Assembly (NCBI GenBank): GCA_019800895.1
Contig: JAHVKF010000001.1
Location: 434,001 to 498,000 of the forward strand
Reading direction: 5' to 3'
Length of the DNA: 64,000 bases
From: Halomonas denitrificans
GTDB lineage: Bacteria; Pseudomonadota; Gammaproteobacteria; Xanthomonadales; Wenzhouxiangellaceae
In this document: piece after piece, positions 1 through 64,000 of the stretch
How the letters are laid out: every line of letters starts with the position of its first letter
How positions within the stretch are numbered: the first letter of the stretch is position 1
Position numbers and translations under genes: made by a program
The notes under the pieces: generated by a model
Seen by the model: only the letters and a program-made list of their open reading frames with translations
What the model was told of the DNA's origin: nothing
Database searches by the model: none

Positions 1-1088
1 ACGAAGGCGATGGCGGTGTCCAGGTTCTCGGTCTCGATGACCGGCAGCACGGGCCCGAAGATCTCGTCGGTCATCACGGCGGCATCCATGTCGGGATCGA
101 TCAGGGCCGTGGGTTCGATGCGTCGCGTTTCGGGGTCGGCCCGGCCGCCGATCGCCACCGTGCCCTGCTCGATCAATTCCGCGATGCGGTTGAAATGGCG
201 CTCGTTGACCACCGCCGTGTAATCGTCGCTGGTGCAGGGGTTCTCGCCCAGCATCGTCCGCCATTCAGACTTCAATGCATCGAGCAGCGCGGCCCTGCGA
301 CTCGGCGAGACGAGCACGTAGTCCGGGGCGATGCAGGTCTGTCCTGCGTTGAGCGCCTTGCCCCAGGCGATCCGCCGCGCTGCGGACTTCAGGTCGGCGG
401 TGTCGTCGACGATCGCCGGGCTCTTGCCGCCGAGCTCCAGCGTCACCGGCGTCAGGTGTTCGGCGGCCGCCCTCATCACGATCCTGCCGACCTCGGCGCC
501 GCCGGTGTAGAAGATGTGATCCCAGCGCTGGGCCAGCAGTGCCGTGGTTTCCGGCACCGCGCCTTCGACCACCTCGAACGCACGACGGTCGAGGTAGCGC
601 GGCACCAGGTTCGAAATCAGCTTCGAGGTGTAGGGCGCGACCTCCGACGGCTTCAGCACCGCACAGTTGCCGGCCGCGATCGCCGGAATCAGCGGCGCCA
701 GGGTCAGCTGCAGGGGATAGTTCCACGCACCGATGATCAGGGCGACACCGAGCGGCTCGGGCCGGACCCGGCTCGTGGCCGGCTGGGCGAACATCGGCGT
801 ATCGACCTTGCGCGGCCGCGCCCAGCGCTCGACGCGGGAACGGGCGTGCCGGATCTCCGCGAACAGCAGCGCGGTCTCGCCGAGGACCACCTCTTGCGGT
901 GGCTTCGACAGGTCGGCGGCCAGCGCCTCGGCGATCACCCCTTCGTTGTCCTCGAGCATCGCCTTCATCGCATCGAGCTGCGACCGGCGCCAGTCCAGCG
1001 GCCGCGTCACCCCGGCATCGAAGGTCGCGCGCAACCGCTCGACCAGCTCGCCGTACTTTCCGCTCAGTTCCGTATCCGCATCGGCCAT
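1..1088 (-). CDS. Aldehyde dehydrogenase, class 3-like, C-terminus beyond window
   Basis: This is an NAD(P)-dependent aldehyde dehydrogenase that oxidises an aldehyde to the acid. The 362 visible codons begin at an ATG at 1088 and run off the left edge, so the C-terminal part is missing. Visible signatures are GAWNYP (about residues 120-125), the cofactor-binding KPSE (146-149), the general base Glu218 in TLELGGKSP, and the nucleophile Cys252 in NAGQTCIAP. The short N-terminus with the active-site Cys near residue 250 is typical of the ALDH3 / coniferyl- or fatty-aldehyde dehydrogenase group, where the full length is usually 450-480 residues. The substrate cannot be told. It is transcribed leftward, away from the family A repeat copy at 1164-1449, and looks like a single transcription unit. 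Confidence 0.88.
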   Translation of the reverse strand, partial: MADADTELSGKYGELVERLRATFDAGVTRPLDWRRSQLDAMKAMLEDNEGVIAEALAADLSKPPQEVVLGETALLFAEIRHARSRVERWARPRKVDTPMFAQPATSRVRPEPLGVALIIGAWNYPLQLTLAPLIPAIAAGNCAVLKPSEVAPYTSKLISNLVPRYLDRRAFEVVEGAVPETTALLAQRWDHIFYTGGAEVGRIVMRAAAEHLTPVTLELGGKSPAIVDDTADLKSAARRIAWGKALNAGQTCIAPDYVLVSPSRRAALLDALKSEWRTMLGENPCTSDDYTAVVNERHFNRIAELIEQGTVAIGGRADPETRRIEPTALIDPDMDAAVMTDEIFGPVLPVIETENLDTAIAF

Positions 1089-1163
1089 TGCTGGTTGCCT
1101 GTCAGGTCCCGGCTCTCAAGCGTAGCGCAGGTCGAGGGCTGGAGAGGCAATGCTCGCACTTTT

Positions 1164-1449
1164 CCGGATGATGGGCTCGAAGGAGAAGGCAAGTGACTGC
1201 TTGTGCCGAACGGGCAAAGGCGTTTTCTCGCAGAGACGCGAAGTCGCAGAGAAATCCGAGGAATGATCGGGAATGTTTCTTACAAGCCACTGATTTATCG
1301 AGTGAAAACCCCGATGCGTGCCGGGTCGACAGAATTCCATTGGCGTCCTGCCACAACGTCAGCGCTTCCTCTGCGCCTTTGCGTCTCTGCGAGAAAACGC
1401 TCTTGCCTTTCCCAGCCGGAGGCTTTTTTCTTCGCGCCCACCATCTTGA
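1164..1449. repeat. Family A inverted-repeat pair, copy A1
   Basis: This 381-bp gap between the aldehyde dehydrogenase and trpC holds two arms facing each other. The best-matching core is CGTTTTCTCGCAGAGACGC, at about 1220-1240 on the plus strand and about 1381-1400 on the minus strand, followed in both arms by an AAG/GCAGAG tract. An outer GATGATGGGC/AGATGGTGGGC-like end is visible at about 1167 and 1440. The spacer of roughly 110 bp (about 1255-1363) encodes nothing convincing. This copy is the most diverged of the five family A copies: its outer ends lack CTAGA and its arms carry an extra insertion. No promoter or other gene was seen in the gap. Confidence 0.7.
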
Positions 1450-1469
1450 GAACGCGCCCGGTCACTCGA

Positions 1470-2263
1470 TCAAAGCGCCAGCAACGCCCGCAACGAGGCC
1501 ACCGGGTCGCCGCCCCGCATCAGGGCCTCGCCGATCAGGAAGGCGTGGAGGCCGGCGGACTGCATGCGCTCGAGATCGGCGCGGGTGTTCAGGCCGGATT
1601 CGCAGACACCGATGCGATCGGCGGGAATCCGCGGGGCAAGCTGCTCGCTGGTCTCCAGACGGGTCTCGAAGACGTGCAGGTCGCGATTGTTGATGCCGAG
1701 CAGGTGGCCGGGCACCTGAAGCGCGCGATCCATCTCTTCCGCGTCGTGGACCTCGACCAGCACCGAAAGGCCCAGCTCGCGGCCCAGCGCACTGAAATCC
1801 GCCAGCTGCGCGTCGTCGAGCGCGGCAACGATCAGCAGCATCGCATCGGCGCCCAAGGCCCGGGTTTCGTACACCTGGTAGGGGTCGATCACGAAATCCT
1901 TCCGGATCACCGGCAGCGAGCAGGCGCCGCGGGCGGCCTGCAGGTCGGCATCGGAGCCGCGGAAGTACTCGACGTCGGTCAGCACGGACATGCAGGCCGC
2001 CCCGCCCGCTTCGTAGCGCCTGGCCACCTCGACCGCGTCGGCGTCGCGGCGGATCCAGCCGGCCGACGGCGAGGCGCGCTTGAACTCGGCGATGATCGCG
2101 GGCTCCTCGCGGGCGACGCGTTCGGCCAGCGCGGCATGGAAGTCCCGGCAAGGCGGACGATCCCCGATCCGCGAGCGCAGTTCGGCTTCGGACCGCTTCG
2201 CGCGGCGCGCGGCGACCTCGTCGCGCTTGGTCGCGCAGATCTTCGTCAGGACCGACGGCGTGC

Positions 2264-2267
<4 letters not shown>
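1470..2267 (-). CDS. trpC: Indole-3-glycerol phosphate synthase
   Basis: This cytoplasmic TIM-barrel enzyme closes the ring of 1-(o-carboxyphenylamino)-1-deoxyribulose-5-phosphate to indole-3-glycerol phosphate in tryptophan synthesis. The 265-residue length is normal for the monofunctional enzyme. Family residues are visible: Glu61 and Lys63 in AEFKRASPS, Lys123 in RKDFVID, Glu172 in VLVEVHD, the GINNRDL segment at 191-197, and CESGL at 222-226. The usual EIKKASPSKG motif reads EFKRASPSAG here, with the catalytic Glu and Lys kept. It starts with GTG at 2267, which overlaps the trpD stop (GTGA), so the two are translationally coupled. It is the last gene of the leftward trp block. No trpF is fused or adjacent. 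Confidence 0.95.
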
Positions 2268-3295
<1,028 letters not shown>

Positions 3296-3335
3296 ATCGT
3301 TTTCGTTCCGGTCATCGAAATTCAAAAACCAATTA

Positions 3336-3540
3336 CCGCAGATGAACGCGGATGAACGCAGATGAAAAACCTCAGCAGTTTGCGTTGCAGCTCGCCCGAA
3401 GAGGCTTAATTCCAAGGGTCCGGACCGTCACCGGTACGAAACGTTCGGGCCCTTTTTCAGAAGGGACAAGCGGCCCGCTTCAGTTCATCACCTGCTCGAT
3501 CCGAAGGTCTTATCTGCGTCCATCCGCGTTCATCTGCGGT
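3336..3540. repeat. Family B inverted-repeat pair B1, between trpG and trpD
   Basis: The left arm (about 3336-3367) is made of near-tandem 10-mers of the form GATGAACGCR preceded by CCGCA. The right arm (about 3512-3540) is its reverse complement with one or two mismatches (TCTGCGTCCATCCGCGTTC then ATCTGCGG). About 145 bp of unrelated sequence lies between them, with no convincing ORF. A short A-rich stretch flanks the arms on the outside (AAAAACCAATTA on the left, a run of Ts on the right). The element fills the only sizeable gap inside the trp gene block. Confidence 0.8.
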
Positions 3541-3578
3541 TTCCGTTTTTCCTTTGTTCGTTGTCCGCGGAGGCGTGA

Positions 3579-4168
<590 letters not shown>

Positions 4169-4172
<4 letters not shown>

Positions 4173-5653
4173 CGGATGCCCTCGCTGGCCTCGGCGATCG
4201 CGCGGATCAGCGCCCTGCCCTTGTTCATGGTTTCCTCCCACTCCAGCGCCGGGTCGGAGTCGGCAACGATGCCGGCACCGGCCTGCAGGTGGATCCGGCC
4301 GCCGGCGACCAGCGCTGTGCGGATGGCGATCGCGAAATCCGCGTCGCCGTGCCAGTTCATCCAGCCCACCGCGCCGGCGTAGATGCCGCGCCGGACCGGC
4401 TCGAGCTCGGCGATGATCTCCATCGCCCGCACCTTCGGCGCCCCCGACAGGGTGCCGGCCGGGAACGTCGCGCGCAGGACGTCCAGCGCATCCATGCCCG
4501 AACGCAAGCGGCCGCGGACCTGACTGACGATGTGCATGACGTGCGAGTAGCGCTCGATGATCATCCGGTCGGTCAACTCGACGGAGCCGATCTCGGCGAT
4601 CCGGCCGATGTCGTTGCGACCGAGGTCGATCAGCATCAGGTGCTCGGCGCGCTCCTTCGGATCGGCCAGCAGGTCGGCCTCCAGGGCGCGGTCCTCGGCC
4701 TCGTCTCGGCCGCGTGGACGGGTGCCGGCGATCGGCCGGACCAGCGCCTCGTCGTCCTCGACCCGGACCAGGACCTCGGGCGACGACCCGACCACCTGGA
4801 AGGTCTCGTGATCGTTCTGGAAGTCGAAGAAGTACATGTACGGCGACGGGTTGAGCGCGCGCAGGGCACGGTAGACGTCGAGCGGCCGGGCCGCCAGGTC
4901 GACGCTCATCCGCTGGCTCAGCACCACCTGCATCGCGTCGCCGGCCAGGATGTAGTCCTTGATCCGGCCCACGGCCCGCTCGAAATCGGCCTGCTCGAAG
5001 CCGTACTCGAAATCGTCTTCGCCCGGCACCGGCAGGTCCACCGGGTGCGGATAGCCCGGTGATCCGGCGCGCAGCCGGTGGCCGAGCTGGTCCAGCCGGC
5101 GAACCGCCTGGTCGTAGCCGTCCTCGCGAAGCGCATCGGCCTGGACGATCAGGTACAGGCGCCCGGCCAGCGTGTCGAACACCGCCAGCTCTTCGGCATC
5201 CAGCAGCAGGATCTCCGGCACGCCGAGCGCATCGGGAAGACCGGAGAAATCCAGGCGCGGCTCCACCAGGGCAACGGTTTCGTAGCCGAAATAGCCGACC
5301 AGCCCGCCGACCCGGGGCAGCCCGTCGATCCGCGGCATGGAAACGGATTCGGCAAGCTTCGCGATCTCGTCCAGCGGATCGACGTCCTCGCGGGTCTCGA
5401 CCACCCGGCCATGGTCCAGCACCTCGAAGGTCCGGCCCGATGCACGGTAGGCCCTCCGGCACGGCAGGCCGATGATCGAGTAGCGGCCCCAGTTCTCGCC
5501 GCCTTCGACCGACTCGAGAAGAAACGAGTTCGGCCCGTCGGCCAGCTTCAGGTACACCGACAGGGGCGTGTCGAGATCGGCCGCGACCGAGCGCCACACG
5601 GGAATGCGGGAGTATCCCTCGGCGCGATAGCGTTCGAATTGCTTCAGGTCCAC
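4169..5653 (-). CDS. trpE: Anthranilate synthase component I
   Basis: This is the chorismate-using subunit of anthranilate synthase, the feedback-controlled first step of tryptophan synthesis. Its 494 residues are normal. The N-terminal half contains [12 protein letters not shown]. The C-terminal chorismate-binding domain shows [50 protein letters not shown] and [10 protein letters not shown], all typical of TrpE rather than PabB. It starts 112 bp downstream of rpe, in the same direction. No leader peptide with tandem Trp codons was recognised in that gap, which holds only an inverted repeat at 5712-5737, so attenuation of the enteric kind is not evident. Confidence 0.95.
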
Positions 5654-5711
5654 GATGATGCGTCCACGGAATGAGGCTCGGTTCCGGCGACCCCGATGGA
5701 GCCGCAGGGCG

Positions 5712-5737
5712 ACCGGCGATTATTGCAGATCGCCGGT
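5712..5737 (-). other. Inverted repeat between rpe and trpE
   Basis: A perfect 9-bp inverted repeat (ACCGGCGAT ... ATCGCCGGT) with an 8-base loop lies 28 bases beyond the rpe stop and about 60 bases before the trpE start. No T-run follows on the transcribed strand, so it is not a standard intrinsic terminator. It could moderate read-through from rpe into trp or protect an mRNA end. Confidence 0.4.
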
Positions 5738-5765
5738 AGAGGCGGGCTCGGCGAGGCCCCGGTCC

Positions 5766-6437
5766 TCAGACCGACGCGGCGGCGCGCATCTGCTCGATCA
5801 CCGTGCGGTAGTCCTCGGCGTTGAAGATCGCCGAGCCGGCGACCAGCGTGTCGGCGCCGGCCGCGATCACCTCGGCGGCGTTGGTGGTCTTCACCCCACC
5901 GTCGACTTCGAGCCGGATGTCGAAGCCGGAGTCGTCGATGATCTGGCGCGCCATGCGCAGCTTGTCCAGCGCCGCCGGAATGAACGACTGGCCGCCGAAA
6001 CCGGGATTTACCGACATCACCAGCACCAGGTCGACCTTGTCGATCACCCAGTCCAGCACGTCCAGGGGGGTCGCCGGGTTGAACACCACGCCCGCGCGGC
6101 AGCCCGATTCGCGGATCAGGCCCAGGGTCCGATCGAGGTGCTCGGTGGATTCCGGGTGCACCGAGATCGTGGTCGCGCCCGCTTCGGCGAAATCCGGGAT
6201 GATCCGGTCGACCGGCTTGACCATCAGGTGCACGTCGATCGGTGCCTCGATGCCGTAATCGCGCAGGGCCCGACAGACCATCGGTCCGATCGTCAGGTTG
6301 GGCACGTAGTGGTTGTCCATCACGTCGAAATGGACCCAGTCGGCGCCGGCCGCGAGCACGGTCTCGACCTCCTCGCCGAGGCGAGCGAAATCGGCAGAAA
6401 GAATGGACGGCGCGATCACCAGTGATTGCTGCGACAT
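5766..6437 (-). CDS. rpe: Ribulose-phosphate 3-epimerase
   Basis: This cytoplasmic TIM-barrel enzyme interconverts ribulose 5-phosphate and xylulose 5-phosphate in the pentose phosphate pathway. From the ATG at 6437 it has 223 residues ([20 protein letters not shown]), matching the family. The longer upstream frame enters family A repeat A2 and is not family-like. Motifs visible are [17 protein letters not shown] with its metal-binding His and Asp, [26 protein letters not shown], and [11 protein letters not shown] with the second catalytic Asp. It sits upstream of trpEGDC in the same direction. An rpe-gph-trpE order is common in proteobacteria; gph is absent here. Confidence 0.95.
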
Positions 6438-6530
6438 GACGGAGTTCCGGCGTGATTGGATCAGGCCCCTATTGTCGCCGAATGAACGGGCCGGGCGGGT
6501 GGCTTCGATCCGCGCCGTGCCATCGACGTT

Positions 6531-6761
6531 CAGATGATGGGTGCAAAGGCGCGAAGGGGCAAAGAAACGCGAAGAAAATCGTGACAATTGGAAAACCGGA
6601 GCCTTCTTCCGCGCTTGCAGCTGAGGTGGACGCTTTCTCGATCTCGATGGTCGAATTGTCACACTGCGCGTGAAAACGCTCATGCTGCCTTGTGGCAGCA
6701 CCTCCTTTCGTTCTCTTCGCGTCCATCGCCCCCTTCGCGCCTTTGCGTCCATCCTCTAGAG
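6531..6761. repeat. Family A inverted-repeat pair, copy A2, between rpe and purC
   Basis: The 400-bp gap between divergent rpe and purC holds this pair. The left arm (about 6531-6580) reads GATGATGGGTGCAAAGGCGC then GAAGGGGCAAAG and a CGCGAAG tail. The right arm (about 6705-6761) is its reverse complement and ends in CATCCTCTAGAGG. The spacer is about 125 bp, noticeably AT-richer by eye, and contains a second nested pair (TGACAATT near 6581 and AATTGTCA near 6655). The spacer does not resemble those of the other copies. The purC promoter lies just outside the right arm. Confidence 0.8.
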
Positions 6762-6801
6762 GGCTCGGCCACCGCGTGCCGATAGACACCCCCACCAACC
6801 G

Positions 6802-6807
6802 TATAAT
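6802..6807 (+). promoter_or_regulatory. Likely -10 element of purC
   Basis: TATAAT at 6802-6807 lies 31 bases before the purC start and just beyond the right arm of repeat A2. No good -35 hexamer was seen at the expected distance. No PurR-type operator was recognised. Confidence 0.5.
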
Positions 6808-6837
6808 TCCGGGATTCCCGCCTGTCGAGAATCGATC

Positions 6838-7710
6838 GTGAGCTATCCCCTTCCGCCGCTCGAGCGTGTGCACCAGGGCAAGGTGCGCGATATCTATCGC
6901 GTCGACGACGACCAGCTGCTGATCGTGGCCTCGGACCGGCTGAGCGCCTTCGACGTGGTGCTTCCGGATGCGATTCCGGGCAAGGGCGAGATCCTGAGCC
7001 GGATCTCGAAATTCTGGTTCGCGCAGTTCGGCGACCTGGTCCGCAACCACCTCCTCGACGACGACCTGGCCGACGTCCTGGGCGACGCCGCCCTGGCGCA
7101 AGCACTGGCACCGCGCTCGATGCTGGTGCGTGCCCTGAAGCCGCTACCGGTGGAGGCCATCGTGCGCGGCTACCTCGCCGGCTCCGGATGGAAGGACTAC
7201 CGGGCGACCGGTGCGGTGTCCGGCGTCGAGCTGCCCGAAGGCCTGGAGCAGGCCGCCCGCCTGCCCGAGCCCGTGTTCACCCCGTCGACGAAGGCGGCGG
7301 TCGGCGACCACGACGAGAACATCGATTTCGACCGCATGCAGGAGCTGATCGGGCCCGAGCTGGCCGTCCAGGTCCGCGACATCAGCCTTGCGATCTACCT
7401 GCGCGCCGGCGCCTATGCGCGCGAGCGCGGCATCATCATCGCCGACACCAAGTTCGAGTTCGGCACCGATGCCGACGGGCACCTCTACCTGATCGACGAA
7501 GTGCTGACCCCGGACTCCTCGCGTTTCTGGCCCGAGGAAAGCTGGCGGCTGGGCATCAGCCCGCCGAGCTTCGACAAGCAGTTCGTCCGCGACTACCTCG
7601 AGACCCTCGACTGGAACAAGACCGCCCCGGGCCCGGCGCTTCCCTTGGAAATCATCGACCAGACCGTGGCGCGTTATCGAGAAGCCGAACGCATTCTTCT
7701 GTCCGAATAG
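6838..7710 (+). CDS. purC: Phosphoribosylaminoimidazole-succinocarboxamide synthase
   Basis: SAICAR synthetase joins CAIR and aspartate using ATP in purine synthesis. Its 290 residues belong to the longer form of PurC rather than the roughly 240-residue E. coli form. Typical segments are [28 protein letters not shown] near the N-terminus, [17 protein letters not shown], and [15 protein letters not shown] near residues 220-235. The start is GTG at 6838, placed right where the family begins ([15 protein letters not shown]). It is a single gene flanked by family A repeats on both sides (A2 upstream, A3 downstream). No terminator hairpin other than the A3 arms was seen. Confidence 0.95.
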
Positions 7711-7740
7711 GTTTCGATCAGAGCCTGGTGCCTGCGGCTT

Positions 7741-7965
7741 TTAGAGGACGGACGCAAAGGCGCGAAGGGGCAAAGGACGCGAAGTCACCAGAAAAAGTTG
7801 CTGCCGCAGGGCCGAAAGCTCGTTTCAGCGGACGGAGTGGAACTGCACGAACTGAATCCGGCATCAAAAAAGTCCTATCGAAGCACCGGACGTCGCTTGT
7901 TCCATCTTCTTATCGATTTTTTTTTGCGTCCTTTGCCCCTTCGCGCCTTCGCGCCCATCATCTAG
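7741..7965. repeat. Family A inverted-repeat pair, copy A3, downstream of purC
   Basis: The left arm (about 7741-7784) begins TTAGAGGACGGACGCAAAGG and continues CGCGAAGGGGCAAAGGACGC. The right arm (about 7917-7965) is the reverse complement and ends CCATCATCTAGC. The spacer is about 130 bp with long A and T runs, unlike the surrounding DNA, and has no match with other spacers. It lies between the convergent 3' ends of purC and the epimerase gene, so it may also act as a bidirectional terminator. Confidence 0.8.
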
Positions 7966-7980
7966 CTTTTCCGAGCTCGA

Positions 7981-9135
7981 TTACGACGAAGCTGCCCGCA
8001 ACGCCTCCAGGGCTTCGGCTTCCCGTTCGGGCGTGAGGCCGGCGCGGAGTTGGGAGCGGCGGTCGTCGGGCTGGTCGCGGAACCACGCCAGGGTGGCCTC
8101 GACGGTGTCGGCGAAGGGGCGGAAGGCCAGGCCGGCGTCGATGGCCTTGCGGTTCGAGCGCGACGCGAAGCCGGCGTACTCGCCCTCGGACGGAATCCAC
8201 ACGGGCATGTCGGACCAGGGGTTGATCCCCCGCTCGGCGAGGAATTCGGCGGGTGCCCAGTTCAGTTCGGCGGCCACGCCGGTCACTGCACGGATGCCGT
8301 GCAACATCGCGTCGAAGGTCAACCGGTAGTCCGGGCCCGCCGCGTTGTAGGCCCCGCCGGCCTGTGCTTCGGCCATGCGTACGGTCCATTCGGCCAGGTC
8401 GCGGGCATCGATGAGCTGGACCGGATCCTTGCCGTCGCCGGGCGCCAGCACCTGCCCACCGCGCGCCAACCGGACCGGCCAGTAGGTAAAGCGGTCGGTC
8501 GCATCGCCGGGGCCGACGATCAGCGTCGGCCGGACGATGGTGTGCCGACCCGGGAACCAGCGCGCGACTTCGCGCTCGGACTCGGCCTTGAGCGGACCGT
8601 AGAGTGCCATGTTCGCGCGGACGCTCTTCATGGTCTCGGCCATGCGGTCCTCGCCCTGGTACTCGAGCAGCGCAGCGCTTTCGTCGGCGCCCGGGTCAGC
8701 GTTCGAGGCGTACACCGACAGGGTCGAGGTGAAGACGTAGTGGTCGACCTGGTTCTCCAGGACCCGACCGGCATCGCGAACCCAGAACGGCAGCGTCGTG
8801 GGGTTGTCGATGCAGACATCCCATCGCCGGCCCTCGAGCGCCGACAGGTTTCCCTCGTTGCGGTCGCCGACCAGTTCCTCGACCGGGCCCGGCCAGTCCA
8901 GCGACTTGTTGCCGCGGTTGAAGATCGTGACCCTGTGACCTCGCGCCAGCGCGTAGCGCACCTGGAACGGCCCGGTAAAGCCCGTGCCGCCGAGGATCAG
9001 CAGGTCCAGCGGCCGATCGGCCTTCGGAACCACCGACATCGTCCTTGCCTCGGCCTGCAGGCCCAGGCCGGAAAGCGCGGCCGCTCCCAGCCCGAGCCCT
9101 CCGACCTTCAGAAGATCCCTGCGCGTCTGCCCCAT
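7981..9135 (-). CDS. Tat-exported NAD-dependent epimerase/dehydratase-like protein
   Basis: This is a 384-residue protein of the extended short-chain dehydrogenase fold. The N-terminus carries a twin-arginine signal, TRRDLLKVGG, followed by a hydrophobic stretch ending near LQAEA, so export as a folded, cofactor-loaded protein is expected. The Rossmann motif GGTGFTG lies near residues 49-55, with ALARGHRVTIFNRG after it. DHYVFTSTLSVYAS, LYGPLKAESE and RPTLIVGPGD follow the order of isoflavone-reductase-like or nucleoside-sugar epimerases. The usual YxxxK reads as YGPLK (tyrosine then lysine four residues later). The substrate is unknown. It stands alone between repeats A3 and A4. Confidence 0.8.
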   Translation of the reverse strand: MGQTRRDLLKVGGLGLGAAALSGLGLQAEARTMSVVPKADRPLDLLILGGTGFTGPFQVRYALARGHRVTIFNRGNKSLDWPGPVEELVGDRNEGNLSALEGRRWDVCIDNPTTLPFWVRDAGRVLENQVDHYVFTSTLSVYASNADPGADESAALLEYQGEDRMAETMKSVRANMALYGPLKAESEREVARWFPGRHTIVRPTLIVGPGDATDRFTYWPVRLARGGQVLAPGDGKDPVQLIDARDLAEWTVRMAEAQAGGAYNAAGPDYRLTFDAMLHGIRAVTGVAAELNWAPAEFLAERGINPWSDMPVWIPSEGEYAGFASRSNRKAIDAGLAFRPFADTVEATLAWFRDQPDDRRSQLRAGLTPEREAEALEALRAASS

Positions 9136-9259
9136 GGTCCGCTCCTCACCCGCTCGTCGGCGGCCGGCTGTCGATCAGCTCAACTTGCCACGCGCCGCGG
9201 CCGCGAGCAATGGGACCAATGGCAGGGTCTGGCCTCGATCAGGCCTTTGGGGGCGACCC

Positions 9260-9511
9260 CCTAGAGGATGGTCGCAAAGGCGCGAAGGGGCGAAGAAGCG
9301 CGAAGAGAATCAGGATCATCGGAAAAGCATCAGCGGTTGGCGACGCCTTCGGAACGGTCTCGAGATACGGTCGATGGCGGTTGGTCTCGCCCGGCATTCA
9401 ACTTCGGGTCAATTGATCACTCTTGCGGCAGCTTTGATAGTTGGCTTTTCTTTCTCCCGTGCATTTCTTTGCGCACTTTGCTCCTTTGCGCCTTCGCGCA
9501 CATCCTCTAGG
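9260..9511. repeat. Family A inverted-repeat pair, copy A4
   Basis: The 405-bp gap upstream of the Tat-epimerase gene holds this pair. The left arm (about 9260-9310) starts CCTAGAGGATGGTCGCAAAGG and continues GCGAAGGGGCGAAGAAGCG. The right arm (about 9450-9511) is a looser reverse complement ending CACATCCTCTAGG. The two outer ends are therefore near-perfect inverted CCTAGAGGATG termini. The spacer is about 150 bp, with no ORF and no likeness to other spacers. The only other notable content is 124 bp upstream of the epimerase start with no recognised promoter. Confidence 0.8.
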
Positions 9512-9540
9512 GAATCGGGCACGGAGAGAAAACAAAGCCG

Positions 9541-10218
9541 CTAACTGCGCAGGAGCTTGAGCAGGGCCTCGGCGGCGGGCTCGGAGGAGGCGGGGTTCTG
9601 GCCGGTGACCAGCAGGCCGTCGACTTCGATGTGCGGCCCCCAGGCCTCCCCGGAGCTGAACTGTCCGCCACGCTGCTTCAGGCGGTTCTCGAGCAGGAAG
9701 GGCACCACGTCGGTCAGGCCCACGCCCTCCTCCTCCGCATTGGTGAATCCCGTTACGCGCTTGCCGGACACGAGGTAGCCGGCATCGGTCTTCACGCCGG
9801 TCAGCGCTGCGGGCGCGTGGCAGACCGCCCCGACCGGCTTGCCCGACTCGATGAACGACGCGATCAGGGCCTGGGAGACCGGATGGTCGACGAGGTCCCA
9901 CATGGGACCGTGGCCACCCGGGAAGAACACCGCGTCGAAGTCCGCGGCGTGCATTTCCACCAGTGCATGCGTATGCGCGAGCTGCTCCTGGGCCTTGCGG
10001 TCGTCCTTGAACCGGCGGGTCGCGTCGGTCTGCGCGTCCTCGTCGTCGCTCTTCGGGTCGAGCGGCGGCTGCCCGCCCTTCGGCGACGCAAGGGTCACCT
10101 CCGCACCGGCATCCAGGAACGCATAGTACGGCGCGGCGAACTCTTCCAGCCAGAACCCGGTCTTCTCGCCCGTGTTACCCAGCTTTTCGTGCGAAGTCAG
10201 CACCATCAGGATATTCAT
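9541..10218 (-). CDS. DJ-1/PfpI family protein, type 1 glutamine amidotransferase-like
   Basis: The chosen ATG at 10218 is preceded by a strong Shine-Dalgarno (GGAGAGG) and gives 225 residues (MNILMVLTSHEKLGN). A conserved Glu sits in GFWLEEFAAPYYAF (about 22-35), the nucleophile-elbow Cys in VGAVCHAPAALTG, and FFPGGHGPMWDL precedes it. This is the arrangement of the Hsp31/glyoxalase-III-like branch of the DJ-1 superfamily, in which a Cys-Glu-His set handles alpha-oxoaldehydes such as methylglyoxal or repairs glycated products. The exact activity is inference. It is a single gene with repeat A4 downstream and A5 upstream. Confidence 0.85.
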   Translation of the reverse strand: MNILMVLTSHEKLGNTGEKTGFWLEEFAAPYYAFLDAGAEVTLASPKGGQPPLDPKSDDEDAQTDATRRFKDDRKAQEQLAHTHALVEMHAADFDAVFFPGGHGPMWDLVDHPVSQALIASFIESGKPVGAVCHAPAALTGVKTDAGYLVSGKRVTGFTNAEEEGVGLTDVVPFLLENRLKQRGGQFSSGEAWGPHIEVDGLLVTGQNPASSEPAAEALLKLLRS

Positions 10219-10330
10219 TTCGATCCTCTCCTTTGAGTCGTGTTTCCAAGGCCGTAGTGTGGTCGCCCACCGCAAACTTCATGCGAACGCGGTCGACGAT
10301 TCAAGTCGCTGCACTCTGAAGACCATTTCC

Positions 10331-10606
10331 TCTAGATGATGAACGCGAAGACGCGAAGGCGCGCAAGAGAACCAACAGCACTGCTTCAATCCGTTGAACT
10401 GCAGATCGCGCATTGGATTGAATACATGACACCCGTAAGCAAGCGCCATCGGTTCGCGCATCCGGCCGTCGGGCTCCTCCATCCGCGTTTTCTACTCGAT
10501 TCTGCGTTTCCACAAAAACACGTTTTCAATACGTTTCAGTAGTTTTTCCTTTCTATTCGCGCCTTTACGTCTTTGCGTCTTTGCGTCTTTGCGCGCATCA
10601 TCCGGA
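10331..10606. repeat. Family A inverted-repeat pair, copy A5
   Basis: The 357-bp gap between the DJ-1 gene and the RND pump gene holds this pair. The left arm (about 10331-10370) starts TCTAGATGATGAACGCGAAG then ACGCGAAGGCGC. The right arm (about 10542-10606) is longer and contains three tandem CTTTGCGT units at about 10569-10592 before ending GCGCATCATCCGG. The spacer is about 170 bp, AT-richer at its right end. No promoter for the DJ-1 gene was recognised between its start and the left arm. Confidence 0.8.
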
Positions 10607-10632
10607 TTTCGGGTTCAAGAAAAACGAAAGCA

Positions 10633-13600
10633 TCAGGCCTCCGCTCTTGCCGAGTGGTCGCGCGCGAGCAGCAGGTAGAAGGCGGGAAGGACGAAGACGG
10701 TCAGGGCAGTACCGATGCCGAGGCCCGTCGCGATCGTCAGGCCGATCGCAAAGCGGCTCTCGGCGCCGGGGCCGGAGGCGATCAGCAGCGGGATCATGGC
10801 CACGATCAGCGCTGCCGAGGTCATCAGGATGGGGCGCAGGCGGATCGCGGCCGCGTCCAGCACCGCTTCGAGCTTGCCGAGACCCTTGTCGATCTGCAGC
10901 TGGTTGGCGAACTCGACGATCAGGATGCCGTTCTTCGCCACGACCCCGATCAAGGTGATGAGGCCGACCTGCGTGTAGATGTTCATGCTGGCGAAACCGA
11001 GCATGATGAACGCCATGGCACCTGCGATCGACAGCGGCACCGAGACCAGGATGATGAACGGGTCGCGCCAGCTCTCGAACTGCGCCGCCAGCACCAGGTA
11101 GATCACGAGCAGCGACAGGAAGAACGTGACCACCAGTGCGCTGCCCTGCTGCTTGAACTGGCGGGACTGGCCCTTGTAATCGTAGCCGAAGCCCTGCGGA
11201 AACCGCTCGGCGGCCTCGCGCTCGAGAAATTCCACCGCGTCGCCCATGGCCACGCCGGGCGCGAGCACGCCCTCCAGCGCCAGGGAGTTGAGCTGGTTGA
11301 ACTGGGTCCGCTGCGAAGGCTCGACGACCGAGTCGAAGGACACGACCGTGCCCATCGGCACGAGCTCGCCGGAGTCGGCTCGCAGGTAGTAGTTCGAAAG
11401 GTCTTCGGCGGTCGCCCGGGAGACGCGCTCGACCTGGGGAATGACCTCGTAGGACCGGCCCTGCATGTTGAATCGGTTGATGTAGCCGCCGCCGAGCAGG
11501 CTGGAGAGCTCCCGGCCCACATCGGCCATGGACAGCCCCAGGTCCGCGACCCGATCCCGATCGACGATCACCCGGGTCATCGGCCGATCGAAATCGATCG
11601 ATTTCTGCAGGAACATGAACAGTCCGCTCTGCATCGCCTGGCCGAGCAGTTCATCGGCGACCGCCACGATCCGGTCGTAGGACTGCGCGCTCGTGATCAC
11701 GAACTGGACGGGCAGGCCGTCGCCGGCGCCGGGAATGGACGGGCGCGTGAAGACCGAGGTCCGCAGGCCGGTCACCTCGCCGACGGCCTGCTGCAGCATG
11801 GGCTCGACCTCGAACTGCGAGATGTCCCGTTCGTCCCAGGGGGCCAGCTTGAAGCCGCCGAACACCGTGTTCGGCGACAGGGCGCCGAGCAGCATGAAGC
11901 TCTCGTCGTAGCCCGGAAGCCGTTCGAAGCGGGCCTGCAGCTCCTGGCCGTAGGTCTCGAGGTACTCCAGCGTGGACGTCTGCGGCGCGGTGCCCGAATA
12001 CAGCAGGATGCCCTGGTCCTCCGTCGGCGCCAGCTCGTTCTGGCTCAAGCGGAACATGCCGACGATCGAGACCAGGATCGCCAGCGAAAGCACGACCACG
12101 ACCACCGGTGACTTCAGGGTCCAGGCCAGCGCGCGACGGTAGCCGCCCGACAGTCGCTCGAAGTTGCGTTCGACCGCGCTCTCGAAGCGCGAGCGCTCGT
12201 TGCCGTCGCCCTTCGCCTTCAACACCTTGCCGGACAGCATCGGCGAGAACGTCAGCGCGACCACGCCGGAGACCAGCACCGCTCCGGCCAGGGTGAAGGC
12301 GAATTCCGTGAACAGCGCGCCGACCAGGCCGCCCATGAAACCGATCGGTGCATAGACCGCGATCAGCGTCGTGGTCATGGCGATCACCGGGGTCGCCATC
12401 TCCCGCGCGCCGTGCAGCGCCGCCTCGAAGGGCGTTTCGCCTTCCTCGATATGGCGATGGACGTTCTCGACGATGATGATCGCGTCATCGACCACCAGCC
12501 CGATCGCCAGCACCAGGGCCAGCAGGGTCAACAGGTTCAGCGAGAAGCCGAACAGCAGCATGATCAGGGCGCCGCCGATCAGCGACAGGGGGACGGCCAG
12601 CGACGGCACCAGCGCCGCACGCAGCGAGCCCAGCGACAGGAACACCACCACCAGCACGATCAGCACGGCTTCGACCAGGGTCTTGATCACCTCGTCGATC
12701 GACTGGTCGATGAACTCGGACGCGTCGTAGGGCAACTCGACCGCCAGCCCGTCGGGCAGCTGATCGCGGATGCCGGGCAGCTCGTTGCGCACGCGCTCGG
12801 CGACCTGCAGCGGATTGCCCCCCGGCGCCATCTCGATCGCGACGTAGGTCGAGGGCTGGCCCTTGTAGTTTGCGATGGAGCTGTAGGTCTGCGAACCCAG
12901 CTCCGTCCGCGCGATATCACCGAGGCGGACGATGCCGCCGTCGTCTTCCTTGATCACCAGGCGCCGGAACTGCTCCGGGTCGGAGACGTCCGTGTCCGTC
13001 GACAGATCGATGCGAACCAGCTCGTCCCGCGTATTGCCGATACCGGCCTGGTAGTTGTTGGCCAGCAGCACGTCGATCAGCTCGCGGGCCGTCAGGTCGA
13101 TCGCCGCCAGGCGCTGGGGATCGATCCAGATGCGCTGGGCGAAGGTCCGCCCGATCAACTCGGCCTTGCCCACGCCCTGCAGCGCCTGAAGTCTGGGCTG
13201 GACCTCCCGGATCAGGTAATCGGTGATCTCCGGCACCGGCATGGACTCGCTGAAGAAGGCGATGTACATCAGCGCGGTCGATTCGCCGGTGGTCGAGGTG
13301 ATGACCGGGTCGCGCGCCGCCTCGGGGAGCACGTTGCGCTGGCTGGCCACCTTGGCCTGGATCTCGGCCAGCGCATCGTTGGCGTCGTAGTTCAGCACCA
13401 TGCGTGCCTGGATCGTCGAAACGCCCTGCCCGCTGGTCGAGGCCAGGAAGTCGATGCCCTCGGCCTCGGCGATGGCCTGCTGCAGCGGCGTGGTGATGAA
13501 CCCCTTGACCAGCTCCGAGTCGGCGCCCGGGTAGGCCGTGGTCACGGTGACCGTGGTGCTCTGGAGCTCCGGGTACTGACGGACCTCGAGCTCCAGCGCG

Positions 13601-13683
13601 GCCCGAGCGCCGAGCAGCAGGATCAGGAGACTGACGACCGTCGACAGCACCGGTCGCCGGACGAACAGGTCGGTGAAGCGCAT
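10633..13683 (-). CDS. RND family multidrug-efflux-type inner-membrane permease
   Basis: This is a proton-driven resistance-nodulation-division transporter that pairs with a periplasmic adaptor and an outer-membrane channel. Its 1016 residues match the HAE-1 (AcrB/MexB/MexF) group. The N-terminus MRFTDLFVRRPVLSTVVSLL is the family hallmark. The proton-relay aspartate pair is seen in LAIGLVVDDAIIIVEN in TM4, and the second half repeats the fold with ILVSVPLSIAGAM and GLITLIGVVAKNGILIVEF. The start codon overlaps the adaptor stop by one base (TGATG), so the two are co-translated. No TolC-like gene is near. The substrates are unknown. Confidence 0.93.
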   Translation of the reverse strand: MRFTDLFVRRPVLSTVVSLLILLLGARAALELEVRQYPELQSTTVTVTTAYPGADSELVKGFITTPLQQAIAEAEGIDFLASTSGQGVSTIQARMVLNYDANDALAEIQAKVASQRNVLPEAARDPVITSTTGESTALMYIAFFSESMPVPEITDYLIREVQPRLQALQGVGKAELIGRTFAQRIWIDPQRLAAIDLTARELIDVLLANNYQAGIGNTRDELVRIDLSTDTDVSDPEQFRRLVIKEDDGGIVRLGDIARTELGSQTYSSIANYKGQPSTYVAIEMAPGGNPLQVAERVRNELPGIRDQLPDGLAVELPYDASEFIDQSIDEVIKTLVEAVLIVLVVVFLSLGSLRAALVPSLAVPLSLIGGALIMLLFGFSLNLLTLLALVLAIGLVVDDAIIIVENVHRHIEEGETPFEAALHGAREMATPVIAMTTTLIAVYAPIGFMGGLVGALFTEFAFTLAGAVLVSGVVALTFSPMLSGKVLKAKGDGNERSRFESAVERNFERLSGGYRRALAWTLKSPVVVVVLSLAILVSIVGMFRLSQNELAPTEDQGILLYSGTAPQTSTLEYLETYGQELQARFERLPGYDESFMLLGALSPNTVFGGFKLAPWDERDISQFEVEPMLQQAVGEVTGLRTSVFTRPSIPGAGDGLPVQFVITSAQSYDRIVAVADELLGQAMQSGLFMFLQKSIDFDRPMTRVIVDRDRVADLGLSMADVGRELSSLLGGGYINRFNMQGRSYEVIPQVERVSRATAEDLSNYYLRADSGELVPMGTVVSFDSVVEPSQRTQFNQLNSLALEGVLAPGVAMGDAVEFLEREAAERFPQGFGYDYKGQSRQFKQQGSALVVTFFLSLLVIYLVLAAQFESWRDPFIILVSVPLSIAGAMAFIMLGFASMNIYTQVGLITLIGVVAKNGILIVEFANQLQIDKGLGKLEAVLDAAAIRLRPILMTSAALIVAMIPLLIASGPGAESRFAIGLTIATGLGIGTALTVFVLPAFYLLLARDHSARAEA

Positions 13684-14810
13684 CAGCGCGACTCCGTCGA
13701 AACGCCGGCTCCGGAGGCCGACGCGGATTCGCCGTCACCGTCCTCCTTCACCTTCACCGGCTGACCGGGACGAAGGCGAAGCAGGCCCGCCGCCACGACG
13801 CGGGTGCCCGGCTCGATGCCGTCGACGATCTCGACCTGGCCGTCGCGGACCTCGCCAGTGGTGACCTGGACGCGCTCGACCGTCGTCGCGCCGTCCTGCT
13901 CACGCAGCGCGAACACGAAATCGCCGTAGGTGTTGTAGGAAATCGCCGTGCGCGGCACGGTGACCACATCGCGCACCTCCTGCCGGAACGTCGTCACGTT
14001 GGCGAACATGCCCGGCCGCAAGCGGCCGTCCGGATTGTCGAGGCGGGCCCGGACTTCGACGGTCCGGGTCGCGGCGCGGACCGACGACTCGATCGCCAGC
14101 ACCTCACCGCTGAAGACCTCGTCGGCATAGGCCGCCACCCGGACTTCCACGGGATCGCCGACCCGGACCAGGGGCAGATCGCGTTCGCCGATCGTGAAGT
14201 CGACCTGGATCGGGTCGAGCTGGTTGATCTCGACGATCGGCGTGCCGACCGGGATGAACTGCCCGAGATCGACCTGGCGCAGGCCGAGCACGCCGTCGAA
14301 CGGCGCCCGGACCGTCTTCTTCGCCACGATCGCTTCCTGTTCGTGCACCCGGGCCTCGGCGGCCTCACGGTTGGCTCGCGCCTCGTCGAACTGGGCGCGC
14401 GAAACCGCGTCCTGCCCGATCAGGTCGGAAAAGCGCTCGAACTGCTGGCTCGCCAGGCGCGCCTCGGCCTGCCGTGTCTCCAGGGCGGCCCGATCGGTCT
14501 CGTCGTCGAGATGGACCAGCGGATCACCGGCCTCGACGCGCTGTCCCGACTCGAACTCGATCGCATCGACCACGCCGGCGATTTCGTTGGCGACGCGCAC
14601 GCCGTTGACCGCCCGCAGGCCGCCGATCGCGGCCAGCGAGGCCGGCCAGCGCTGCTCGGCGGCCGTCACGGCGTCCACCTGGGCCGGCGGCGGCGCCTGC
14701 GACATCATCGCCTGCTGGCGCTGGAGCTGCAGGTAGCGCAGGCCGAACAGCCCCCCGAGCACGAGAACGACGAGGACGATTCCGATCAGCAGGCGGGGAG
14801 CGCGGGACAT
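13683..14810 (-). CDS. RND efflux periplasmic adaptor (HlyD/MFP family)
   Basis: This membrane-fusion protein links the RND permease to an outer-membrane channel. From the ATG at 14810 it has 375 residues. A single N-terminal membrane anchor (LLIGIVLVVLVLGGLFGL) is present and there is no lipobox cysteine, so it should be anchored by the helix. The lipoyl half-motif FESGQRVEAGDPLVHLD, a coiled-coil hairpin rich in Glu, Arg and Ala (about 105-150), and the second lipoyl half with RAPFDGVLGLRQVDLGQFI follow in the normal order. It is the first gene of a two-gene operon with the permease. The extra in-frame N-terminus beginning at 14891 is not family-like. Confidence 0.92.
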   Translation of the reverse strand: MSRAPRLLIGIVLVVLVLGGLFGLRYLQLQRQQAMMSQAPPPAQVDAVTAAEQRWPASLAAIGGLRAVNGVRVANEIAGVVDAIEFESGQRVEAGDPLVHLDDETDRAALETRQAEARLASQQFERFSDLIGQDAVSRAQFDEARANREAAEARVHEQEAIVAKKTVRAPFDGVLGLRQVDLGQFIPVGTPIVEINQLDPIQVDFTIGERDLPLVRVGDPVEVRVAAYADEVFSGEVLAIESSVRAATRTVEVRARLDNPDGRLRPGMFANVTTFRQEVRDVVTVPRTAISYNTYGDFVFALREQDGATTVERVQVTTGEVRDGQVEIVDGIEPGTRVVAAGLLRLRPGQPVKVKEDGDGESASASGAGVSTESR

Positions 14811-14950
14811 GGCGGTTCCGGAGTTCGGCGGGTCGATAGATAGGATGAGGTGGGGCCGTGGCGGTCGCGTGACAAGAGCTCCGGCGCGCACGGGGATGGC
14901 GACGCGGATCAGCGACCGAGATCAGCGACGGGGGTCAGCTTCCGGACTCG

Positions 14951-14956
14951 TATAAT
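14951..14956 (+). promoter_or_regulatory. Likely -10 element of tdh
   Basis: TATAAT at 14951-14956 lies 30 bases upstream of the tdh ATG, with a Shine-Dalgarno GGAG at about 14975. No clear -35 hexamer was seen. Confidence 0.5.
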
Positions 14957-14986
14957 GGGCGGCTTCACCACCCTGGAGTACCTGCC

Positions 14987-16042
14987 ATGACCCAGACCAT
15001 GCGCGCCCTGGTCAAGCCTGCCGCGGCACCGGGTTTGGAACTGCGAGACGTGCCGGTCCCCTCGCCGGGCCCCGGGGAGGTCCTGGTCAAGCTCCAGAAG
15101 ACCGCGATCTGCGGAACCGACCTGCACATCTACCAGTGGGACGACTGGTCGCAGCGCACGATCGAGCCGCCCCTGGTGATCGGCCACGAGTTCGTCGGCA
15201 CGATCGCCGAGATCGGCGTCGGCGTGCGTGGCTACGAAGAGGGCCAGCGCGTCTCCGCCGAAGGGCACGTGGTCTGCGGCGTGTGCCGCAACTGTCGCGC
15301 AGGTCGACCCCACCTGTGCCCGCACACCGAGGGCATCGGGGTGAATCGCGACGGCGGCTTCGCGGAATACGTCGTCGTCCCGGCGACCAACCTCTGGCCG
15401 ATTCCCGACGAGATTCCTTCGGAACTGGCCGCGTTCTTCGACCCGTTCGGCAACGCCGCCCACTGCGCGCTGCAGTTCGACCTGGTCGGCGAGGACGTGC
15501 TGATCACCGGCGCCGGGCCGATCGGGATCATCGCCGCGGGCATCGCCAAGCACGTCGGCGCGCGCCACGTCGTGATCAGCGACGTCAACGACTACCGCCT
15601 GAAACTGGCCGCTGACATGGGCGCGACGCGAACCATCAACGTCAGGAACGAGCGCCTCCTCGACGTGCTCGACGAACTCGACATCGACGGCTTCGACATC
15701 GGCATGGAGATGTCGGGGAACCCGCAGGCGTTCAACGACCTGCTGACGGCCATGTACAACGGCGGCAAGGTCGCCCTGCTCGGTATCCTGCCGGCGGGCA
15801 CGGGCATCGACTGGGACAAGGTGATCTTCAAGGGGCTGCAGATGCACGGCATCTACGGCCGCCGGATGTACGAGACCTGGTACAAGATGACCCAGATGGT
15901 CCTGACCGGCTTTCCGCTGGACAAGGTCCTGACCCACCAGATCGCCATCGACGACTTCGAGACCGGGTTCGACCTGATGGCACGCGGTCAGTGCGGCAAG
16001 GTCGTCTGCGACTGGACCGGCGAGATCGAGCCCGCGGCCTGA
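14987..16042 (+). CDS. tdh: L-threonine 3-dehydrogenase
   Basis: This zinc-dependent medium-chain dehydrogenase oxidises threonine to 2-amino-3-ketobutyrate with NAD+. At 351 residues it is close to the usual 341. The catalytic zinc site shows in KTAICGTDLHIYQWDDW and IGHEFVGT. The structural zinc cysteines are in CGVCRNCRAGRPHLC. The Rossmann motif is ITGAGPIGIIAAGIAKHVGA, and the Tdh-specific KGLQMHGIYGRRMYETWYKM follows. The unstable product is passed to Kbl, encoded 228 bp downstream on the same strand, although repeats C1 and B2 fill that gap. Confidence 0.96.
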   Translation: MTQTMRALVKPAAAPGLELRDVPVPSPGPGEVLVKLQKTAICGTDLHIYQWDDWSQRTIEPPLVIGHEFVGTIAEIGVGVRGYEEGQRVSAEGHVVCGVCRNCRAGRPHLCPHTEGIGVNRDGGFAEYVVVPATNLWPIPDEIPSELAAFFDPFGNAAHCALQFDLVGEDVLITGAGPIGIIAAGIAKHVGARHVVISDVNDYRLKLAADMGATRTINVRNERLLDVLDELDIDGFDIGMEMSGNPQAFNDLLTAMYNGGKVALLGILPAGTGIDWDKVIFKGLQMHGIYGRRMYETWYKMTQMVLTGFPLDKVLTHQIAIDDFETGFDLMARGQCGKVVCDWTGEIEPAA

Positions 16043-16093
16043 CACGGTAGTTCGTCTCATGCTGGGTGCAATATCGGCCCGGCGTGCGATCTC

Positions 16094-16197
16094 CGGGGGG
16101 GCAAAGGGAAAAGGGGCTAGGGACTAGGGGTCAGGGACTAGTACACACCTGTGGAGCGAGTCATCACTAGCCCCTAGCCCCTCTCCCCTCGCCCCTC
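16094..16197. repeat. Family C G-rich inverted-repeat pair, copy C1
   Basis: Between tdh and kbl, the left arm (about 16094-16141) is a string of G-runs separated by short loops (units such as GGGGCTAGGGACTAGG). The right arm (about 16166-16197) is its inverted counterpart, with units CCCCTAGCCCCTCTCCCC. Only about 25 bases separate the arms, so a long hairpin is possible. Each arm alone satisfies a four-tract G-quadruplex pattern, the left on the plus strand and the right on the minus strand. Confidence 0.75.
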
Positions 16198-16207
16198 GAA
16201 AAAGAAC

Positions 16208-16237
16208 CATCTGCGTTAATCTGCGTTCATCTGCGGT
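16208..16237. repeat. Family B solitary arm B2, just upstream of kbl
   Basis: Three near-tandem 10-mers of the form CATCTGCGTT occur, with variants ending TAAT and GGT. They match the right arms of B1 and B3. No partner arm was found within the tdh-kbl gap. It lies about 30 bases before the kbl start, immediately after repeat C1, so this gap is a composite of two families. Confidence 0.75.
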
Positions 16238-16269
16238 AGATATCGCTTTCAAGAATTCGAGGTAACCGA

Positions 16270-17463
16270 ATGTCCGACGCCAAGACCTATGAACGCTTCA
16301 GCGCCGAGCTGGCCGAGATCGACGAGGCCGGCCTGTACAAGCGCGAGCGCCAGATCACCACGCCTCAGCGCGTCGCGATCCAGACGAAGGAGCGTGGCGA
16401 GGTACTGAACTTCTGCGCCAACAACTACCTCGGCCTGGCCGACCATCCGCACATCATCCAGGCGGCCAAGGACGCGCTGGACGGCCACGGCTTCGGCATG
16501 GCGTCCGTGCGCTTCATCTGCGGCACCCAGGACCTGCACAAGGAACTGGAGCGCGTCATCGCCGACTTCCACGGCAAGGACGACACGATCCTGTACGCGG
16601 CTTGCTTCGACGCGAACGGCGGACTGTTCGAGCCGCTGCTGGGTCCGGAGGACGCGATCATCTCGGATGCGCTGAACCACGCTTCGATCATCGACGGCGT
16701 CCGCCTGTGCAAGGCCGATCGATATCGCTACGCCAACTCGGACATGGACCAGCTGGAGGACGCGCTGAAGAAGACCCGGGACAAGCGTACGCGCATGATC
16801 GTGACCGACGGCGTGTTCTCGATGGACGGCTACGTCGCGAAGCTGGACGAGATCACCCAACTTGCCGAGAAGTACGACGCGCTGGTCATGGTCGACGACT
16901 GCCACGCGACCGGTTTCTTCGGCAAGACCGGCCGCGGCTCGCCCGAGTATCACGGGGTACTCGACAAGGTCGACATCATCACCTCGACGCTGGGCAAGGC
17001 GCTGGGCGGCGGAATGGGCGGCTTCACGACTGCGCGCCAGGAAGTCATCGACCTGCTGCGCCAGCGCTCCCGACCCTACCTGTTCTCGAACTCGCTGGCG
17101 CCACCGCTGGTCGCGGCCAGCCTGAAGGTGTTCGAGATTCTCGACGAGTCCACGGCGCTGCGCGACAAGCTGGTCGCCAACACGAAGTACTTCCGCAACG
17201 CCATGACCGAAGCCGGCTTCGACATCAAGCCCGGCGACCATCCGATCGTGCCGGTCATGCTCTACGACGCGCCGCTCGCCCAGAAGATGGCCGATGCCCT
17301 GCTCGAGGAAGGCATCTACGTGATCGGCTTCTTCTACCCGGTCGTACCGAAGGGCGAAGCCCGGATCCGGCTGCAGATCTCGGCGGCGCACGAGCAGGAA
17401 CACCTGGAGCGCGCCGTCGAGGCCTTCGTCAAGGTCGGCCGCGAGCTCGGTGTCGTGAATTGA
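16270..17463 (+). CDS. kbl: Glycine C-acetyltransferase (2-amino-3-ketobutyrate CoA ligase)
   Basis: This PLP enzyme cleaves 2-amino-3-ketobutyrate with CoA to glycine and acetyl-CoA, completing threonine breakdown begun by Tdh. Its 397 residues match the family length exactly. Visible signatures include [13 protein letters not shown] near the N-terminus, [31 protein letters not shown], and the PLP-lysine region [15 protein letters not shown]. The alpha-oxoamine synthase order is complete. It shares direction with tdh but is separated from it by two repeat elements, so co-transcription is possible though not certain. The channel-like gene starts 18 bases after its stop. Confidence 0.96.
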
Positions 17464-17481
17464 TCCGGCGATGAGCTGACG

Positions 17482-17964
17482 ATGTTCGGCCAGGTCGGGG
17501 TCAACGAATGGGTGGTCACGCTGATGACCGCCGGCATCGTGACGCTGGCCGTCGTCCTCCATTACGAGATCATCGCGGTGCTGAACCGATGGGTGGGCCG
17601 TCCGTCGCGCGGTCCCTTCTGGCGTCGACGGGACCGTCGGACGCTGCTTCTTGTGATGTTCGCCCTGCTGCTTGCCCACGTCGCCGAAATCTGGCTGTTC
17701 GCGGCCGGCTTCTTCGTCCTCGACCTTGCCGGTGACTTCGGTGAGGTTCTGGGCTACGAGGAATTCACTTTCCTCGACTACGTCTACTTCTCCGCAGCCA
17801 CCTACACCACCGTGGGCTGGGGCGAACTCACCGCGATCGGGCCGATACGCTTCCTGGCCGGCACCGAGGCCCTGACCGGATTCATGCTGATCACCTGGTC
17901 GGCATCCTTCACCTACCTGATCATGGCCCGCGCCTGGGGGGCGGGAGACGAGGAGTCGTTGTAA
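17482..17964 (+). CDS. Small ion-channel-like membrane protein with TVGWG pore motif
   Basis: This is a 160-residue inner-membrane protein. Hydrophobic segments lie at about 10-33, 54-80 and 120-147, with a re-entrant pore-like stretch before the last one. That stretch, FSAATYTTVGWGELTAIG (about 98-115), resembles the filter of the two-helix potassium channel family (PF07885), normally TVGYG or TVGFG, but the aromatic position is tryptophan. A basic cytoplasmic loop, RRRDRR, sits between the first two segments, and the tail is acidic. It begins 18 bases after kbl and is probably co-transcribed. Its selectivity and role are unknown; assignment as a cation channel is inference from the pore motif. 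Confidence 0.75.
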   Translation: MFGQVGVNEWVVTLMTAGIVTLAVVLHYEIIAVLNRWVGRPSRGPFWRRRDRRTLLLVMFALLLAHVAEIWLFAAGFFVLDLAGDFGEVLGYEEFTFLDYVYFSAATYTTVGWGELTAIGPIRFLAGTEALTGFMLITWSASFTYLIMARAWGAGDEESL

Positions 17965-17998
17965 AGAACGGACTTCGCGACAAACGAAAAGCGAATTC

Positions 17999-18767
17999 TG
18001 TCCGCAGATGAACGCAGATCAACACAGATGAAACCCCTGGGTTACCACCCGCCAGATTCAGCTACTCTGGCCGAGATGACCTCCGGGCAAACAAGGCATT
18101 GCAATGGGAGTTCGAGTCATAGACGCGAATGAGTGACAGGAAGTCCACCGGCTCGCCCGCATTGCCGAAGAGAATCGAGTGCAGGGTCGCAGCACCCAGG
18201 GATGGCCAAGTGCACGATGTCCCTTCATCGGACCAATCTTCCGTGCAGCAATGCTTGGCCTCCGCCGCGAAACGACCTGCATGGTAGGCGATTGACTCGA
18301 CAAACAGATCGGTGGATCGACCATTCTCGATCGCGCGCCCCAGTTCAAGACTCATCAGCTCCTGATGAAACTCGGGTCGAACAAGGTCGAGAAACATGAA
18401 GATTCGGGTGTCCGGAGAAGAGCGATCGCGCCGAAGAGCCTGATACTCGACCAGCGCACGTCCGCTGGCAACCGCCCCTGAACGAAGGTCATCATCGGGC
18501 AGGCATTCTCCAGCCGCCAGCATGACTTCATCGACCGTACTCGGAACCTGCGCTTGCATCTCCAAGCACTTGCGGAACGCCGCAACCTGGGACTCTCGGC
18601 CATGCGACAGGCTGTAGTCCAGATCACCCACTTGAGAATGGACGGGCCCTACTTGAAATGAACCAAACAGCAACAGAACAACGAATGCCCGGATGGTATC
18701 GAATGGACCTGCCAATTCAGTGTCTTCGAGGTTTCTCATCCGCGTTCATCTGCGTTCATCTGCGGAC
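17999..18767. repeat. Family B inverted-repeat pair B3 enclosing one gene
   Basis: The left arm (about 17999-18033) reads GTCCGCAGATGAACGCAGAT then CAACACAGATGAAAC. The right arm (about 18736-18767) is its reverse complement, ending ATCTGCGGACTAA. The first 20 bases of the two arms are identical when compared in inverted orientation. Unlike B1, the interior is about 700 bp and carries a complete gene running leftward. No transposase or recombinase is inside. Clear target-site duplications were not found. Confidence 0.75.
18062..18739 (-). CDS. Hypothetical exported protein inside repeat pair B3
   Basis: No family was recognised. The frame encodes 225 residues. After a short charged N-terminus, a hydrophobic stretch (about 17-31, RAFVVLLLFGSFQVG) followed by PVHSQ looks like a signal peptide with cleavage near residue 36. 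The mature part has seven cysteines, including a CC pair in AKHCCTEDW, and several Arg/Glu-rich helices. The start ATG falls in the right B3 arm, where the repeat sequence GCGGATGAG provides it. Codon and base composition look less GC-biased than in neighbours, with many AT-ending codons, suggesting acquired DNA. There is no partner gene. It may be a cargo gene of the element, or an old resident gene that the arms flank by chance. Confidence 0.6.
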   Translation of the reverse strand: MRNLEDTELAGPFDTIRAFVVLLLFGSFQVGPVHSQVGDLDYSLSHGRESQVAAFRKCLEMQAQVPSTVDEVMLAAGECLPDDDLRSGAVASGRALVEYQALRRDRSSPDTRIFMFLDLVRPEFHQELMSLELGRAIENGRSTDLFVESIAYHAGRFAAEAKHCCTEDWSDEGTSCTWPSLGAATLHSILFGNAGEPVDFLSLIRVYDSNSHCNALFARRSSRPE

Positions 18768-18798
18768 TAATTGCCTTTGAAGCTGCCCCCTCGATCCG

Positions 18799-19752
18799 CT
18801 AGGCCAGCTTGATCTCCCGCAGCCGCTCCATCAGGTACCCGTGCGAGGTGATCGGCTCCGGGTAGCGGTTCGGCTTGTCGTCGCTGATGCATTGCGGCAG
18901 CGTCTCGATGACGAAGTCCGGGTTCGGGTGAAGGAAGAACGGGATCGAATAGCGCGCCTTGGCCGCCAGGTCGCCGGGCGGGTTGACGACGCGGTGGGTG
19001 GTCGACTGGTAGACGTGGTTGGTCAGGCGCTGGAGCATGTCGCCGACGTTGACGATGATGGTACCCGGCACGGTCGTGACCGGAATCCACTCGCCCTTCT
19101 TGCTGAGAATCTCCAGGCCCTGCTCGCGCGAACCGATCAGCAGCGTGATCAGGTTGATGTCCTCGTGGCGGGCAGCGCGCACGGCGCCCGGGACGGCGTC
19201 GCGGATCGGCGGGTAGTGGATCGGTCGAAGGATCGAATTGCCAAGATCGACCTTGTCGGCGAACCAGTCCGACGGCAGGCCGAGGTCGATCGCGATCGCG
19301 GACAGCATGCGCCGCCCGAGATTGTCCAGCGCGCCGTACAGGGCGAGCGCCGCGGCGCGGAACCCCTCGACCTCGTCGGGCCAGAGATTGGGCAGCAGGA
19401 TGTCCGGGTGCGGGTTGTCCGCGCCCGCGTCCAGCTCCCGGCCCACGTGCCAGAATTCCTTCAGATCGGGCACATCGTGGTCCTTGGCCTGCTCCACGCC
19501 GAAGCCGGTGTAGCCGCGCGCGCCGCCCCTGCCGGGCAGGTGGTAGGCCTGCTTGACGTCCGGGGGCAGGGCGAAGAACGCCTTGAAGCGGTCGTACGCC
19601 CGTTCGATCAGGGCATCGTCGACGCCGTGGTGGGTGATGCCAGCGAAGCCGTATTCGCGATACGCGGCGCCGAGGGCGTCGGTGAAGTCGTCGCGCTTGC
19701 CGGTGAACTCTTCCAGGTCGAGGACCGGGATCCCGTAGCGTTCAGTGTCCAT
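18799..19752 (-). CDS. Isopenicillin-N-synthase-like 2-oxoglutarate/Fe(II) oxygenase
   Basis: This non-haem iron oxygenase has 317 residues. The N-terminal DIOX_N-type region shows IPVLDLEEF and REYGFAGITHHGVDD. The Fe(II) triad is read as His and Asp in AARHEDINLITLLIG and a distal His in YQSTTHRVVNPPG, with the 2-oxoglutarate arginine expected about ten residues later in AKARYSIPFF. The bacterial relatives are mostly uncharacterised, so the substrate is unknown. Its ATG lies 11 bases inside the 3' end of glmM, so it is probably translationally coupled to glmM. Homologues of this oxygenase are generally annotated as single genes; the tie to glmM is a feature of this locus. Confidence 0.87.
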   Translation of the reverse strand: MDTERYGIPVLDLEEFTGKRDDFTDALGAAYREYGFAGITHHGVDDALIERAYDRFKAFFALPPDVKQAYHLPGRGGARGYTGFGVEQAKDHDVPDLKEFWHVGRELDAGADNPHPDILLPNLWPDEVEGFRAAALALYGALDNLGRRMLSAIAIDLGLPSDWFADKVDLGNSILRPIHYPPIRDAVPGAVRAARHEDINLITLLIGSREQGLEILSKKGEWIPVTTVPGTIIVNVGDMLQRLTNHVYQSTTHRVVNPPGDLAAKARYSIPFFLHPNPDFVIETLPQCISDDKPNRYPEPITSHGYLMERLREIKLA

Positions 19753-21115
19753 TGTTCGATTCCGTTCGTCGTGCTTCGTTCTGTACGATGTCGGCCAGCG
19801 ATGCGGCCAGCTCCCGCGCCCGGGACTCTTGCGGCGCCTCGACCATCACCCGGACCACCGGTTCGGTCCCGGAGGGCCGCAGGACGATCCGCCCTTGCCC
19901 GTCGAGCGAGCGCTCGGCGTCGTCGATCGCCTCGGCGATTGCCGGCCTTCGATGCAGGGCCTGCCGGTCGGCACCATCGACCTCGACGTTGACCATCACC
20001 TGCGGATACCTGTGCAGGTCGGCGACCAGTTCGGCCAGCGAGCGACCGCTGGAGACCATGGCCTCCAGCACCTGGAGCGCGCTCACAATACCGCAGCCGG
20101 TGCTCGCCCGATCGAGGCAGAGAATGTGGCCGGAGGCTTCGCCGCCCAGTGTCCAGCCGCGATCGACGAGCGCTTCGTGCACGTGACGATCCCCGACCTG
20201 CGCGCGAGCGAACTCGATTCCGTGTCGACCGAAAGCCTCTTCGAGACCGAAATTGCTCATGACCGTGCCGACCACCCCGCCGTCGAGGCCTCCGGCGGCC
20301 CGGCGGCTGCACGCCAGTGCGTACAGGATGCCATCGCCGTCGACCACGTTGCCGCCGGCGTCGGCCAGGATGACCCGGTCGCCGTCGCCGTCGAACGCGA
20401 CACCGACATCGGCACCTTCTGCGGCCACGCGAGCAGCCATGCCGCCGGGATGGGTGGATCCGCAATCCCGGTTGATGTTCAGCCCGTCCGGTTCGCAGTG
20501 GGTCGCCACCACCCGGGCCCCGAGTTCGCGGAACACGTGCGGCGCGATGCGGAAGGTCGCGCCGTTGGCGCAGTCGACGACCAGCTTCAGCCCGTCGAAG
20601 CGGACGCCGTGCTGCACCGTTCCCTTGCAGAACTCCACGTAGCGTCCCGTCGCGTCGTCGATTCGCCGCGCCTTGCCCAGCCGTTCCGGTGCGACGTGCT
20701 GCATCTCGAGTTCGAGCGCCTGCTCGATCCGGTGCTGGATCGCGTCGGGCATCTTCTGTGCGCTGCCGGAGAAGAACTTGATTCCGTTGTCGTGATACGG
20801 GTTGTGCGAGGCCGAGATCACGATGCCGGCCGCCGCCCCCATCGAGCGTGTCATGTGGGCGACCGCGGGCGTGGGCATCGGCCCGAGCAGCAGGACCTCG
20901 GCGCCCGCCGCGGCCAGACCGGCCTCGAGCGCCGATTCGAACAGGTAACCCGAAATCCGGGTGTCCTTGCCGATCACGACACGGACCGGCCCTCCATGCT
21001 GTTCCTCCAGCGTGCGGCCAGTGGCCCAGCCCAGGCGCAATGCGAATTCCGCGGTGATCGGCGACTCACCGACGCGGCCGCGAATGCCGTCGGTGCCGAA
21101 GTACTTGAAGCTCAT
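19742..21115 (-). CDS. glmM: Phosphoglucosamine mutase
   Basis: GlmM interconverts glucosamine 6-phosphate and glucosamine 1-phosphate for UDP-GlcNAc, peptidoglycan and LPS synthesis. The ATG at 21115 gives 457 residues beginning MSFKYFGTDGIRG, the standard family start. The phosphoserine is Ser103 in VISASHNPYHDNGIK. The metal-binding loop is AFDGDGDR, the substrate loop GEASGHI, and the phosphate-binding loop RPSGTEPVVRVMVEA. All four domains are complete. The common neighbours folP and ftsH are absent. It heads a two-gene unit with the overlapping oxygenase. Confidence 0.95.
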   Translation of the reverse strand: MSFKYFGTDGIRGRVGESPITAEFALRLGWATGRTLEEQHGGPVRVVIGKDTRISGYLFESALEAGLAAAGAEVLLLGPMPTPAVAHMTRSMGAAAGIVISASHNPYHDNGIKFFSGSAQKMPDAIQHRIEQALELEMQHVAPERLGKARRIDDATGRYVEFCKGTVQHGVRFDGLKLVVDCANGATFRIAPHVFRELGARVVATHCEPDGLNINRDCGSTHPGGMAARVAAEGADVGVAFDGDGDRVILADAGGNVVDGDGILYALACSRRAAGGLDGGVVGTVMSNFGLEEAFGRHGIEFARAQVGDRHVHEALVDRGWTLGGEASGHILCLDRASTGCGIVSALQVLEAMVSSGRSLAELVADLHRYPQVMVNVEVDGADRQALHRRPAIAEAIDDAERSLDGQGRIVLRPSGTEPVVRVMVEAPQESRARELAASLADIVQNEARRTESNNGH

Positions 21116-21162
21116 GCGCGCCATTTTACGCCACCGCCCCGCCCGACCGGCATCGGCACCGG

Positions 21163-21168
21163 TTGACA
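21163..21168 (+). promoter_or_regulatory. Possible -35 element for the Mpo1-like gene
   Basis: A consensus TTGACA at 21163-21168 lies in the 108-bp gap between divergent glmM and the Mpo1-like gene. The region 17-18 bases on (about 21186-21191) is only a weak -10 (GACAGA/CAGACT). Confidence 0.3.
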
Positions 21169-21223
21169 CGCCGGCCGGCGACTGGACAGACTGTCGCTCC
21201 AGACACCACGACGGAGAGCCCCG

Positions 21224-21676
21224 ATGCGCACCGCCGACGAGTGGTTCCGCGACTATGGCCAGAGTCATCGCAATTCGACCAACAAGCGGATTCACTGGAT
21301 CTGCGTGCCGCTGATCGTGTGGAGCGTGACCGCGCTGATCTGGTCGATCCCGTCGCCCTTCGACTGGTTGAACTGGGCCGTGGCGATGGCGATCCTGGCC
21401 GAAGCCTGGTACCTCGCCCTGTCGATTCCCCTGGCGATCGGACTGGGCCTGTTCCTGCTCCTGTGCCTGGGGCTCTGCGCGCTGATCGAGTCCAGCGTCG
21501 CGATTCCGCTGTGGCAGATCGGTCTCGCGGTCTTCGTGCTCAGCTGGATCGGCCAGTTCATCGGCCACCACATCGAAGGCCGGAAACCGAGCTTCTTCAA
21601 GGACCTGCAATTCCTCCTCATCGGCCCGGCGTGGCTGCTGGGCTTCGTCTATCGGAAACTGGGCTGGTCGTACTAG
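21224..21676 (+). CDS. Mpo1-like (DUF962/YGL010w) membrane protein
   Basis: This is a 150-residue membrane protein with about four hydrophobic segments. The family signatures are near the ends: YGQSHRNSTNKRIHWICVP at about 11-29, and QFIGHHIEGRKPSFFKDLQF at about 108-127. The conserved histidines are those proposed to bind iron. The yeast relative Mpo1 is an Fe(II)-dependent dioxygenase in alpha-oxidation of 2-hydroxy fatty acids. For bacterial members this role is inference, and a role in turning over phytosphingosine-like or hydroxy acyl chains is unproven. It stands alone, convergent with the methionine gamma-lyase gene 27 bases away. Confidence 0.85.
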   Translation: MRTADEWFRDYGQSHRNSTNKRIHWICVPLIVWSVTALIWSIPSPFDWLNWAVAMAILAEAWYLALSIPLAIGLGLFLLLCLGLCALIESSVAIPLWQIGLAVFVLSWIGQFIGHHIEGRKPSFFKDLQFLLIGPAWLLGFVYRKLGWSY

Positions 21677-21703
21677 CTCGCTCCTTTCCTCGAAGCGACG
21701 GGT

Positions 21704-22912
21704 TCAAGCCGCACGCAGCCGCGAGGCCGCCAGCGCCGAATCCAGATCACCGACCAGGTCTTCCGGCGTTTCCAGTCCCACCGAAAGCCGGATCAGGCCC
21801 TCGGCGATCCCGTGGCGCGCGCGCTCCTCGGCGGTCATCGTCGAGTGGGTCATGCTCGCAGGGTGCTGGACCAGCGACTCGGCGTCGCCGAGCGAGACGG
21901 CCCTGCGGATCAGCTGCAGCGAATCCATGAAACGGACGCCGGCGTCCAGCCCGCCCTCGAGTTCGAAGGCGATCATGCCGCCGAATCCGGCCATCTGTCG
22001 AACGGCGAGCTCGCGCTGCGGACACGACCCCAGCCCCGGGTAGTGGACGCGGGCCACGCCGGCCTGGCGCTCCAGCCAGGTCGCGATCCGGCCCGCCGAC
22101 TGGCAATGACGCTGCATGCGCAGCTCCAGGGTCTTCAGGCCACGCATCACCAGGTGCGCGGTCAGCGGTGCCATGACCGCGCCGGTCAGGTCCTTCAGCC
22201 CTTCCAGGCGGACGCGTTCCATGCCCTCGGCCGGCCCGACCACCAGGCCGGCGACGAGGTCGCCGTGTCCCCCGAGGTACTTGGTGGCGGAGTGGACGAC
22301 ATAGTCGGCCCCGCGTTCGATCGGCCGGGTCAGCACCGGCGTGGCGTAGGTGTTGTCGACGACCACGGTCGCGCCCGCCCGGCGTGCGATCGTCGAAACC
22401 GCCTCGACGTCGACCAGGCGCATGGTCGGATTGGCCGGCGTTTCGAAGTACACCACCCTGGTGGACGGTCCGATCGCCCGGGCCAGTCGGTCCGCGTCGG
22501 AAAGATCGATGTGCCGGACCCGCACGCCGAAGCGGGCGAGTCCATGGTGGAGAAACGAATACGTGCAGCCGTAGAGCGCTTCGTCGGCAATGATTTCGTC
22601 CCCGGGCGCGACCAGTGTCCAGAGCAGCGACGTGATCGCGCCCATCCCGGACGCGGTCGCCAGCGCCGCTTCGCCGCCCTCCAGCGACGCGACCCGGCGT
22701 TCGAGCAGATCGACGGTGGGATTGGAGATGCGCGAATAGACATGACCCGGCTGCTCACCGGCGAAGCGCGCCGCGCCGTCGGCCACCCGATCGAAGGTGA
22801 ACGTCGAGGTCAGGTGAACCGGCGGTGTCAGCGCGCCGTGGGGATCACCGGCGTCGCCGGCATGGATTGCACGGGTGGCGAACCCGGGCTCGAGGTCTTT
22901 GGACGGGTGCAT
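21704..22912 (-). CDS. mdeA: Methionine gamma-lyase
   Basis: This PLP enzyme splits L-methionine to methanethiol, ammonia and 2-oxobutyrate. The ATG at 22912 gives 402 residues, close to the Pseudomonas enzyme. The PLP lysine is in VVHSATKYLGGHGD, and VVVDNTYATP precedes it. The active-site Cys that marks methionine gamma-lyase over cystathionine lyases is present in ALYGCTYSFLHHG. The C-terminal SLGDAESLVQHPASMTHS is also typical. A divergent Lrp/AsnC regulator 116 bp away mirrors the mdeA-mdeR pairing known in Pseudomonas putida. Cystathionine gamma-lyase activity cannot be excluded, but the Cys argues for methionine. Confidence 0.88.
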   Translation of the reverse strand: MHPSKDLEPGFATRAIHAGDAGDPHGALTPPVHLTSTFTFDRVADGAARFAGEQPGHVYSRISNPTVDLLERRVASLEGGEAALATASGMGAITSLLWTLVAPGDEIIADEALYGCTYSFLHHGLARFGVRVRHIDLSDADRLARAIGPSTRVVYFETPANPTMRLVDVEAVSTIARRAGATVVVDNTYATPVLTRPIERGADYVVHSATKYLGGHGDLVAGLVVGPAEGMERVRLEGLKDLTGAVMAPLTAHLVMRGLKTLELRMQRHCQSAGRIATWLERQAGVARVHYPGLGSCPQRELAVRQMAGFGGMIAFELEGGLDAGVRFMDSLQLIRRAVSLGDAESLVQHPASMTHSTMTAEERARHGIAEGLIRLSVGLETPEDLVGDLDSALAASRLRAA

Positions 22913-22999
22913 CGAACGGGCCCTTTCGGTCGAGGCGACCAGCCTACTGCTGCCCCGGCGAAAGATGCTTGCCAAATCTCCTCGCACAGCGCAGGATAC

Positions 23000-23014
23000 T
23001 GGCAGAATCTGCCA
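23000..23014. promoter_or_regulatory. Perfect palindrome, candidate Lrp-type operator
   Basis: TGGCAGA-A-TCTGCCA is a perfect 7-1-7 inverted repeat lying 14 bases upstream of the regulator's GTG start, in the gap shared with mdeA. A half-site-like CTTGCCAAATC sits about 35 bases closer to mdeA. The position fits autoregulation and control of mdeA. Confidence 0.55.
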
Positions 23015-23028
23015 ATCCAGATCCCCCC

Positions 23029-23487
23029 GTGGACAAGAAAGATCTTCAAATCGCGCACGAACTGCAACTGAGTGGCCGGCTGAGCAACCAGGAACTGGCC
23101 GAGCGCGTGAGCCTGTCGCCGTCGCCGTGCCTGCGGCGCGTGCGCCAACTCGAAGCCAGGGGGGTGATTCGCGGCTACACCGCGATCGTCGACCAGTCGG
23201 CGCTCGGCTACCCGATCACCGTGTTCGTACGGATCGCTCTGCAACGCCACGATACGCGGACCGTTGCGGAATTCGAGCGCCGGGTCCGCGCGATCGAAGA
23301 GATCCTCGACTGCTTCCTGATGACCGGACAGCGCGACTACCTGATGCGGGTGGTGGCCCGCAGCCTGGAGGGCTACGAGCGGTTCATCCGGGACGTGATC
23401 CATACGATCCCCGGGATCGGCTCGATCGATACGAGTTTCGCCTATGGGGTGGTCAAGCAGGCACGCGCTCTGCCCGCTCGAGGATGA
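23029..23487 (+). CDS. mdeR: Lrp/AsnC family regulator, probably MdeR-like
   Basis: From the GTG at 23029 it encodes 152 residues: an N-terminal helix-turn-helix (about 5-60, LQIAHELQLSGRLSNQELAE then VSLSPSPCLRRVRQLE) and the C-terminal RAM/effector domain (about 70-145, with VVARSLEGYERFIRDVI). This start is the family one; the frame stays open upstream with sequence that is not family-like. Lrp-type regulators form octamers or dimers of dimers and sense amino acids. The divergent mdeA and the palindrome between them suggest it activates methionine breakdown in response to methionine, as MdeR does in P. putida. That role is by analogy. Bkd- or Put-type specificity is possible. Confidence 0.85.
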   Translation: MDKKDLQIAHELQLSGRLSNQELAERVSLSPSPCLRRVRQLEARGVIRGYTAIVDQSALGYPITVFVRIALQRHDTRTVAEFERRVRAIEEILDCFLMTGQRDYLMRVVARSLEGYERFIRDVIHTIPGIGSIDTSFAYGVVKQARALPARG

Positions 23488-23526
23488 TGCAGGCTCGGAG
23501 GCCGGACAGGCCGGCGCCGATCGCGT

Positions 23527-23913
23527 TCAATCCTCGAGATGTTCGCCGTAGGCCTCGGCGTCCATCAACTCGTCGAGCTCTCCCTCGTCTTCCGGCTTGA
23601 CCGTGAACAGCCAGCCGTCACCGTAGGGGTCGTTGTTGACCGTCTCGGGCGAATCCTCGAGCAGTCCGTTGATCGCGACGACCTCGCCGGTGACCGGCGA
23701 GTAGATGTCCGATGCAGCCTTGACCGATTCGACGACGGCGCAGGCTTCGCCTCGGGTGACGGTTGCGCCTTCTTCCGGCAGCTCGACGAACACCAGGTCG
23801 CCGAGCTGCTCCTGGGCGTGGTCGCTGATGCCGACCCGGACCAGGCCGTCGTCCTGGGACTCGGCCCACTCGTGGCTGTCCGCGTAACGCAGTTCCGACG
23901 GAATCTCGCTCAT
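23527..23913 (-). CDS. gcvH: Glycine cleavage system H protein
   Basis: This 128-residue lipoyl carrier shuttles the aminomethyl group between the P, T and L proteins. The lipoylated lysine is in [15 protein letters not shown] at about residue 65. YADSHEWAE near the N-terminus and [18 protein letters not shown] are hallmarks. It follows gcvT by 93 bp on the same strand, so the two are likely co-transcribed. gcvP is not in the window. Kbl upstream in the same region also makes glycine, so glycine production and cleavage are encoded near one another. Confidence 0.96.
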
Positions 23914-24006
23914 CTCGACGTCCTCGATTCGAAAGTAGACCAGGTCCGGGATTCTAGCCTTCCGGCCAGGGGATTGTCAGCGCAACACGCGCTGCGCGCC
24001 GGCCGT

Positions 24007-25107
24007 TCAGCCATCGTCGGGTTCGGCGAGGACGGCCTCGGCGACCCGGCCGTTGCGGACGAAGGGCAGCTTGACGACGCGCGCCGGCAGGCGCTTGCCG
24101 CGAAGCTCGACCTCGACCTCGCCGCTCGCTCCGGTCGGAATCCGGGCCATCGCCACCGGCCGACCCACCGTGGGCCCGAATCCGCCGCTGGTCACTTCGC
24201 CGTCGCCCGACGCGGTGATCACCCGGGCACCGGAACGAGGAATGCCCCCGGTCCCGAGCACCAGCCCGACGAGCTGGCGATCGACTCCGCCCTCGCGCTG
24301 GGCCTCGAGCGCGCCCCGGCCGATGAAGTCCCGTTCGGAGGGCTCGAACGCCACCGTCCAGGCCAGGTTCGACTCCAGCGGGGTGGTGGTCGTATCCATG
24401 TCCTGGCCGTAGAGGTTCAGGCCGGCCTCGAGGCGGAGGGAATCGCGCGCACCCAGCCCGCAGGGCGCAACGCCGGCGTCGAGCAGGGTCTGGAACAGGT
24501 CCCCGATCAGCCCGTTCGGCAGCACGATCTCGCAGCCGTCCTCGCCGGTGTAACCGGTTCGCGCGATGAACAGTTCGCCGTGGAGCATCGAGCGGAACGG
24601 CTTCAGATGCTCGATATCCGGCACGCCTAGGCGCTCGGCGAGCACAGCGCGCGCTTCGGGCCCCTGCACGGCCAGCATGGCAAGGTCGTCGCGCTCGCGG
24701 ATCGTGACGTCCTCCCCGGCCAGCCGTTCGTTCATCCACGCCAGGTCGCCGTCGCGCGTCGCGGCATTGACGACCAGGCGATAGAAGCCCGCCTCGATGC
24801 GGTAGGTGATGAGGTCATCGATGATGCCGCCGTCGTCGTTCAGCATGCAGCCGTAGATGGCCTGGCCGTCCTCGCGGATCTTGTCGACGTCGTTGGCGAG
24901 CAGCCGGCGCAGACCTTCGCGCGCGCCGTCGCCCTCCACGTCCACGACGGTCATGTGCGACACGTCGAACATCCCCGCGCGCTCGCGCACCGCCTGGTGT
25001 TCCTCGACCAGGGAGCCGTAGCGAATCGGCAGCGACCAGCCGGCGAATTCCACCATCCGGGCACCGGCCTCGATATGGGCGTCGTACAGGGGAGTCTTTG
25101 CAGCCAT
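24007..25107 (-). CDS. gcvT: Glycine cleavage system aminomethyltransferase (T protein)
   Basis: GcvT releases ammonia from the H-protein-bound intermediate and forms 5,10-methylene-tetrahydrofolate. Its 366 residues are normal. MVEFAGWSLPIRYGSLVEEH near the N-terminus, RAGMFDVSHM, the catalytic Asp in LNDDGGIIDDLITYR (about 90-104), RTGYTGEDGCEIV and GLGARDSLRLEAGL are in the family order. The start is the ATG at 25107 with GAAAGG as a Shine-Dalgarno. A TACACT -10-like hexamer lies about 50 bases upstream on the minus strand. No glycine riboswitch consensus was recognised in the 126-bp upstream gap. Confidence 0.95.
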   Translation of the reverse strand: MAAKTPLYDAHIEAGARMVEFAGWSLPIRYGSLVEEHQAVRERAGMFDVSHMTVVDVEGDGAREGLRRLLANDVDKIREDGQAIYGCMLNDDGGIIDDLITYRIEAGFYRLVVNAATRDGDLAWMNERLAGEDVTIRERDDLAMLAVQGPEARAVLAERLGVPDIEHLKPFRSMLHGELFIARTGYTGEDGCEIVLPNGLIGDLFQTLLDAGVAPCGLGARDSLRLEAGLNLYGQDMDTTTTPLESNLAWTVAFEPSERDFIGRGALEAQREGGVDRQLVGLVLGTGGIPRSGARVITASGDGEVTSGGFGPTVGRPVAMARIPTGASGEVEVELRGKRLPARVVKLPFVRNGRVAEAVLAEPDDG

Positions 25108-25233
25108 TGAAGTCTCGTTGAACCTTTCGAGAAGGTCGTGACGGAGCAGCCGGTTAGTGTAGCCGGGAAGCGCCCCGGAATCTGCCCGATCGTCGTTGCC
25201 GAGGCGACGTCACGCAGGTCGGCGCTCGCCGCG

Positions 25234-26886
25234 TCAGCGATCGGCGGTGCGACCGCCGAGCCGCCGCATCAGCAACACGGCAGGAATCGCGCCGAGCACG
25301 ACGAGGACCAGCGCCGGCAGGGCCGCCCGTTCCCATTGGCCCTCGGCGGTCAGTTCGTAGATGCGGGTCGCGAGCGTATCCCAGCCGAAGGGCCGGAGCA
25401 TCAGCGTGGCCGGCATTTCCTTTGCGATCTCGACCAGGGCGAGCAGGAAAGCCGTGGCCAGGCCCGGCCGGAGCAGCGGCAGCATGACCCGCCACAGGCG
25501 CTCCCAGCGGGACGCGCCGAGACTGCGCGCACTCTCGAACAGCTCGGGCCGGATTCGCGCCGCCACGCCTTCCAGCGGGCCCCAGGCCACGCGCACGAAG
25601 CGGATCAGGTAGGCCAGGAGGAGCGCGAGCAGGCCGCCGGCCAGGGTCGTCTCGAGCACCCGGTCGACGCCCGTCAGCGCGAGCATGATCGCCACGGCCA
25701 GCACCGTGCCCGGAATCGCGTAGCCGCTCGCGGCCAGCTCGCTCAGCAGCGTAAAACGGCGCGACGCGCGGTAGCCGGCGAGCAACAGGACGAGGCCGCC
25801 GGCCACGACCCCGGCAGCACCCAGCGCCCCCAGCATCACGGTGTTGCCGATCAGTCGCAGGGCGCCGGCGTCGGCCATGCCGCCGATCGACGGCAGGGAC
25901 CACGCCAGCAGCTGGACCAGCGGAATGATCACGGCGGCCAGCAGCACCGCCGACTGCAGCGCGGTGGCCGCCCAGCCCCGGGCGCCCCGCAGCACGATGC
26001 GGTTCGGTACCGTTCGGCGCTCCGCGCGCCGGACCCGCGCCGAGCGGCTGGCGCGCTCGGCGAACACCAGGACGAGCATGAAGGCCATCAGCAGGGAGGC
26101 GAGCTGGGTGGCCGCGCGCAGGTCGAACAGGCCCAGCCAGGTCCGGTAGATCGCGGTGGTGAAGGTGTCGAATCCGTAGATCGAGACCGCACCGAAGTCG
26201 GCCAGCGCTTCCATCAGGGCCAGGGCCAGGCCGGCCACGATCGCCGGTCGGGCCGCCGGCAGGCTGACCCGCAGGAACACGCTCACCGGACCGGCCCCCA
26301 GGCTGCGGCCGGCCTCGAAGGCCACCAGTCCTCCTGCGCTGAACGAGGCGCGCGCGAGCAGGTAGACATAGGGATAGAACGCCAGTACCAGGATCGGCAG
26401 CACGCCGGCCGGCCGGGCCAGCGCGCCGAGCCAGCCGGGGGTGGCGCCGAAGGCTTCGCGCAGGGCGGTCTGCAGCGGCCCGGCGAAGTCCAGCAGGCCG
26501 AGGTAGATGAACGCCAGCACGTAGGTCGGAAAGGCCAGCGGAAGAATCAGCAGGGGATCGAGCCAGCGCCGGAGCGGATACTCGCAGCAGGCCGACAGCC
26601 AGGCGAGGCCGACGCCGAGCACGGCCACGCCGACGCCGACCACGCCGAGCAGGAGAGCGCTGTGCCCGATCAGCCGGGGCAGCAGCCAGGTCGAGAGATG
26701 GCTCCAGACTTCGCCGTCGACCTGAAGCCAGCTCAGGGCGAGCATCAGTATCGGCAGCCCGACCAGCGCCAGCAGCGGCGCCATCAGCAGCAAGCGCGTC
26801 GACGGCCGCCGGCGCGTCTTGCCGCGTCGAACCGGCGCCGGCGGGAGATCCGCCGGCGCAATCACCGGAGCCGATCCCCCGTTCAC
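25234..26886 (-). CDS. fbpB: Iron(III) ABC transporter fused permease
   Basis: This 550-residue inner-membrane protein has about twelve hydrophobic segments in two similar halves, the FbpB/SfuB architecture in which two permease domains are fused. Each half has an EAA-type loop contacting the ATPase: EAGRSLGAGPVSVFLRVSLP in the first and ESARSLGASRWERLWRVMLP in the second. It follows fbpA by 40 bases. The GTG start lies inside an 18-base palindrome. The matching FbpC ATPase is not adjacent; gcvT comes next. The iron role is inferred from FbpA and the Fur box. Thiamine or spermidine permeases of similar shape are less likely. Confidence 0.88.
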   Translation of the reverse strand: MNGGSAPVIAPADLPPAPVRRGKTRRRPSTRLLLMAPLLALVGLPILMLALSWLQVDGEVWSHLSTWLLPRLIGHSALLLGVVGVGVAVLGVGLAWLSACCEYPLRRWLDPLLILPLAFPTYVLAFIYLGLLDFAGPLQTALREAFGATPGWLGALARPAGVLPILVLAFYPYVYLLARASFSAGGLVAFEAGRSLGAGPVSVFLRVSLPAARPAIVAGLALALMEALADFGAVSIYGFDTFTTAIYRTWLGLFDLRAATQLASLLMAFMLVLVFAERASRSARVRRAERRTVPNRIVLRGARGWAATALQSAVLLAAVIIPLVQLLAWSLPSIGGMADAGALRLIGNTVMLGALGAAGVVAGGLVLLLAGYRASRRFTLLSELAASGYAIPGTVLAVAIMLALTGVDRVLETTLAGGLLALLLAYLIRFVRVAWGPLEGVAARIRPELFESARSLGASRWERLWRVMLPLLRPGLATAFLLALVEIAKEMPATLMLRPFGWDTLATRIYELTAEGQWERAALPALVLVVLGAIPAVLLMRRLGGRTADR

Positions 26887-26898
26887 CGCGCGGTGAAC
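26881..26898 (-). promoter_or_regulatory. Palindrome covering the fbpB start codon
   Basis: GTTCACCGCGCGGTGAAC is a perfect 18-base palindrome between fbpA and fbpB. In the mRNA it can fold as a 7-bp stem with a 4-base loop, and the GTG start of fbpB lies in the 3' side of that stem. It could lower permease translation relative to the binding protein. Confidence 0.5.
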
Positions 26899-26926
26899 GG
26901 GGTCGGCGAACGCGTTGCCGTCCGGG

Positions 26927-28030
26927 TCAACGCCAGCCCGCGCGGTCCATCAAGCGCACCGCTTCGGCCTGACGCTCGCCGGCGACCCGCAGGTTCATCG
27001 AGTCGGCAACGAACGCTCCCCAGGCCTCGGCGACGGGATCGGCTTCGACGCCTTCCACGACCGGGAACTCCAGGTTGGAGCCGGCCATCATGGCCTGCGC
27101 TTCGTCTCCGGCCAGCCATTCGATCAGCGCCTGGCCCAGGTCCGGGTCGGGCGCCTCGGCGGTCACGCCGGCGCCGGACACGTTGACATGGACCCCGCTG
27201 TCGTCCTGGTTGGCCCAGAACAGGGCCACGGGATAGTCCGGGTTCTCCTTCTGCAGCCGACCGAGGTAGTAGGTGTTGACCAGTCCGACGTCGCACTGGC
27301 CGGCGGCGATGGCCTCGATCAGGCGGGTGTCGGACGAGAACGGCTCGGTCGCCAGGTTGTCGACCCAGCCGGACACGATCTCTTCGGTCCGCTCCTCGCC
27401 GAGCCGCTCGATCATCATCGCGACCAGCGACTGGTTGTAGACCTTGCGCGACGTCCGCAGGCAGAGGCGCCCCGCCCATTGCTCGTCGGCCAGCGCCGCG
27501 TAGGTCGACAGGGCTTCCGGGTCGACGCGATCCGGGTGATAGACCAGGGTCCGGGCGCGGATCGACAGGCCGTACCACTCGCCGTCGGGGTCGCGCAGCG
27601 CCGCCGGCACCCGCTGGTCGAGGAGGTCCGAGTCGATCGGCTGAAGGAGATTCCGATCGGTGGCGTACCAGAGGTTTCCGGCGTCGACGGTAATCAGTAC
27701 GCTGGCCGGCGTCGCCTCGCCTTCTGCGGCAAGGCGCTCGATCAACGCGGCTTCGCTGTCGCTGATGTAGTCGATCGCGACCCCGGTCTGCTCGGTGAAG
27801 CGCTCGAACAGCGGGTCGACCAGGTGCGGCTGACGCGACGTGTAGACGACCAGCCGGCGCTCTTCCTCGGGGGCGGTCGTGGCGACGGCATCGCCGGCTT
27901 CGAGCACCGGCGCTTCGGCCGGCGCCGGCGAATCCTCGTCGTCGCGATCGACCGGATCCTCGGACGAGCACGCGGACAGGACAAGGAGAGCGAGCAGCGG
28001 CACGGCGGCACGGGCAAGCATGGAGAGCAT
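26927..28030 (-). CDS. fbpA: Iron(III)-binding periplasmic lipoprotein of the ABC transporter
   Basis: This is a class II periplasmic binding protein of 367 residues from the ATG at 28030. The lipobox LSAC at about residues 17-20 of MLSMLARAAVPLLALLVLSA predicts a lipid anchor. The mature start RRLVVYTSRQPHLVDPLFERF is typical of FbpA/FutA-like ferric-binding proteins. The YNQSLVAMMI and VGLVNTYYLGRL segments carry the paired tyrosines that bind iron. An acidic, Pro/Ala-rich linker follows the lipid anchor. It is the first gene of an fbpA-fbpB unit and is preceded by a strong Fur-box match. The open frame extends upstream through repeat C2, but that extension is not protein-like. Confidence 0.9.
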   Translation of the reverse strand: MLSMLARAAVPLLALLVLSACSSEDPVDRDDEDSPAPAEAPVLEAGDAVATTAPEEERRLVVYTSRQPHLVDPLFERFTEQTGVAIDYISDSEAALIERLAAEGEATPASVLITVDAGNLWYATDRNLLQPIDSDLLDQRVPAALRDPDGEWYGLSIRARTLVYHPDRVDPEALSTYAALADEQWAGRLCLRTSRKVYNQSLVAMMIERLGEERTEEIVSGWVDNLATEPFSSDTRLIEAIAAGQCDVGLVNTYYLGRLQKENPDYPVALFWANQDDSGVHVNVSGAGVTAEAPDPDLGQALIEWLAGDEAQAMMAGSNLEFPVVEGVEADPVAEAWGAFVADSMNLRVAGERQAEAVRLMDRAGWR

Positions 28031-28060
28031 CGGCGCGGATTCCTGGTTGAGTTCGCTGGA

Positions 28061-28087
28061 AGTATAACGCGAATGATTCACATTAAC
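28061..28087 (-). promoter_or_regulatory. Fur box and -10 element of fbpA
   Basis: On the minus strand, GTTAATGTGAATCATTCGC (28069-28087) matches the 19-base Fur consensus GATAATGATAATCATTATC at 14 positions by hand alignment. TATACT (28061-28066), immediately downstream, is a plausible -10. Fur with iron would block this promoter. Confidence 0.7.
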
Positions 28088-28158
28088 TCGAACTCCGTAC
28101 GCCGCCCGAACATCCACCTCGGTACACCCGCCCTGGCCATCGGTCCCCTTGGCCCGAT

Positions 28159-28240
28159 CCCTTTCCCCTGGTCCCTTTCCCCTGGTCCCTTTCCCCTGGT
28201 CCCTTTTCCCTGACCCCCTGTTCCCCGGCCCCCTAGCCCC
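28159..28240. repeat. Family C copy C2, tandem 14-mers at the end of an aldehyde dehydrogenase gene
   Basis: Three exact tandem copies of CCCTTTCCCCTGGT (28159-28200) are followed by two degenerate copies and a CCCCCTAGCCCC end. There is no inverted partner. On the minus strand the tract reads as repeated G-runs with quadruplex potential. The TAG stop of the aldehyde dehydrogenase gene (28233-28235) is part of the tract's GGGGCTAGGGGG unit. Confidence 0.75.
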
Positions 28241-29660
28241 GGATCGCAAGCAACCGGATCTCCGTCAGGTCCTCGATCGCGAAGCGGATGCCCTCGCGGC
28301 CCAGCCCCGAGTCCTTGACCCCGCCGTAGGGCATGTGGTCGACGCGGAAACTCGGCACGTCGTTGATCACCACGCCGCCGACCTCGAGTTCGTCCCAGGC
28401 CCGGCGGATCTTGCCGATGTCGCGGATGAACAACCCGGCCTGCAGGCCGTAGCGCGACCGGTTGATGCGCTCCAGCGCACGGCCGAAGTCGTCGAAGCGC
28501 TCCAGGATCATCGCCGGGCCGAACACCTCCTCGCTGAACAGGCGGCAGTCGTCGGGTACGCCTTCGAGCACCGCCGGGCGCACCACCGCACCGTCGCGTT
28601 CACCGCCGACCAGCAGGGACGCGCCCGCGTCGACCGCCTCGGTGATCCATTCCACCACGCGTTCGGCATCGCCCTCGCTGATCAGCGGGCCGACGAACGT
28701 TTCCGGGTCACGCGGGTCGCCGGCCTTCAGGGCCCCGACCTTTTCGATCAAGCCCTTCCGGACGCGATCGTAGATGGCGTCGTGAACCAGCACCCGCTGA
28801 ACCGAGATGCAGCTCTGGCCCGACTGGTAGAACCCGCCGAACACCAGCCGGTCGATCGCATCGTCGACGTCGGCATCCGCGTCGACCAGGCAGGCAGCGT
28901 TGCCGCCCAGTTCCATGACCACGGGCTTCTTGCCGGCCCTGCTCTTGAGCATCCAGCCGACCTTGTCCGATCCGGTGAAACTCATCAATTTGATCCGCTC
29001 GTCCTCGGTGAACCGCGCCGCGTCCTCGCGCGGCACCGGCAGGATCGAGAATGCACCCTCGGGCAGATCGAACTCGGCAAGGATCTCGCCCAGCACCAGC
29101 GCGCCGACCGGCGTCTTCTCCGCCGGCTTCAGCACGAACGGACACCCGGCCGCGATCGCCGGAGCGATCTTGTGCGCGACCAGGTTGTACGGAAAGTTGA
29201 ACGGCGTGATGAAGGACACGGGCCCGATCGGTACCCGCTTCCAGAAGCCGATGAACGACTCGGAGCGCTCGGCGATATCCATCGGCAGCACTTCGCCCCC
29301 GATGCGGGTGGCTTCTTCGGCCGCGATCCGGAACGTATCGATCAGCCGCTGCACCTCCCCTCGCGCATCCTTGATGACCTTGCCGCCCTCGACGATCAGG
29401 ATCTCGGCCAGTTCGTCGAAGCGCGCCTCGAACCGGTCGGCGCACCCGTTGAGGATGTCCCGTCGCCGGTGCGACGGCAGCCGGGCCATCGCCGGCGCCG
29501 CTTCGACGGCGGCGGCGATCGCGCGATCGACCACGGCGTCGTCGGCCTGGGCAACGCGCGTGGCGACCTCGCCCGTGTGCTTGTCGACGACCTCCAGGTC
29601 GCGATTGGCGTCGATCGGACGGTTGGCCAGATAGTACGGATAGGCGCTCTTCATGGTCAT
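28233..29660 (-). CDS. Aldehyde dehydrogenase, NAD(P)-dependent
   Basis: This is a complete 475-residue ALDH. Visible motifs are FITPFNFPYNLVAHK, KPAEKTP for cofactor binding, SFTGSDKVGW, the general base Glu in VMELGGNAACL (about residue 250), the nucleophile Cys in FYQSGQSCISVQR (about 284), and the late SEEVFGPAM. The SGQSC form and overall length resemble the ALDH group that includes lactaldehyde, glyceraldehyde-3-phosphate (non-phosphorylating) and phosphonoacetaldehyde dehydrogenases. The substrate is not resolved, and phosphonate genes lie some 8 kb away in a separate unit. Its TAG stop is formed within repeat C2. It is divergent from the cobalamin adenosyltransferase gene. Confidence 0.88.
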   Translation of the reverse strand: MTMKSAYPYYLANRPIDANRDLEVVDKHTGEVATRVAQADDAVVDRAIAAAVEAAPAMARLPSHRRRDILNGCADRFEARFDELAEILIVEGGKVIKDARGEVQRLIDTFRIAAEEATRIGGEVLPMDIAERSESFIGFWKRVPIGPVSFITPFNFPYNLVAHKIAPAIAAGCPFVLKPAEKTPVGALVLGEILAEFDLPEGAFSILPVPREDAARFTEDERIKLMSFTGSDKVGWMLKSRAGKKPVVMELGGNAACLVDADADVDDAIDRLVFGGFYQSGQSCISVQRVLVHDAIYDRVRKGLIEKVGALKAGDPRDPETFVGPLISEGDAERVVEWITEAVDAGASLLVGGERDGAVVRPAVLEGVPDDCRLFSEEVFGPAMILERFDDFGRALERINRSRYGLQAGLFIRDIGKIRRAWDELEVGGVVINDVPSFRVDHMPYGGVKDSGLGREGIRFAIEDLTEIRLLAIRG

Positions 29661-29844
29661 TGGAAAGCTCGCGCTCGGGTCGGGGACTTGGGTAAAGGGT
29701 CACGATCGCTCACGCGTTGCGACCCTTCCCGGACAAGGGTAACCGATCGGCCGTGCGGCGCATCGCGGGTCGCTACGGGCACCGCCCGGGAACAAGGGCT
29801 GGGCTAGAATGGCGGGCTTCCCCGTTTCCAGTCCCGGAGCTTCC

Positions 29845-30411
29845 ATGGGCCACCGCCTCTCCCGCATCTACACCCGCACCGGCGACGACGGCACCACCGG
29901 CCTCGGCGACGGTTCCCGCACCCAGAAGGACAGCCTGCGCGTCGAAGCCTACGGCACCGTCGACGAGCTCAACAGCGCGATCGGGGTGGTCATCGCGTCG
30001 CTGCGCGCAGACGATTCCGACAGCGACGACCTGAACTCGGTGCTGCTCGATGTCCAGCACGACCTGTTCGACCTCGGCGGCGAACTGTGCATGCCCGACA
30101 CGTCCCTGATCGGCGATCGTCACATCGACCGGCTGGAAGGCGAGCTGGACCGTCGGAATGCCGACCTGCCGCCGCTGAAGGACTTCATCCTGCCCGGCGG
30201 CAGCCCGGCCGCGGCCCAGGCTCACCTGGCGCGCACGATCTGCCGCCGCGCCGAGCGTCGGGTGATCGCACTGGCACGACACGAAGCGGTCAACGAGGCC
30301 GTGTTGCGCTACCTGAACCGCCTGTCCGACCTCCTGTTCGTGGTCTCGCGGGTGGTTGCGCGCGCCTCGGGCACGGGCGAGATCCTCTGGGACCACGATC
30401 GCGACCGCTGA
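29845..30411 (+). CDS. PduO-type ATP:cob(I)alamin adenosyltransferase
   Basis: This enzyme transfers the 5'-deoxyadenosyl group of ATP to cob(I)alamin, making coenzyme B12. From the ATG at 29845 it has 188 residues. The ATP-binding N-terminus SRIYTRTGDDGTTGLGDG, then VEAYGTVDELNSAIG and the helical segment ICRRAERRV...NRLSDLLFVVSR with the conserved Arg and Asn residues are hallmarks. The longer frame starting at 29809 adds 12 residues that are not conserved-looking. A TAGAAT hexamer at 29805-29810 may be the -10. The histone-deacetylase-like gene follows by 7 bases. Confidence 0.93.
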   Translation: MGHRLSRIYTRTGDDGTTGLGDGSRTQKDSLRVEAYGTVDELNSAIGVVIASLRADDSDSDDLNSVLLDVQHDLFDLGGELCMPDTSLIGDRHIDRLEGELDRRNADLPPLKDFILPGGSPAAAQAHLARTICRRAERRVIALARHEAVNEAVLRYLNRLSDLLFVVSRVVARASGTGEILWDHDRDR

Positions 30412-30418
30412 ACCGGCA

Positions 30419-31360
30419 ATGAGCGCAACGCCCCTGATCGTCTTCACGGACCCGGCCTGTGCCGGCCATGCCCCGCTCCCGGGCCATCCGGAGTGTCCCG
30501 AGCGGCTTCGGGCCGCCCTGGACGGCCTCGCCCAACTCGACGAACTCGACGTCCGCGAGGCCGAAGCGGTCAGCGGAGAATGCCTCGCCCGGATCCACCC
30601 CGCGCCCTATCTCGACGAGCTTGCAGGGGTGGAGCAACGAATCCGCTCCGAACAACGGTCGATCTCGCTGGACGGTGACACGCACGTCGGCCCCGGGAGC
30701 TTCGACGCGATCCGTCGCGCCGCCGGCGGCGCGTGCCAGGCGGCACGCACCGCGCTGGCCGACCGGGTCGCGACCTTCGCGGCCGTCCGGCCTCCGGGCC
30801 ATCACGCCGAGGCGGCGCGAGCGATGGGGTTCTGCGTCTACAACAACATCGCCCTGGCGGCGGCGGATGCATTGCACCGGCCGAGCGTCCGGCGCGTGGC
30901 GGTCTGCGACTTCGACGTCCACCACGGCAACGGCACCGAAGCCATCTTCGCCGGACGCGACGACGTGCTGTTCCTGTCCAGCCATCAACACCCGCTCTAT
31001 CCCGGAACGGGCGACCCGATGCTCGGCGTGGCGCCGAACGTGGTCAACGTCGGTTTGCCACCCGGCTCCGGAAGCAACCAGTTCCGCGACGCATGGCTGG
31101 CCGAGCTCCTGCCCGCAATCGACCGCTTCCAGCCCGACCTGGTGCTGGTGTCGGCGGGGTTCGACGCGCACTGGCGCGATCCGCTGGCGCAGCTCGAGCT
31201 CAAGGACGAAGACTATTTCTGGCTCGGCCACCAGCTGCGCGACCTCGCCCGAAGCCACTGCAACGGTGCTCTGGCCGCCTCGCTGGAAGGGGGCTACGAC
31301 CTCCAGGCGCTGACCGACTCGGTGCTCGCCTTCGCCGAGGGCATCACGTCCGCGCACTGA
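30419..31360 (+). CDS. Histone deacetylase family (acetoin utilization/APAH-like) hydrolase
   Basis: This zinc amidohydrolase has 313 residues from the ATG at 30419. RPPGHHAEAARAMGFCVYNN holds the catalytic histidine pair, CDFDVHHGNGTEAIF gives zinc ligands Asp and His, and LVSAGFDAHWRDPLAQL gives the second zinc Asp. Bacterial members deacetylate polyamines, acetylated proteins or acetoin-pathway enzymes; the substrate is unknown here. It begins 7 bases after the adenosyltransferase stop, and the longer frame starting at 30356 overlaps that gene. The two are probably one operon. Confidence 0.9.
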   Translation: MSATPLIVFTDPACAGHAPLPGHPECPERLRAALDGLAQLDELDVREAEAVSGECLARIHPAPYLDELAGVEQRIRSEQRSISLDGDTHVGPGSFDAIRRAAGGACQAARTALADRVATFAAVRPPGHHAEAARAMGFCVYNNIALAAADALHRPSVRRVAVCDFDVHHGNGTEAIFAGRDDVLFLSSHQHPLYPGTGDPMLGVAPNVVNVGLPPGSGSNQFRDAWLAELLPAIDRFQPDLVLVSAGFDAHWRDPLAQLELKDEDYFWLGHQLRDLARSHCNGALAASLEGGYDLQALTDSVLAFAEGITSAH

Positions 31361-31484
31361 GCGGGACCCGCGGCGGTGTCTTCTAGCGGATCTCTCCGGT
31401 CCGTTCGTCTCGCGAGTTAGCCCACGGGCCTTCCGGTGGTGTCCGGAGGATCGCGATCCAGCGGGCCAACGGATGATTGAAGGG

Positions 31485-31545
31485 ATCGAGCGAACGAAAG
31501 GGAAGCGACGTCACGAGCTCGGCATGCTCGGGTAAATGGTTCTTT
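31485..31545 (-). pseudogene. Decayed tRNA-Gly-like remnant
   Basis: Read on the minus strand, this stretch resembles the anticodon arm and 3' half of the intact tRNA-Gly 35 bases upstream. ACCCGAGC, a seven-base loop ATGCCGA and GCTCGTGA keep a perfect 5-bp anticodon stem, and the loop would read GCC, also a glycine anticodon. The acceptor 5' strand and a proper T arm are missing. It lies in the otherwise gene-free 219 bases between the histone-deacetylase-like gene and tRNA-Gly. Confidence 0.5.
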
Positions 31546-31579
31546 CCAGAAGGATTCCTGGCACCGGACAAGGGGAAGA

Positions 31580-31654
31580 TGGAGCGGGCGAACGGAATCG
31601 AACCGTCATCACGAGCTTGGGAAGCTCGGGTAATAACCATTATACGACGCCCGC
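31580..31654 (-). tRNA. tRNA-Gly (anticodon CCC)
   Basis: On the minus strand the gene starts GCGGGCGTCG and ends CGCCCGCTCCA, giving a perfect 7-bp acceptor stem with encoded CCA. The anticodon arm is CGAGC-TTCCCAA-GCTCG, giving anticodon CCC. The T arm contains GGTTCGATTCC. It is 75 bases including CCA. It lies 96 bases downstream of a BCCT transporter gene on the same strand. Confidence 0.95.
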
Positions 31655-31750
31655 GCCGCACGCCCATTATCGCCAGCGCCGGGGGCGCTGGCAAGGATCG
31701 GCGAGCGGGGCCGCCGGCCGAGCGCAGCGCCCTCGACCCCGGCCCGCGGC

Positions 31751-33373
31751 TCAGCTTCGCACAGCGTCCTGGTAGTCCATCAACTTCCGTTCGTGGTGCA
31801 GCCCGCGCGCCAGGCTGACGCACATGGCAAGCAGCACGACCGTGAACGGCAGGCCGGTGCTGATCGCTCCCGCCTGGAGGGCCTGCAGCGCGGCACTTCC
31901 GCCCACGCCGAGCAGGACCGCGGCCACCACGCCTTCGGTCGTCGCCCAGAACACGCGTTGCGGCACGGGCGCATCGATCTTGCCGCCGGAAGTGATCGAG
32001 TCGATCACCAGCGACCCGGAATCCGACGAGGTAATGAAGAACACCAGGACCAGGCAGATCGACAGGAACGAGGTGATCGCGGTCCACGGCAGTTCGGCCA
32101 GCATCTGGAACAGGGCGAGCGACGAATCGCCGATGCCCTCGGCGAGCGCGCCCGCCCCGGCCTCGACCTGGTCCAGGCCGTTGCCGCCGAAGGCGCTCAT
32201 CCAGATGACGGTGACGAAGGTCGGAACGATCAGCACTGCGGTCAGGAACTGCCGGACCGTTCGCCCGCGGGAAACACGGGCGATGAACATGCCGACGAAC
32301 GGCGACCAGGAAATCCACCACGCCCAGTAGAAGACGGTCCACGAGTGGTAGAAGGTCGTGTCCTCTCGGCCGATCGGGTTGCTGAGCGGCAGGATGTACT
32401 TCGCGTAGCCGGCGACCGTGTCGCCGAGATTGGTGAAGAACGACGCGATCGAACCGGCCACGATCACGAACAGCAGCAGCAGGGCCGCGAAGACCATGTT
32501 GACGTTGCTCAAAAGCTTGACGCCACCGTCGATGCCGCGGATCACCGAGATCACCGCCACGGCGGTGACACCGACGATGATCAGGATCTGGGTCTGCAGC
32601 CCCCCTTCCAGATCGAACAGGAACGACAGTCCGCTCGCGGCCTGCTGGGCACCCAGGCCGAGCGACGTCGCAAGACCGAACAGGGTCGCCAGCACGGCGA
32701 CCGTGTCGATCACGTCGCCGATCCGACCCCACACCCGGTCTCCGAGCAGCGGATAGAACGTCGACCGGATGGTCAGCGGCAGGCCCTTGTTGTAGGCGAA
32801 GAAGGCCAGCGACAGCGCAACCACGCCGTAGATCGCCCAGGCGTGCAGGCCCCAGTGGTACATGGTCGCCCCGACCGCCGCCTCGCGCGCCTCCGGGGTC
32901 AGGCCTTCCACGTTCAGCGGTGTGCCGAACCAGTCGGTGAAATAGCCCACCGGCTCGGCGACGCTCCAGAACATCAGGCCGATCCCCATGCCCGCGGCAA
33001 ACAGCATCGCGAACCAGGAGGCGACCGAGAACTCCGGTTCTGCATCGTCGCCGCCGAGGCGGATGCTTCCCATCGGCAGGACGATCAGCGCCAGGCAGAA
33101 CAGCACGAACAGATTGCCGGCCGACAGGAACAGCCAGTCGAAGGTCTCCACGATCCAGGTGCGAGCAGCCTCGAGTGCGGATTTCGAGCTTTCGGGAAAC
33201 AGTAGCGAGAGCAGCACGAAGGCAAAGATCAGCAACGTACTGACGAAGAAGACCGGGTTGTGCATGTCGAAGCCGAAGCGTTCGACGTTGTCCTGACCGA
33301 TCTCGTAATCGGTTTCGTAGATTTCCTCGATGTCCTGGAGCGCTTTCTTGGTGATCTTGGTTTCTGTGCTCAA
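31751..33373 (-). CDS. BCCT family transporter, copy 1
   Basis: This is a secondary transporter of the betaine/carnitine/choline family with about twelve membrane segments and 540 residues. The start is taken as TTG at 33373 (STETKITKKALQDIEE) because GGAGGA lies seven bases upstream; the in-frame extension to 33436 enters the porin gap. MFAAGMGIGLMF-type sequence in TM3 (LFAAGMGIGLMFWSVAEP) is the glycine-rich stretch of Na+-coupled members. The substrate-box region is FYWAWWISWSPFVGMFIARV. It likely brings in glycine betaine, choline or a related solute. It is closely related to copy 2 at 35024-36634 and follows the porin gene by 63 bases. Confidence 0.9.
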   Translation of the reverse strand: MSTETKITKKALQDIEEIYETDYEIGQDNVERFGFDMHNPVFFVSTLLIFAFVLLSLLFPESSKSALEAARTWIVETFDWLFLSAGNLFVLFCLALIVLPMGSIRLGGDDAEPEFSVASWFAMLFAAGMGIGLMFWSVAEPVGYFTDWFGTPLNVEGLTPEAREAAVGATMYHWGLHAWAIYGVVALSLAFFAYNKGLPLTIRSTFYPLLGDRVWGRIGDVIDTVAVLATLFGLATSLGLGAQQAASGLSFLFDLEGGLQTQILIIVGVTAVAVISVIRGIDGGVKLLSNVNMVFAALLLLFVIVAGSIASFFTNLGDTVAGYAKYILPLSNPIGREDTTFYHSWTVFYWAWWISWSPFVGMFIARVSRGRTVRQFLTAVLIVPTFVTVIWMSAFGGNGLDQVEAGAGALAEGIGDSSLALFQMLAELPWTAITSFLSICLVLVFFITSSDSGSLVIDSITSGGKIDAPVPQRVFWATTEGVVAAVLLGVGGSAALQALQAGAISTGLPFTVVLLAMCVSLARGLHHERKLMDYQDAVRS

Positions 33374-33436
33374 GAGTCCTCCCCGTTGCAATGCAGTTAC
33401 GATCGTTGCGGAAGTTCGAATCCCGGTTGCCAGCAA

Positions 33437-34867
33437 CTAGAAGTAGAAGCCGATGTTCACGTTCAGGCGCGAACGCCACTTGCCCGCGGTCGCGGCGTTC
33501 CTGCCGATTCCGTCGCCGCCGGCGAACCACATGTTCTTGCCGGCGATCCAGTCGAAATAGGCGAAGATTCCTCCGGCCGAAACGGAACAGCCGGTCACGT
33601 TCTGGATCGAGTCGGCGCTGTTGCGGACGTCCGGATGGATGTAGGTAAAGTCGTTGTAGCAGGTCATGCCGGTGATCGGCCCGAACTGCACCGGCAGGTC
33701 GCGTGCCACGTTGACGCTGAGCACGTCGGCCTTCGCCGCCATCAGGAACGGAAACCCGAAGGCCCCGGTCTGGACGAAAGCATCGCTGACGCCGTCCGGA
33801 TTCTCGGGATCGAACTCGTAGCGGAGACCCTGGAGCTGGAGGTTCCAAGGCCCGAGGTTCGCATCGGCATGCGCCGCGACGGCGAAGCGATCGCCGGTTT
33901 CGCGCGTGATCTCGTTGTAGATTCCGCCGGCTTCATAACTCAGCCCCAGATCCAGCGTCCGGTTGGCGCCGAAGGACAGGTGGCGCTCCGCCCTGAGGTT
34001 CAACTGATTGACCTCGGCGTTCTGCTGGTCGCCTCCGGTCACCAGATCGAAGGAGTAGCGGCCGGCCCGTGAATCGCTTGCGTATTCCGGGTTCTTGAAG
34101 AATGCGTAGTGGAATGTCCAGTCGTCGCTGGGCGTATGAACGAACTTGATCCCCGTATCGTAGTCGTCCTCGAAGCCCAGGTAGTAGGTGCCTCCGAACC
34201 AGAAACCGTGGCTGGCGTAGGGCAGGATCCCGAACGGGACCTGCGTGATCCCCAGCTGACCCTGGAGCCGGTCGCTGAAATCGTAGCCGACCCAGCCATG
34301 ATGGATGGCCTGGAAGTCGTTGTAGCGGCGCCATTCCGCGTCCAGGATGACATCACCGACGGTGCCCCGGGCGTTGATCCGGAACAATTCCAGCTCGAAA
34401 TCACCGACCCGGTCCTTGTTGACGTCGTCGTAATCTCGCCAGGCATAGTTCAGTCGAAGTGCGCCGCCGAACTCGATCGCGGGCGGAAGCTCGTCGAGCC
34501 GGTCTTCAAGGCCTGCCACGTCCTCGGCCAGCGCGTCGACGGTCGGTTGTCGTGTAGCGCTGGAAGTCTCCGCCCCCCCGTGGTCCCCGGCTTCGGGCGT
34601 CGCGCCGGCCACGGCGTCGGTATTGTCCGCTGCTTCGCCTTGCTCGTCCGGCTCCAGCGTGGCCAGGCGTTCGCGCAGCTGGTCGAGTTGCTGCTGCAAT
34701 TCGATCACCTGCCGCTGGATCTGTTCGATTTCGTCGCTCGGGGCGTGGTCGGACGATGCGAGGAGCGAGTCGGACCAGAAGATCAGGGCCACCAAGACGA
34801 CGCTCACCCATCCACCGGCAGGAAACCGGACCCTGCAAACCATCATCGGCCGATCGAACTCAGGCAT
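33437..34867 (-). CDS. Outer-membrane porin-like beta-barrel with coiled-coil N-terminus
   Basis: This 476-residue exported protein begins with a signal-like hydrophobic stretch (about 19-37, GWVSVVLVALIFWSDSLLA). A heptad-rich segment EIEQIQRQVIELQQQLDQLR follows (about 46-75), a typical trimerising coiled coil of OprP/OprO or DcaP-type porins, then an acidic linker. The rest alternates short amphipathic strands with aromatic ends (LNYAWRDYDD, HHGWVGYDF, TYYLGFEDDYD) and finishes LNVNIGFYF, with the C-terminal Phe expected for Bam-dependent barrel assembly. It sits between two BCCT transporter genes on the same strand, suggesting it admits the same solute through the outer membrane. Confidence 0.82.
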   Translation of the reverse strand: MPEFDRPMMVCRVRFPAGGWVSVVLVALIFWSDSLLASSDHAPSDEIEQIQRQVIELQQQLDQLRERLATLEPDEQGEAADNTDAVAGATPEAGDHGGAETSSATRQPTVDALAEDVAGLEDRLDELPPAIEFGGALRLNYAWRDYDDVNKDRVGDFELELFRINARGTVGDVILDAEWRRYNDFQAIHHGWVGYDFSDRLQGQLGITQVPFGILPYASHGFWFGGTYYLGFEDDYDTGIKFVHTPSDDWTFHYAFFKNPEYASDSRAGRYSFDLVTGGDQQNAEVNQLNLRAERHLSFGANRTLDLGLSYEAGGIYNEITRETGDRFAVAAHADANLGPWNLQLQGLRYEFDPENPDGVSDAFVQTGAFGFPFLMAAKADVLSVNVARDLPVQFGPITGMTCYNDFTYIHPDVRNSADSIQNVTGCSVSAGGIFAYFDWIAGKNMWFAGGDGIGRNAATAGKWRSRLNVNIGFYF

Positions 34868-35023
34868 TGCGACTCCTCCCCGAATGATGCTCAGACCCTA
34901 GCACACGGCCATCACGACTCCGCCAACGACCCGCCGTGCGGCGCCGGACCGGCGCGATCCGCGGATCGGCAACCCAGCGAAGTTCGCGTTCGTGCCAATG
35001 AGCGAACCACGGATGCAGCCGGG

Positions 35024-36634
35024 TCAGGCGAGCGCGCGATTCAGCTTCGATTCGTGGTTCAGGCCCAGGCTCAAGCTGATGCACATCATAAGCAGCACGA
35101 AGGTAAAGGGCAGGCCGGTACTGACCGCACCGGCCTGCAACGCATCCAGGGCTGCAGTTCCGCCGAGCGACAGGAGAACGGCGGCGATCGCCCCCTCCAT
35201 CGTCACCCAGAACACGCGCTGGGTGACCGGAGCGTCGGTCTTGCCGCCCGAGGTGATCGAGTCGATAACCAGCGAACCCGAGTCCGACGAGGTCACGAAG
35301 AACACGAGCACGAGGACAATGCCGAGCATCGACGTGATCGAGGCCAGCGGCAGGTTCTCCAGCATCTGGAACAGGACCAGCGCGTCGTCGTCGATGCCTT
35401 CGGCCAGCGCTCCCACGCCGGCATCGATCTGGTCGATTCCGCTTCCGCCGAAGGCGGCCATCCACACGGCCGTGATGGCGGTCGGCACGATCAGGACGGC
35501 GGCCAGGAACTGGCGAACGGTCCGACCCCGCGACACCCTCGCGATGAACATGCCGACGAAGGGCGACCAGGAGATCCACCAGGCCCAGTAGAAGATGGTC
35601 CACTCGTGATAGAAGGTCTCGTCCTCGCGCCCGATCGGATTGCTTAGGGGGAGCATGTAGCGCGCATAGCCGCCGAAGGTCTCGACCAGGTTGGCGCCGA
35701 AGGCCGTGATCGAGCCGGCGACGATCACGAAGAGCATCAACAGCAGCGCCAGCCCCATGTTGACGTTCGAAAGGAGCTTGACTCCGCCGTTGATGCCCCG
35801 TAGCACCGAGACCAGGGCAAGCCCGGTCACCCCAGCGATGATGGCCAGCTGGGTCGTCAGTCCGCCGTCCAGACCGAACAGGAAGCCGAGGCCGGCCGCG
35901 GCCTGCTGTGCACCGAAGCCCAGGGACGTGGCCAGGCCGAAGAGCGTTGCCAGTACGGCGAGCGTGTCGATGATGTTGCCGAGGGGGCCCCAGACCCGGT
36001 CGCCGAGCAGGGGGTAGAAGGTCGAACGGATGGTCAGCGGAAGGCCCTTGTTGTACGCGAAGAACGCCAGCGATAGTGCGACCACCGCATAGACGGCCCA
36101 GGGGTGCAGGCCCCAGTGGTACAGGGTTGCTCCGAGCGCCGCGCGCCTCGCTTCGGCGGAGTAGCCTTCGATGCCCAGCGGCGTACCGTACCAGTCGGTG
36201 TAGTAGCCGGCGGGCTCGGCCACGCCCCAGAACATCAGTCCGATGCCGATCCCCGCGGCGAACAGCATCGCGAACCAGGAAAGCAGGGAAAACTCCGGGC
36301 GCGCGTCGTTCCCGCCGAGCCGGATCCGGCCGACCGGCAGCGCAATGAGCGCCAGGCAGAACAGCAGCGCCACATTGGCAGCCGAAAGCAGCACGCCGTC
36401 GAACACGACCTGGATCCAGGCCTTGGCCGCCTCCAGGCCGGTCTTGGCTTCCTCCGGAAACAGCAGCGAGCCGAACACGAACAGCACGATGAGGCCCGCA
36501 CTGACGAAGAACACCGGGTTGTGCATGTCCAGCCCGAGGCGCTCGACGTTGTCCTGGCCGATCTCGTACTCGGTCCGATAGACCTGTTCGAGTTCGGTGA
36601 TGGAATCGGGGTCGGGCGAGCCGGCCTCAGCCAC
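35024..36634 (-). CDS. BCCT family transporter, copy 2
   Basis: This 536-residue paralogue of the copy at 31751-33373 is near-identical in long stretches, for example HNPVFFVS, SLAFFAYNKGLPLTIRSTF and FYWAWWISWSPFVGMF. It differs at the TM3 glycine stretch (GIGIGLMFWGVAEP here, GMGIGLMFWSVAEP in copy 1) and at both termini. The two genes look like an old duplication with different substrate preference. It is about 157 bp upstream of the porin gene and about 70 bp downstream of dgt, all leftward. Uptake of betaine, choline or a similar compatible solute is inferred from the family. Confidence 0.9.
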   Translation of the reverse strand: MAEAGSPDPDSITELEQVYRTEYEIGQDNVERLGLDMHNPVFFVSAGLIVLFVFGSLLFPEEAKTGLEAAKAWIQVVFDGVLLSAANVALLFCLALIALPVGRIRLGGNDARPEFSLLSWFAMLFAAGIGIGLMFWGVAEPAGYYTDWYGTPLGIEGYSAEARRAALGATLYHWGLHPWAVYAVVALSLAFFAYNKGLPLTIRSTFYPLLGDRVWGPLGNIIDTLAVLATLFGLATSLGFGAQQAAAGLGFLFGLDGGLTTQLAIIAGVTGLALVSVLRGINGGVKLLSNVNMGLALLLMLFVIVAGSITAFGANLVETFGGYARYMLPLSNPIGREDETFYHEWTIFYWAWWISWSPFVGMFIARVSRGRTVRQFLAAVLIVPTAITAVWMAAFGGSGIDQIDAGVGALAEGIDDDALVLFQMLENLPLASITSMLGIVLVLVFFVTSSDSGSLVIDSITSGGKTDAPVTQRVFWVTMEGAIAAVLLSLGGTAALDALQAGAVSTGLPFTFVLLMMCISLSLGLNHESKLNRALA

Positions 36635-36703
36635 GCATCGCTCCCGGTGCGGGCCGGAAGCGGGGCAGCAAGGCCGCCGGGTCGATGGAGTGCCGCGAGT
36701 AGC

Positions 36704-37732
36704 TCACACCAGGCCGCGCGGGCGGAACCAGCGGTCGTGCAGGCTCAGCGCATAGCGATCGGTCATGCCGGCCACGTAGTCGAGGACCTGCAGCAGGACA
36801 TCGGCTTCCTCGCGGCGATAGGTCGCCGGAATCTCCTCGGGGTGCTTGCACAGGTAGTCGACCAGCTGATGAATGACGGCCTTGGCCCGGTCGGCCTGCG
36901 CAGAGGCTTCCGGCCGCAGGTAGACCCGCTCGAACATGAACTCGCGGAACGTACGCATAGCCTGCAGTACGTCGCCGCGCATCCGCACGCGTCCCCGTTC
37001 GATGGACTCGTCGATGACCGCGTCGATCATGCAGCCGATCCACGAATCTTCGGCGAAGTTGCCCAGCACGCCGGTGACGTCCGCGGGCAGGTCGGCGCGC
37101 CCGACCAGGCCGGCGCGCAGCGCGTCCAGCAGGTCGTGGTTCAGATAAGCGATCCGGTCGGCGAAGCGGCAGACCCAGCCCTCCGGGGTGTGTGGCGGCG
37201 GGTTGACGCGCCAGGTATGCGCTCGAATGCCGTCGAGCACCTCCCAGGTCAGGTTCTTCGGCTCGAGCAGGCGGAAGATGCGCACCCCCTGCTCCGAGTG
37301 CAGCCATTCGCCGTCGTCGACGTACTCCGAGAGCGCGGCCTCGCCGGTGTGGCCGAAGGGCGTGTGACCGCAGTCGTGACCGAGACAGATCGCTTCCGTC
37401 AGGTCCTCGTTGAGGTCCAGCGCGCGGGCGATCGAACGAGCGATCTGCGTGACCTGCAGCGTGTGGCTCATCCGGGTGACGAAATGATCGCCCTCCGGGT
37501 TGATGAACACCTGGGTCTTGTGCTTGAGGCGACGGAACGCCTTCGAGTGGGCGATCCGGTCGCGGTCGACCTCGAACGCGGTCCGCAGCGGATCGGGCGC
37601 CTCGTCCATGTCTCGCCCGCGCGAGTCGACCGCGCGGGTGGCCAGCGGAGAAAGACCCTCCTCGCGGGCCTCTCGCATTTCACGAGTGACGCGATGAAGC
37701 GCAGGGGTCAGGGATTCGGCAGTCTGATTCAT
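36704..37732 (-). CDS. dgt: dGTPase, deoxyguanosinetriphosphate triphosphohydrolase-like
   Basis: This HD-domain metal enzyme hydrolyses dNTPs to the nucleoside and triphosphate. Its 342 residues match the short, type 2 dGTPase-like proteins. RRLKHKTQVFINPEGDHFVTRMSHTLQV carries the first His, and CLGHDCGHTPFGHTGE is the HD motif. The later segment WRVNPPPHTPEGWVCRFADRIAYLNHD gives the conserved Asp. Activity is often allosterically turned on by dNTPs; that cannot be judged here. It sits between phnE2 (56 bases upstream) and BCCT copy 2 in one leftward run. Confidence 0.92.
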   Translation of the reverse strand: MNQTAESLTPALHRVTREMREAREEGLSPLATRAVDSRGRDMDEAPDPLRTAFEVDRDRIAHSKAFRRLKHKTQVFINPEGDHFVTRMSHTLQVTQIARSIARALDLNEDLTEAICLGHDCGHTPFGHTGEAALSEYVDDGEWLHSEQGVRIFRLLEPKNLTWEVLDGIRAHTWRVNPPPHTPEGWVCRFADRIAYLNHDLLDALRAGLVGRADLPADVTGVLGNFAEDSWIGCMIDAVIDESIERGRVRMRGDVLQAMRTFREFMFERVYLRPEASAQADRAKAVIHQLVDYLCKHPEEIPATYRREEADVLLQVLDYVAGMTDRYALSLHDRWFRPRGLV

Positions 37733-37788
37733 TCGATGAGTCTATCGCGGATGCGGTGGACGACGCGTCCAGCCGGGGCGGACGGGCC

Positions 37789-38610
37789 TCAGCTGCGGAT
37801 GATCCGGCGGCGGATCTCGCCGGACAGCATGTCGATCGCCAGCACGACCAGGATGGTCAGGATCAGTACCGCGGCCGCCTTGTCGAAATGGCGGTAGCGC
37901 AGCGTGTTGAGCAGCACGCCGCCGACCCCGCCGGCACCGACCACGCCGAGCACCGCCGAGGCGCGGATGTTGAGCTCGAAGCGGAACAGCCAGTGGGCAA
38001 CGATTTCCGGCAGCACCGCCGGGAGCACGGCCCAGCGCAGCGCGAGCAGGCGCGAACCGCCGGCGGCCTCGACCGCCTCGACAGTCCCGAAGTCCAGCGA
38101 ATCGACCACCTCGGCACCGAGCTTGGTCAGCATGCCCACCGACGAGATGCCGATCGCCAGCGCGCCGGCGAAGGCGCCGAGACCCACGATGGGAACGAAG
38201 TAGATCGCCAGCAGGATTTCGGGGAAGGCCCTGGCCGTGGCCGAAATCAGCTTGACACCGCGGGCAATGCGCGGGAAGAGCACCCGCGAGCCGAACAGGG
38301 CGAGCGGCAGCGAGAGGATGGCGGCGATGATGGTCCCGATCCATGCGATCTGGATCGATTCGACGATGGCCGGGAGGACCCGATCCCAGCCGTAGGCCAT
38401 GTCCGCCGGCCAGAAGAACGAAAGCACGCGGGCGACCCCGGCCGGCACCTCGATCAGGCGCTCGGGCGTGAACCCGATCGCGGCGAGGGAGCCGATGAAC
38501 AGCGCGGCGATGATGAAGGTCACGATCGTGCCGAAGCCGATCGGCGGCCCCGGCCGCTTGAGCGGATCGATTACGGCGGTCGGCGGCCGTTCGGGCTTGG
38601 GCGACATCAT
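37789..38610 (-). CDS. phnE: Phosphonate/phosphite-type ABC transporter permease, second copy
   Basis: This 273-residue inner-membrane permease has about six hydrophobic segments. The EAA-like loop is seen in VEAVEAAGGSRLLALRWAVLPAVLPEIVAH, and FELNIRASAVLGVVGAGGVG is the PhnE-specific end. It overlaps the other PhnE by four bases (ATGA), and the two would form a heterodimer with the PhnC ATPase. The substrate could be phosphonate, phosphite, phosphate or a phosphoester. No C-P lyase gene is in the window. Confidence 0.9.
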   Translation of the reverse strand: MMSPKPERPPTAVIDPLKRPGPPIGFGTIVTFIIAALFIGSLAAIGFTPERLIEVPAGVARVLSFFWPADMAYGWDRVLPAIVESIQIAWIGTIIAAILSLPLALFGSRVLFPRIARGVKLISATARAFPEILLAIYFVPIVGLGAFAGALAIGISSVGMLTKLGAEVVDSLDFGTVEAVEAAGGSRLLALRWAVLPAVLPEIVAHWLFRFELNIRASAVLGVVGAGGVGGVLLNTLRYRHFDKAAAVLILTILVVLAIDMLSGEIRRRIIRS

Positions 38611-39386
38611 GTCAGGCGCTTCCGGATCGCTTCGCTGACTTCTTCGATGATCAGCACCGCCACCAGCACCGCGAGGATGATCATGGTCACTCGCTCGTAT
38701 TCGAAATTGGCCCGCTGGGTCTCGAGGATCATGCCGATCCCGCCGGCCCCGACCAGGCCCAGCACCACCGATGCACGGATGTTGAGTTCGAAGGCGTACA
38801 GCGCGTAGCTCACGTACTGCTGGGCGGCCTGCGGCAACGCACCGAACTGGATCATCTGCAACCAGCTGCCGCCGGCGGCACGGATCGCCTCGGGCAGCCC
38901 CATGTCGATCGATTCCAGCGACTCCGAGTACAGCTTGGAGATCACCGCCACGGTGAACACCGTCAATGCCAGCGCGCCGGCGACCGGGCCGAAACCGACC
39001 GCGGTGGCGAACAGCATGGCCCAGAACAGGTCCGGCAGCGTGCGCAGGATGTTCATGAAGTTGCGGTCGACGAACCAGGTCGGCCGATTCGGCGTGAGGT
39101 TCCGGGCCGCCAGCACCGCGACCGGGATCGCGAGGATGCCACCGACCACCGTACCGATGATGGCGATGTAGACCGTCTCGAGCATCGGGCCGGCCAGGCG
39201 GGGCAGGAACGCGAAGTCCGGCGGCCAGGACTCCTCGATCAGCCGGGTTCCGCCGGCGATATTGCAGGCCAGTTCCGTCGCCGAGAAGCCGATCCCGTTC
39301 GCCGACCAGACCGTCATCGCGACCAGCAGCGCGGTCACGCCGATCCAGAGCGGCCAGTTGCGGGGCGGCTTCGTCGGCAGGCTCAT
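38607..39386 (-). CDS. phnE: Phosphonate/phosphite-type ABC transporter permease, first copy
   Basis: This 259-residue permease is paired with the overlapping second copy. Its EAA loop is LPEAIRAAGGSWLQMIQFGALPQAA, and FELNIRASVVLGLVGAGGIGMI is nearly the same as in the other copy, indicating duplication. It follows phnC by 60 bases on the same strand. Tandem phnE genes are common in PhnCDE systems that serve phosphate, phosphite or phosphonate uptake. Confidence 0.9.
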   Translation of the reverse strand: MSLPTKPPRNWPLWIGVTALLVAMTVWSANGIGFSATELACNIAGGTRLIEESWPPDFAFLPRLAGPMLETVYIAIIGTVVGGILAIPVAVLAARNLTPNRPTWFVDRNFMNILRTLPDLFWAMLFATAVGFGPVAGALALTVFTVAVISKLYSESLESIDMGLPEAIRAAGGSWLQMIQFGALPQAAQQYVSYALYAFELNIRASVVLGLVGAGGIGMILETQRANFEYERVTMIILAVLVAVLIIEEVSEAIRKRLT

Positions 39387-39446
39387 CGCCCTGCCCCGGG
39401 CCGGGTCGCGGCGAAGTCGAGCGCGTACGAGCGGACCGCCATCGCG

Positions 39447-40295
39447 TCAGCCCCTGCCCTTGCCTGGTTCGGCTTCGGTGGCATCGATCCCGGCGGCCTC
39501 GTCCTCGACGACGTCGTCGGCGGTCAGGTCACGGCCGTAGATGTTGCGGAAATCCTCGTCGGTCACGGTCTTCGCCGAACCGTCGTAGACCAGCTCGCCG
39601 AAGCGCAGGCCGATGATCCGCTCGCCGTATTCGCGAGCCAGGTCGAGGAAGTGCAGGTTGACCAGCGTGGTGATGCCCAGTTCGCGATTGATGCGGACCA
39701 GGTCCTTCATGATCTGGTGGGTCGTCACGGGGTCCAGCGACGCGACCGGTTCGTCGGCGAGGATGATGGCCGGCTGCTGGGCGAGCGCGCGGGCAATGCC
39801 GACGCGCTGCTGCTGGCCGCCGGACAGCTGGCTGGCCTTGACCCAGGCCTTGTCGGTGATTCCGACCCGCTCCAGCGCATCCATCGCGATTTCCTTGTCG
39901 CCCCTCGGCCACAGGTTCAGCATCGCGCGCCAGCCCGGCACGTGGGCGAGGCGGCCAATCAACACGTTGGACATCACCGACAGGCGCTTGACCAGGCGAA
40001 AGTCCTGGAAGATCATCCCGACCCGCTTGCGCACGCGGCGAAGCTGGCGGTTCGACCCGGTGTCGAGGCGTTCGCCGTCGATCTCGACCGTGCCGCTGGT
40101 CAGCGGATTCAGCCCGTTGATCGCGCGCAGCAGCGTCGACTTTCCGGCCCCGGACGAGCCGACGATGACGACGAACTCGCCCGGCCGGATCTCGAGGTCG
40201 AGGTTCTTCATGCCGACCACCCCATTGGGATAGACGATGCCGGCATCGCAAAAACGGATGGCGCCGGGGCGCGCGGTGGATTCGGGTTCGCTCAT
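39447..40295 (-). CDS. phnC: Phosphonate-type ABC transporter ATP-binding protein
   Basis: This ATPase powers the PhnE pair. Its 282 residues contain the Walker A VGSSGAGKSTLLRAI, a Q-loop in GMIFQDFRLV, the signature [17 protein letters not shown], Walker B ILADEPVASLDP, and an H-loop His in TTLVNLHFLDL. An acidic C-terminal tail (about 262-282) is extra. It lies 22 bases downstream of phnD and upstream of the two permease genes. Confidence 0.93.
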   Translation of the reverse strand: MSEPESTARPGAIRFCDAGIVYPNGVVGMKNLDLEIRPGEFVVIVGSSGAGKSTLLRAINGLNPLTSGTVEIDGERLDTGSNRQLRRVRKRVGMIFQDFRLVKRLSVMSNVLIGRLAHVPGWRAMLNLWPRGDKEIAMDALERVGITDKAWVKASQLSGGQQQRVGIARALAQQPAIILADEPVASLDPVTTHQIMKDLVRINRELGITTLVNLHFLDLAREYGERIIGLRFGELVYDGSAKTVTDEDFRNIYGRDLTADDVVEDEAAGIDATEAEPGKGRG

Positions 40296-40317
40296 GCGGT
40301 TCCTCTGCGGGTCCGGG

Positions 40318-41295
40318 TCACTGGCGCACGATCTCGTAGGCGGAACGGACCGGGTCGTACAGGCCCGGCTCGAAGCGCTGGAAACCGTCGATCTCGTAGA
40401 GCACCCACAGGATCTTCTCGTCGTCCGGCAGGTGCGCCTGGTCCGCGGCCAGCTTCATGAAGGCATCGATGATCGCTTCGCGCAGATCGGCCGGCAGGCC
40501 GGGGCGGAGCTGGACGCCGTCGTTCGGGATCATCGGCGCGAAATCGAACACGATGACCTTCTCGCCGATGTCGGCGTACTGGTCGCAGATCATGTTGCGC
40601 GCGTCGTCGTAGGCCACCCCGAAGCGGGTGTCGCCGGCATAGACCGCCAGCGCGGCGGCGTCGTGCCCGCCGACGAACAGACCGTTCAGGTCGCGTTCCG
40701 GGTCGATGCCCATGTCCATCAGCTGCACTGCCGGGAACAGGTAGCCCGAGGTGCTGTTGGGGTCGACGAAGGCCACGGACTCGCCGCGCACCTGCTCCAG
40801 GTCGCCCTCGCAGCTCAGGAACGTGCGGGTCACGTCCTCGCGGCCCACGGCGCGGGTCTCGCAGGTCCGCTCGACGGCCACGGGGGGTTCCCTGCAGACC
40901 GACGGATCGTTGGTCATCCACTGCGTTCGGTAGCCCGTCTCGCCCTTCCGGGTCGAGATGAGGATGGGCTCGAGATCGTAGCGGCGCTGTCCCAGCATCG
41001 CGGCGAACGGCGGCAGCATGCCGATGTCGGCGCGGCCGGCGCCGAGGGCCTCGACCAGTCCGGTGTAGTCCTGCGGCACGAAGGACGTGACCGGCACGCC
41101 GAGCTCCGCCTCGAGGTACTCGGCCAGGGGGTCGAGGTTGTCGACCAGCGCGTCGGCTTCCAGCGCGGGCACCAGGCCCAGGACCAGTTCCTTCGGCCAG
41201 CCGCGCTCGTCGACCTGCTCGCCGGGGCAGCAGGCGGCGAGGACGAGGGCGAGCGCGGCGGCAAGCAGGCCGCGGTTCGGTCGGAACGGACTCAT
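40318..41295 (-). CDS. phnD: Phosphate/phosphonate ABC transporter substrate-binding lipoprotein
   Basis: This PhnD-family periplasmic binding protein has 325 residues from the ATG at 41295. The signal carries a lipobox, LAAC, at about residues 18-21, so it is anchored. KELVLGLVPALEADALVDNLDPLAEYLE opens the mature domain. GRADIGMLPPFAAML and the phosphoryl-binding VDPNSTSGYLFPA are PhnD hallmarks. GVAYDDARN follows as a substrate-pocket-like stretch. It heads the phnDCEE unit. No Pho box was recognised in the 55 bases upstream. Confidence 0.92.
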   Translation of the reverse strand: MSPFRPNRGLLAAALALVLAACCPGEQVDERGWPKELVLGLVPALEADALVDNLDPLAEYLEAELGVPVTSFVPQDYTGLVEALGAGRADIGMLPPFAAMLGQRRYDLEPILISTRKGETGYRTQWMTNDPSVCREPPVAVERTCETRAVGREDVTRTFLSCEGDLEQVRGESVAFVDPNSTSGYLFPAVQLMDMGIDPERDLNGLFVGGHDAAALAVYAGDTRFGVAYDDARNMICDQYADIGEKVIVFDFAPMIPNDGVQLRPGLPADLREAIIDAFMKLAADQAHLPDDEKILWVLYEIDGFQRFEPGLYDPVRSAYEIVRQ

Positions 41296-41350
41296 GGCGC
41301 CCGAGGATACTCGATGGTCCATTCCGGGATGTTGCAGGCGCATGGCGACC

Positions 41351-41731
41351 TCAGTGCTCGAGGCCGACCGCGTGGGCCCGCAGCAGGTCCAGGGCCACGA
41401 TTTCCAGGGTCTTGCGGTGCGTGGCCTCCAGGTGGACGCGGGGCGCGCAGTCAGCGCGCGCCGCTTCCAGCCAGCGGGCCGCGCACAGGCACCAGCGATC
41501 GCCCTCCTTCAGGCCGGCGAAGCCGAACGCCGGGTTCGGCGTGGACAGGTCGTTTCCGCGCGATCGGCTGAACGCGAGGAAGGCGTCCGTGACCTCGGCG
41601 CAGACCGTATGACAGCCGGCGTCCTGGTCCGAGGTGTTGCAGCAGCCGTCGCGGAAGAATCCGGTCAGGGGATCGGTCGAGCACCGCTCGAGTTCGCCGC
41701 CGAGCACGTTGATCGCCGGTTCGCGGGTCAT
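41351..41731 (-). CDS. DUF2237 family protein
   Basis: This 126-residue cytoplasmic protein has nine cysteines in the family pattern: CSTDPLTGFFRDGCCNT, DAGCHTVCAEVTDAFLAFS, GNDLSTPNPAFGF, then GLKEGDRWCLCAARWLEA. The function of DUF2237 is unknown; the conserved Cys, His and Asp suggest metal binding or an enzyme. Its ATG overlaps the stop of the TPR/sulfotransferase-like gene by four bases (ATGA), making it the last member of the leftward overlapping chain. phnD starts 55 bases further on. Confidence 0.9.
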   Translation of the reverse strand: MTREPAINVLGGELERCSTDPLTGFFRDGCCNTSDQDAGCHTVCAEVTDAFLAFSRSRGNDLSTPNPAFGFAGLKEGDRWCLCAARWLEAARADCAPRVHLEATHRKTLEIVALDLLRAHAVGLEH

Positions 41732-43860
41732 GCAGCCCCCGGACCGTTGTCGGGGTCGCCGGCAGAATCGTCGCCGGCATCGCTACCGGGGCCGGCAATC
41801 ACCGACGGGTAGGCGCGCCAGCGCCCCTCGGGCGGCAGTCGCCACTGGGCGACCGCGGCCTCGAGCGCCTCGACCATTCCGGGCTCGACCTCCAGGCCCA
41901 GCGCGTCGGCCAGGGCCGCGACGGTCCGCTCGGGATGCTCGACCAGGTCGCTGCGCGGCACCTCGACGACGCGGATCGGCAGGTGATCGGCGACCCGCTG
42001 CCACAACTCTTCTTCCTGCGCATGCGCGGCGCGGAGCTCGTCGATCGCCGCATAGCCGCCGAGCCGCCAGAACAGCTCGAGATCCCGCGGATCGACCTCG
42101 GGCTTGAACACGACCATCTCGGGGAAATAACGCGCCAGGACCGGAATCGCGGTCCCTTCCCACCAGCCGAAGTCGACCACCGGACCGGCGTCGCGCGAGC
42201 CCTCGAAGCCGCGCAGGAATCGGCGGCGCCCCGTGTGCAGCGTGGCCTCGGGCAGGCTTTCGGCCTCGGCCGGCGGCATCGGGATATCCAGCGCTTCGCG
42301 CCGGCGGCGTGCGCCCTCGGGATCGAGCCGGCGGACCGACGAATGAGCGGCCAGGGCGGCTGCGATCAGTTCACGGCCAGCGCCGGGCCAGCCGGCCATC
42401 AGGACCAGTCGCGGCAGGCCGTCGTCCGGCACGTCGAACTCTTCCGCGCGCCACTCGTGGTCCAGCCACTGATCGATCAGCCCGGTGGCGTGCTGCGGGG
42501 CCAGCGTGCGCGCGTGCGGCGCCGCCTGCCAGCCCGGATGGGCCATGTGCCGTGCCGCATCCTCGGGCCGATCGGCCTTGTCGTAGAGATCGGCCAGCAT
42601 CTGGTGCATCCGTCCGCGATCGCGATCCGGCGTTTCGCTGGACGCCAGCAGGCGCTCCAGCGGCTCGCAGGCCTGCTCGTGCTCGCCGACGTAGCGGCAG
42701 GCTTCGACCCAGGTCAGCACCGCGTCCGGATCCGGCGTGGCCGACTGCATCAGCGGCTCCAGCGCGGCCCGCACGCCGTCGAGTTCGCGGTCGAGCATCT
42801 TCAGCCGTGCGGTCATCAGCCGCGCCTCGCGCGCGATCTCGGGCTGCGGATCGGCCACCAGGGCGTCGAGCTTTTCGTACGCCTGGTCGACTTCGCCGAG
42901 GGCGTGCGCGATGCGCGCCTTGAACAGGGCAATGTCGCCCATCCCGTCGTCGACCTGCTCGACGCGCTCGCGCGCCGCGGCCGGGTCGCCGGCGAGCAGC
43001 AGCATTTCCGCCGACCGCAGGGTCAGGGTGCGATCCTTCGGCCACTTCGCCAGCGCCTGCTCGACCAGGTGCCAGGCCTGCTGGTGGTCGCCGATCCGCG
43101 ACAGGCAGGCGATCGCGGCCAGCACGACGCCCGCGCCGCCGTAGTTGCGGCGAATCGCCTCGCGATAATGGTTCAGGGCCTCGCGATCCTGGCCCTTGCG
43201 GCGCAGCAGCGTGGCCAGGCCGCCGTGCAGTTCGCCGGCGTCCGGGGCCTTCTTCAATGCATTGCGCAGGCACTGCTCGGCGAAATCCAGGTGCCCCTGG
43301 GCCATGTAGACCCGGGCCATCGCGTCCTGCGCGGCCGGTTGCTCCGGGTCGAGCTGGACGGCCCGCGACGCCAGGGCCTGGGCCTCCTCGGTCTCGCCGC
43401 TCATGACCAGCGCACGGGCCAGGGCGGCCATCGCCGGTACGTGGTCGGCGCGGGCGCGGAGCGCAACCCGCAGTTCGCTGATCGCGCGCGCCAGGTCGCC
43501 CCGGTGGATCGACAGCACGCCCACCAGGGTCCGCGCCTCGACGTGGTTGGGATCCAGCGCGATCGCCTGGGCCAGCGCCTCGCGGGCTTCGTCCTCGCGT
43601 CCCAGCTCGGCCAGCAGGCGGCCGTGGTAGTAATGCGCTGCCGCGCTGCCGTCGCCGAGTTCGGCGGCGCGCGCCAGGCACTTGAGCGCCGACTCGAACT
43701 GGTTCATGCCGCGCCGGCACAGGCCCAGCATCATCAGCGCCTGGTAGTTGTCGGCATCGGCGTCGACGATGCGCTTGAACAGGCGTTCGGCTTCGTTGAA
43801 GCGGCGCTCGGAAAACAGCTTGGCGGCCTGTTGGCTCAGGTCGCGTTCAGGTGCAGACAT
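41728..43860 (-). CDS. TPR protein with C-terminal sulfotransferase-like domain
   Basis: This is a 710-residue protein. From about residue 10 to 430 it is a run of tetratricopeptide repeats (segments such as ALMMLGLCRRGMNQFESALK, AREALAQAIALDPNHVEA, EALNHYREAIRR). From about 490 a sulfotransferase-like domain follows: LVLMAGWPGAGRELIAAALA replaces the usual PGTGTT/S loop for PAPS, and VDFGWWEGTAIPVLARYFP and RVVEVPRSDLVEHPERTV match later conserved parts. The Gly-rich loop lacks the usual Lys/Arg-Thr-Ser cluster, so sulfotransferase activity is doubtful. It overlaps the neighbouring hydrolase gene by 25 bases and DUF2237 by four. There is no signal peptide. Confidence 0.75.
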   Translation of the reverse strand: MSAPERDLSQQAAKLFSERRFNEAERLFKRIVDADADNYQALMMLGLCRRGMNQFESALKCLARAAELGDGSAAAHYYHGRLLAELGREDEAREALAQAIALDPNHVEARTLVGVLSIHRGDLARAISELRVALRARADHVPAMAALARALVMSGETEEAQALASRAVQLDPEQPAAQDAMARVYMAQGHLDFAEQCLRNALKKAPDAGELHGGLATLLRRKGQDREALNHYREAIRRNYGGAGVVLAAIACLSRIGDHQQAWHLVEQALAKWPKDRTLTLRSAEMLLLAGDPAAARERVEQVDDGMGDIALFKARIAHALGEVDQAYEKLDALVADPQPEIAREARLMTARLKMLDRELDGVRAALEPLMQSATPDPDAVLTWVEACRYVGEHEQACEPLERLLASSETPDRDRGRMHQMLADLYDKADRPEDAARHMAHPGWQAAPHARTLAPQHATGLIDQWLDHEWRAEEFDVPDDGLPRLVLMAGWPGAGRELIAAALAAHSSVRRLDPEGARRRREALDIPMPPAEAESLPEATLHTGRRRFLRGFEGSRDAGPVVDFGWWEGTAIPVLARYFPEMVVFKPEVDPRDLELFWRLGGYAAIDELRAAHAQEEELWQRVADHLPIRVVEVPRSDLVEHPERTVAALADALGLEVEPGMVEALEAAVAQWRLPPEGRWRAYPSVIAGPGSDAGDDSAGDPDNGPGAA

Positions 43861-44855
43861 AGTTCACTCACGATACGTTGTTGGATCCAGGAGTCCAGGC
43901 GCCAGTTGCGCAGGAATCCGCAGTGACCGCCGTGGGCCAGGACCTCCAGGTCGAGCGCATCCGGGCGCGGCAGCGCCTCGAAGTCACTCACCGGAATGAT
44001 CGGGTCATCGGCAGCGGTGATGATCAAGGTCGAGGTCTCCAGCCCGGCAAGGTATTCACCGGCGATGGAGTACCCCTCGAGGTAGGCATCGAGGTCGGGA
44101 AAGTCGGTGTACGCCTCGACCAGGGACCGGGTCTGATCGGCCAGGGTTCGATGCCGGAACCACTCCTGCAGATTGTACCGCTCCGGGTACAGCTGCTGCT
44201 TGCGCTTCAGGCTCCGCCGCCACTTGCGCACGAAGTAGCGCTCGTAGATCGGCACCCCGCCGGCCAGCGCGTCGAGCACGTGCCGGGGCCGGATGACCGG
44301 ACTGACCGCCAGGACCCGATCCAGCTCGAAGCCGTGGGCCGGCGCATTGCGGGCCACCCGCAGGGCGAAATTGCCGCCGAGCGAGAAGCCGACCAGGTAG
44401 ACGGGCCCGGGATGGGCGCCGGCGACCTGGCCGATCGCGTCGAGGACCTCCTCGAGCAGGCAGGAATGGAACAGGCCCTCGTTGAGGTGGTGCGAGTCGC
44501 CGTGATCGCGGAAGTTCAGCCGGAAGGTCTCGAAACCGGCCTCGTGCAGCGCGACAGCGGCGTCGAGCAGGTAGTTCGACTCCGCGCTGCCTTCCCAGCC
44601 GTGGAGCAGGATCGCCAGGCCGCCGTTCGGGCCGGGCGGGCCGGCCGGCGCGGGCGTCCGGTGACCGAGCAGGCGAACGCCGTCGGAGGCGGTCAGGATT
44701 TCGTCGCGGCTGGCCTTCCGGTAGCCGCGCGACCGGCGCCGGACCTTCAGCTTGCGCATCGGGCTGGAGGTCAGCACGGACTGGACATGGGCGTTGGCCA
44801 GCCAGCCCGCCGGTGCATACGGCCCCGGCGTGCCGGCCCGATCAGTCGTCGACAT
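43836..44855 (-). CDS. Alpha/beta hydrolase, YheT-like
   Basis: This protein has 339 residues from the ATG at 44855; a start 21 bases upstream is also possible. ILLHGWEGSAESNYLLDAA holds the oxyanion loop, LVGFSLGGNFALRVA the nucleophile elbow Ser, ADDPIIPVSDFEAL the acid region, and LAHGGHCGFLRNW the catalytic His. The N-terminal AGWLANAHVQSVL and LRLNFRDHGDS-type segments (RLNFRDHGDSHHLNEGLFHS) are typical of the YheT family of putative esterases. The physiological substrate is unknown. It overlaps the acyltransferase stop by 14 bases, suggesting a joint role in lipid turnover (inference). Confidence 0.87.
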   Translation of the reverse strand: MSTTDRAGTPGPYAPAGWLANAHVQSVLTSSPMRKLKVRRRSRGYRKASRDEILTASDGVRLLGHRTPAPAGPPGPNGGLAILLHGWEGSAESNYLLDAAVALHEAGFETFRLNFRDHGDSHHLNEGLFHSCLLEEVLDAIGQVAGAHPGPVYLVGFSLGGNFALRVARNAPAHGFELDRVLAVSPVIRPRHVLDALAGGVPIYERYFVRKWRRSLKRKQQLYPERYNLQEWFRHRTLADQTRSLVEAYTDFPDLDAYLEGYSIAGEYLAGLETSTLIITAADDPIIPVSDFEALPRPDALDLEVLAHGGHCGFLRNWRLDSWIQQRIVSELCLHLNAT

Positions 44856-45735
44856 GGCGATACATCTCCGTGACACGTGCCTGTGCTTCGCGCGCGATCT
44901 CGTTGCGGGCCCGCTCGCTGCCCTCGTCGACGGTGGGAATCGGGGAACCGATCCGGACCTGGATGTCGGCGGTCGGTCGGCCCAGCGCTGCGATCACCAG
45001 GTCGGCAAAGCCCAGGCCGGGCCCGAACACCTGCTCGTCGTGCAGGTCACCGTCGCGCCAGTAGCGGATCGCCATCGGCACCACCGGCGCCCCGGCCCGG
45101 ACCGCCGGTCCGAACAGGCGCGGATGGAACCGCTTGACGCCGCGTCCCGCGTGGATGCCCCCCTCGGGGAACACACCGACGATCCGGCCTCGCTGCATCA
45201 GCGCGGTCATGCGGCGAGCTGCCCGACGGCGCGAGTCCTCGGAGCCGCGCTGGATGAAGATGGTGCCGACCGCGCGGGCCAGCGCGCCGACCAGCGGCCA
45301 GTCGCGGATGTCCTGCTTGGCGACCAGCCACAGGGGAGCGACCGCGTGCAGCACCGGGATGTCGAAGCCGCTGATGTGGTTGGCGACGACCAGGCAGGCG
45401 CCGTCCGGCATTTCGCCGTGAATCCGCAGCCGGTAGCCGAGCGTGCGCAGGAGAATCCGAGCGTAGCGCCGCTGGACCCGGAGCGCCAGCGGCTGGCCGG
45501 CCACGGGGAGACCGCGGACGCCCGGCAGCAGTGCCAGCAGCAGCACCGGCACACCGACCAGCGCGACCAGCAGCAGGACCGGCGCGCGCAGCGCGAGGCG
45601 CCAGAGGCGCGGCGCGCGCACCGCCGCCGTGGGCGGCTCCGCATCCGGCATCCGCGGCGGGTCCTGCGATGGCGATTCGGCAGTCAACGGAAGCGGGGGT
45701 CGGCTCGGTGAAACAGGAAGGCGATCCGGGTCCAC
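44842..45735 (-). CDS. 1-acyl-glycerol-3-phosphate acyltransferase-like (PlsC family)
   Basis: This is a membrane-bound acyltransferase. A hydrophobic anchor (about 44-72, LRAPVLLLVALVGVPVLLLALL) precedes the catalytic core. The catalytic motif is NHISGFDIPVL (His and Asp spaced as HX4D), and the later FPEGGIHAG and PVVPMAIRYW are the acyl-acceptor motifs of PlsC-like enzymes. It may make lysophosphatidic-acid- or ornithine-lipid-type products. The frame opens at a GTG at 45735 (297 residues). A start at the ATG at 45651 (269 residues) is equally plausible, since the first 28 residues are proline-rich and not family-like. It leads the overlapping chain toward DUF2237. Confidence 0.85.
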   Translation of the reverse strand: MDPDRLPVSPSRPPLPLTAESPSQDPPRMPDAEPPTAAVRAPRLWRLALRAPVLLLVALVGVPVLLLALLPGVRGLPVAGQPLALRVQRRYARILLRTLGYRLRIHGEMPDGACLVVANHISGFDIPVLHAVAPLWLVAKQDIRDWPLVGALARAVGTIFIQRGSEDSRRRAARRMTALMQRGRIVGVFPEGGIHAGRGVKRFHPRLFGPAVRAGAPVVPMAIRYWRDGDLHDEQVFGPGLGFADLVIAALGRPTADIQVRIGSPIPTVDEGSERARNEIAREAQARVTEMYRHVDD

Positions 45736-45850
45736 GATCGACCCACCGGGTGGGCAAGCGAACGCGTCGTCGAATCATCGATGTCGAATCCTGTATTTTA
45801 CCGGGCTGAACACCGGGCGTCGGCGCTCGGTCCGAATTGCGAAGGAAACG

Positions 45851-46906
45851 ATGTCTGTCCCCGACCCGAAATCCCATGCCGTGACGCTGTCGTCCAGCCA
45901 GCGGCGCTTCGACACCCGCCCCGGCGAAACTGTTCTGGCCGCCGCCCTGCGCCAGGGCGTCATCCTGCCCTACAGCTGCAAGAACGGGACCTGCGCGAGC
46001 TGCAAGTGCCGGCTGGTCACGGGCCGCGTGGCCTACCCGTTCAATCCGCCGCTGGCCCTGACCGACGACGACCTCGCCGACGGCCAGGTGCTGGCCTGCC
46101 AGGCCACGGCCGAGTCGGAGCTGACGCTCGAGGCCCGTGAAATCGAGCAGATCGCAGACCTGCCGGTACGCATGATGCCGGCACGCGTCGAGGCCATCGA
46201 CGACCTGACCCCCGATGTCCGCAGGCTTCGGCTGAAGCTGCCGCGGGGCCAGCGGCTGCAGTTCCTCGCCGGCCAGTACATCGACATCCTGCTGCCGGGC
46301 GGCAAGCGCCGCGCGTTCTCGATCGCCTCGACCCCGGCCGAGACGGACTTCATCGAGCTGCACGTGAAATACGTCGACGGCGGCGGCTTCACCGGCCACG
46401 TGTTCGGCGACATGACACCCGGCGAAATCGTGCGCTTCGAAGGTCCGCTCGGCACCTTCTTCGTGCGCCTCGGCAGTCCGCGGCCGATCCTGATGATGGG
46501 CGGCGGCACCGGCTTCGCGCCGCTCAAGGCGATGATCGAGGACCTGCTCGCCGCCGGCGACGACCGGCCGATCACGCTGTACTGGGGCGTGCGCACGGAG
46601 GCCGACCTGTATGCCCGGGCGCTGATCGCCGAAATCGCCGAGCGCCACCACGACTTCCGCTTCGTGCCGGTGCTCAGCGAGCCGGACGACGACTGGGAGG
46701 GCCGGACCGGGTTCGTTCACGAGGCGCTGCTCGCCGATCACCGCAACCTGTCGGCCTACGAAATCTACATGAGCGGCCCGCCGATCATGGTCCACAGCGC
46801 CAGGAAGGCCCTGCTCGCGCGCGGGGTCAGCGAGGACCACCTGCACTACGACTCCTTCGACTTCGCCCCGGACGTCCCGCCGCAGGACACGGACGTCGGG
46901 AACTGA
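45851..46906 (+). CDS. Ferredoxin-domain FAD/NAD(P)H reductase (CDP-6-deoxy-delta-3,4-glucoseen reductase-like)
   Basis: This single-chain electron-transfer flavoprotein has 351 residues from the ATG at 45851. The N-terminal plant-type [2Fe-2S] domain has SCKNGTCASCKCRL with three cluster cysteines and the fourth in VLACQATAES (about residue 83). The FAD domain shows FLAGQYIDILLPGGKRRAFSIAS, and the NAD(P)H domain MMGGGTGFAPLKAMIEDL and YWGVRTEADLY. It resembles AscD and the housekeeping reductases usually annotated with that name. With no sugar-biosynthesis genes near, a general ferredoxin-type reductase role is more likely. The extra frame upstream of 45851 overlaps the divergent acyltransferase gene. 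Confidence 0.85.
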   Translation: MSVPDPKSHAVTLSSSQRRFDTRPGETVLAAALRQGVILPYSCKNGTCASCKCRLVTGRVAYPFNPPLALTDDDLADGQVLACQATAESELTLEAREIEQIADLPVRMMPARVEAIDDLTPDVRRLRLKLPRGQRLQFLAGQYIDILLPGGKRRAFSIASTPAETDFIELHVKYVDGGGFTGHVFGDMTPGEIVRFEGPLGTFFVRLGSPRPILMMGGGTGFAPLKAMIEDLLAAGDDRPITLYWGVRTEADLYARALIAEIAERHHDFRFVPVLSEPDDDWEGRTGFVHEALLADHRNLSAYEIYMSGPPIMVHSARKALLARGVSEDHLHYDSFDFAPDVPPQDTDVGN

Positions 46907-46949
46907 GGGGGAGCGGAGCGACCGGCCGGCCTCGCATCCGGCGCCGTCG

Positions 46950-47660
46950 TCAGCTCGGCGCGTCGAGCACCAGCAGGGTGATGTTGTCGCGGCCGCCGGA
47001 ATCGAGCGCGAGCTCGGTCAGCGAGTTGCCGATCTCCTCGAGGTCGGCGCCGTTGGACAGGGTCTGGCGAATGACCTCGTCCTCGACTTCGCCGGTCAGG
47101 CCGTCGGTGCACAGCAGCAACCGTTCGCCGGGGGTCCAGCGGTGTTCGGAGATTTCGATCGTGGGCAGACCGTCGCGCTGACCGATGCAGTCGGTAAGCA
47201 TGTGGCGCTGCGGGTGGGACCGGGCCTGCTCCAGCGTGATGCGCCCTGAGTCGAGCAGCTTCGAGGCCACGTTGTGGTCACGGGTCAGGCATTCGAGCAC
47301 GCCGTCGCTCGGCGAGTAGCGGTAGATGCGGCTGTCGCCGACCCAGCCCAGTTCGTAGCCGTCGCCGTGTTCGCGCACCGCGACCAGCGTCGTGCCCATC
47401 TCGCTGTGCTCCTCGTCCTCGGCCTGGGCCATGCGAACCTGCGAGTGGGCCACTTCGAACGCGTCGATCAGTTCCATGCCGTGGGTCACCGCCTCCTCGA
47501 CCGCCTCGCAGGCGATCCGGCTGGCTTCGGCCCCGCCGGCATGTCCCCCCATTCCGTCGGCGACCACCCAGAGTCCGGCATCGGGCCGTGTCAGGACCCG
47601 ATCCTGGTTGCTGGAGCGAACCCGCCCCAGGTGGGTGACCGCGAAAAACCGGTCCGTCAT
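46950..47660 (-). CDS. PP2C-type serine/threonine protein phosphatase
   Basis: This metal-dependent phosphatase has 236 residues from the ATG at 47660 (MTDRFFAVTHLGRVRSSNQD). Metal ligands lie in WVVADGMGGHAGG and LALDSGGRDNITLLVL. GYELGWVGDSRIYRY and LLLCTDGLTGEVEDE complete the motif set. It resembles Stp1/PrpC/PppA phosphatases that oppose Hanks-type kinases or act in type VI secretion, but no kinase, FHA or T6SS gene is in the window. It is convergent with the reductase gene. Confidence 0.92.
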   Translation of the reverse strand: MTDRFFAVTHLGRVRSSNQDRVLTRPDAGLWVVADGMGGHAGGAEASRIACEAVEEAVTHGMELIDAFEVAHSQVRMAQAEDEEHSEMGTTLVAVREHGDGYELGWVGDSRIYRYSPSDGVLECLTRDHNVASKLLDSGRITLEQARSHPQRHMLTDCIGQRDGLPTIEISEHRWTPGERLLLCTDGLTGEVEDEVIRQTLSNGADLEEIGNSLTELALDSGGRDNITLLVLDAPS

Positions 47661-47783
47661 TCCATCCTTCCCTTCCGGTGGTCCGTGCAGTATGGCATCG
47701 TCCGCCGCCGATTTCCTATCGCGTTCATCGGAATCGCCAAGCATCCCAGAGCACTATACGGAATCGGCGCGGAATACGGACAG

Positions 47784-47812
47784 GACAACGGCGCCCCGGG
47801 GGCGCCGTTGTC
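47784..47812 (-). terminator. Strong hairpin after the subtilase gene
   Basis: A perfect 12-bp inverted repeat (GACAACGGCGCC ... GGCGCCGTTGTC) with a 5-base loop lies 30 bases past the subtilase stop on the minus strand. No T-run follows, so it may be a terminator without a clear U-tract or an mRNA-protecting hairpin. Confidence 0.55.
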
Positions 47813-47841
47813 GATTCGATCATCGCACTCGCGGCGCTCGA

Positions 47842-50151
47842 TCAGTTCTCGGCCGCGGCCGTGATCCGCGCCGGCGGGGTGAGGCCACCGTCTTCGGTGA
47901 GAATGATTTCGCCGAAGCGGATCGCACCCGGCACGACGTTCGAGATGGTGATCGTCAGCTCCTGGTCGGCGACCGGAACCGGGATCGGCGTGTCCTCGAG
48001 CCCGTCGGCGAAGATCATGTCCGAGCGGCCGTCGAGCGTGAAGGTGCTCGGCGTGACCTCGATCTGCATGTCGCCACCGCGCGCGAACGTGGTCACCGTC
48101 CAGCTGGTCGGGAACGACTGGCCCGCCGACACGGTGCGCGTGAAGGTACAGCTCGGCGAGCAACTGCGATCGCGGACCGACGGCAGGTTCAGCGTCTTGA
48201 CGTCGCCGCCCGCGCCCGGGTCGGCGGCCAGGAAGTTGGCGGTGGTTTCGGCCATGACCAGGCCGGACAGCGCCGCGGCGGTCAGGTCGACCCGGCCCGA
48301 GCCGACGTCGTCCCAGTCCCAGGGCGTGCTGCCGTCTTCCTTGGTCCCGGCGTCGCCCGTCGCGGTCATCTGCATCGCCGACTTGACCTCCATCGGATCC
48401 CAGTCCGGCTGCGCCTGGCGGACCAGCGTGGCCGCGCCGGCGACGTGCGGGCTGGACATCGACGTCCCGCTCAGGTTGCCGTATTGGGTCGGATCGGCGA
48501 CGGCGGCGTAGATGCCGACGCCCGGCCCGGTGATGTTCGGCTTCTGCAGGTCCTCCAGCGGGGACTGGGTCGGACCGCGCAGGCTGAATCCGGCCAGCAC
48601 GTCACCCTGCGACGGAATGAGGTCGAAGTCCATGGTCGCGGTGGTCGGGTTGGCATCGACGAAGTTGGCGATGGCCTGGCCCGGCGTCTGCTGGATGCTG
48701 TAGGCGGGAATCGCGGCCTGGCCCGGCGTCGACATGCTGATCGTGCCGGTGGTGTTGTTCCAGATCACGACCATGTCGGCGCCCGCCGCATCGGCGTTGT
48801 TGATCTTTTCGGTGAAGGGACACCCCCCTCGGTTGATCAGGGCAACGGCCCCGTTGAAGAACCCGGCAGGGAAGTCGACGCCACCGTTGGCCGGGCTGCA
48901 GCCCTCCGCGCCGGCGACCTGGTTGGTGTCCCGACGGATCGGATGATCGACGAGCTGCGAGCCGAGCGGCGAATCGCTGCCCGGGAGCATGTCGACGTTC
49001 TGCGTGTCGCCGGGGGGCGATCCGGGTCCCGTGATCGACATCAGGCCCTCGAAGTCACCGTCGCGGGTCGAGGCCGCCACGCTCATCACCCAGGGGCCGC
49101 GGTGGTTCACCTGGCCGACCGGGTTCGGAACGCCTGCGCTGGTGTTGCCGGCCGATGCGGCGACGAAGATGTCGGCATCGACCAGGTCGAGCTTGCGGCG
49201 ATCGTTGTCGAGCCAGGGGCTGGCACCGCCGGAGATCGAGAAGTTCATGGTGTCGACGTCGCCGTCGAGCAGTACCGTGTCCATGCCGGCCTGGATGTCG
49301 AAGCCCGGGCACGAACTGCCGGGGCAGACCTTGTAGGCGCGGACGTGCGAGCACGGCGCGACGCCGGACATTTCGGTGAACGGCTCCGGAATGCTCGGCG
49401 CCGGCACGGCGGTGTCGTCGATCAGGTTACCGGCAACGGTGCTGGCCGTATGCGTGCCGTGCCCGTTGGTGTCTTCCGGGTTGGCGCCGTTGCATCGGCC
49501 CGTGCCGTCGGTGGCGGAGCAGTCGACCGCCGAAAGCAGCTTGCTCGGCGTCCCGCCGACGCCAAAGCCGCAGGCCGGGTCGTCGGCGAACGACGGATGA
49601 TCCGTGTTGATGCCGGAATCGAGGATGGCCGAGACCATGCCTTCGCCGCGATACTGGCCCGGAAGCGGCGCTGCCGTCCCGTCCCAAAGGCTGTCGGCGC
49701 CGATGAAGCCCGGACCCCGGTAGGTGTCGAGCTGGTAGACGCGTTCGCGTTCGACCGAGGCGACGCCCGGGAGAGCGCGGATGCGATCGGCCTCCGGCTC
49801 GGTCAGGCGGACGCCGAGACCGTTGAACGAGACCAGGAAGCGGTGCGACGCCTCGACGTTGCGGCCGAGTTCCTGCGCCATGGAAACCAGCGCGTCGGAC
49901 TGGGCGGCCTGGAGTTCGGCCTGGGCGCTCAGGAAGGCCGGCGAGCGGCTCGCTGCGCCTTCGCCCTTGCGCGGCAGCACGCCCCGCTGCAGCAGGCCGC
50001 GGTCATCGAGCGTGACCAGGTAGCGATAGCGTCCCTGCTCGTCGGCGGGCGAGAGTGCTTCTTGTGCGGAAGCCAGCGTCGGCGCGAGCAGCGCCGCGCC
50101 GGCCAGCAGCGCCACGAAGGACGCGAGTCGGCGGAAATGACGGGTATTCAT
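47842..50151 (-). CDS. Secreted S8 (subtilisin-like) serine protease with PA domain
   Basis: This is a 769-residue exported protease. The start at 50151 (MNTRHFRRLASF) gives a signal peptide ending near LAPTLASAQ. An I9-type propeptide region follows (about 25-120). Catalytic residues are Asp in AILDSGINTDHPSF, His in TNGHGTHTASTVAG, and Ser in LSGTSMSSPHVAGAATLV. A protease-associated (PA) domain is inserted between His and Ser (FFNGAVALINRGGCPFTEKI). After the catalytic domain a beta-rich C-terminus of about 110 residues remains, probably a fibronectin-III-like module. It is divergent from lysAC and likely digests external protein for nutrition. A frame upstream of 50151 is not signal-like. 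Confidence 0.92.
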   Translation of the reverse strand: MNTRHFRRLASFVALLAGAALLAPTLASAQEALSPADEQGRYRYLVTLDDRGLLQRGVLPRKGEGAASRSPAFLSAQAELQAAQSDALVSMAQELGRNVEASHRFLVSFNGLGVRLTEPEADRIRALPGVASVERERVYQLDTYRGPGFIGADSLWDGTAAPLPGQYRGEGMVSAILDSGINTDHPSFADDPACGFGVGGTPSKLLSAVDCSATDGTGRCNGANPEDTNGHGTHTASTVAGNLIDDTAVPAPSIPEPFTEMSGVAPCSHVRAYKVCPGSSCPGFDIQAGMDTVLLDGDVDTMNFSISGGASPWLDNDRRKLDLVDADIFVAASAGNTSAGVPNPVGQVNHRGPWVMSVAASTRDGDFEGLMSITGPGSPPGDTQNVDMLPGSDSPLGSQLVDHPIRRDTNQVAGAEGCSPANGGVDFPAGFFNGAVALINRGGCPFTEKINNADAAGADMVVIWNNTTGTISMSTPGQAAIPAYSIQQTPGQAIANFVDANPTTATMDFDLIPSQGDVLAGFSLRGPTQSPLEDLQKPNITGPGVGIYAAVADPTQYGNLSGTSMSSPHVAGAATLVRQAQPDWDPMEVKSAMQMTATGDAGTKEDGSTPWDWDDVGSGRVDLTAAALSGLVMAETTANFLAADPGAGGDVKTLNLPSVRDRSCSPSCTFTRTVSAGQSFPTSWTVTTFARGGDMQIEVTPSTFTLDGRSDMIFADGLEDTPIPVPVADQELTITISNVVPGAIRFGEIILTEDGGLTPPARITAAAEN

Positions 50152-50192
50152 GATCCTCGGGGTCCTCAGATTCGTGCTCGATTCGAACGGCT

Positions 50193-50198
50193 TACAAT
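50193..50198 (+). promoter_or_regulatory. Possible -10 element of lysAC
   Basis: TACAAT lies in the gap between divergent subtilase and lysAC genes. A weak TTCGTG sits 16 bases upstream. The lysAC start is about 155 bases away, so a long leader would be implied. No lysine riboswitch was recognised there. Confidence 0.3.
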
Positions 50199-50351
50199 GG
50201 GAGGCTCGGACGGTCGGTCGACCGGCCCGGACCGGATGCTCGGATGCAGCACCCCAATACTGCCGCAACTGTCACTCGAGTGCAATTCGCCGGATGCGCT
50301 CCGAACCTTGAACTGCGTCACGAGAATACCGCCGAAACGGAACCCGCCTCC

Positions 50352-53036
50352 ATGACAGATGTGAACGACCTCCCAGAATCGTCCGGAACGGGCGACGAGA
50401 CCCGATCGACGCCCCGCTGGCGCGTGCTGAAGTTCGGCGGCAGCTCCGTGGCCGAACCCGCCAACTGGACGCGGATCGCGGAACGGATCGACGAGCTCGC
50501 GGCGGCCGGCACGCCCTGCGTGGTCGTGGTCTCGGCCCTGAAGGGCGTGACCGACCGCCTCGTCCAGGCGCTGGAGGCGGAAAACGTCTCGTCGACCGAT
50601 GCGCTGGTCGACGAATTGCGGAATCGCCACCTTCGGCTCGCCGAAGGCTTCGGCCTCGACCCGGCGCGCGTCGGGTCGGTGATCGACCCCGAGCTCGAGG
50701 CCCTGTCCGAGGCGCTGGACGAGCAGGCCCGCAGCCCCGCACCGGCGATCGAGGCCCGGGTGCTGGCCACGGGCGAATTGCTGTCCAGCCGGCTCGGCGC
50801 GCTGATCCTCGAGACCCTGGGCCGTCCGGTGGAATGGCTCGACAGCCGCGACCTGCTGGTCGCCGAACCGGCGAGCCAGCGTGCGGCGCGGTCGAACTGG
50901 CTGGCTGCCGAATGCGCGGCACGGCCGGACCCGGATACGGCGGCCGGCCTGCGCGAACGCGGCACCTCGTGGATCGCCCCCGGCTTCATCGCCCGCAACG
51001 GCGCCGCGACCGTGTTGCTCGGTCGCGGCGGCTCCGACGTCAGCGCGGCATTGATCGGCACGGTGCTGGAGGCGGACCGGGTCGAGATCTTCTCCGACGT
51101 GCCCGGCCTGTTCAGCGCCGACCCACGCCGGATTCCGGCCGCGCGCCTGCTTCAGAACATCAGCTACCGCGAAGCCATGGAGCTGGCCGCGATGGGCGCG
51201 CGGGCGCTTCATCCGCGTGCCCTGATCCCGCTGAAGCAGCATCGCATCCCGCTGTGGCTCCGGCAGACCGACCGACCCGAGCTGACCGGCACGCGGATCA
51301 CGCCGGATGCGCACGAACACGGCGCGCAGGTCAAGGCGATCGTCCAGCGCCGGGGCATCACCCTGGTCACGATGGAAGGCCTGGACATGTGGCAACAGGT
51401 GGGCTTCCTCGCCGACGTGTTCGACGTGTTCCGGTCCCACGGCCTGTCCGTGGACCTGGTCTCGACCTCCGAGTCCAATGTGACGGTCACGCTGGACCCG
51501 GGCGCAAATCCCACGGACGCGGCGACGCTGGAGCGTCTCGCCGCCGACCTGGGCCGCTTCTGCAGCGTCGACGTCCGGACCGACTGTGCCAGCGTCAGCC
51601 TGGTCGGCCTGGGCATTCGCACGATCCTCCACCGCATCGGCCCGGCGCTGGAAGTCTTCGAACAGCGCCGGATCTTCCTGGTCAGCCAGGCCTCGAACGA
51701 CCTGAACCTGAGCTTCGTGGTCGAGGCCCGGCACGCCGACCGGTTGGTCCAGCAGCTCCACCAGCAGATCATTCCCGGCGGCGTCGGCGGCGATTCCGTG
51801 TTCGGGCCGAGCTGGGAGCAGCTGGTGCGCGACGAGACCGCGGCGACGGCCCGGCCGCCCTGGTGGTCCGTGCGCGCCGACGAGTTGCTCGAGACGCTCG
51901 GCGAAAGCGACGCCGCCTACGTTTATGCCCTCGCCGAAGTCCGCGGCGCCGCACGGCGGTTGCGCGACCTGAAGGCGGTCGACCGCGTGCTCTATTCGAT
52001 GAAGGCCAACCCGCACCCGGCGATCCTGCGTGCGCTGGCCGGCGAAGGCCTCGGCATCGAGTGCGTATCGATGGCCGAAGCCGACCGCGCGCTGGAGGCG
52101 ATCGACGGACTGACCGCCGGCGACCTGCTGCTGACGCCCAACTTCGCACCGCGCGCCGAGTACCGCGAGGCGCTGGAGCGGGACGTGACCGTCACGATCG
52201 ACAACCCGTGGATCCTCGAGCACTGGGGCGAGGACTTCGCCGGCCGCGACGTCTTCCTGCGCCTGGACCCGGGCTCCGGCCTGGGCCACCACAAGATGGT
52301 CCGCACGGCCGGTTCGAATGCGAAGTTCGGCGTGCCCCTGAACGAGCTCGACCGCACCCTGCGACTGGCCCGCGCGCACGACATCACGATTCGCGGCCTG
52401 CACGCTCACACCGGCTCCGGGATCCTGCATCCTGACAACTGGGAGCGCACGCTGGAAACGCTGATGTCGGTGGCGATGGACCTGCCATCGGTCGAGGTGA
52501 TCAACCTCGGCGGCGGTCTCGGCGTACCCGACCGCTCCGACGAACTGCCGCTGGATCTGATGGCGCTGGACGCCGGCCTGGCCCGGATCAAGCGCGGCCT
52601 GAACCGCCCGATCGAGATCTGGCTGGAGCCGGGGCGCTACCTGGTCGCCTCCGCCGGCGTGCTACTGGCCCGCGTGACCCAACTCAAGGGCAAGGGCGAG
52701 GTTCGCTACGTCGGCGTGGCGACCGGGATGAATTCGCTGATCCGGCCGGCCCTGTACGGTGCGTGGCACGAGATCGTCAATCTCAGCCGGCTCGGCGAAC
52801 CCGGGCAGCACGTGTTCAACGTGGTCGGTCCGATCTGCGAGACCGGCGACGTGCTCGGCCTGGACCGACTGCTTCCGGACAGCCGTGAAGGCGACGTCCT
52901 GCTGATCGGCAACGCCGGCGCCTACGGCGCGGCCATGGCCTCGCGCTACAACCTGCGCGAACCCGCCGCGGAGCGGGTGCTGGACGTCGAGCCGCGGGCG
53001 CGCGAGACCGGCCCGGCGGACGCTCGATTCGGGTAG
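50352..53036 (+). CDS. lysAC: Bifunctional aspartate kinase / diaminopimelate decarboxylase
   Basis: This fusion joins the first and last steps of lysine synthesis. The chosen ATG at 50352 gives 894 residues. The aspartate kinase half (about 22-470) opens with VLKFGGSSVAEPANW (catalytic Lys27), has FIARNGAATVLLGRGGSDVSAAL, and ends in ACT domains (LVTMEGLDMW, then SVSLVGLGIRTI). The decarboxylase half (about 500-894) has the PLP lysine in VLYSMKANPHPAI, then RGLHAHTGSGIL, NLGGGLGVPD, and the late PICETGDVLG and AYGAAMASRYN. The fusion is characteristic of Xanthomonadales and relatives. It is followed by parE 35 bases on. The ACT domains suggest feedback inhibition by lysine or threonine. Confidence 0.95.
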   Translation: MTDVNDLPESSGTGDETRSTPRWRVLKFGGSSVAEPANWTRIAERIDELAAAGTPCVVVVSALKGVTDRLVQALEAENVSSTDALVDELRNRHLRLAEGFGLDPARVGSVIDPELEALSEALDEQARSPAPAIEARVLATGELLSSRLGALILETLGRPVEWLDSRDLLVAEPASQRAARSNWLAAECAARPDPDTAAGLRERGTSWIAPGFIARNGAATVLLGRGGSDVSAALIGTVLEADRVEIFSDVPGLFSADPRRIPAARLLQNISYREAMELAAMGARALHPRALIPLKQHRIPLWLRQTDRPELTGTRITPDAHEHGAQVKAIVQRRGITLVTMEGLDMWQQVGFLADVFDVFRSHGLSVDLVSTSESNVTVTLDPGANPTDAATLERLAADLGRFCSVDVRTDCASVSLVGLGIRTILHRIGPALEVFEQRRIFLVSQASNDLNLSFVVEARHADRLVQQLHQQIIPGGVGGDSVFGPSWEQLVRDETAATARPPWWSVRADELLETLGESDAAYVYALAEVRGAARRLRDLKAVDRVLYSMKANPHPAILRALAGEGLGIECVSMAEADRALEAIDGLTAGDLLLTPNFAPRAEYREALERDVTVTIDNPWILEHWGEDFAGRDVFLRLDPGSGLGHHKMVRTAGSNAKFGVPLNELDRTLRLARAHDITIRGLHAHTGSGILHPDNWERTLETLMSVAMDLPSVEVINLGGGLGVPDRSDELPLDLMALDAGLARIKRGLNRPIEIWLEPGRYLVASAGVLLARVTQLKGKGEVRYVGVATGMNSLIRPALYGAWHEIVNLSRLGEPGQHVFNVVGPICETGDVLGLDRLLPDSREGDVLLIGNAGAYGAAMASRYNLREPAAERVLDVEPRARETGPADARFG

Positions 53037-53071
53037 GCTTGGCCCATTGACGCCTCCCCGCACGAGTTCCG

Positions 53072-54970
53072 ATGTCCGACCAGTACCAAGCCAGTGACAT
53101 CGAGGTCCTCCAGGGCCTCGAACCGGTCCGCCGGCGCCCCGGCATGTACACCGAAACCACGCGGCCGAACCACCTGGTCGCCGAGGTCGTCGACAACTCG
53201 GTCGACGAGGCGCTGGCCGGGCACGCGAAGAAGATCGACGTCGTGCTGCACGAGGACGGCTCGGTCAGCGTCGCCGACGACGGCCGCGGAATGCCGGTGG
53301 ACCCCCACCCGGAACACGAACTGCCCGGCGTCGAACTGATCCTGACCCGGCTGCACGCGGGCGGAAAGTTTTCCGGCAAGAACTACACCTTTTCCGGCGG
53401 CCTGCACGGGGTCGGCGTGTCCGTGGTCAATGCGCTGTCGACCCGGCTCGAGTGCCGGATCCGGCGCGGCGGCCAGGACTACGCGATCGCTTTCGAAGCC
53501 GGCGAGACCGCCGAGCCGCTCGAGGTCGTGGGCACGGTCGGCAAGCGGAACACCGGCACCACGGTGCAGTTCTGGCCCGACCCGAAGTATTTCGATTCGC
53601 CGAACATCTCCCGGCCGCGGCTGAAGCACCTGCTGCGCGCCAAGGCCATTCTCTGTCCCGGTCTGACCATCACGCTCGACGACCGTCAGAAGGGCGACTC
53701 CGACGCGCCGGAGACCTGGTGCTACGAGCACGGCCTGACCGACTACCTGGTGGAGTCGCTCGGCGACGCCGAGCGGATTCCGGCCGCGCCGTTCACCGGC
53801 GAATTCAGCGGCGACGACACGGAAGCCGCCTGGGCCCTGTCGTGGGTGCCGGAGGGCGAGCTGACGACCGAGAGCTACGTCAACCTGATCCCGACGCCGC
53901 AGGGCGGCACCCACGTCAACGGCCTGCGCACCGGCCTGATCGAGGCCTTGCGGGAGTTCTGCGAGATTCGCAGCCTCCTGCCGCGCGGCGTTCGCCTTGC
54001 GCCGGAAGACGCGTGGGAGCGGCTGAGCTTCGTGCTGTCGGTCAAGCTCCGCGAACCGCAGTTCTCGGGCCAGACCAAGGAGCGGCTCTCGTCGCGCGAA
54101 GCGACCAGCTTCGTGTCCGGGCTGGTCAAGGACGCGTTTTCCCTGTGGCTGAACCGCAATACCACCGACGGCGAGGCGATCGCCAGGCTCGCCATCGAAC
54201 ACGCGCTGAAACGCAACAAGGCGCGCAAGCAGGTGGCGCGTCGCAAGGTCACGGCGGGACCCGCCCTGCCCGGCAAGCTGGCCGACTGCGCCTCGACGGA
54301 CCTGGAGGAGACCGAGCTGTTCCTGGTCGAGGGCGACTCGGCAGGCGGCTCGGCCAAGCAGGCGCGCAACCGTGAATTCCAGGCCATCCTCCCGCTCCGG
54401 GGCAAGATCCTGAACACCTGGGAGACCGATCCGGGCCAGGTCCTGGCCAGCCAGGAGATCCACGACCTGGCAATCGCCATCGGCGTCGACCCCGGGAGCG
54501 ACGACCTGGCCAAGCTGCGCTACGGCAAGATCATCGTGCTGGCCGACGCCGACTCCGACGGGCTGCACATCGCCACCCTGCTCTCGGCGCTGTTCCTGCG
54601 GCACTTCCGGCCGCTGGTCGACGCCGGGCGGATCTTCATCGCGATGCCGCCGCTCTACCGCATCGACGTCGGCAAGCAGACCTTCTATGCCCTGGATGCA
54701 GCGGAGCGATCGGGCCTGCTGGCCCGGATCCAGGCCGAAGGCATGAAGGGGAAGATCTCCGAAACCCGCTTCAAGGGCCTGGGCGAGATGAACCCGCTGC
54801 AGCTGCGCGAATCGACCATCGACCCCGATACGCGGCGCCTGCTCCAGCTGACCGTCGACGACGACCCGGGGACGCAGGAACTGATGGACATGCTGCTGGC
54901 CCGCAAGCGCTCGGCCGATCGACGCGCATGGCTCGAAGCCAACGGAAACCTCGCCGAAGTCGAGGTCTGA
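53072..54970 (+). CDS. parE: DNA topoisomerase IV subunit B
   Basis: ParE is the ATPase subunit of topoisomerase IV and decatenates replicated chromosomes with ParC. Its 632 residues match ParE rather than the larger GyrB. The GHKL ATP-binding motifs are EVVDNSVDEALAG, VADDGRGMPV and GGLHGVGVSVVNAL. The Toprim motifs are LVEGDSAGGSAKQARNRE and LADADSDGLHIATLL. The C-terminal region with FKGLGEMNPLQL completes it. It follows lysAC by 35 bases and may be co-transcribed. parC is not in the window. Confidence 0.95.
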   Translation: MSDQYQASDIEVLQGLEPVRRRPGMYTETTRPNHLVAEVVDNSVDEALAGHAKKIDVVLHEDGSVSVADDGRGMPVDPHPEHELPGVELILTRLHAGGKFSGKNYTFSGGLHGVGVSVVNALSTRLECRIRRGGQDYAIAFEAGETAEPLEVVGTVGKRNTGTTVQFWPDPKYFDSPNISRPRLKHLLRAKAILCPGLTITLDDRQKGDSDAPETWCYEHGLTDYLVESLGDAERIPAAPFTGEFSGDDTEAAWALSWVPEGELTTESYVNLIPTPQGGTHVNGLRTGLIEALREFCEIRSLLPRGVRLAPEDAWERLSFVLSVKLREPQFSGQTKERLSSREATSFVSGLVKDAFSLWLNRNTTDGEAIARLAIEHALKRNKARKQVARRKVTAGPALPGKLADCASTDLEETELFLVEGDSAGGSAKQARNREFQAILPLRGKILNTWETDPGQVLASQEIHDLAIAIGVDPGSDDLAKLRYGKIIVLADADSDGLHIATLLSALFLRHFRPLVDAGRIFIAMPPLYRIDVGKQTFYALDAAERSGLLARIQAEGMKGKISETRFKGLGEMNPLQLRESTIDPDTRRLLQLTVDDDPGTQELMDMLLARKRSADRRAWLEANGNLAEVEV

Positions 54971-54988
54971 TCCACCGGCAGCCCCACT

Positions 54989-55004
54989 GGCCGCCGCGGT
55001 GGCC
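54989..55004 (+). terminator. Possible terminator hairpin after parE
   Basis: GGCCGCC-GC-GGTGGCC forms a 7-bp stem with one mismatch, 19 bases after the parE stop, and is followed by CGTTTCC rather than a full T-run. It is a weak candidate. Confidence 0.3.
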
Positions 55005-55069
55005 GTTTCCAGGGGCGATGCAGCGACCGATCCAGCAATCGATCTACGGCCGGCCGCCGGCCGGGCCCC

Positions 55070-55375
55070 TCAGCCGGCGCCGAGCAGGCGCAGGCAGGCC
55101 CACCCCCACAACGTCAGTCCAGCCAGCCCCGTGCCTTCCCGGATCACCTGAAGAACGACCCGACGTGGAGATTCGGCGGCGCCGTTTTGCTGCGACCCGG
55201 CTTTGCGGGCGTCCGGCTCACCGCGCTCCGCGAGTGGAGCGTGGACCGCCCGACCGGGTCCGGACCCGGTCGGGGTCGGACGAGCGGTCGCGGTGCGAAA
55301 CCGGCGCCGCTCGCCGGGCGAACCGGCAGCCGGCGGCCGCATCGGGGCGGGTTGGAACGCGAGCGAAGTCTGCAT
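55070..55375 (-). CDS. Possible small membrane-tail protein
   Basis: No family was recognised. The frame has 101 codons in the gene-poor 607 bases between parE and phoU. It starts at an ATG at 55375 with GGAG seven bases before it. The first 70 residues are rich in Arg, Pro, Ala and Gly and look unstructured. The last 25 (LQVIREGTGLAGLTLWGWAC then LRLLGAG) could be one membrane helix. The low-complexity N-terminus is what chance frames in GC-rich DNA look like, so it may not be real. Confidence 0.25.
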   Translation of the reverse strand: MQTSLAFQPAPMRPPAAGSPGERRRFRTATARPTPTGSGPGRAVHAPLAERGEPDARKAGSQQNGAAESPRRVVLQVIREGTGLAGLTLWGWACLRLLGAG

Positions 55376-55436
55376 GACGGTCTCCGGAGAACAGGCTGGA
55401 GACCACTGTGGCGCGGCGCCTTCTCAGAACGTGAGA

Positions 55437-55580
55437 AGGGGACAAGGGACCAGGAACTTGGGACCAGGAACTAGGGACCAGGGGCTAGGGGTCAGGGGCT
55501 AGTGGGCCAGGGCAGACCGCATCGTCGGTCGAAAGCGCACTGGTCCCTGCCGCCTGGCCCGTTTTCCCTCTCCCGCCCTA
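55437..55580. repeat. Family C G-rich inverted-repeat pair C3, beside phoU
   Basis: The left arm (about 55437-55512) is made of near-tandem 13-mers (GGGACCAGGAACT) shifting to GGGGCTAGGGGTCA units. The right arm (about 55540-55580) is C-rich (CTGGTCCCTGCCGCCTGGCC and CCCTCTCCCGCCCTAG). The terminal CTAG of the right arm overlaps the TAG stop of phoU, which is read on the minus strand. The spacer is about 27 bp. Confidence 0.7.
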
Positions 55581-56291
55581 GTCTTCCCGCAGCTGACGGG
55601 CGAACTCGGAGGCCGATTCGTGGCGGAGGTCGCGACCCTCGACCAGGTAGACGATGTACTCGCCGAGGTTCTTGCAGTGGTCGCCGATCCGCTCCAAGGA
55701 CTTGGCGATCAACAGCGCGTCGAGAATCCGGCGGATCTGCTTGGCGTCCTCGACCATGTAGGAGTAGTACTGCCGGAAAATGGTCTCGTAGTCCTGGTCG
55801 ACCTTCTTGTCCTGCTGGATGATCTCGACCGCGGTTTCCGGCGCCATGCGGGTGAAGCCGTCCAGGCCCTTGCGCAGCATCTCCAGCACGTTGGCCCCGA
55901 GTTGCTCGATTTCACGGTAGTCGTTGCGGGGACGGTGGACATCGGCCAGCGCGATCGCCCAGCGCGCGATCTTTTCGGCCTCGTCACCGATCCGCTCGAG
56001 GTCCGAGATTGCCTTGATGATGGCGAAGATCAGACGCAGGTCGCTGGCCGCCGGCTGGCGCCGGGCGATCACCAGGGTGCACTCCTCGTCGAGCTGCTTC
56101 TCGATCCGGTTGACCCGGTCGTCCGCTGCGATGACCTGTTCGGCCAGTTCCGTGTCGGCGTGGATCACGGCCTGCAGGGCATGCTTCAGCATCTCCTCGA
56201 CCATGCCCCCCATGGTCATCATCTTCTGACGGAGATTCTCCAGTTCCGTATTGAACTGACGCGAGATGTGTTGATCGAAGGTTCGTTCCAT
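55578..56291 (-). CDS. phoU: Phosphate signalling protein PhoU
   Basis: PhoU links the Pst transporter to the PhoR kinase and shuts the Pho regulon when phosphate is plentiful. From the ATG at 56291 it has 237 residues in two similar three-helix bundles. Metal-binding segments are DLRLIFAIIKAISDLERIGDEAEKIA in the first repeat and LLIAKSLERIGDHCKNLGEYIVY in the second. MERTFDQHISRQFNTELENL is the normal start. It is the last gene of the pstSCAB-phoU unit, and its stop codon lies at the edge of repeat C3. Confidence 0.95.
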   Translation of the reverse strand: MERTFDQHISRQFNTELENLRQKMMTMGGMVEEMLKHALQAVIHADTELAEQVIAADDRVNRIEKQLDEECTLVIARRQPAASDLRLIFAIIKAISDLERIGDEAEKIARWAIALADVHRPRNDYREIEQLGANVLEMLRKGLDGFTRMAPETAVEIIQQDKKVDQDYETIFRQYYSYMVEDAKQIRRILDALLIAKSLERIGDHCKNLGEYIVYLVEGRDLRHESASEFARQLRED

Positions 56292-56382
56292 GGTCTGGCT
56301 CCTGCGGCGCCGCACTGCCTCGGCGCAATGGTCCGCGGGCGGGCCGCTCGCGAGATGCGGCGCGCCCTCGATGGGCTGGACG

Positions 56383-57237
56383 TCAGCCGTAGCGGCCGGT
56401 GATGTAGTCCTCGGTCGCCTTGCGGCGCGGATTCGTGAACAGTTTCGCCGTATCGTCGAATTCGATCAACTCGCCCATGTACATGTAGGCCGTGAAGTCC
56501 GAAACGCGCGCGGCCTGCTGCATGTTGTGGGTGACGATGACGATGGTGTAGTCGTTCTTCAGCTCCTGGATCAGCTCCTCCACCTTGGCCGTGGAGATCG
56601 GGTCCAGTGCCGAGCACGGTTCGTCGAGCAGGATCACCTCGGGCTCGATCGCGATCGCCCGGGCGATCACGAGGCGCTGCTGCTGACCGCCGGACAGGCC
56701 GAAGGCATTGTCGTCGAGCCGGTCCTTCACCTCGTCCCACAGGGCGGCCGCCCGCAGCGCACGCTCGACGACCTCGGCCAGCTTTCGCTTGTCGTTGACC
56801 CCCTGCAGGCGCAATCCGTAGGCGACGTTCTCGAAGATCGACTTCGGGAAGGGGTTGGGCTTCTGGAACACCATGCCCACCCGACGCCGGTGCTCGGCCA
56901 CGTCGATGTCGCGGTCGTAGATGTTCTTGCCGTCGATCAGGATCTCGCCGTCGATGCGGCAGATGTCGATCAGGTCGTTCATCCGATTGAAGCAACGCAG
57001 CAGCGTCGACTTGCCGCAACCCGACGGGCCGATGAAGGCGGTCACCCGGTTGTGGGCGATCTTCAGGTTGACGTTCTTCAGCGCCTGGTCGCCGCCGTAG
57101 TACAGGTCGAGGTCGCGGACCTCGATGCAGACCTTCTCGCGCTTGATGTCCAGGGTCTGGCGATTCTCGTCGAACAGGCTGTTCGACACGGAACCCGCCG
57201 CCTGGTCTTCGGCTTCGTTCATTGTGGAGGTTTCCAT
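56383..57237 (-). CDS. pstB: Phosphate ABC transporter ATP-binding protein
   Basis: PstB is the ATPase of the high-affinity phosphate transporter. Its 284 residues include Walker [39 protein letters not shown] after the Q-loop, the signature [16 protein letters not shown], Walker [16 protein letters not shown] and [12 protein letters not shown]. All are typical of PstB. It starts 28 bases after pstA and is followed by phoU. A roughly 30-residue N-terminal extension precedes the ATPase core, common in gammaproteobacteria. Confidence 0.96.
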
Positions 57238-57265
57238 CGTCGATGTGCTCCGGATTCGGGGACGA

Positions 57266-58948
57266 TCAATCGCTCTCGGCGCGGTATTTCTCGCGCAGGC
57301 GGTTGCGAATGGCGATCGCGCTCAGGTTCAGGATGAGGATCAGCAGCACCAGCGTCAACGCCGTGGCGTAGACCAGCGGCCGCGCGGCCTCGACGTTCGG
57401 GCTCTGGAAGCCGACGTCGTAGATATGGAAGCCCAGGTGCATGATCTTGCGTTCGAGGTGCACGTAGGGGAACTGACCGTCGACCGGCAGGCTCGGGGCG
57501 AGCTTGACCACGCCGACCAGCATCAGCGGTGCGACCTCGCCGGCCGCGCGCGCGACCGCCAGGATCAGGCCCGTCATCATCGCCGGCGCGGACAGCGGGA
57601 CGACGACCTTCCACAGGGTTTCCCACTTGGTCGCGCCGAGGGCCAGGGAGCCCTCGCGAATGGTCCGCGGGATCCGGGCCAGACCTTCCTCGGTGGACAC
57701 GATGACCACCGGCAGCGTGAGCAGCGCCAGCGTCAGCGAGGCCCAGAACAGGCCCGGCGTACCGAAGGTCGGCGCAGGCAGGCGCTCGGGGTAGAACAGA
57801 TCGTCGATCGAACCGCCGAGCAGGTAGACGAAGAAACCCAGGCCGAACACGCCGAACACGATCGACGGTACGCCGGCCAAGTTGTAGACCGAAACGCGGA
57901 TGATCTTCAGCACGGTGCCCTGGCGGGCGTACTCGCGCAGATAGATCGCGGCCAGGACGCCGAAGGGCGTGACCAGCACCGACATGATCAGGACCATGAC
58001 CACGGTGCCGAAGATCGCCGGGAAGATCCCGCCCTCGGTGTTGGCCTCGCGCGGGAACCCGGTCAGGAAGTCCTTGATGCGGTGACCGTAGAAGGCGAGC
58101 TTGCCGAACAGACCGAGCGCGTTGTTCTGCGACGCCATGACGATGTTCGCCAGCGGGATGCGCACTTCCGTACCGTCCGCCGTGCGCGCGATCAGCGTGT
58201 CGCGCTGGTTCGCCTCCATCAACTCGTTGCGCTCGGCGCGGATGTCGGCGAAGCGGCGGTCCAGGTCCGCCTCGCGAGCCTGGAGGTCCGCTTCGCGGGC
58301 GCTGCGCTCGGCCCCTTCGACGCCCTGCAGGTCCATGGCCCGGCGCTCGAGCCGGATCTGCTCGATGCCGCGGTTGATCGCACCGATGTCGCCCTTCTCC
58401 AGCGACCGGATTTCCCCGTGGAGCCGATTGGAGCGATCGATCGAGTCCTGCAGGGCGGGCCACAGGGCGTCGCCCTCGATCCGTTCACCGTCGGTCTCCA
58501 GCGCCACCGGGTAGCCGTAGAAGTTGCCCCACTCGCGCCGCTCGATCCGCATCGCGTTCTCGGGGTAGGTCCATTCGCCCAGCGACGAATCGAGGTACCA
58601 GACGAAGTCGCGGCCGGTGATGTCGCGATTGCCCAGCTTGAACAGGTGCCGCGTGACCAGCAGTTCGTCGTCGGGAATCGAGAGCCCGGCTTCACGCAGG
58701 CGCTGGGCAGGCTGTTCTTCCGTATCGGTCAGCACCCCGAGCACGGGGCGGACCTCGCCGTCGATCGTGGCCGTGGTCTCGATCAACGGCGCCGGCCAGA
58801 AGTGACCGAAGCCGCGAACGGCGATCAACAGCAACAGACCCAGCACCATGATCAGCGAAATCGCCAGTCCGCCGCCGATCATCCAGACCCAGGGGTCGCC
58901 GGACTTGAACCAGGCGCGGGCGGTCTGCGTGTTTGCGTTCGAACTCAT
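57266..58948 (-). CDS. pstA: Phosphate ABC transporter permease PstA, long form
   Basis: PstA is one of two inner-membrane permease subunits. From the ATG at 58948 it has 560 residues, about twice the E. coli length. After the first helix (about 20-45, [21 protein letters not shown]) there is a large periplasmic region (about 50-290) rich in Arg and Glu, with a likely coiled-coil part ([16 protein letters not shown] to [10 protein letters not shown]). The permease core follows: [42 protein letters not shown] and [21 protein letters not shown]. The long form is typical of many gammaproteobacteria. It begins 8 bases after pstC. Confidence 0.93.
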
Positions 58949-58956
58949 GACACTGC

Positions 58957-61257
58957 CTACAGGCTGCTGTAACGGGCGCGCAGGCGCTGGCGAACCAGCT
59001 CCGCGATGGTATTGACCAGGAAGGTGATCGCGAACAGTACCAGCCCGGCCAGGAACAGGATGCGGTAGTGGGTCGAGTCGACCGCGGTTTCCGGCAGCTC
59101 CACGGCGATGTTGGCCGACAGGGTCCGCATGCCTTCGAAGATGTTGAAGTTGGTCACCGGGCTGTTGCCGGTCGCCATCAGCACGATCATGGTTTCGCCG
59201 ACGGCCCGACCGAAGCCGATCATCACCGCCGAGAAGATGCCGGGGCTCGCGGTCAGCAGGACCACGCGCGTCACCGTCTGCCACGGCGTGGCGCCCAGCG
59301 CTAGCGAGCCCTGGGTCAGGTGGCGAGGCACGGTGAACACCGCGTCCTCGGCGATCGAGAAGATGGTCGGGATCACCGCAAAACCCATTGCGATGCCGAC
59401 GACCAGGGCGTTGCGCTGGTCGTAGGTGATCCCGACATCGGTGAACCACTGGCGCATCGATCCATCGAAGAACGCGATCTCGATCAGCGGCGACAGCTCG
59501 ACCAGGCCCCAGACCACCAGCGCGATGACCGGAAGCAGGATCACGGCCTCCCAGCCGTCGGGAACGCGCGAGCGCAGGTCACGCGGCAGTCGACTGAAAC
59601 CGTACGCGATGACCAGGAACGCCAGGGGCAGTCCGATCAACACGGTGAAGACCGCGGGAATGTGGTTCTCGAGGAACGGCGCCAGCCACAGGCCGGCCAG
59701 GAAGCCCAGGATGACGGTCGGCAGCGCTTCCATCACCTCGATCGTCGGCTTGACGTAGCCCCGGAGCTTCGGCGCCATGAAATAGGCGGTGTAGATCGCA
59801 CCGGCGATCGCCAGCGGGGTGGCGAACAGCATCGCGAACAGCGCCGCCTTGATGGTCCCGATGGTCAGGGGCACCAGGGAGAACTTGGGTTCGAAGCTGT
59901 CGGCGCCCGACGAGGCCTGCCAGACGAATTCGGGATCGCTGCGGCCTTCGTACCAGACCTTGCCCCACAGCGCCTTCAGCGAGGCCTCGGGATGGTTGTT
60001 GCGCACGTCGTGCACGGTCAGGACGCCCGATGCCGACTCGGTGACCAGCCGGTCGTCGACGGGCGACACGCCGACCGCGACCAGCGGATCGTCGGAGACC
60101 GGCTCGAGGTACATCGTCCGGGCCGAGGTGCCGTAGTGCAGCCCGAGGCCGCCGGTCGCATCGACCGCCGCGAACCCCTTGCGGGTGTACTCGGGCTGGA
60201 TGCCGGTGATCGCCCCGGGATGGGTCTCGAACTCGCGGACGCGGGTCAGCCGGAAGATGTTGTCGCCGGCCTCGGCCCGTTCGTCGCGGACCAGGAACCA
60301 CTGGCTGAGCCGCCCGGACGAGGTGCCGATCACCCAGGAAAAGGTGCCGTTGAGCATCCGCATCGCGGTGATCGACTCGTCCGGTTCCACCGCACGCAGT
60401 TCGTCGCGCAGCACGGCTTCGTTCGGGCGGGAAATGTCCCAGTACAGCAGCCGGCCGTCGGCGTGGGCGCCGATCAGGGTCCAGAGATTGGCGGTCAGCT
60501 CCAGGTCGTCGATGCGTCCGCTCGGCGCCGGCAACGTCCAGGCCTGGCGCGAGACTTCGGTTTCGCCGGTCAGGAACGCCGTGCGCGTCCGGAATCGCAC
60601 CAGCAGCAATCGTCCGTCGTCGGTCTGCGCAGCGATGCCGACGTCCTCGCCGGCCTGCTGCACGGCCAGGGTGGTCAGCGGCCGGCCCTCGGGGTCGACG
60701 ACCAGCGGATCGCGGCCGAGTGGAAACTCCGGATCGGGCCGCACGCGGCGCGTGTCGCCCTCGAATTCCAGGCGAATCCCATGGCGAACCAGCAGTGCAG
60801 TGCCGTTCGACAGGCCGAAGGCGGCGAGCCGCGCGCGCGGTTCGGCCATCGCCGAACCGACCACTTCGAGGCCGTCGGGGACCGGGAGTTCGATTCGATC
60901 GAGGACCTCGCCGCTGTCCAGTTCGAAGTAGGTCAGCGTGCCCGAGCGGTCGTAGCGCATGCCGACTTCGTCATACCGCTCGAGGGCCAGCTGGGCCACT
61001 TCGCCGCCGAAGGCCGATTCGACCGGGTAGCTGGCCGCCGGATCGACGTCGGCGCCGCGCAGCATCGGCAGCACTTCGCTGAACAGATAGACGAAGATCA
61101 GGGTCAGCGCGATCACCACGCCGCCGCCGCCGGCGCGGACCATCCAGCGCGCAGCGCCGTCGGCCAGGTAGCGGCGCCGGCGACGCCGGGCCATGGCCTC
61201 TTCGCTGGGCAGGAAACTCTGCTTGGAATCGAGGACCGGTTGTCCGGGGTCGTTCAT
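58957..61257 (-). CDS. pstC: Phosphate ABC transporter permease PstC, long form
   Basis: PstC is the partner permease of PstA. At 766 residues it is more than twice the length of E. coli PstC. A first helix (about 37-60, VRAGGGGVVIALTLIFVYLF) is followed by a roughly 380-residue periplasmic domain of repeated beta-strand units (LDRIELPVPDGLEVVGS, RLLYWDISRPNEAVLRD, VLTVHDVRNNHPEASL) resembling a WD-like propeller. The permease core then contains LFATPLAIAGAIYTAYF, PTVILGFLAGLWLAPF, ALGATPWQTVTRVVL and GRAVGETMIVLMATGNSPV. It follows the pstS hairpin by about 95 bases. Confidence 0.93.
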   Translation of the reverse strand: MNDPGQPVLDSKQSFLPSEEAMARRRRRRYLADGAARWMVRAGGGGVVIALTLIFVYLFSEVLPMLRGADVDPAASYPVESAFGGEVAQLALERYDEVGMRYDRSGTLTYFELDSGEVLDRIELPVPDGLEVVGSAMAEPRARLAAFGLSNGTALLVRHGIRLEFEGDTRRVRPDPEFPLGRDPLVVDPEGRPLTTLAVQQAGEDVGIAAQTDDGRLLLVRFRTRTAFLTGETEVSRQAWTLPAPSGRIDDLELTANLWTLIGAHADGRLLYWDISRPNEAVLRDELRAVEPDESITAMRMLNGTFSWVIGTSSGRLSQWFLVRDERAEAGDNIFRLTRVREFETHPGAITGIQPEYTRKGFAAVDATGGLGLHYGTSARTMYLEPVSDDPLVAVGVSPVDDRLVTESASGVLTVHDVRNNHPEASLKALWGKVWYEGRSDPEFVWQASSGADSFEPKFSLVPLTIGTIKAALFAMLFATPLAIAGAIYTAYFMAPKLRGYVKPTIEVMEALPTVILGFLAGLWLAPFLENHIPAVFTVLIGLPLAFLVIAYGFSRLPRDLRSRVPDGWEAVILLPVIALVVWGLVELSPLIEIAFFDGSMRQWFTDVGITYDQRNALVVGIAMGFAVIPTIFSIAEDAVFTVPRHLTQGSLALGATPWQTVTRVVLLTASPGIFSAVMIGFGRAVGETMIVLMATGNSPVTNFNIFEGMRTLSANIAVELPETAVDSTHYRILFLAGLVLFAITFLVNTIAELVRQRLRARYSSL

Positions 61258-61352
61258 CGAAGGCGCCGATCGGAAATCGTGAATGGTAGCTTGGATGGAA
61301 CCGCGCGGACCGGACCATCGGCCCGGCCCTTTGTCGGAACCACGAAACGAAC

Positions 61353-61382
61353 GGAGCCGGCGCGACCGATCGCGCCGGCTCC
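61353..61382 (-). terminator. Hairpin between pstS and pstC
   Basis: A perfect 12-bp inverted repeat (GGAGCCGGCGCG ... CGCGCCGGCTCC) with a 6-base loop lies 13 bases past the pstS stop on the minus strand. There is no T-run. It probably acts as a partial terminator or mRNA stabiliser that lets pstS exceed pstCAB. Confidence 0.65.
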
Positions 61383-61395
61383 GGGGACTGCGGTG

Positions 61396-62367
61396 TTACA
61401 GGTCGAGCTCGGCACGGATCCGCTCGGCCACCGGGGCCGGAAGCGGGATGTAGCCGTCCCGGGCCACCACTTCCTGGCCCTGGCGCGACAGCACCAGGCG
61501 GAAGAATTCGCGCTCCAGCGGAGACAGCGGATCGTTCGGCGGCTTGTTGACATAGACGTACAGCAGCCGCGAGAGCGGATACTCACCGGCCACGGCGGTC
61601 TCGGCCGTCGGGGCGACGCACTCGCCGTCGGCCTCGGCCGCGATCTCCAGCGCCTTGACGCTCGAGGTCATGTAGCCGATGCCGGAGTAACCGATGCCGT
61701 TGAGCGACTCGGACACGCCCTGCACAACCGACGCCGAACCCGGCTGCTCGTTGATGCCCGGCTTGAAGTCTCCGCCGCACAGCGCGTTGTCCTTGAAGAA
61801 ACCGTAGGTGCCCGACACGGCGTTGCGCGAGTACAGGGTGAAATCGCGGTTCGCCCAGGCACCTTCCAGGCCGAGGTCGCCCCACCGGGTGATGTCGTCG
61901 GCCCCGCCGCAGCGACGGCTGACCGAGAAGATCGCGTCGACCTGCGGCACGGACATGCAGCTCAACGGGTTGTCCTTGTTGACGATCACGGCGATCGTGT
62001 CGATGCCGACGCCGACCGGGGTCGGCGGGTAGCCGAAGCGCTCCTCGAACTCCTGGATCTCGTTCGAGCGCATCAGTCGGCTCATCGGCCCGAAGTTCGC
62101 GGTGCCCTCGGTCAGCGCGGGCGGCGCAGTGGAGGAGCCGGCGCCCTGGATCTGGATGTTGACATTGGGGTAGATCTTGGCGAACTCCTCCGCCCACAAG
62201 GTCATCAGGTTGTTCAGCGTGTCCGACCCGATCGACGACAGGTTGCCGGACACGCCGGAGACCGGCTCGTAGTCCGGCAGCGCCGGGTCGACCTCGGCCA
62301 GGACCGGGTTGGACAGGGCGAAGGCGAACGCCGCCGCCAGACCCATGCTCGTCTGCCTCAGATTCAT
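61396..62367 (-). CDS. pstS: Phosphate-binding periplasmic protein PstS
   Basis: PstS captures phosphate for PstCAB. From the ATG at 62367 it has 323 residues. The signal peptide ends near ALSNPVLA. The mature protein has [36 protein letters not shown] with the first phosphate loop, [23 protein letters not shown] with the second, and [15 protein letters not shown]. Four cysteines near residues 136, 151, 193 and 240 may pair. The start follows the signal, and a frame 31 codons longer is not signal-like. It is preceded by the Pho box and is first of pstSCAB-phoU. Confidence 0.95.
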
Positions 62368-62465
62368 TGCTGCCACCTCAAGTTTGATGAAAGAAACGAG
62401 CGTAGCGACCGCGGATGACGCGTCCATGACCGGATGCCGGCCAAGCGCTACGAGGCGCACAGGGT

Positions 62466-62494
62466 GTGTCAGAAATGTTACAGCACCATGACGC
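62466..62494 (-). promoter_or_regulatory. Pho box upstream of pstS
   Basis: On the minus strand, three half-sites recur every 11 bases: GCGTCAT, CTGTAAC and CTGACAC, separated by GGTG and ATTT. They match the PhoB half-site CTGTCAT with one or two differences each. The site lies between the phoR stop and the pstS start, where phosphorylated PhoB would activate pstS. Confidence 0.75.
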
Positions 62495-62506
62495 TGCGCG
62501 CAGGGC

Positions 62507-63826
62507 TCAGGCGCGCGCGGACTCGGGTCGCAGCGACCGCACCCGCTGGCGCGGGAATTCGCAGCAGAACTCGCTGCCCTCGCCCGGCTCGGATTGCATG
62601 GTCAGGCGGCCGTCGTGGCGCTGCAGCACGTGCTTGACGATCGCCAGACCCAGCCCGGTTCCGCCGTGGGACCGGCTCCTCGACGGATCGACGCGATAGA
62701 AGCGCTGGGTCACGAACGGCAGGTGCCGGGCCTCGATGCCGATTCCGTCGTCGGTGACCCGGAAACGCGCGGATCCGTCGGCATCGCAGAACCAGTCCAC
62801 CTGGATCCGCCCGCCCGCTTCGGTGTAGCGCACGGCGTTGAACACCAGGTTGGAGAACGCGCTGTAGAGCTCGCGCTCGATGCCGGCCAGGCCCAGGCTG
62901 TCGTCGATCCCGACGTCGATCGTACGGCTGCCGTCGGACTGCGCCTCGGCCTCACCGACGATCCGACGGATCATCTGCGGCACGGGCACCGGCTGCTCGT
63001 CCGGCTCGCCCGGCGCATCGGTCTCCAGGCGCGAAAGCTCGAGCAGATCATTGACCAGCGAGGTCATCCGACCACACTGGGCCTGCATCTCGGCCAGCGG
63101 ACCGGCCCAGACCTCGGGGATCGAGTCGTCGTCGGCCAGGTTTTCGAGGTAGCCACCGAGAACGGTCAGCGGCGACCGGAGTTCATGCGAGGCGTTGGCG
63201 ACGAAATCACGCCGCATGTTCTGCAAGCGCTGCATCCGTGTGATGTCGCGAACCAGCAGCAGGTACTGGCCGCGACCGTACGGCACCACGCGCACCGCCA
63301 GCAGGTGTCCCAGGCGGATCGGCGAGGCCACGTCCACGGCGCGCGTGAAGTCCGCTTCGCGCATGTACTGTTCGAAGGCCGGCGCGCGCAGCAGGCTGGT
63401 GACGGGCTGGCCGAGGTCGCGGTTGCCGGCCAGGCCCAGCAGCCGGACCGCGGCGTTGTTGAACCAGGTGATCCGCCAGTCCGTATCGAGCACCAGCGTG
63501 CCGTCGGGCATCGCTGCGGTCGATTCCCGGAATTCGCGGATCACGCGGGCCAGCCGCTTCTTTCGCTTGGTGTAGCGGCGCTGCAGCCGGTAGTAGTGCT
63601 CGAACACCTCGCCCCACACACCCCAGGACTGCGGCGGCTGGCTGTGGCGCCCGCTGCGCAACCAGCCTTCGAGCCGTTGCATCTGGCGAATGTGGCGAAG
63701 GCTGGTCACGGCGAAGGCGCTGGCCAGCCACCAGCCGAAGGCGCCGTCGAACAGCAGCCAGGACAGCGCGGCCAGCCCGACCCAGAGGCCGAGGAACAGG
63801 AATTCCGACAGCCAGGCCGTGCGCAT
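62507..63826 (-). CDS. phoR: Phosphate regulon sensor histidine kinase PhoR
   Basis: PhoR phosphorylates PhoB when phosphate is scarce. Its 439 residues start with two hydrophobic segments (about 6-38, [20 protein letters not shown] and [13 protein letters not shown]), then a charged linker and a PAS domain (about 95-200, [20 protein letters not shown]). The HisKA box is [20 protein letters not shown] with the phosphorylated His, and the ATPase domain has [24 protein letters not shown] and [14 protein letters not shown]. It overlaps phoB by one base (TGATG), so the two are coupled. pstS follows downstream behind its own Pho box. Confidence 0.94.
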
Positions 63827-64000
63827 CAGCCGCTCGAGGCGCCCGGCGAGAACCGGTAACCGGCGCCGCGCACCGTCTGGAGATACTTGTCGAAGCCATG
63901 CGGGGCCAGCGCCTTGCGCAGGCGCAGTACGTGCACATCCACCGTGCGCTCCTCGACGTAGACTCCGCCGCCCCAGACATGATCGAGCAACTGGGCCCTG
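63826..64000 (-). CDS. phoB: Phosphate response regulator PhoB, C-terminal end
   Basis: Only the last 57 codons are inside the window. They encode the end of an OmpR-type winged helix: [20 protein letters not shown], then [13 protein letters not shown], the wing [17 protein letters not shown], and SPGASSG before the stop. Receiver and N-terminal parts lie beyond the right edge. The pairing with phoR makes PhoB the secure call. Its stop overlaps the phoR ATG. Confidence 0.93.

Follow-up and report, generated by a model that had tools for sequence, protein, structure and literature searches.

An orphan gene whose start codon lies in a flanking repeat, enclosed by inverted arms of a kind that elsewhere often frames GxxExxY nuclease genes

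A single orphan gene lies between two inward-facing arms of a repeat that was found dozens of times in this bacterium and also in many phyla and that elsewhere often frames a nuclease gene. For this reason, such arms and what they enclose look like a family of small DNA elements that has not been described before and that can hold different contents. We consider it somewhat probable that the arm pair enclosing the orphan, here designated B3, is a small inverted-repeat element of the class associated with GxxExxY proteins and that its cargo is an unusual one. "The window" below means the whole stretch of 64,000 nucleotides that was analysed, and coordinates are positions within it unless stated otherwise.

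The B3 arms (pair I8) occupy positions 18000 to 18038 and 18729 to 18767, are 39 nt each and 85% complementary, and are separated by 690 nt. The left arm, CCGC-AGATGAACGC-AGATCAACAC-AGATG, is on the plus strand, faces inward, and has copies genome-wide; the right arm is on the minus strand and has its core at positions 18737 to 18765. The site is a convergent gap with an ion-channel gene on the left (PF07885; 17482 to 17964, plus strand; 37 bp from the element) and a 2OG-Fe(II) oxygenase gene on the right (PF14226/PF03171; 18799 to 19752, minus strand). The original prediction that B-type arms surround one gene was confirmed, as a 225-codon minus-strand ORF stands alone between them. B1 and B3 do share an arm type, as had been claimed: B1 (pair I10; 3335 to 3540) has arms of 29 nt (97%) at 3335 to 3363 and 3512 to 3540, and its 148-nt interior is without an evident gene. 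The single B-type arm B2 (16208 to 16236, minus strand) has no detectable partner.

The orphan gene (18062 to 18739, minus strand) encodes a probably exported product with six cysteines, at residues 58, 79, 164, 165, 176, and 213, and not seven as first counted. Its start codon is indeed contributed by the repeat: the ATG at 18737 to 18739 falls inside the right arm, where it is the third ATG and closes the arm core (CCGCAGATGAACGCAGATGAACGCGGATG, followed directly by AGAAACC). Translation might alternatively begin at codon 9, an in-frame TTG. The N-terminus, earlier described as signal-like, contains a hydrophobic stretch (IRAFVVLLLFGSFQVGPV), with which a signal peptide is a compatible reading. 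The gene was also rightly seen as less GC biased, since its GC contents by codon position are 0.64, 0.46, and 0.61, against a host GC3 of ~0.88; this genome's own GxxExxY gene is likewise less biased (0.62, 0.36, and 0.68). ORF length alone was rejected as proof of coding, being weak in GC-rich DNA: none of 500 mononucleotide shuffles yielded such an ORF, yet ORFs of at least 225 codons arose in 25, 87, and 190 of 3,000 simulated interiors each under three Markov models (0.8% to 6%). We therefore relied on length and the codon-position GC pattern jointly, a combination that two order-2 models, each simulated 6,000 times, never produced (0 of 12,000), and thus the orphan ORF is, or was recently, coding, without the host codon bias. 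An AlphaFold model of the product, built without relatives, was unusable (pLDDT of 44).

Searches of Pfam, NCBIfam, PADLOC, and PHROGs, of viral contigs, plasmids, and phages, and of partly overlapping samples comprising 101 relatives and genomes from the class (369), the order (399), and the phylum (398) yielded no relative of the orphan. Matches with E values of about 1e-4 in genus g6, to segments of copper-transporting P-type ATPase-like proteins and aligned over a hydrophobic stretch, were judged to be due to chance. The orphan was thus found in one genome only among all those searched, which included over a thousand other genomes, and an orthologue at the same locus without arms, which the original prediction had named as evidence against itself, was not found in them. 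Our guess is that the gene is passenger DNA and that its product is a small protein, either secreted or periplasmic.

In this genome, the B-type arm is present in 63 copies at up to three mismatches, and a reversed-pattern control gave none. All of the 33 arm pairs examined face inward; B3 is the longest at 764 bp, and the others measure 143 to 526 bp. The other 32 interiors hold no evident gene. A crude gene caller based on codon bias placed no gene in them; having been trained on host codon use, it overlooked the orphan as well, so that these 32 interiors may yet contain unadapted genes. When compared all against all, the 33 interiors were unrelated, the only resemblances being nested arms and short matches of low strength. 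A search of the interiors of this genome's copies for a GxxExxY remnant found none, and the reading of them as decayed GxxExxY genes was rejected. The elements are located in 14 convergent, 19 tandem, and 0 divergent gaps, while across the whole window divergent pairs account for 7 of 48 pairs of adjacent genes. Two arm dialects, CCGC and CCAC, are usually matched between the arms of one pair. However, the likeness of CCGC arms is no higher within pairs than between pairs (15,896 of 20,000 permutations reached the observed value); base pairing pair by pair is therefore unlikely to be the force conserving them, and the explanation that the arms are kept by pairing with each other was rejected for this main dialect. 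We infer that each arm is recognized by the same factor. On either side, the base adjoining the arm is mostly A, with complementarity in 28 of the 33 pairs (e.g., positions 18767 to 18771), meaning that the repeat runs one base further outward. An Rfam search gave nothing credible.

Presumably, GxxExxY proteins often start with residues that translate the B-arm repeat, a suspicion that we then tested on genes of this family (PF13366 PDDEXK_3/TIGR04256). Inverted arms with a score of at least 14 flanked 50 of 54 GxxExxY ORFs in a first set, comprising 53 ORFs from the window's order and one from a GTDB scan, and 39 of 48 in a phylum-wide sample (23 of 28 and 16 of 20). With one flank shuffled, only 1 of the 48 was flanked by arms, and the channel gene, used as a control, was flanked at 0 of 14 loci. 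Altogether, arms were present at 89 of the 102 arm-tested loci, which are not all independent because many come from related genomes. The exact B dialect surrounds GxxExxY genes at L086, L088, L095, L096, L148, and L281, and other loci have CCAC, 9-bp-unit, CGCAAAG, and CACAGAG forms. The expectation that start codons recurrently fall in the arm held for the GxxExxY genes whose arms consist of 10-bp GATGAAC units: in 9 of 9, the arm contains the earliest in-frame start and offers an ATG. All 10 genomes with at least 10 B arms have PF13366, versus 11 of the 33 others among the 43 genomes counted (Fisher's P of 1.8e-4, kinship ignored). The only PF13366 gene of the genome studied here lies between A-type, not B-type, arms.

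The GxxExxY family consensus (FRADLLVEDKVIVELK) displays a D...ExK motif visible by eye. A structural model based on two sequences (pLDDT of 63) had no significant match in the PDB, and several of its weak top matches are nucleases, e.g., Bax1, PvuRts1I, PspGI, and TnsA. Almost no literature was found on this family, whose name is known from the NCBI and Pfam family libraries; neither a function nor an element is described for it, and the arm sequence is not found, in the literature searched. Among the loci collected, L280 (G068 C111:7500-11000) has three tandem GxxExxY copies with a 426-bp period and a common right arm, and the same in-frame TAA is present in two of the three. In genome G005, there is a further arm dialect, CCGCAAATGAACGCGAATGAACGCAAAT, which is usually self-paired; one such pair, with 31/31 identity, flanks a GxxExxY gene (L289).

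An exact arm scan of GTDB representatives gave at least 117 stretches, mostly in metagenome-assembled genomes (MAGs). The matches listed include Cyanobacteria, Planctomycetota, Latescibacterota, Verrucomicrobiota, and Bacteroidota, as well as acidobacterial, proteobacterial, Chloroflexi, Gemmatimonadota, and archaeal records. Of the ~101 arms among the matches listed, 49 have a detectable inner partner, versus 3 with an outer one. Cross-phylum pairs among these matches are mostly 58 to 280 bp long, and pairs of 454 and 491 bp carry GxxExxY. In a Rhodopila MAG (L135), a B pair encloses an ORF for a YefM-like antitoxin (PF02604; E value, 5e-8). A total lack of genes between other arm pairs had been named as counting against the original prediction; GxxExxY and YefM-like antitoxin genes are so enclosed. 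At L135 (3888 to 4587), the left flank and arm are repeated directly after the YefM-like element. Arms are also carried by viral contigs, in which the two long pairs are without a GxxExxY gene. On one viral contig with several B arms (L303, 6314 to 7058), two of them bracket an ORF that, by eye, is phage structural-like.

In species G004 of the same genus, the gap between the channel and oxygenase genes also contains a pair of arms, which surrounds ~150 bp of unrelated sequence that includes neither the orphan nor another gene. Both species have a single arm or a pair at 12 of 15 compared sites (single arms at two of them, L058 and B2), a figure that is not a conservation rate because most of the sites were chosen for having a G004 arm. 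The G004 arms at B2 and B3 are divergent, with a 9-bp first unit, and were recognized by eye, their automatic scores being only 22 to 24. In a G004 segment taken regardless of arms (C23:70001-110901), the B2 and B3 sites are shared, and B1 and L038 are absent. Orthologous interiors showed no similarity in 10 of 11 pairs and one weak match, and the likeness of arms was slightly higher at orthologous sites than at other sites (0.777 versus 0.757; 543 of 20,000 permutations). At two orthologous sites, the dialect has switched in both arms. Two congeners (G001 and G003) and many family members have no or nearly no arms.

The arms were originally compared to a cassette boundary, and they do recur with different contents (none, GxxExxY, YefM-like antitoxin, or orphan). 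The part of that claim concerning exchangeable cargo was not supported as worded: it implies swaps between intact ends, yet at the sites orthologous in G004 the arms change too, and interior drift or whole-element replacement explains the turnover as well as cargo swapping does. No clean empty site was recovered, although one between the channel and oxygenase genes of relatives had been suggested as worth seeking; no transposition event was seen, and no target duplication was noticed in the listed outer flanks of the 33 pairs.

We propose that B3 would be one copy of a dispersed element whose ends are inward-facing arms of tandem 10-bp units. The coding form would carry a small PD-(D/E)XK nuclease gene (GxxExxY, PF13366/TIGR04256), whose translation in the B dialect would begin at the arm ATG, and most copies would be short gene-free derivatives. 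In B3, an orphan gene for a probably exported protein would take the place of the nuclease gene and use the ATG of the arm. The arms may act as recognition ends, and GxxExxY, supplied in cis or in trans, could cut or process them so that elements spread or are renewed, an action suggested by position alone. The orphan may have entered by replacing an earlier interior. Interiors could change through (i) neutral drift between selected arms, (ii) replacement of the whole element, or (iii) capture, and B3 would be a case of the last. The placement in the GxxExxY class is consistent with the inward-facing tandem-unit arms of a GxxExxY dialect and with the start of the enclosed gene in the arm. However, neither a PF13366 match nor a remnant was detected in the cargo of B3, which can therefore be no more than a relative of the class, of the non-coding or the cargo-bearing type. 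Also counting against this placement are the unrelated interiors without a GxxExxY remnant, unlike those of ordinary deletion derivatives or miniature inverted-repeat transposable elements (MITEs), and the A-type arms around the sole GxxExxY gene of this genome. As proposed, the element would nevertheless tie GxxExxY to a defined DNA neighbourhood, making its function directly testable, and would bring the repeat families with units of GATGAACGCA, GCAAAGGCGC, and CACAGAGG together in a single class of elements. It is unusual that an arm consensus is kept while the whole interior turns over, and the orphan illustrates how an arm site can house a gene started from an arm codon.

A broader version of this proposal, which we hold only tentatively, is a hitherto undescribed cross-phylum element class in which the arms are the substrate of GxxExxY and the nuclease places pairs of them around any DNA, or renews them there, so that the interior (nuclease, antitoxin, orphan secreted protein, or nothing) is exchangeable. 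The four-helix S23 elements, including the intervening sequences (IVSs) of 23S rRNA, would then be a sister class with arm dialects of their own.

It is rather unlikely that the arms are instead 3'-end or nucleoid structures maintained by the host, either long stem-loops or paired sites bound by a host protein, and that their loops are free, so that interiors drift neutrally while the arms are under selection, the orphan having landed or arisen in one such loop. Such structures would account for arms that persist at orthologous sites around interiors that cannot be aligned, a pattern that also counts against the element model, as well as for the restriction to convergent or tandem gaps and for the usual matching of dialects within a pair. 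Nevertheless, the main-dialect arms are no more alike within a pair than at random, so that pairing is not what is conserved, the arms are missing or nearly so in G001, G003, and many family members, and the finding of nuclease genes between arms at 89 of the 102 GxxExxY loci tested for arms would be left unexplained.

An element acting at the RNA level, like the IVSs of 23S rRNA, with an arm stem cut by RNase III and ORFs as decaying passengers, appears improbable. In the Coxiella IVS, the terminal inverted repeats form a stem of 28 bp, GACAGAT heptamers stand in tandem ahead of the S23p ATG, and the ORF inside is decaying (PMC4990558). The class to which we assign B3 resembles it in its terminal inverted repeats (~28 bp in IVSs), in the short tandem units that precede the start of the ORF, and in having one small, losable ORF. 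The B3 strand also folds with its arms paired (z score, -3.9), and four-helix TIGR02436 (S23 family) genes (L230 to L259) lie between inverted arms of tandem 7- to 9-bp units at 16 of 21 loci. However, the arm dialects of the four-helix genes differ in sequence from the GxxExxY arms, and the arms within the main dialect do not covary. B3 is intergenic between protein genes, not in rRNA; rRNA excision is irrelevant to it, and the cargo is of the nuclease family or an orphan, the cognate protein here not being a four-helix one. No S23p or four-helix ORF is present in B3, where the orphan has no NCBIfam match. Equally improbable is an ordinary gene caught between two separate arm copies that different elements left behind, truly started at the in-frame TTG of codon 9 and with the arm ATG a coincidence, since, although arms are often nested or in tandem (L041, L049, L054, and G004 C4), B3 has a single inward arm on each side, the G004 site also has one arm pair, and use of the arm ATG is systematic in GxxExxY elements with GATGAAC units.

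Among the closest known systems is the GxxExxY family, whose genes the B dialect frames in relatives and in other phyla, with the ATG in the arm, whereas B3 holds an unrelated orphan. REPIN/RAYT systems have many short extragenic inverted-repeat pairs per genome and a candidate enzyme between related repeats (PMC3116915). The inverted doublets of this genome resemble them in logic but not in parts: the B arms are tandem direct 10-bp units and not REP palindromes, the spacers are long and unrelated, and the associated protein is of the PD-(D/E)XK type instead of a tyrosine HUH transposase. Terminal inverted repeats and gene-free copies dispersed in gaps are also features of MITEs and insertion sequences, but the B copies, unlike MITEs, share no interior, and no DDE transposase is linked to the B elements. 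Integron cassettes share the combination of a boundary repeat and variable cargo, whereas the B pairs are single, scattered, and inverted, an architecture that does not suggest an attC array or an integrase. Because it lacks a defining feature of IVSs and one of MITEs and is without the nuclease of its own class, B3 is filed here among interspersed inverted-repeat elements.

The window also contains five A-type arm pairs with GCAAAGGCGCGAAG units, at positions 1213 to 1407, 6513 to 6776, 7742 to 7964, 9254 to 9517, and 10330 to 10605. The A type is the dialect that frames the only GxxExxY gene of this genome (L064). At the site of the last pair, the sister species G004 likewise has A-type arms, with a different interior. 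In addition, a small gene-free arm pair with AGGGGCTAGGGACTAG units (16105 to 16189) adjoins the single arm B2, and its arms resemble those around the four-helix (TIGR02436) gene of this genome (L230).

Follow-up and report, generated by a model that had tools for sequence, protein, structure and literature searches.

The window analysed here, a stretch of 64,000 nucleotides from the genome of Halomonas denitrificans, contains an intact gene for tRNA-Gly(CCC) which is followed downstream by a degenerate sequence corresponding to the 3' part of the same tRNA. Both had been recognised in the original prediction, which did not name their strand; they lie on the minus strand, between the genes listed below.

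30422..31360, plus strand: gene of the histone-deacetylase family (PF00850), convergent, neighbour on the fragment side; the start codon is provisional
31483..31535, minus strand: degenerate 3' fragment of tRNA-Gly(CCC), equivalent to tRNA nt 22-74, with anticodon loop ATGCCGA (42/53 identical, ungapped)
31536..31579, minus strand: spacer of 44 nt from the tRNA 3' end to the fragment
31580..31654, minus strand: intact tRNA-Gly(CCC) gene with encoded CCA end (ARAGORN; RF00005 59.4 bits over the whole model)
31666..31694, minus strand: sigma-70-like promoter TTGCCA-17-GATAAT, 5' of tRNA-Gly(CCC), a consensus match only
31751..33436, minus strand: gene of a BCCT-family transporter (PF02028), neighbour upstream of the tRNA

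The intact gene, as predicted, is confirmed at 31654-31580 by both tools, and a consensus scan finds the promoter-like element once, against a mean of 0.0 in 50 shuffles. The nearest named loci retrieved via the deacetylase gene are mostly titled Wenzhouxiangella or Wenzhouxiangellaceae, and tRNA-Gly(CCC), BCCT and deacetylase genes are found together in 12 of 29 stretches (L118-L146) from related genomes. The interval between tRNA and deacetylase gene measures about 220 nt in the window; in the relative G004 (L119 6806-8044) it extends to about 1.2 kb and seems, by eye, rich in inverted repeats.

The fragment and its parent tRNA

Aligned without gaps to nt 22-74 of tRNA-Gly(CCC), the fragment is identical at 42 of its 53 positions (79%), with a local score of 31 that far exceeds the mean of 9.0 and the maximum of 17 obtained from 3000 dinucleotide shuffles of the flank; the possibility, raised at the outset, that the likeness is no better than between random hairpins can therefore be dismissed, and the presence of a decayed glycine tRNA copy is upheld. 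The best unrelated stretch of the window, among 1420 overlapping stretches on both strands, scores 19, and the pattern TTACCCGAGCNNNCCNAGCTCGTGA, built from both sequences, retrieves with up to three mismatches only the tRNA and fragment sites (mean of 0.00 in 100 shuffles). Two measures needed correction: the distance from the tRNA, given as 35 bases, amounts to 44 nt (31579-31536) up to the start of detectable similarity, and the copy spans 53 nt instead of about 60. The original description holds for the perfect anticodon stem (5 bp, all paired), for its loop, ATGCCGA, and for the absence of the 5' acceptor strand; the D-arm has likewise been deprived of its 5' portion.

The mismatches fall at tRNA nt 32, 34, 37, 47, 49, 52, 56, 57, 60, 68 and 71, several of them in the T-arm, where the T-loop TTCGATT reads TTCCCTT. 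ARAGORN makes no call on the fragment, nor does RF00005 match it at E up to 10. With its 5' acceptor strand gone, its T-loop broken and neither ARAGORN nor Rfam calling it, the fragment is a non-working tRNA: a functional gene would present a cloverleaf with acceptor stem, D-arm, anticodon arm and T-arm that the models recognise, whereas here significant similarity to a tRNA is combined with missing functional parts, as in a degenerate tRNA gene fragment or pseudogene. The sequence at 31535-31483 is, in these terms, an ordinary tRNA gene fragment. Might it nonetheless work as another kind of RNA, such as a hairpin of the tRNA trailer with a role in processing or regulation? The 25-nt piece covering the anticodon arm does fold better than most shuffles (z -2.3, with 8 of 200 as good), but the whole 53 nt fold no better than shuffles (z 0.4), no Rfam family matches at E up to 10, and G004, whose deacetylase comes closest to that of the window (79%), lacks a fragment; such a function is highly improbable.

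The parent of the fragment can be recognised by comparison with the 43 distinct tRNA sequences that ARAGORN calls in the fetched stretches of the same genome, among which tRNA-Gly(CCC) scores highest (31), ahead of tRNA-Gly(TCC) (19). The anticodon of the fragment prompted the idea of an origin from a gene of GCC type, which the comparison does not support and indeed rules out: tRNA-Gly(GCC) scores only 10.5 against 31 for tRNA-Gly(CCC), so that the GCC of the fragment is a product of mutation. The RF00005 model matches 44 places in this genome. At a separate locus, L232 (G000:C4:42335-42404), the tRNA match is weak, 30.5 bits, just over the 29-bit cut-off, and may represent a degenerate tRNA.

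Membership of a dispersed repeat family is not supported either. Of 43 family genomes, 11 contain the sequence GCTTCCCAAGCTCGTGA, with one mismatch, at a total of 12 places, all of them tRNA-Gly(CCC) genes or the fragments of the relatives G002 and G018 described below, a search which cannot reach the fragment of the window because its loop is too different. The left part of the latter (22 nt, three mismatches) matches only its own place in eight genomes. The single further match recorded in the genome of the window, C2:29808, lies inside an open reading frame which can be read, from its sequence, as a probable DNA cytosine methyltransferase.

tRNA-Gly(CCC) loci in related genomes

Altogether 24 tRNA-Gly(CCC) loci, 23 of the family and one from another family of the order, were compared with their own flanks over up to 600 nt per side, the sequence being shorter downstream in four (98, 124, 244 and 546 nt) and upstream in three (426, 464 and 526 nt). 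Copies of the tRNA 3' part lie downstream on the same strand in three of the 24, namely the window (score 31), G002 (50) and G018 (45.5), and begin 44 to 115 nt past the tRNA; upstream, none of the 24 loci gives a score above its own shuffles. A 27-nt remnant at the same site in G051 was left uncounted, its score of 13.5 not being clearly above the 13.0 of G001 and G017, and a partial match in G058 was discarded as a tRNA-Arg. The comparison with relatives, which had been proposed as a search for a second intact tRNA-Gly or an integrated element, has thus yielded 3' fragments in G002 and G018 but no element, and the only second ARAGORN call at the locus is the fragment of G018 itself.

The copy in G002 corresponds to nt 23-74 of the tRNA in that genome, with 51 of 52 positions identical, scores 26.8 against RF00005 and continues into a duplicate of the 3' flank, the next 72 nt agreeing at 71 positions; about 43 nt that separate it from the first flank remain unmatched (L118 2797-3035). 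This arrangement points to a partial tandem duplication of the 3' part of tRNA-Gly(CCC) together with 72 nt of flank, and favours duplication as the process there. A similar event may have occurred in the window: the 3' part of the tRNA, alone or together with flanking sequence, would have been copied downstream by replication slippage or by a template switch, for which the anticodon hairpin may have been the site; neither a complete gene nor an element would have been involved, and the copy would then have decayed. We consider this a serious but tentative possibility, somewhat short of even odds, with which the closeness of the fragments to the tRNA in all three loci agrees. A gapped alignment extends the copy in G018 into the D-arm, from tRNA nt 9 to 71, and its anticodon stem differs from that of its own tRNA; it scores 25.8 bits with RF00005, under the cut-off of 29, yet ARAGORN calls it a tRNA.

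Other relatives have lost part or all of the gene at this site. Only the 3' half of tRNA-Gly(CCC) is left in G048 (L135 5410-5480), close behind the preceding reading frame, and no intact copy was found in this incomplete genome. Among 30 deacetylase genes of the family, 14 have an intact tRNA within 1.5 kb, the one in G048 has the half just mentioned and 15 have no convincing tRNA; two of these 15 are flanked by no more than 2 and 236 nt of sequence, and six have the BCCT gene beside the deacetylase gene, which makes the site certain. Two of the six, G046 and G053 (L134, L137), have an intact tRNA-Gly(CCC) elsewhere, ahead of a different gene, and the same new neighbour accompanies the tRNA-Gly(CCC) of G049 (L140); at the usual site between BCCT and deacetylase genes, neither G046 nor G053 has a tRNA, which suggests that the gene has moved. 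Since tRNA-Gly(CCC) is missing from the usual site in relatives and the genome of the window also encodes tRNA-Gly(UCC), the CCC gene looks dispensable. Under standard wobble rules, tRNA-Gly(UCC) can decode GGG.

Possible origins of the fragment

How did the 3' part of a tRNA come to lie behind its parent gene? The 5' edge of the fragment is informative in this respect. Of the 21 nt that precede it, 3 agree with the portion of the tRNA that is lacking on the 5' side, against 42 of 53 in the body, and so few matches would arise under uniform decay at the rate of the body with P about 4e-10; a gapped search of the 5' side for the missing part scores under the shuffle mean. The edge, which lies 10 nt ahead of the 7-nt anticodon loop, is so abrupt that the 5' part must have been cut away or never have been there, and the fragment, judged from its sequence, is a 3' piece and not a whole gene decaying evenly. 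This bears upon the dead tandem gene of the original prediction, of which the decayed copy stands, whereas a once complete gene decaying evenly in place is disfavoured. A modified form of the idea, in which a complete second tRNA-Gly lost its function and decayed, with a deletion removing its 5' part, could call upon the extent of the G018 copy with its ARAGORN call and near-threshold RF00005 score, and upon the six relatives without a tRNA beside the BCCT and deacetylase genes, which suggest a spare copy free to decay. Given the rejection of uniform decay, and two ARAGORN calls at the locus in G018 alone, where the second is the fragment, this explanation seems quite unlikely.

The 3' edge provides weaker evidence than the 5' edge because both flanks diverge. 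Similarity past the tRNA 3' end is undetectable in the window (matched or exceeded by 593 of 3000 shuffles) and in G018 (by 500 of 1000), as opposed to the 71/72 of G002. Ending at the tRNA 3' end is not what a random duplication would favour, but the undetected similarity of the flanks is only moderate evidence against duplication, since likeness fades sooner between two flanks that both diverge than between a copy and a conserved tRNA. The spacer has no clear similarity to the flanks of relatives or to the sequence after the fragment; in 39 comparisons of spacer and post-fragment sequence with the flanks of 13 relatives, the lowest value was 9 of 300 shuffles as good, which decides neither for an element nor for duplication.

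The explanation that we prefer, with a probability of roughly 0.52, is that the fragment is a displaced piece left by a mobile element which inserted at the anticodon arm of the tRNA and was later lost. That an element integrated and was lost, and in which order the steps took place, we infer as follows. Recombination between element and chromosome, carried out by an integrase, would have taken place at the anticodon loop; the 3' half carried by the element would have restored the tRNA, the original 3' part being displaced downstream; deletion of the element would then have left 44 nt between tRNA and fragment, and the latter would have drifted to 79% identity, its anticodon changing from CCC to GCC. 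What is seen in the window is identity to tRNA nt 22-74, a sharp 5' edge, a downstream position on the same strand with the tRNA 3' end included, and no functional tRNA structure. This geometry fits the scar of an integrative element proposed originally, and the homologous tRNA of Pseudomonas aeruginosa is a phage target; yet no integrase is seen near the fragment in this genome or near those of G002, G018 and G048. Between tRNA and fragment there are 44 nt with no integrase gene, instead of a candidate island of 2-200 kb.

The absence of PF00589 integrases near the fragments speaks for duplication. The four PF00589 matches in the genome of the window are either on different contigs or at a distance of 165 kb or more; in G002 (three matches), G018 (four) and G048 (five), they lie on contigs other than those of the fragments or more than 360 kb away; the listing is complete for these four genomes, several of the genomes studied being fragmented. 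A distant 3' fragment that would mark an occupied site was not recognised in 43 family genomes, by a search in which only 19 candidates were scored in some genomes, six gave no match and very short att sites would escape. Three near-empty scars with no occupied site make an odd ratio, which counts against loss of an element, as does the duplicated flank of G002 (71/72), because simple integration makes none. An att-like pattern of 32 positions has no exact match in viral contigs; matches were found in 52 phage and 88 plasmid records, and among the best 20 of each the match is the tRNA itself, while none of the records among the matches listed covers 80% of the query.

One further sign comes from G002 and G018, which belong to different genera: ahead of the tRNA-derived part, their fragments have in common the motif GGYCACG, absent from their own tRNAs, and a 30-nt pattern including it (three mismatches allowed) is found in 2 of 398 genomes of the order. 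The motif, which the fragment of the window lacks, could be the common arm of an attachment site, and is the only hint of something unrecorded. It is doubtful, however, that an undescribed element repeatedly targets the tRNA-Gly(CCC) of Wenzhouxiangellaceae, inserting in the anticodon arm and leaving short scars.

Comparison with known systems

The fragment is a fresh instance of a well-known type of feature and matters little beyond annotation, where it illustrates neatly a scar of tRNA origin that is passed over by gene finders; across related species, the tRNA-Gly(CCC) of this locus is intact, partly copied, truncated or absent. In the tyrT repeats of Escherichia coli, associated with rtT RNA, the 3' end of a tRNA is repeated downstream together with its flank. 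These repeats resemble the situation in G002; the window differs from them in having a single fragment with no detectable repeated flank. New tRNA copies arise by duplication also at serTGA of Pseudomonas fluorescens SBW25, where the tandem duplications span 45-290 kb and contain complete tRNA genes (PMC7661048), compared with a fragment of 53 nt in the window.

A close likeness is to island-displaced tRNA fragments, which are 3' fragments of the neighbouring tRNA placed downstream in the same orientation and extending approximately from the anticodon arm to the tRNA 3' end (PMC4383910; PMC9897764); the window departs from them in having no integrase, no element and a gap of only 44 nt. The Islander account requires that they be downstream, on the same strand and reach the tRNA 3' end, and reports 3' fragments in 3760 of 3919 islands, with an anticodon-centred site in 2083 (PMC4383910). 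The anticodon loop with its palindromic stem resembles the core site of tyrosine recombinases and is a typical one (PMC8371274), and van der Gulik et al. 2023 (PMC9897764) expect prokaryotic genomes to be pervaded by remnants of integrative elements in the form of tRNA pieces.

The best phage match, record OQ658363.1 of a Pseudomonas phage, contains the tRNA-Gly(CCC) of P. aeruginosa, which is 90.7% identical to that of the window and has Pf prophage genes, including an integrase, on its 3' side, and 11.4 kb past the tRNA a same-strand 3' fragment of 30 nt (29/30 identical). The tRNA-Gly targeted by Pf integrases of this group is the one with CCC, and not those with TCC or GCC (PMC7549136). 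The two cases share a homologous target tRNA and a downstream same-strand 3' fragment ending at the tRNA 3' end; they differ in that the prophage is present in P. aeruginosa, with a gap of 11.4 kb, and in the fragment, which at 30 nt starts near the T-arm and hence reflects a type of site different from that of the window. The presence of a Pf prophage at the homologous tRNA raised our estimate for a displaced piece left by an element from 0.48 to the value given above, and slightly lowered that for duplication. No title on the tRNA-Gly(CCC) locus was found among the literature titles listed for Wenzhouxiangella and tRNA. If the scars come from one element, they would mark an integration site unrecorded for the family, at a tRNA which is used by phages in Pseudomonas.
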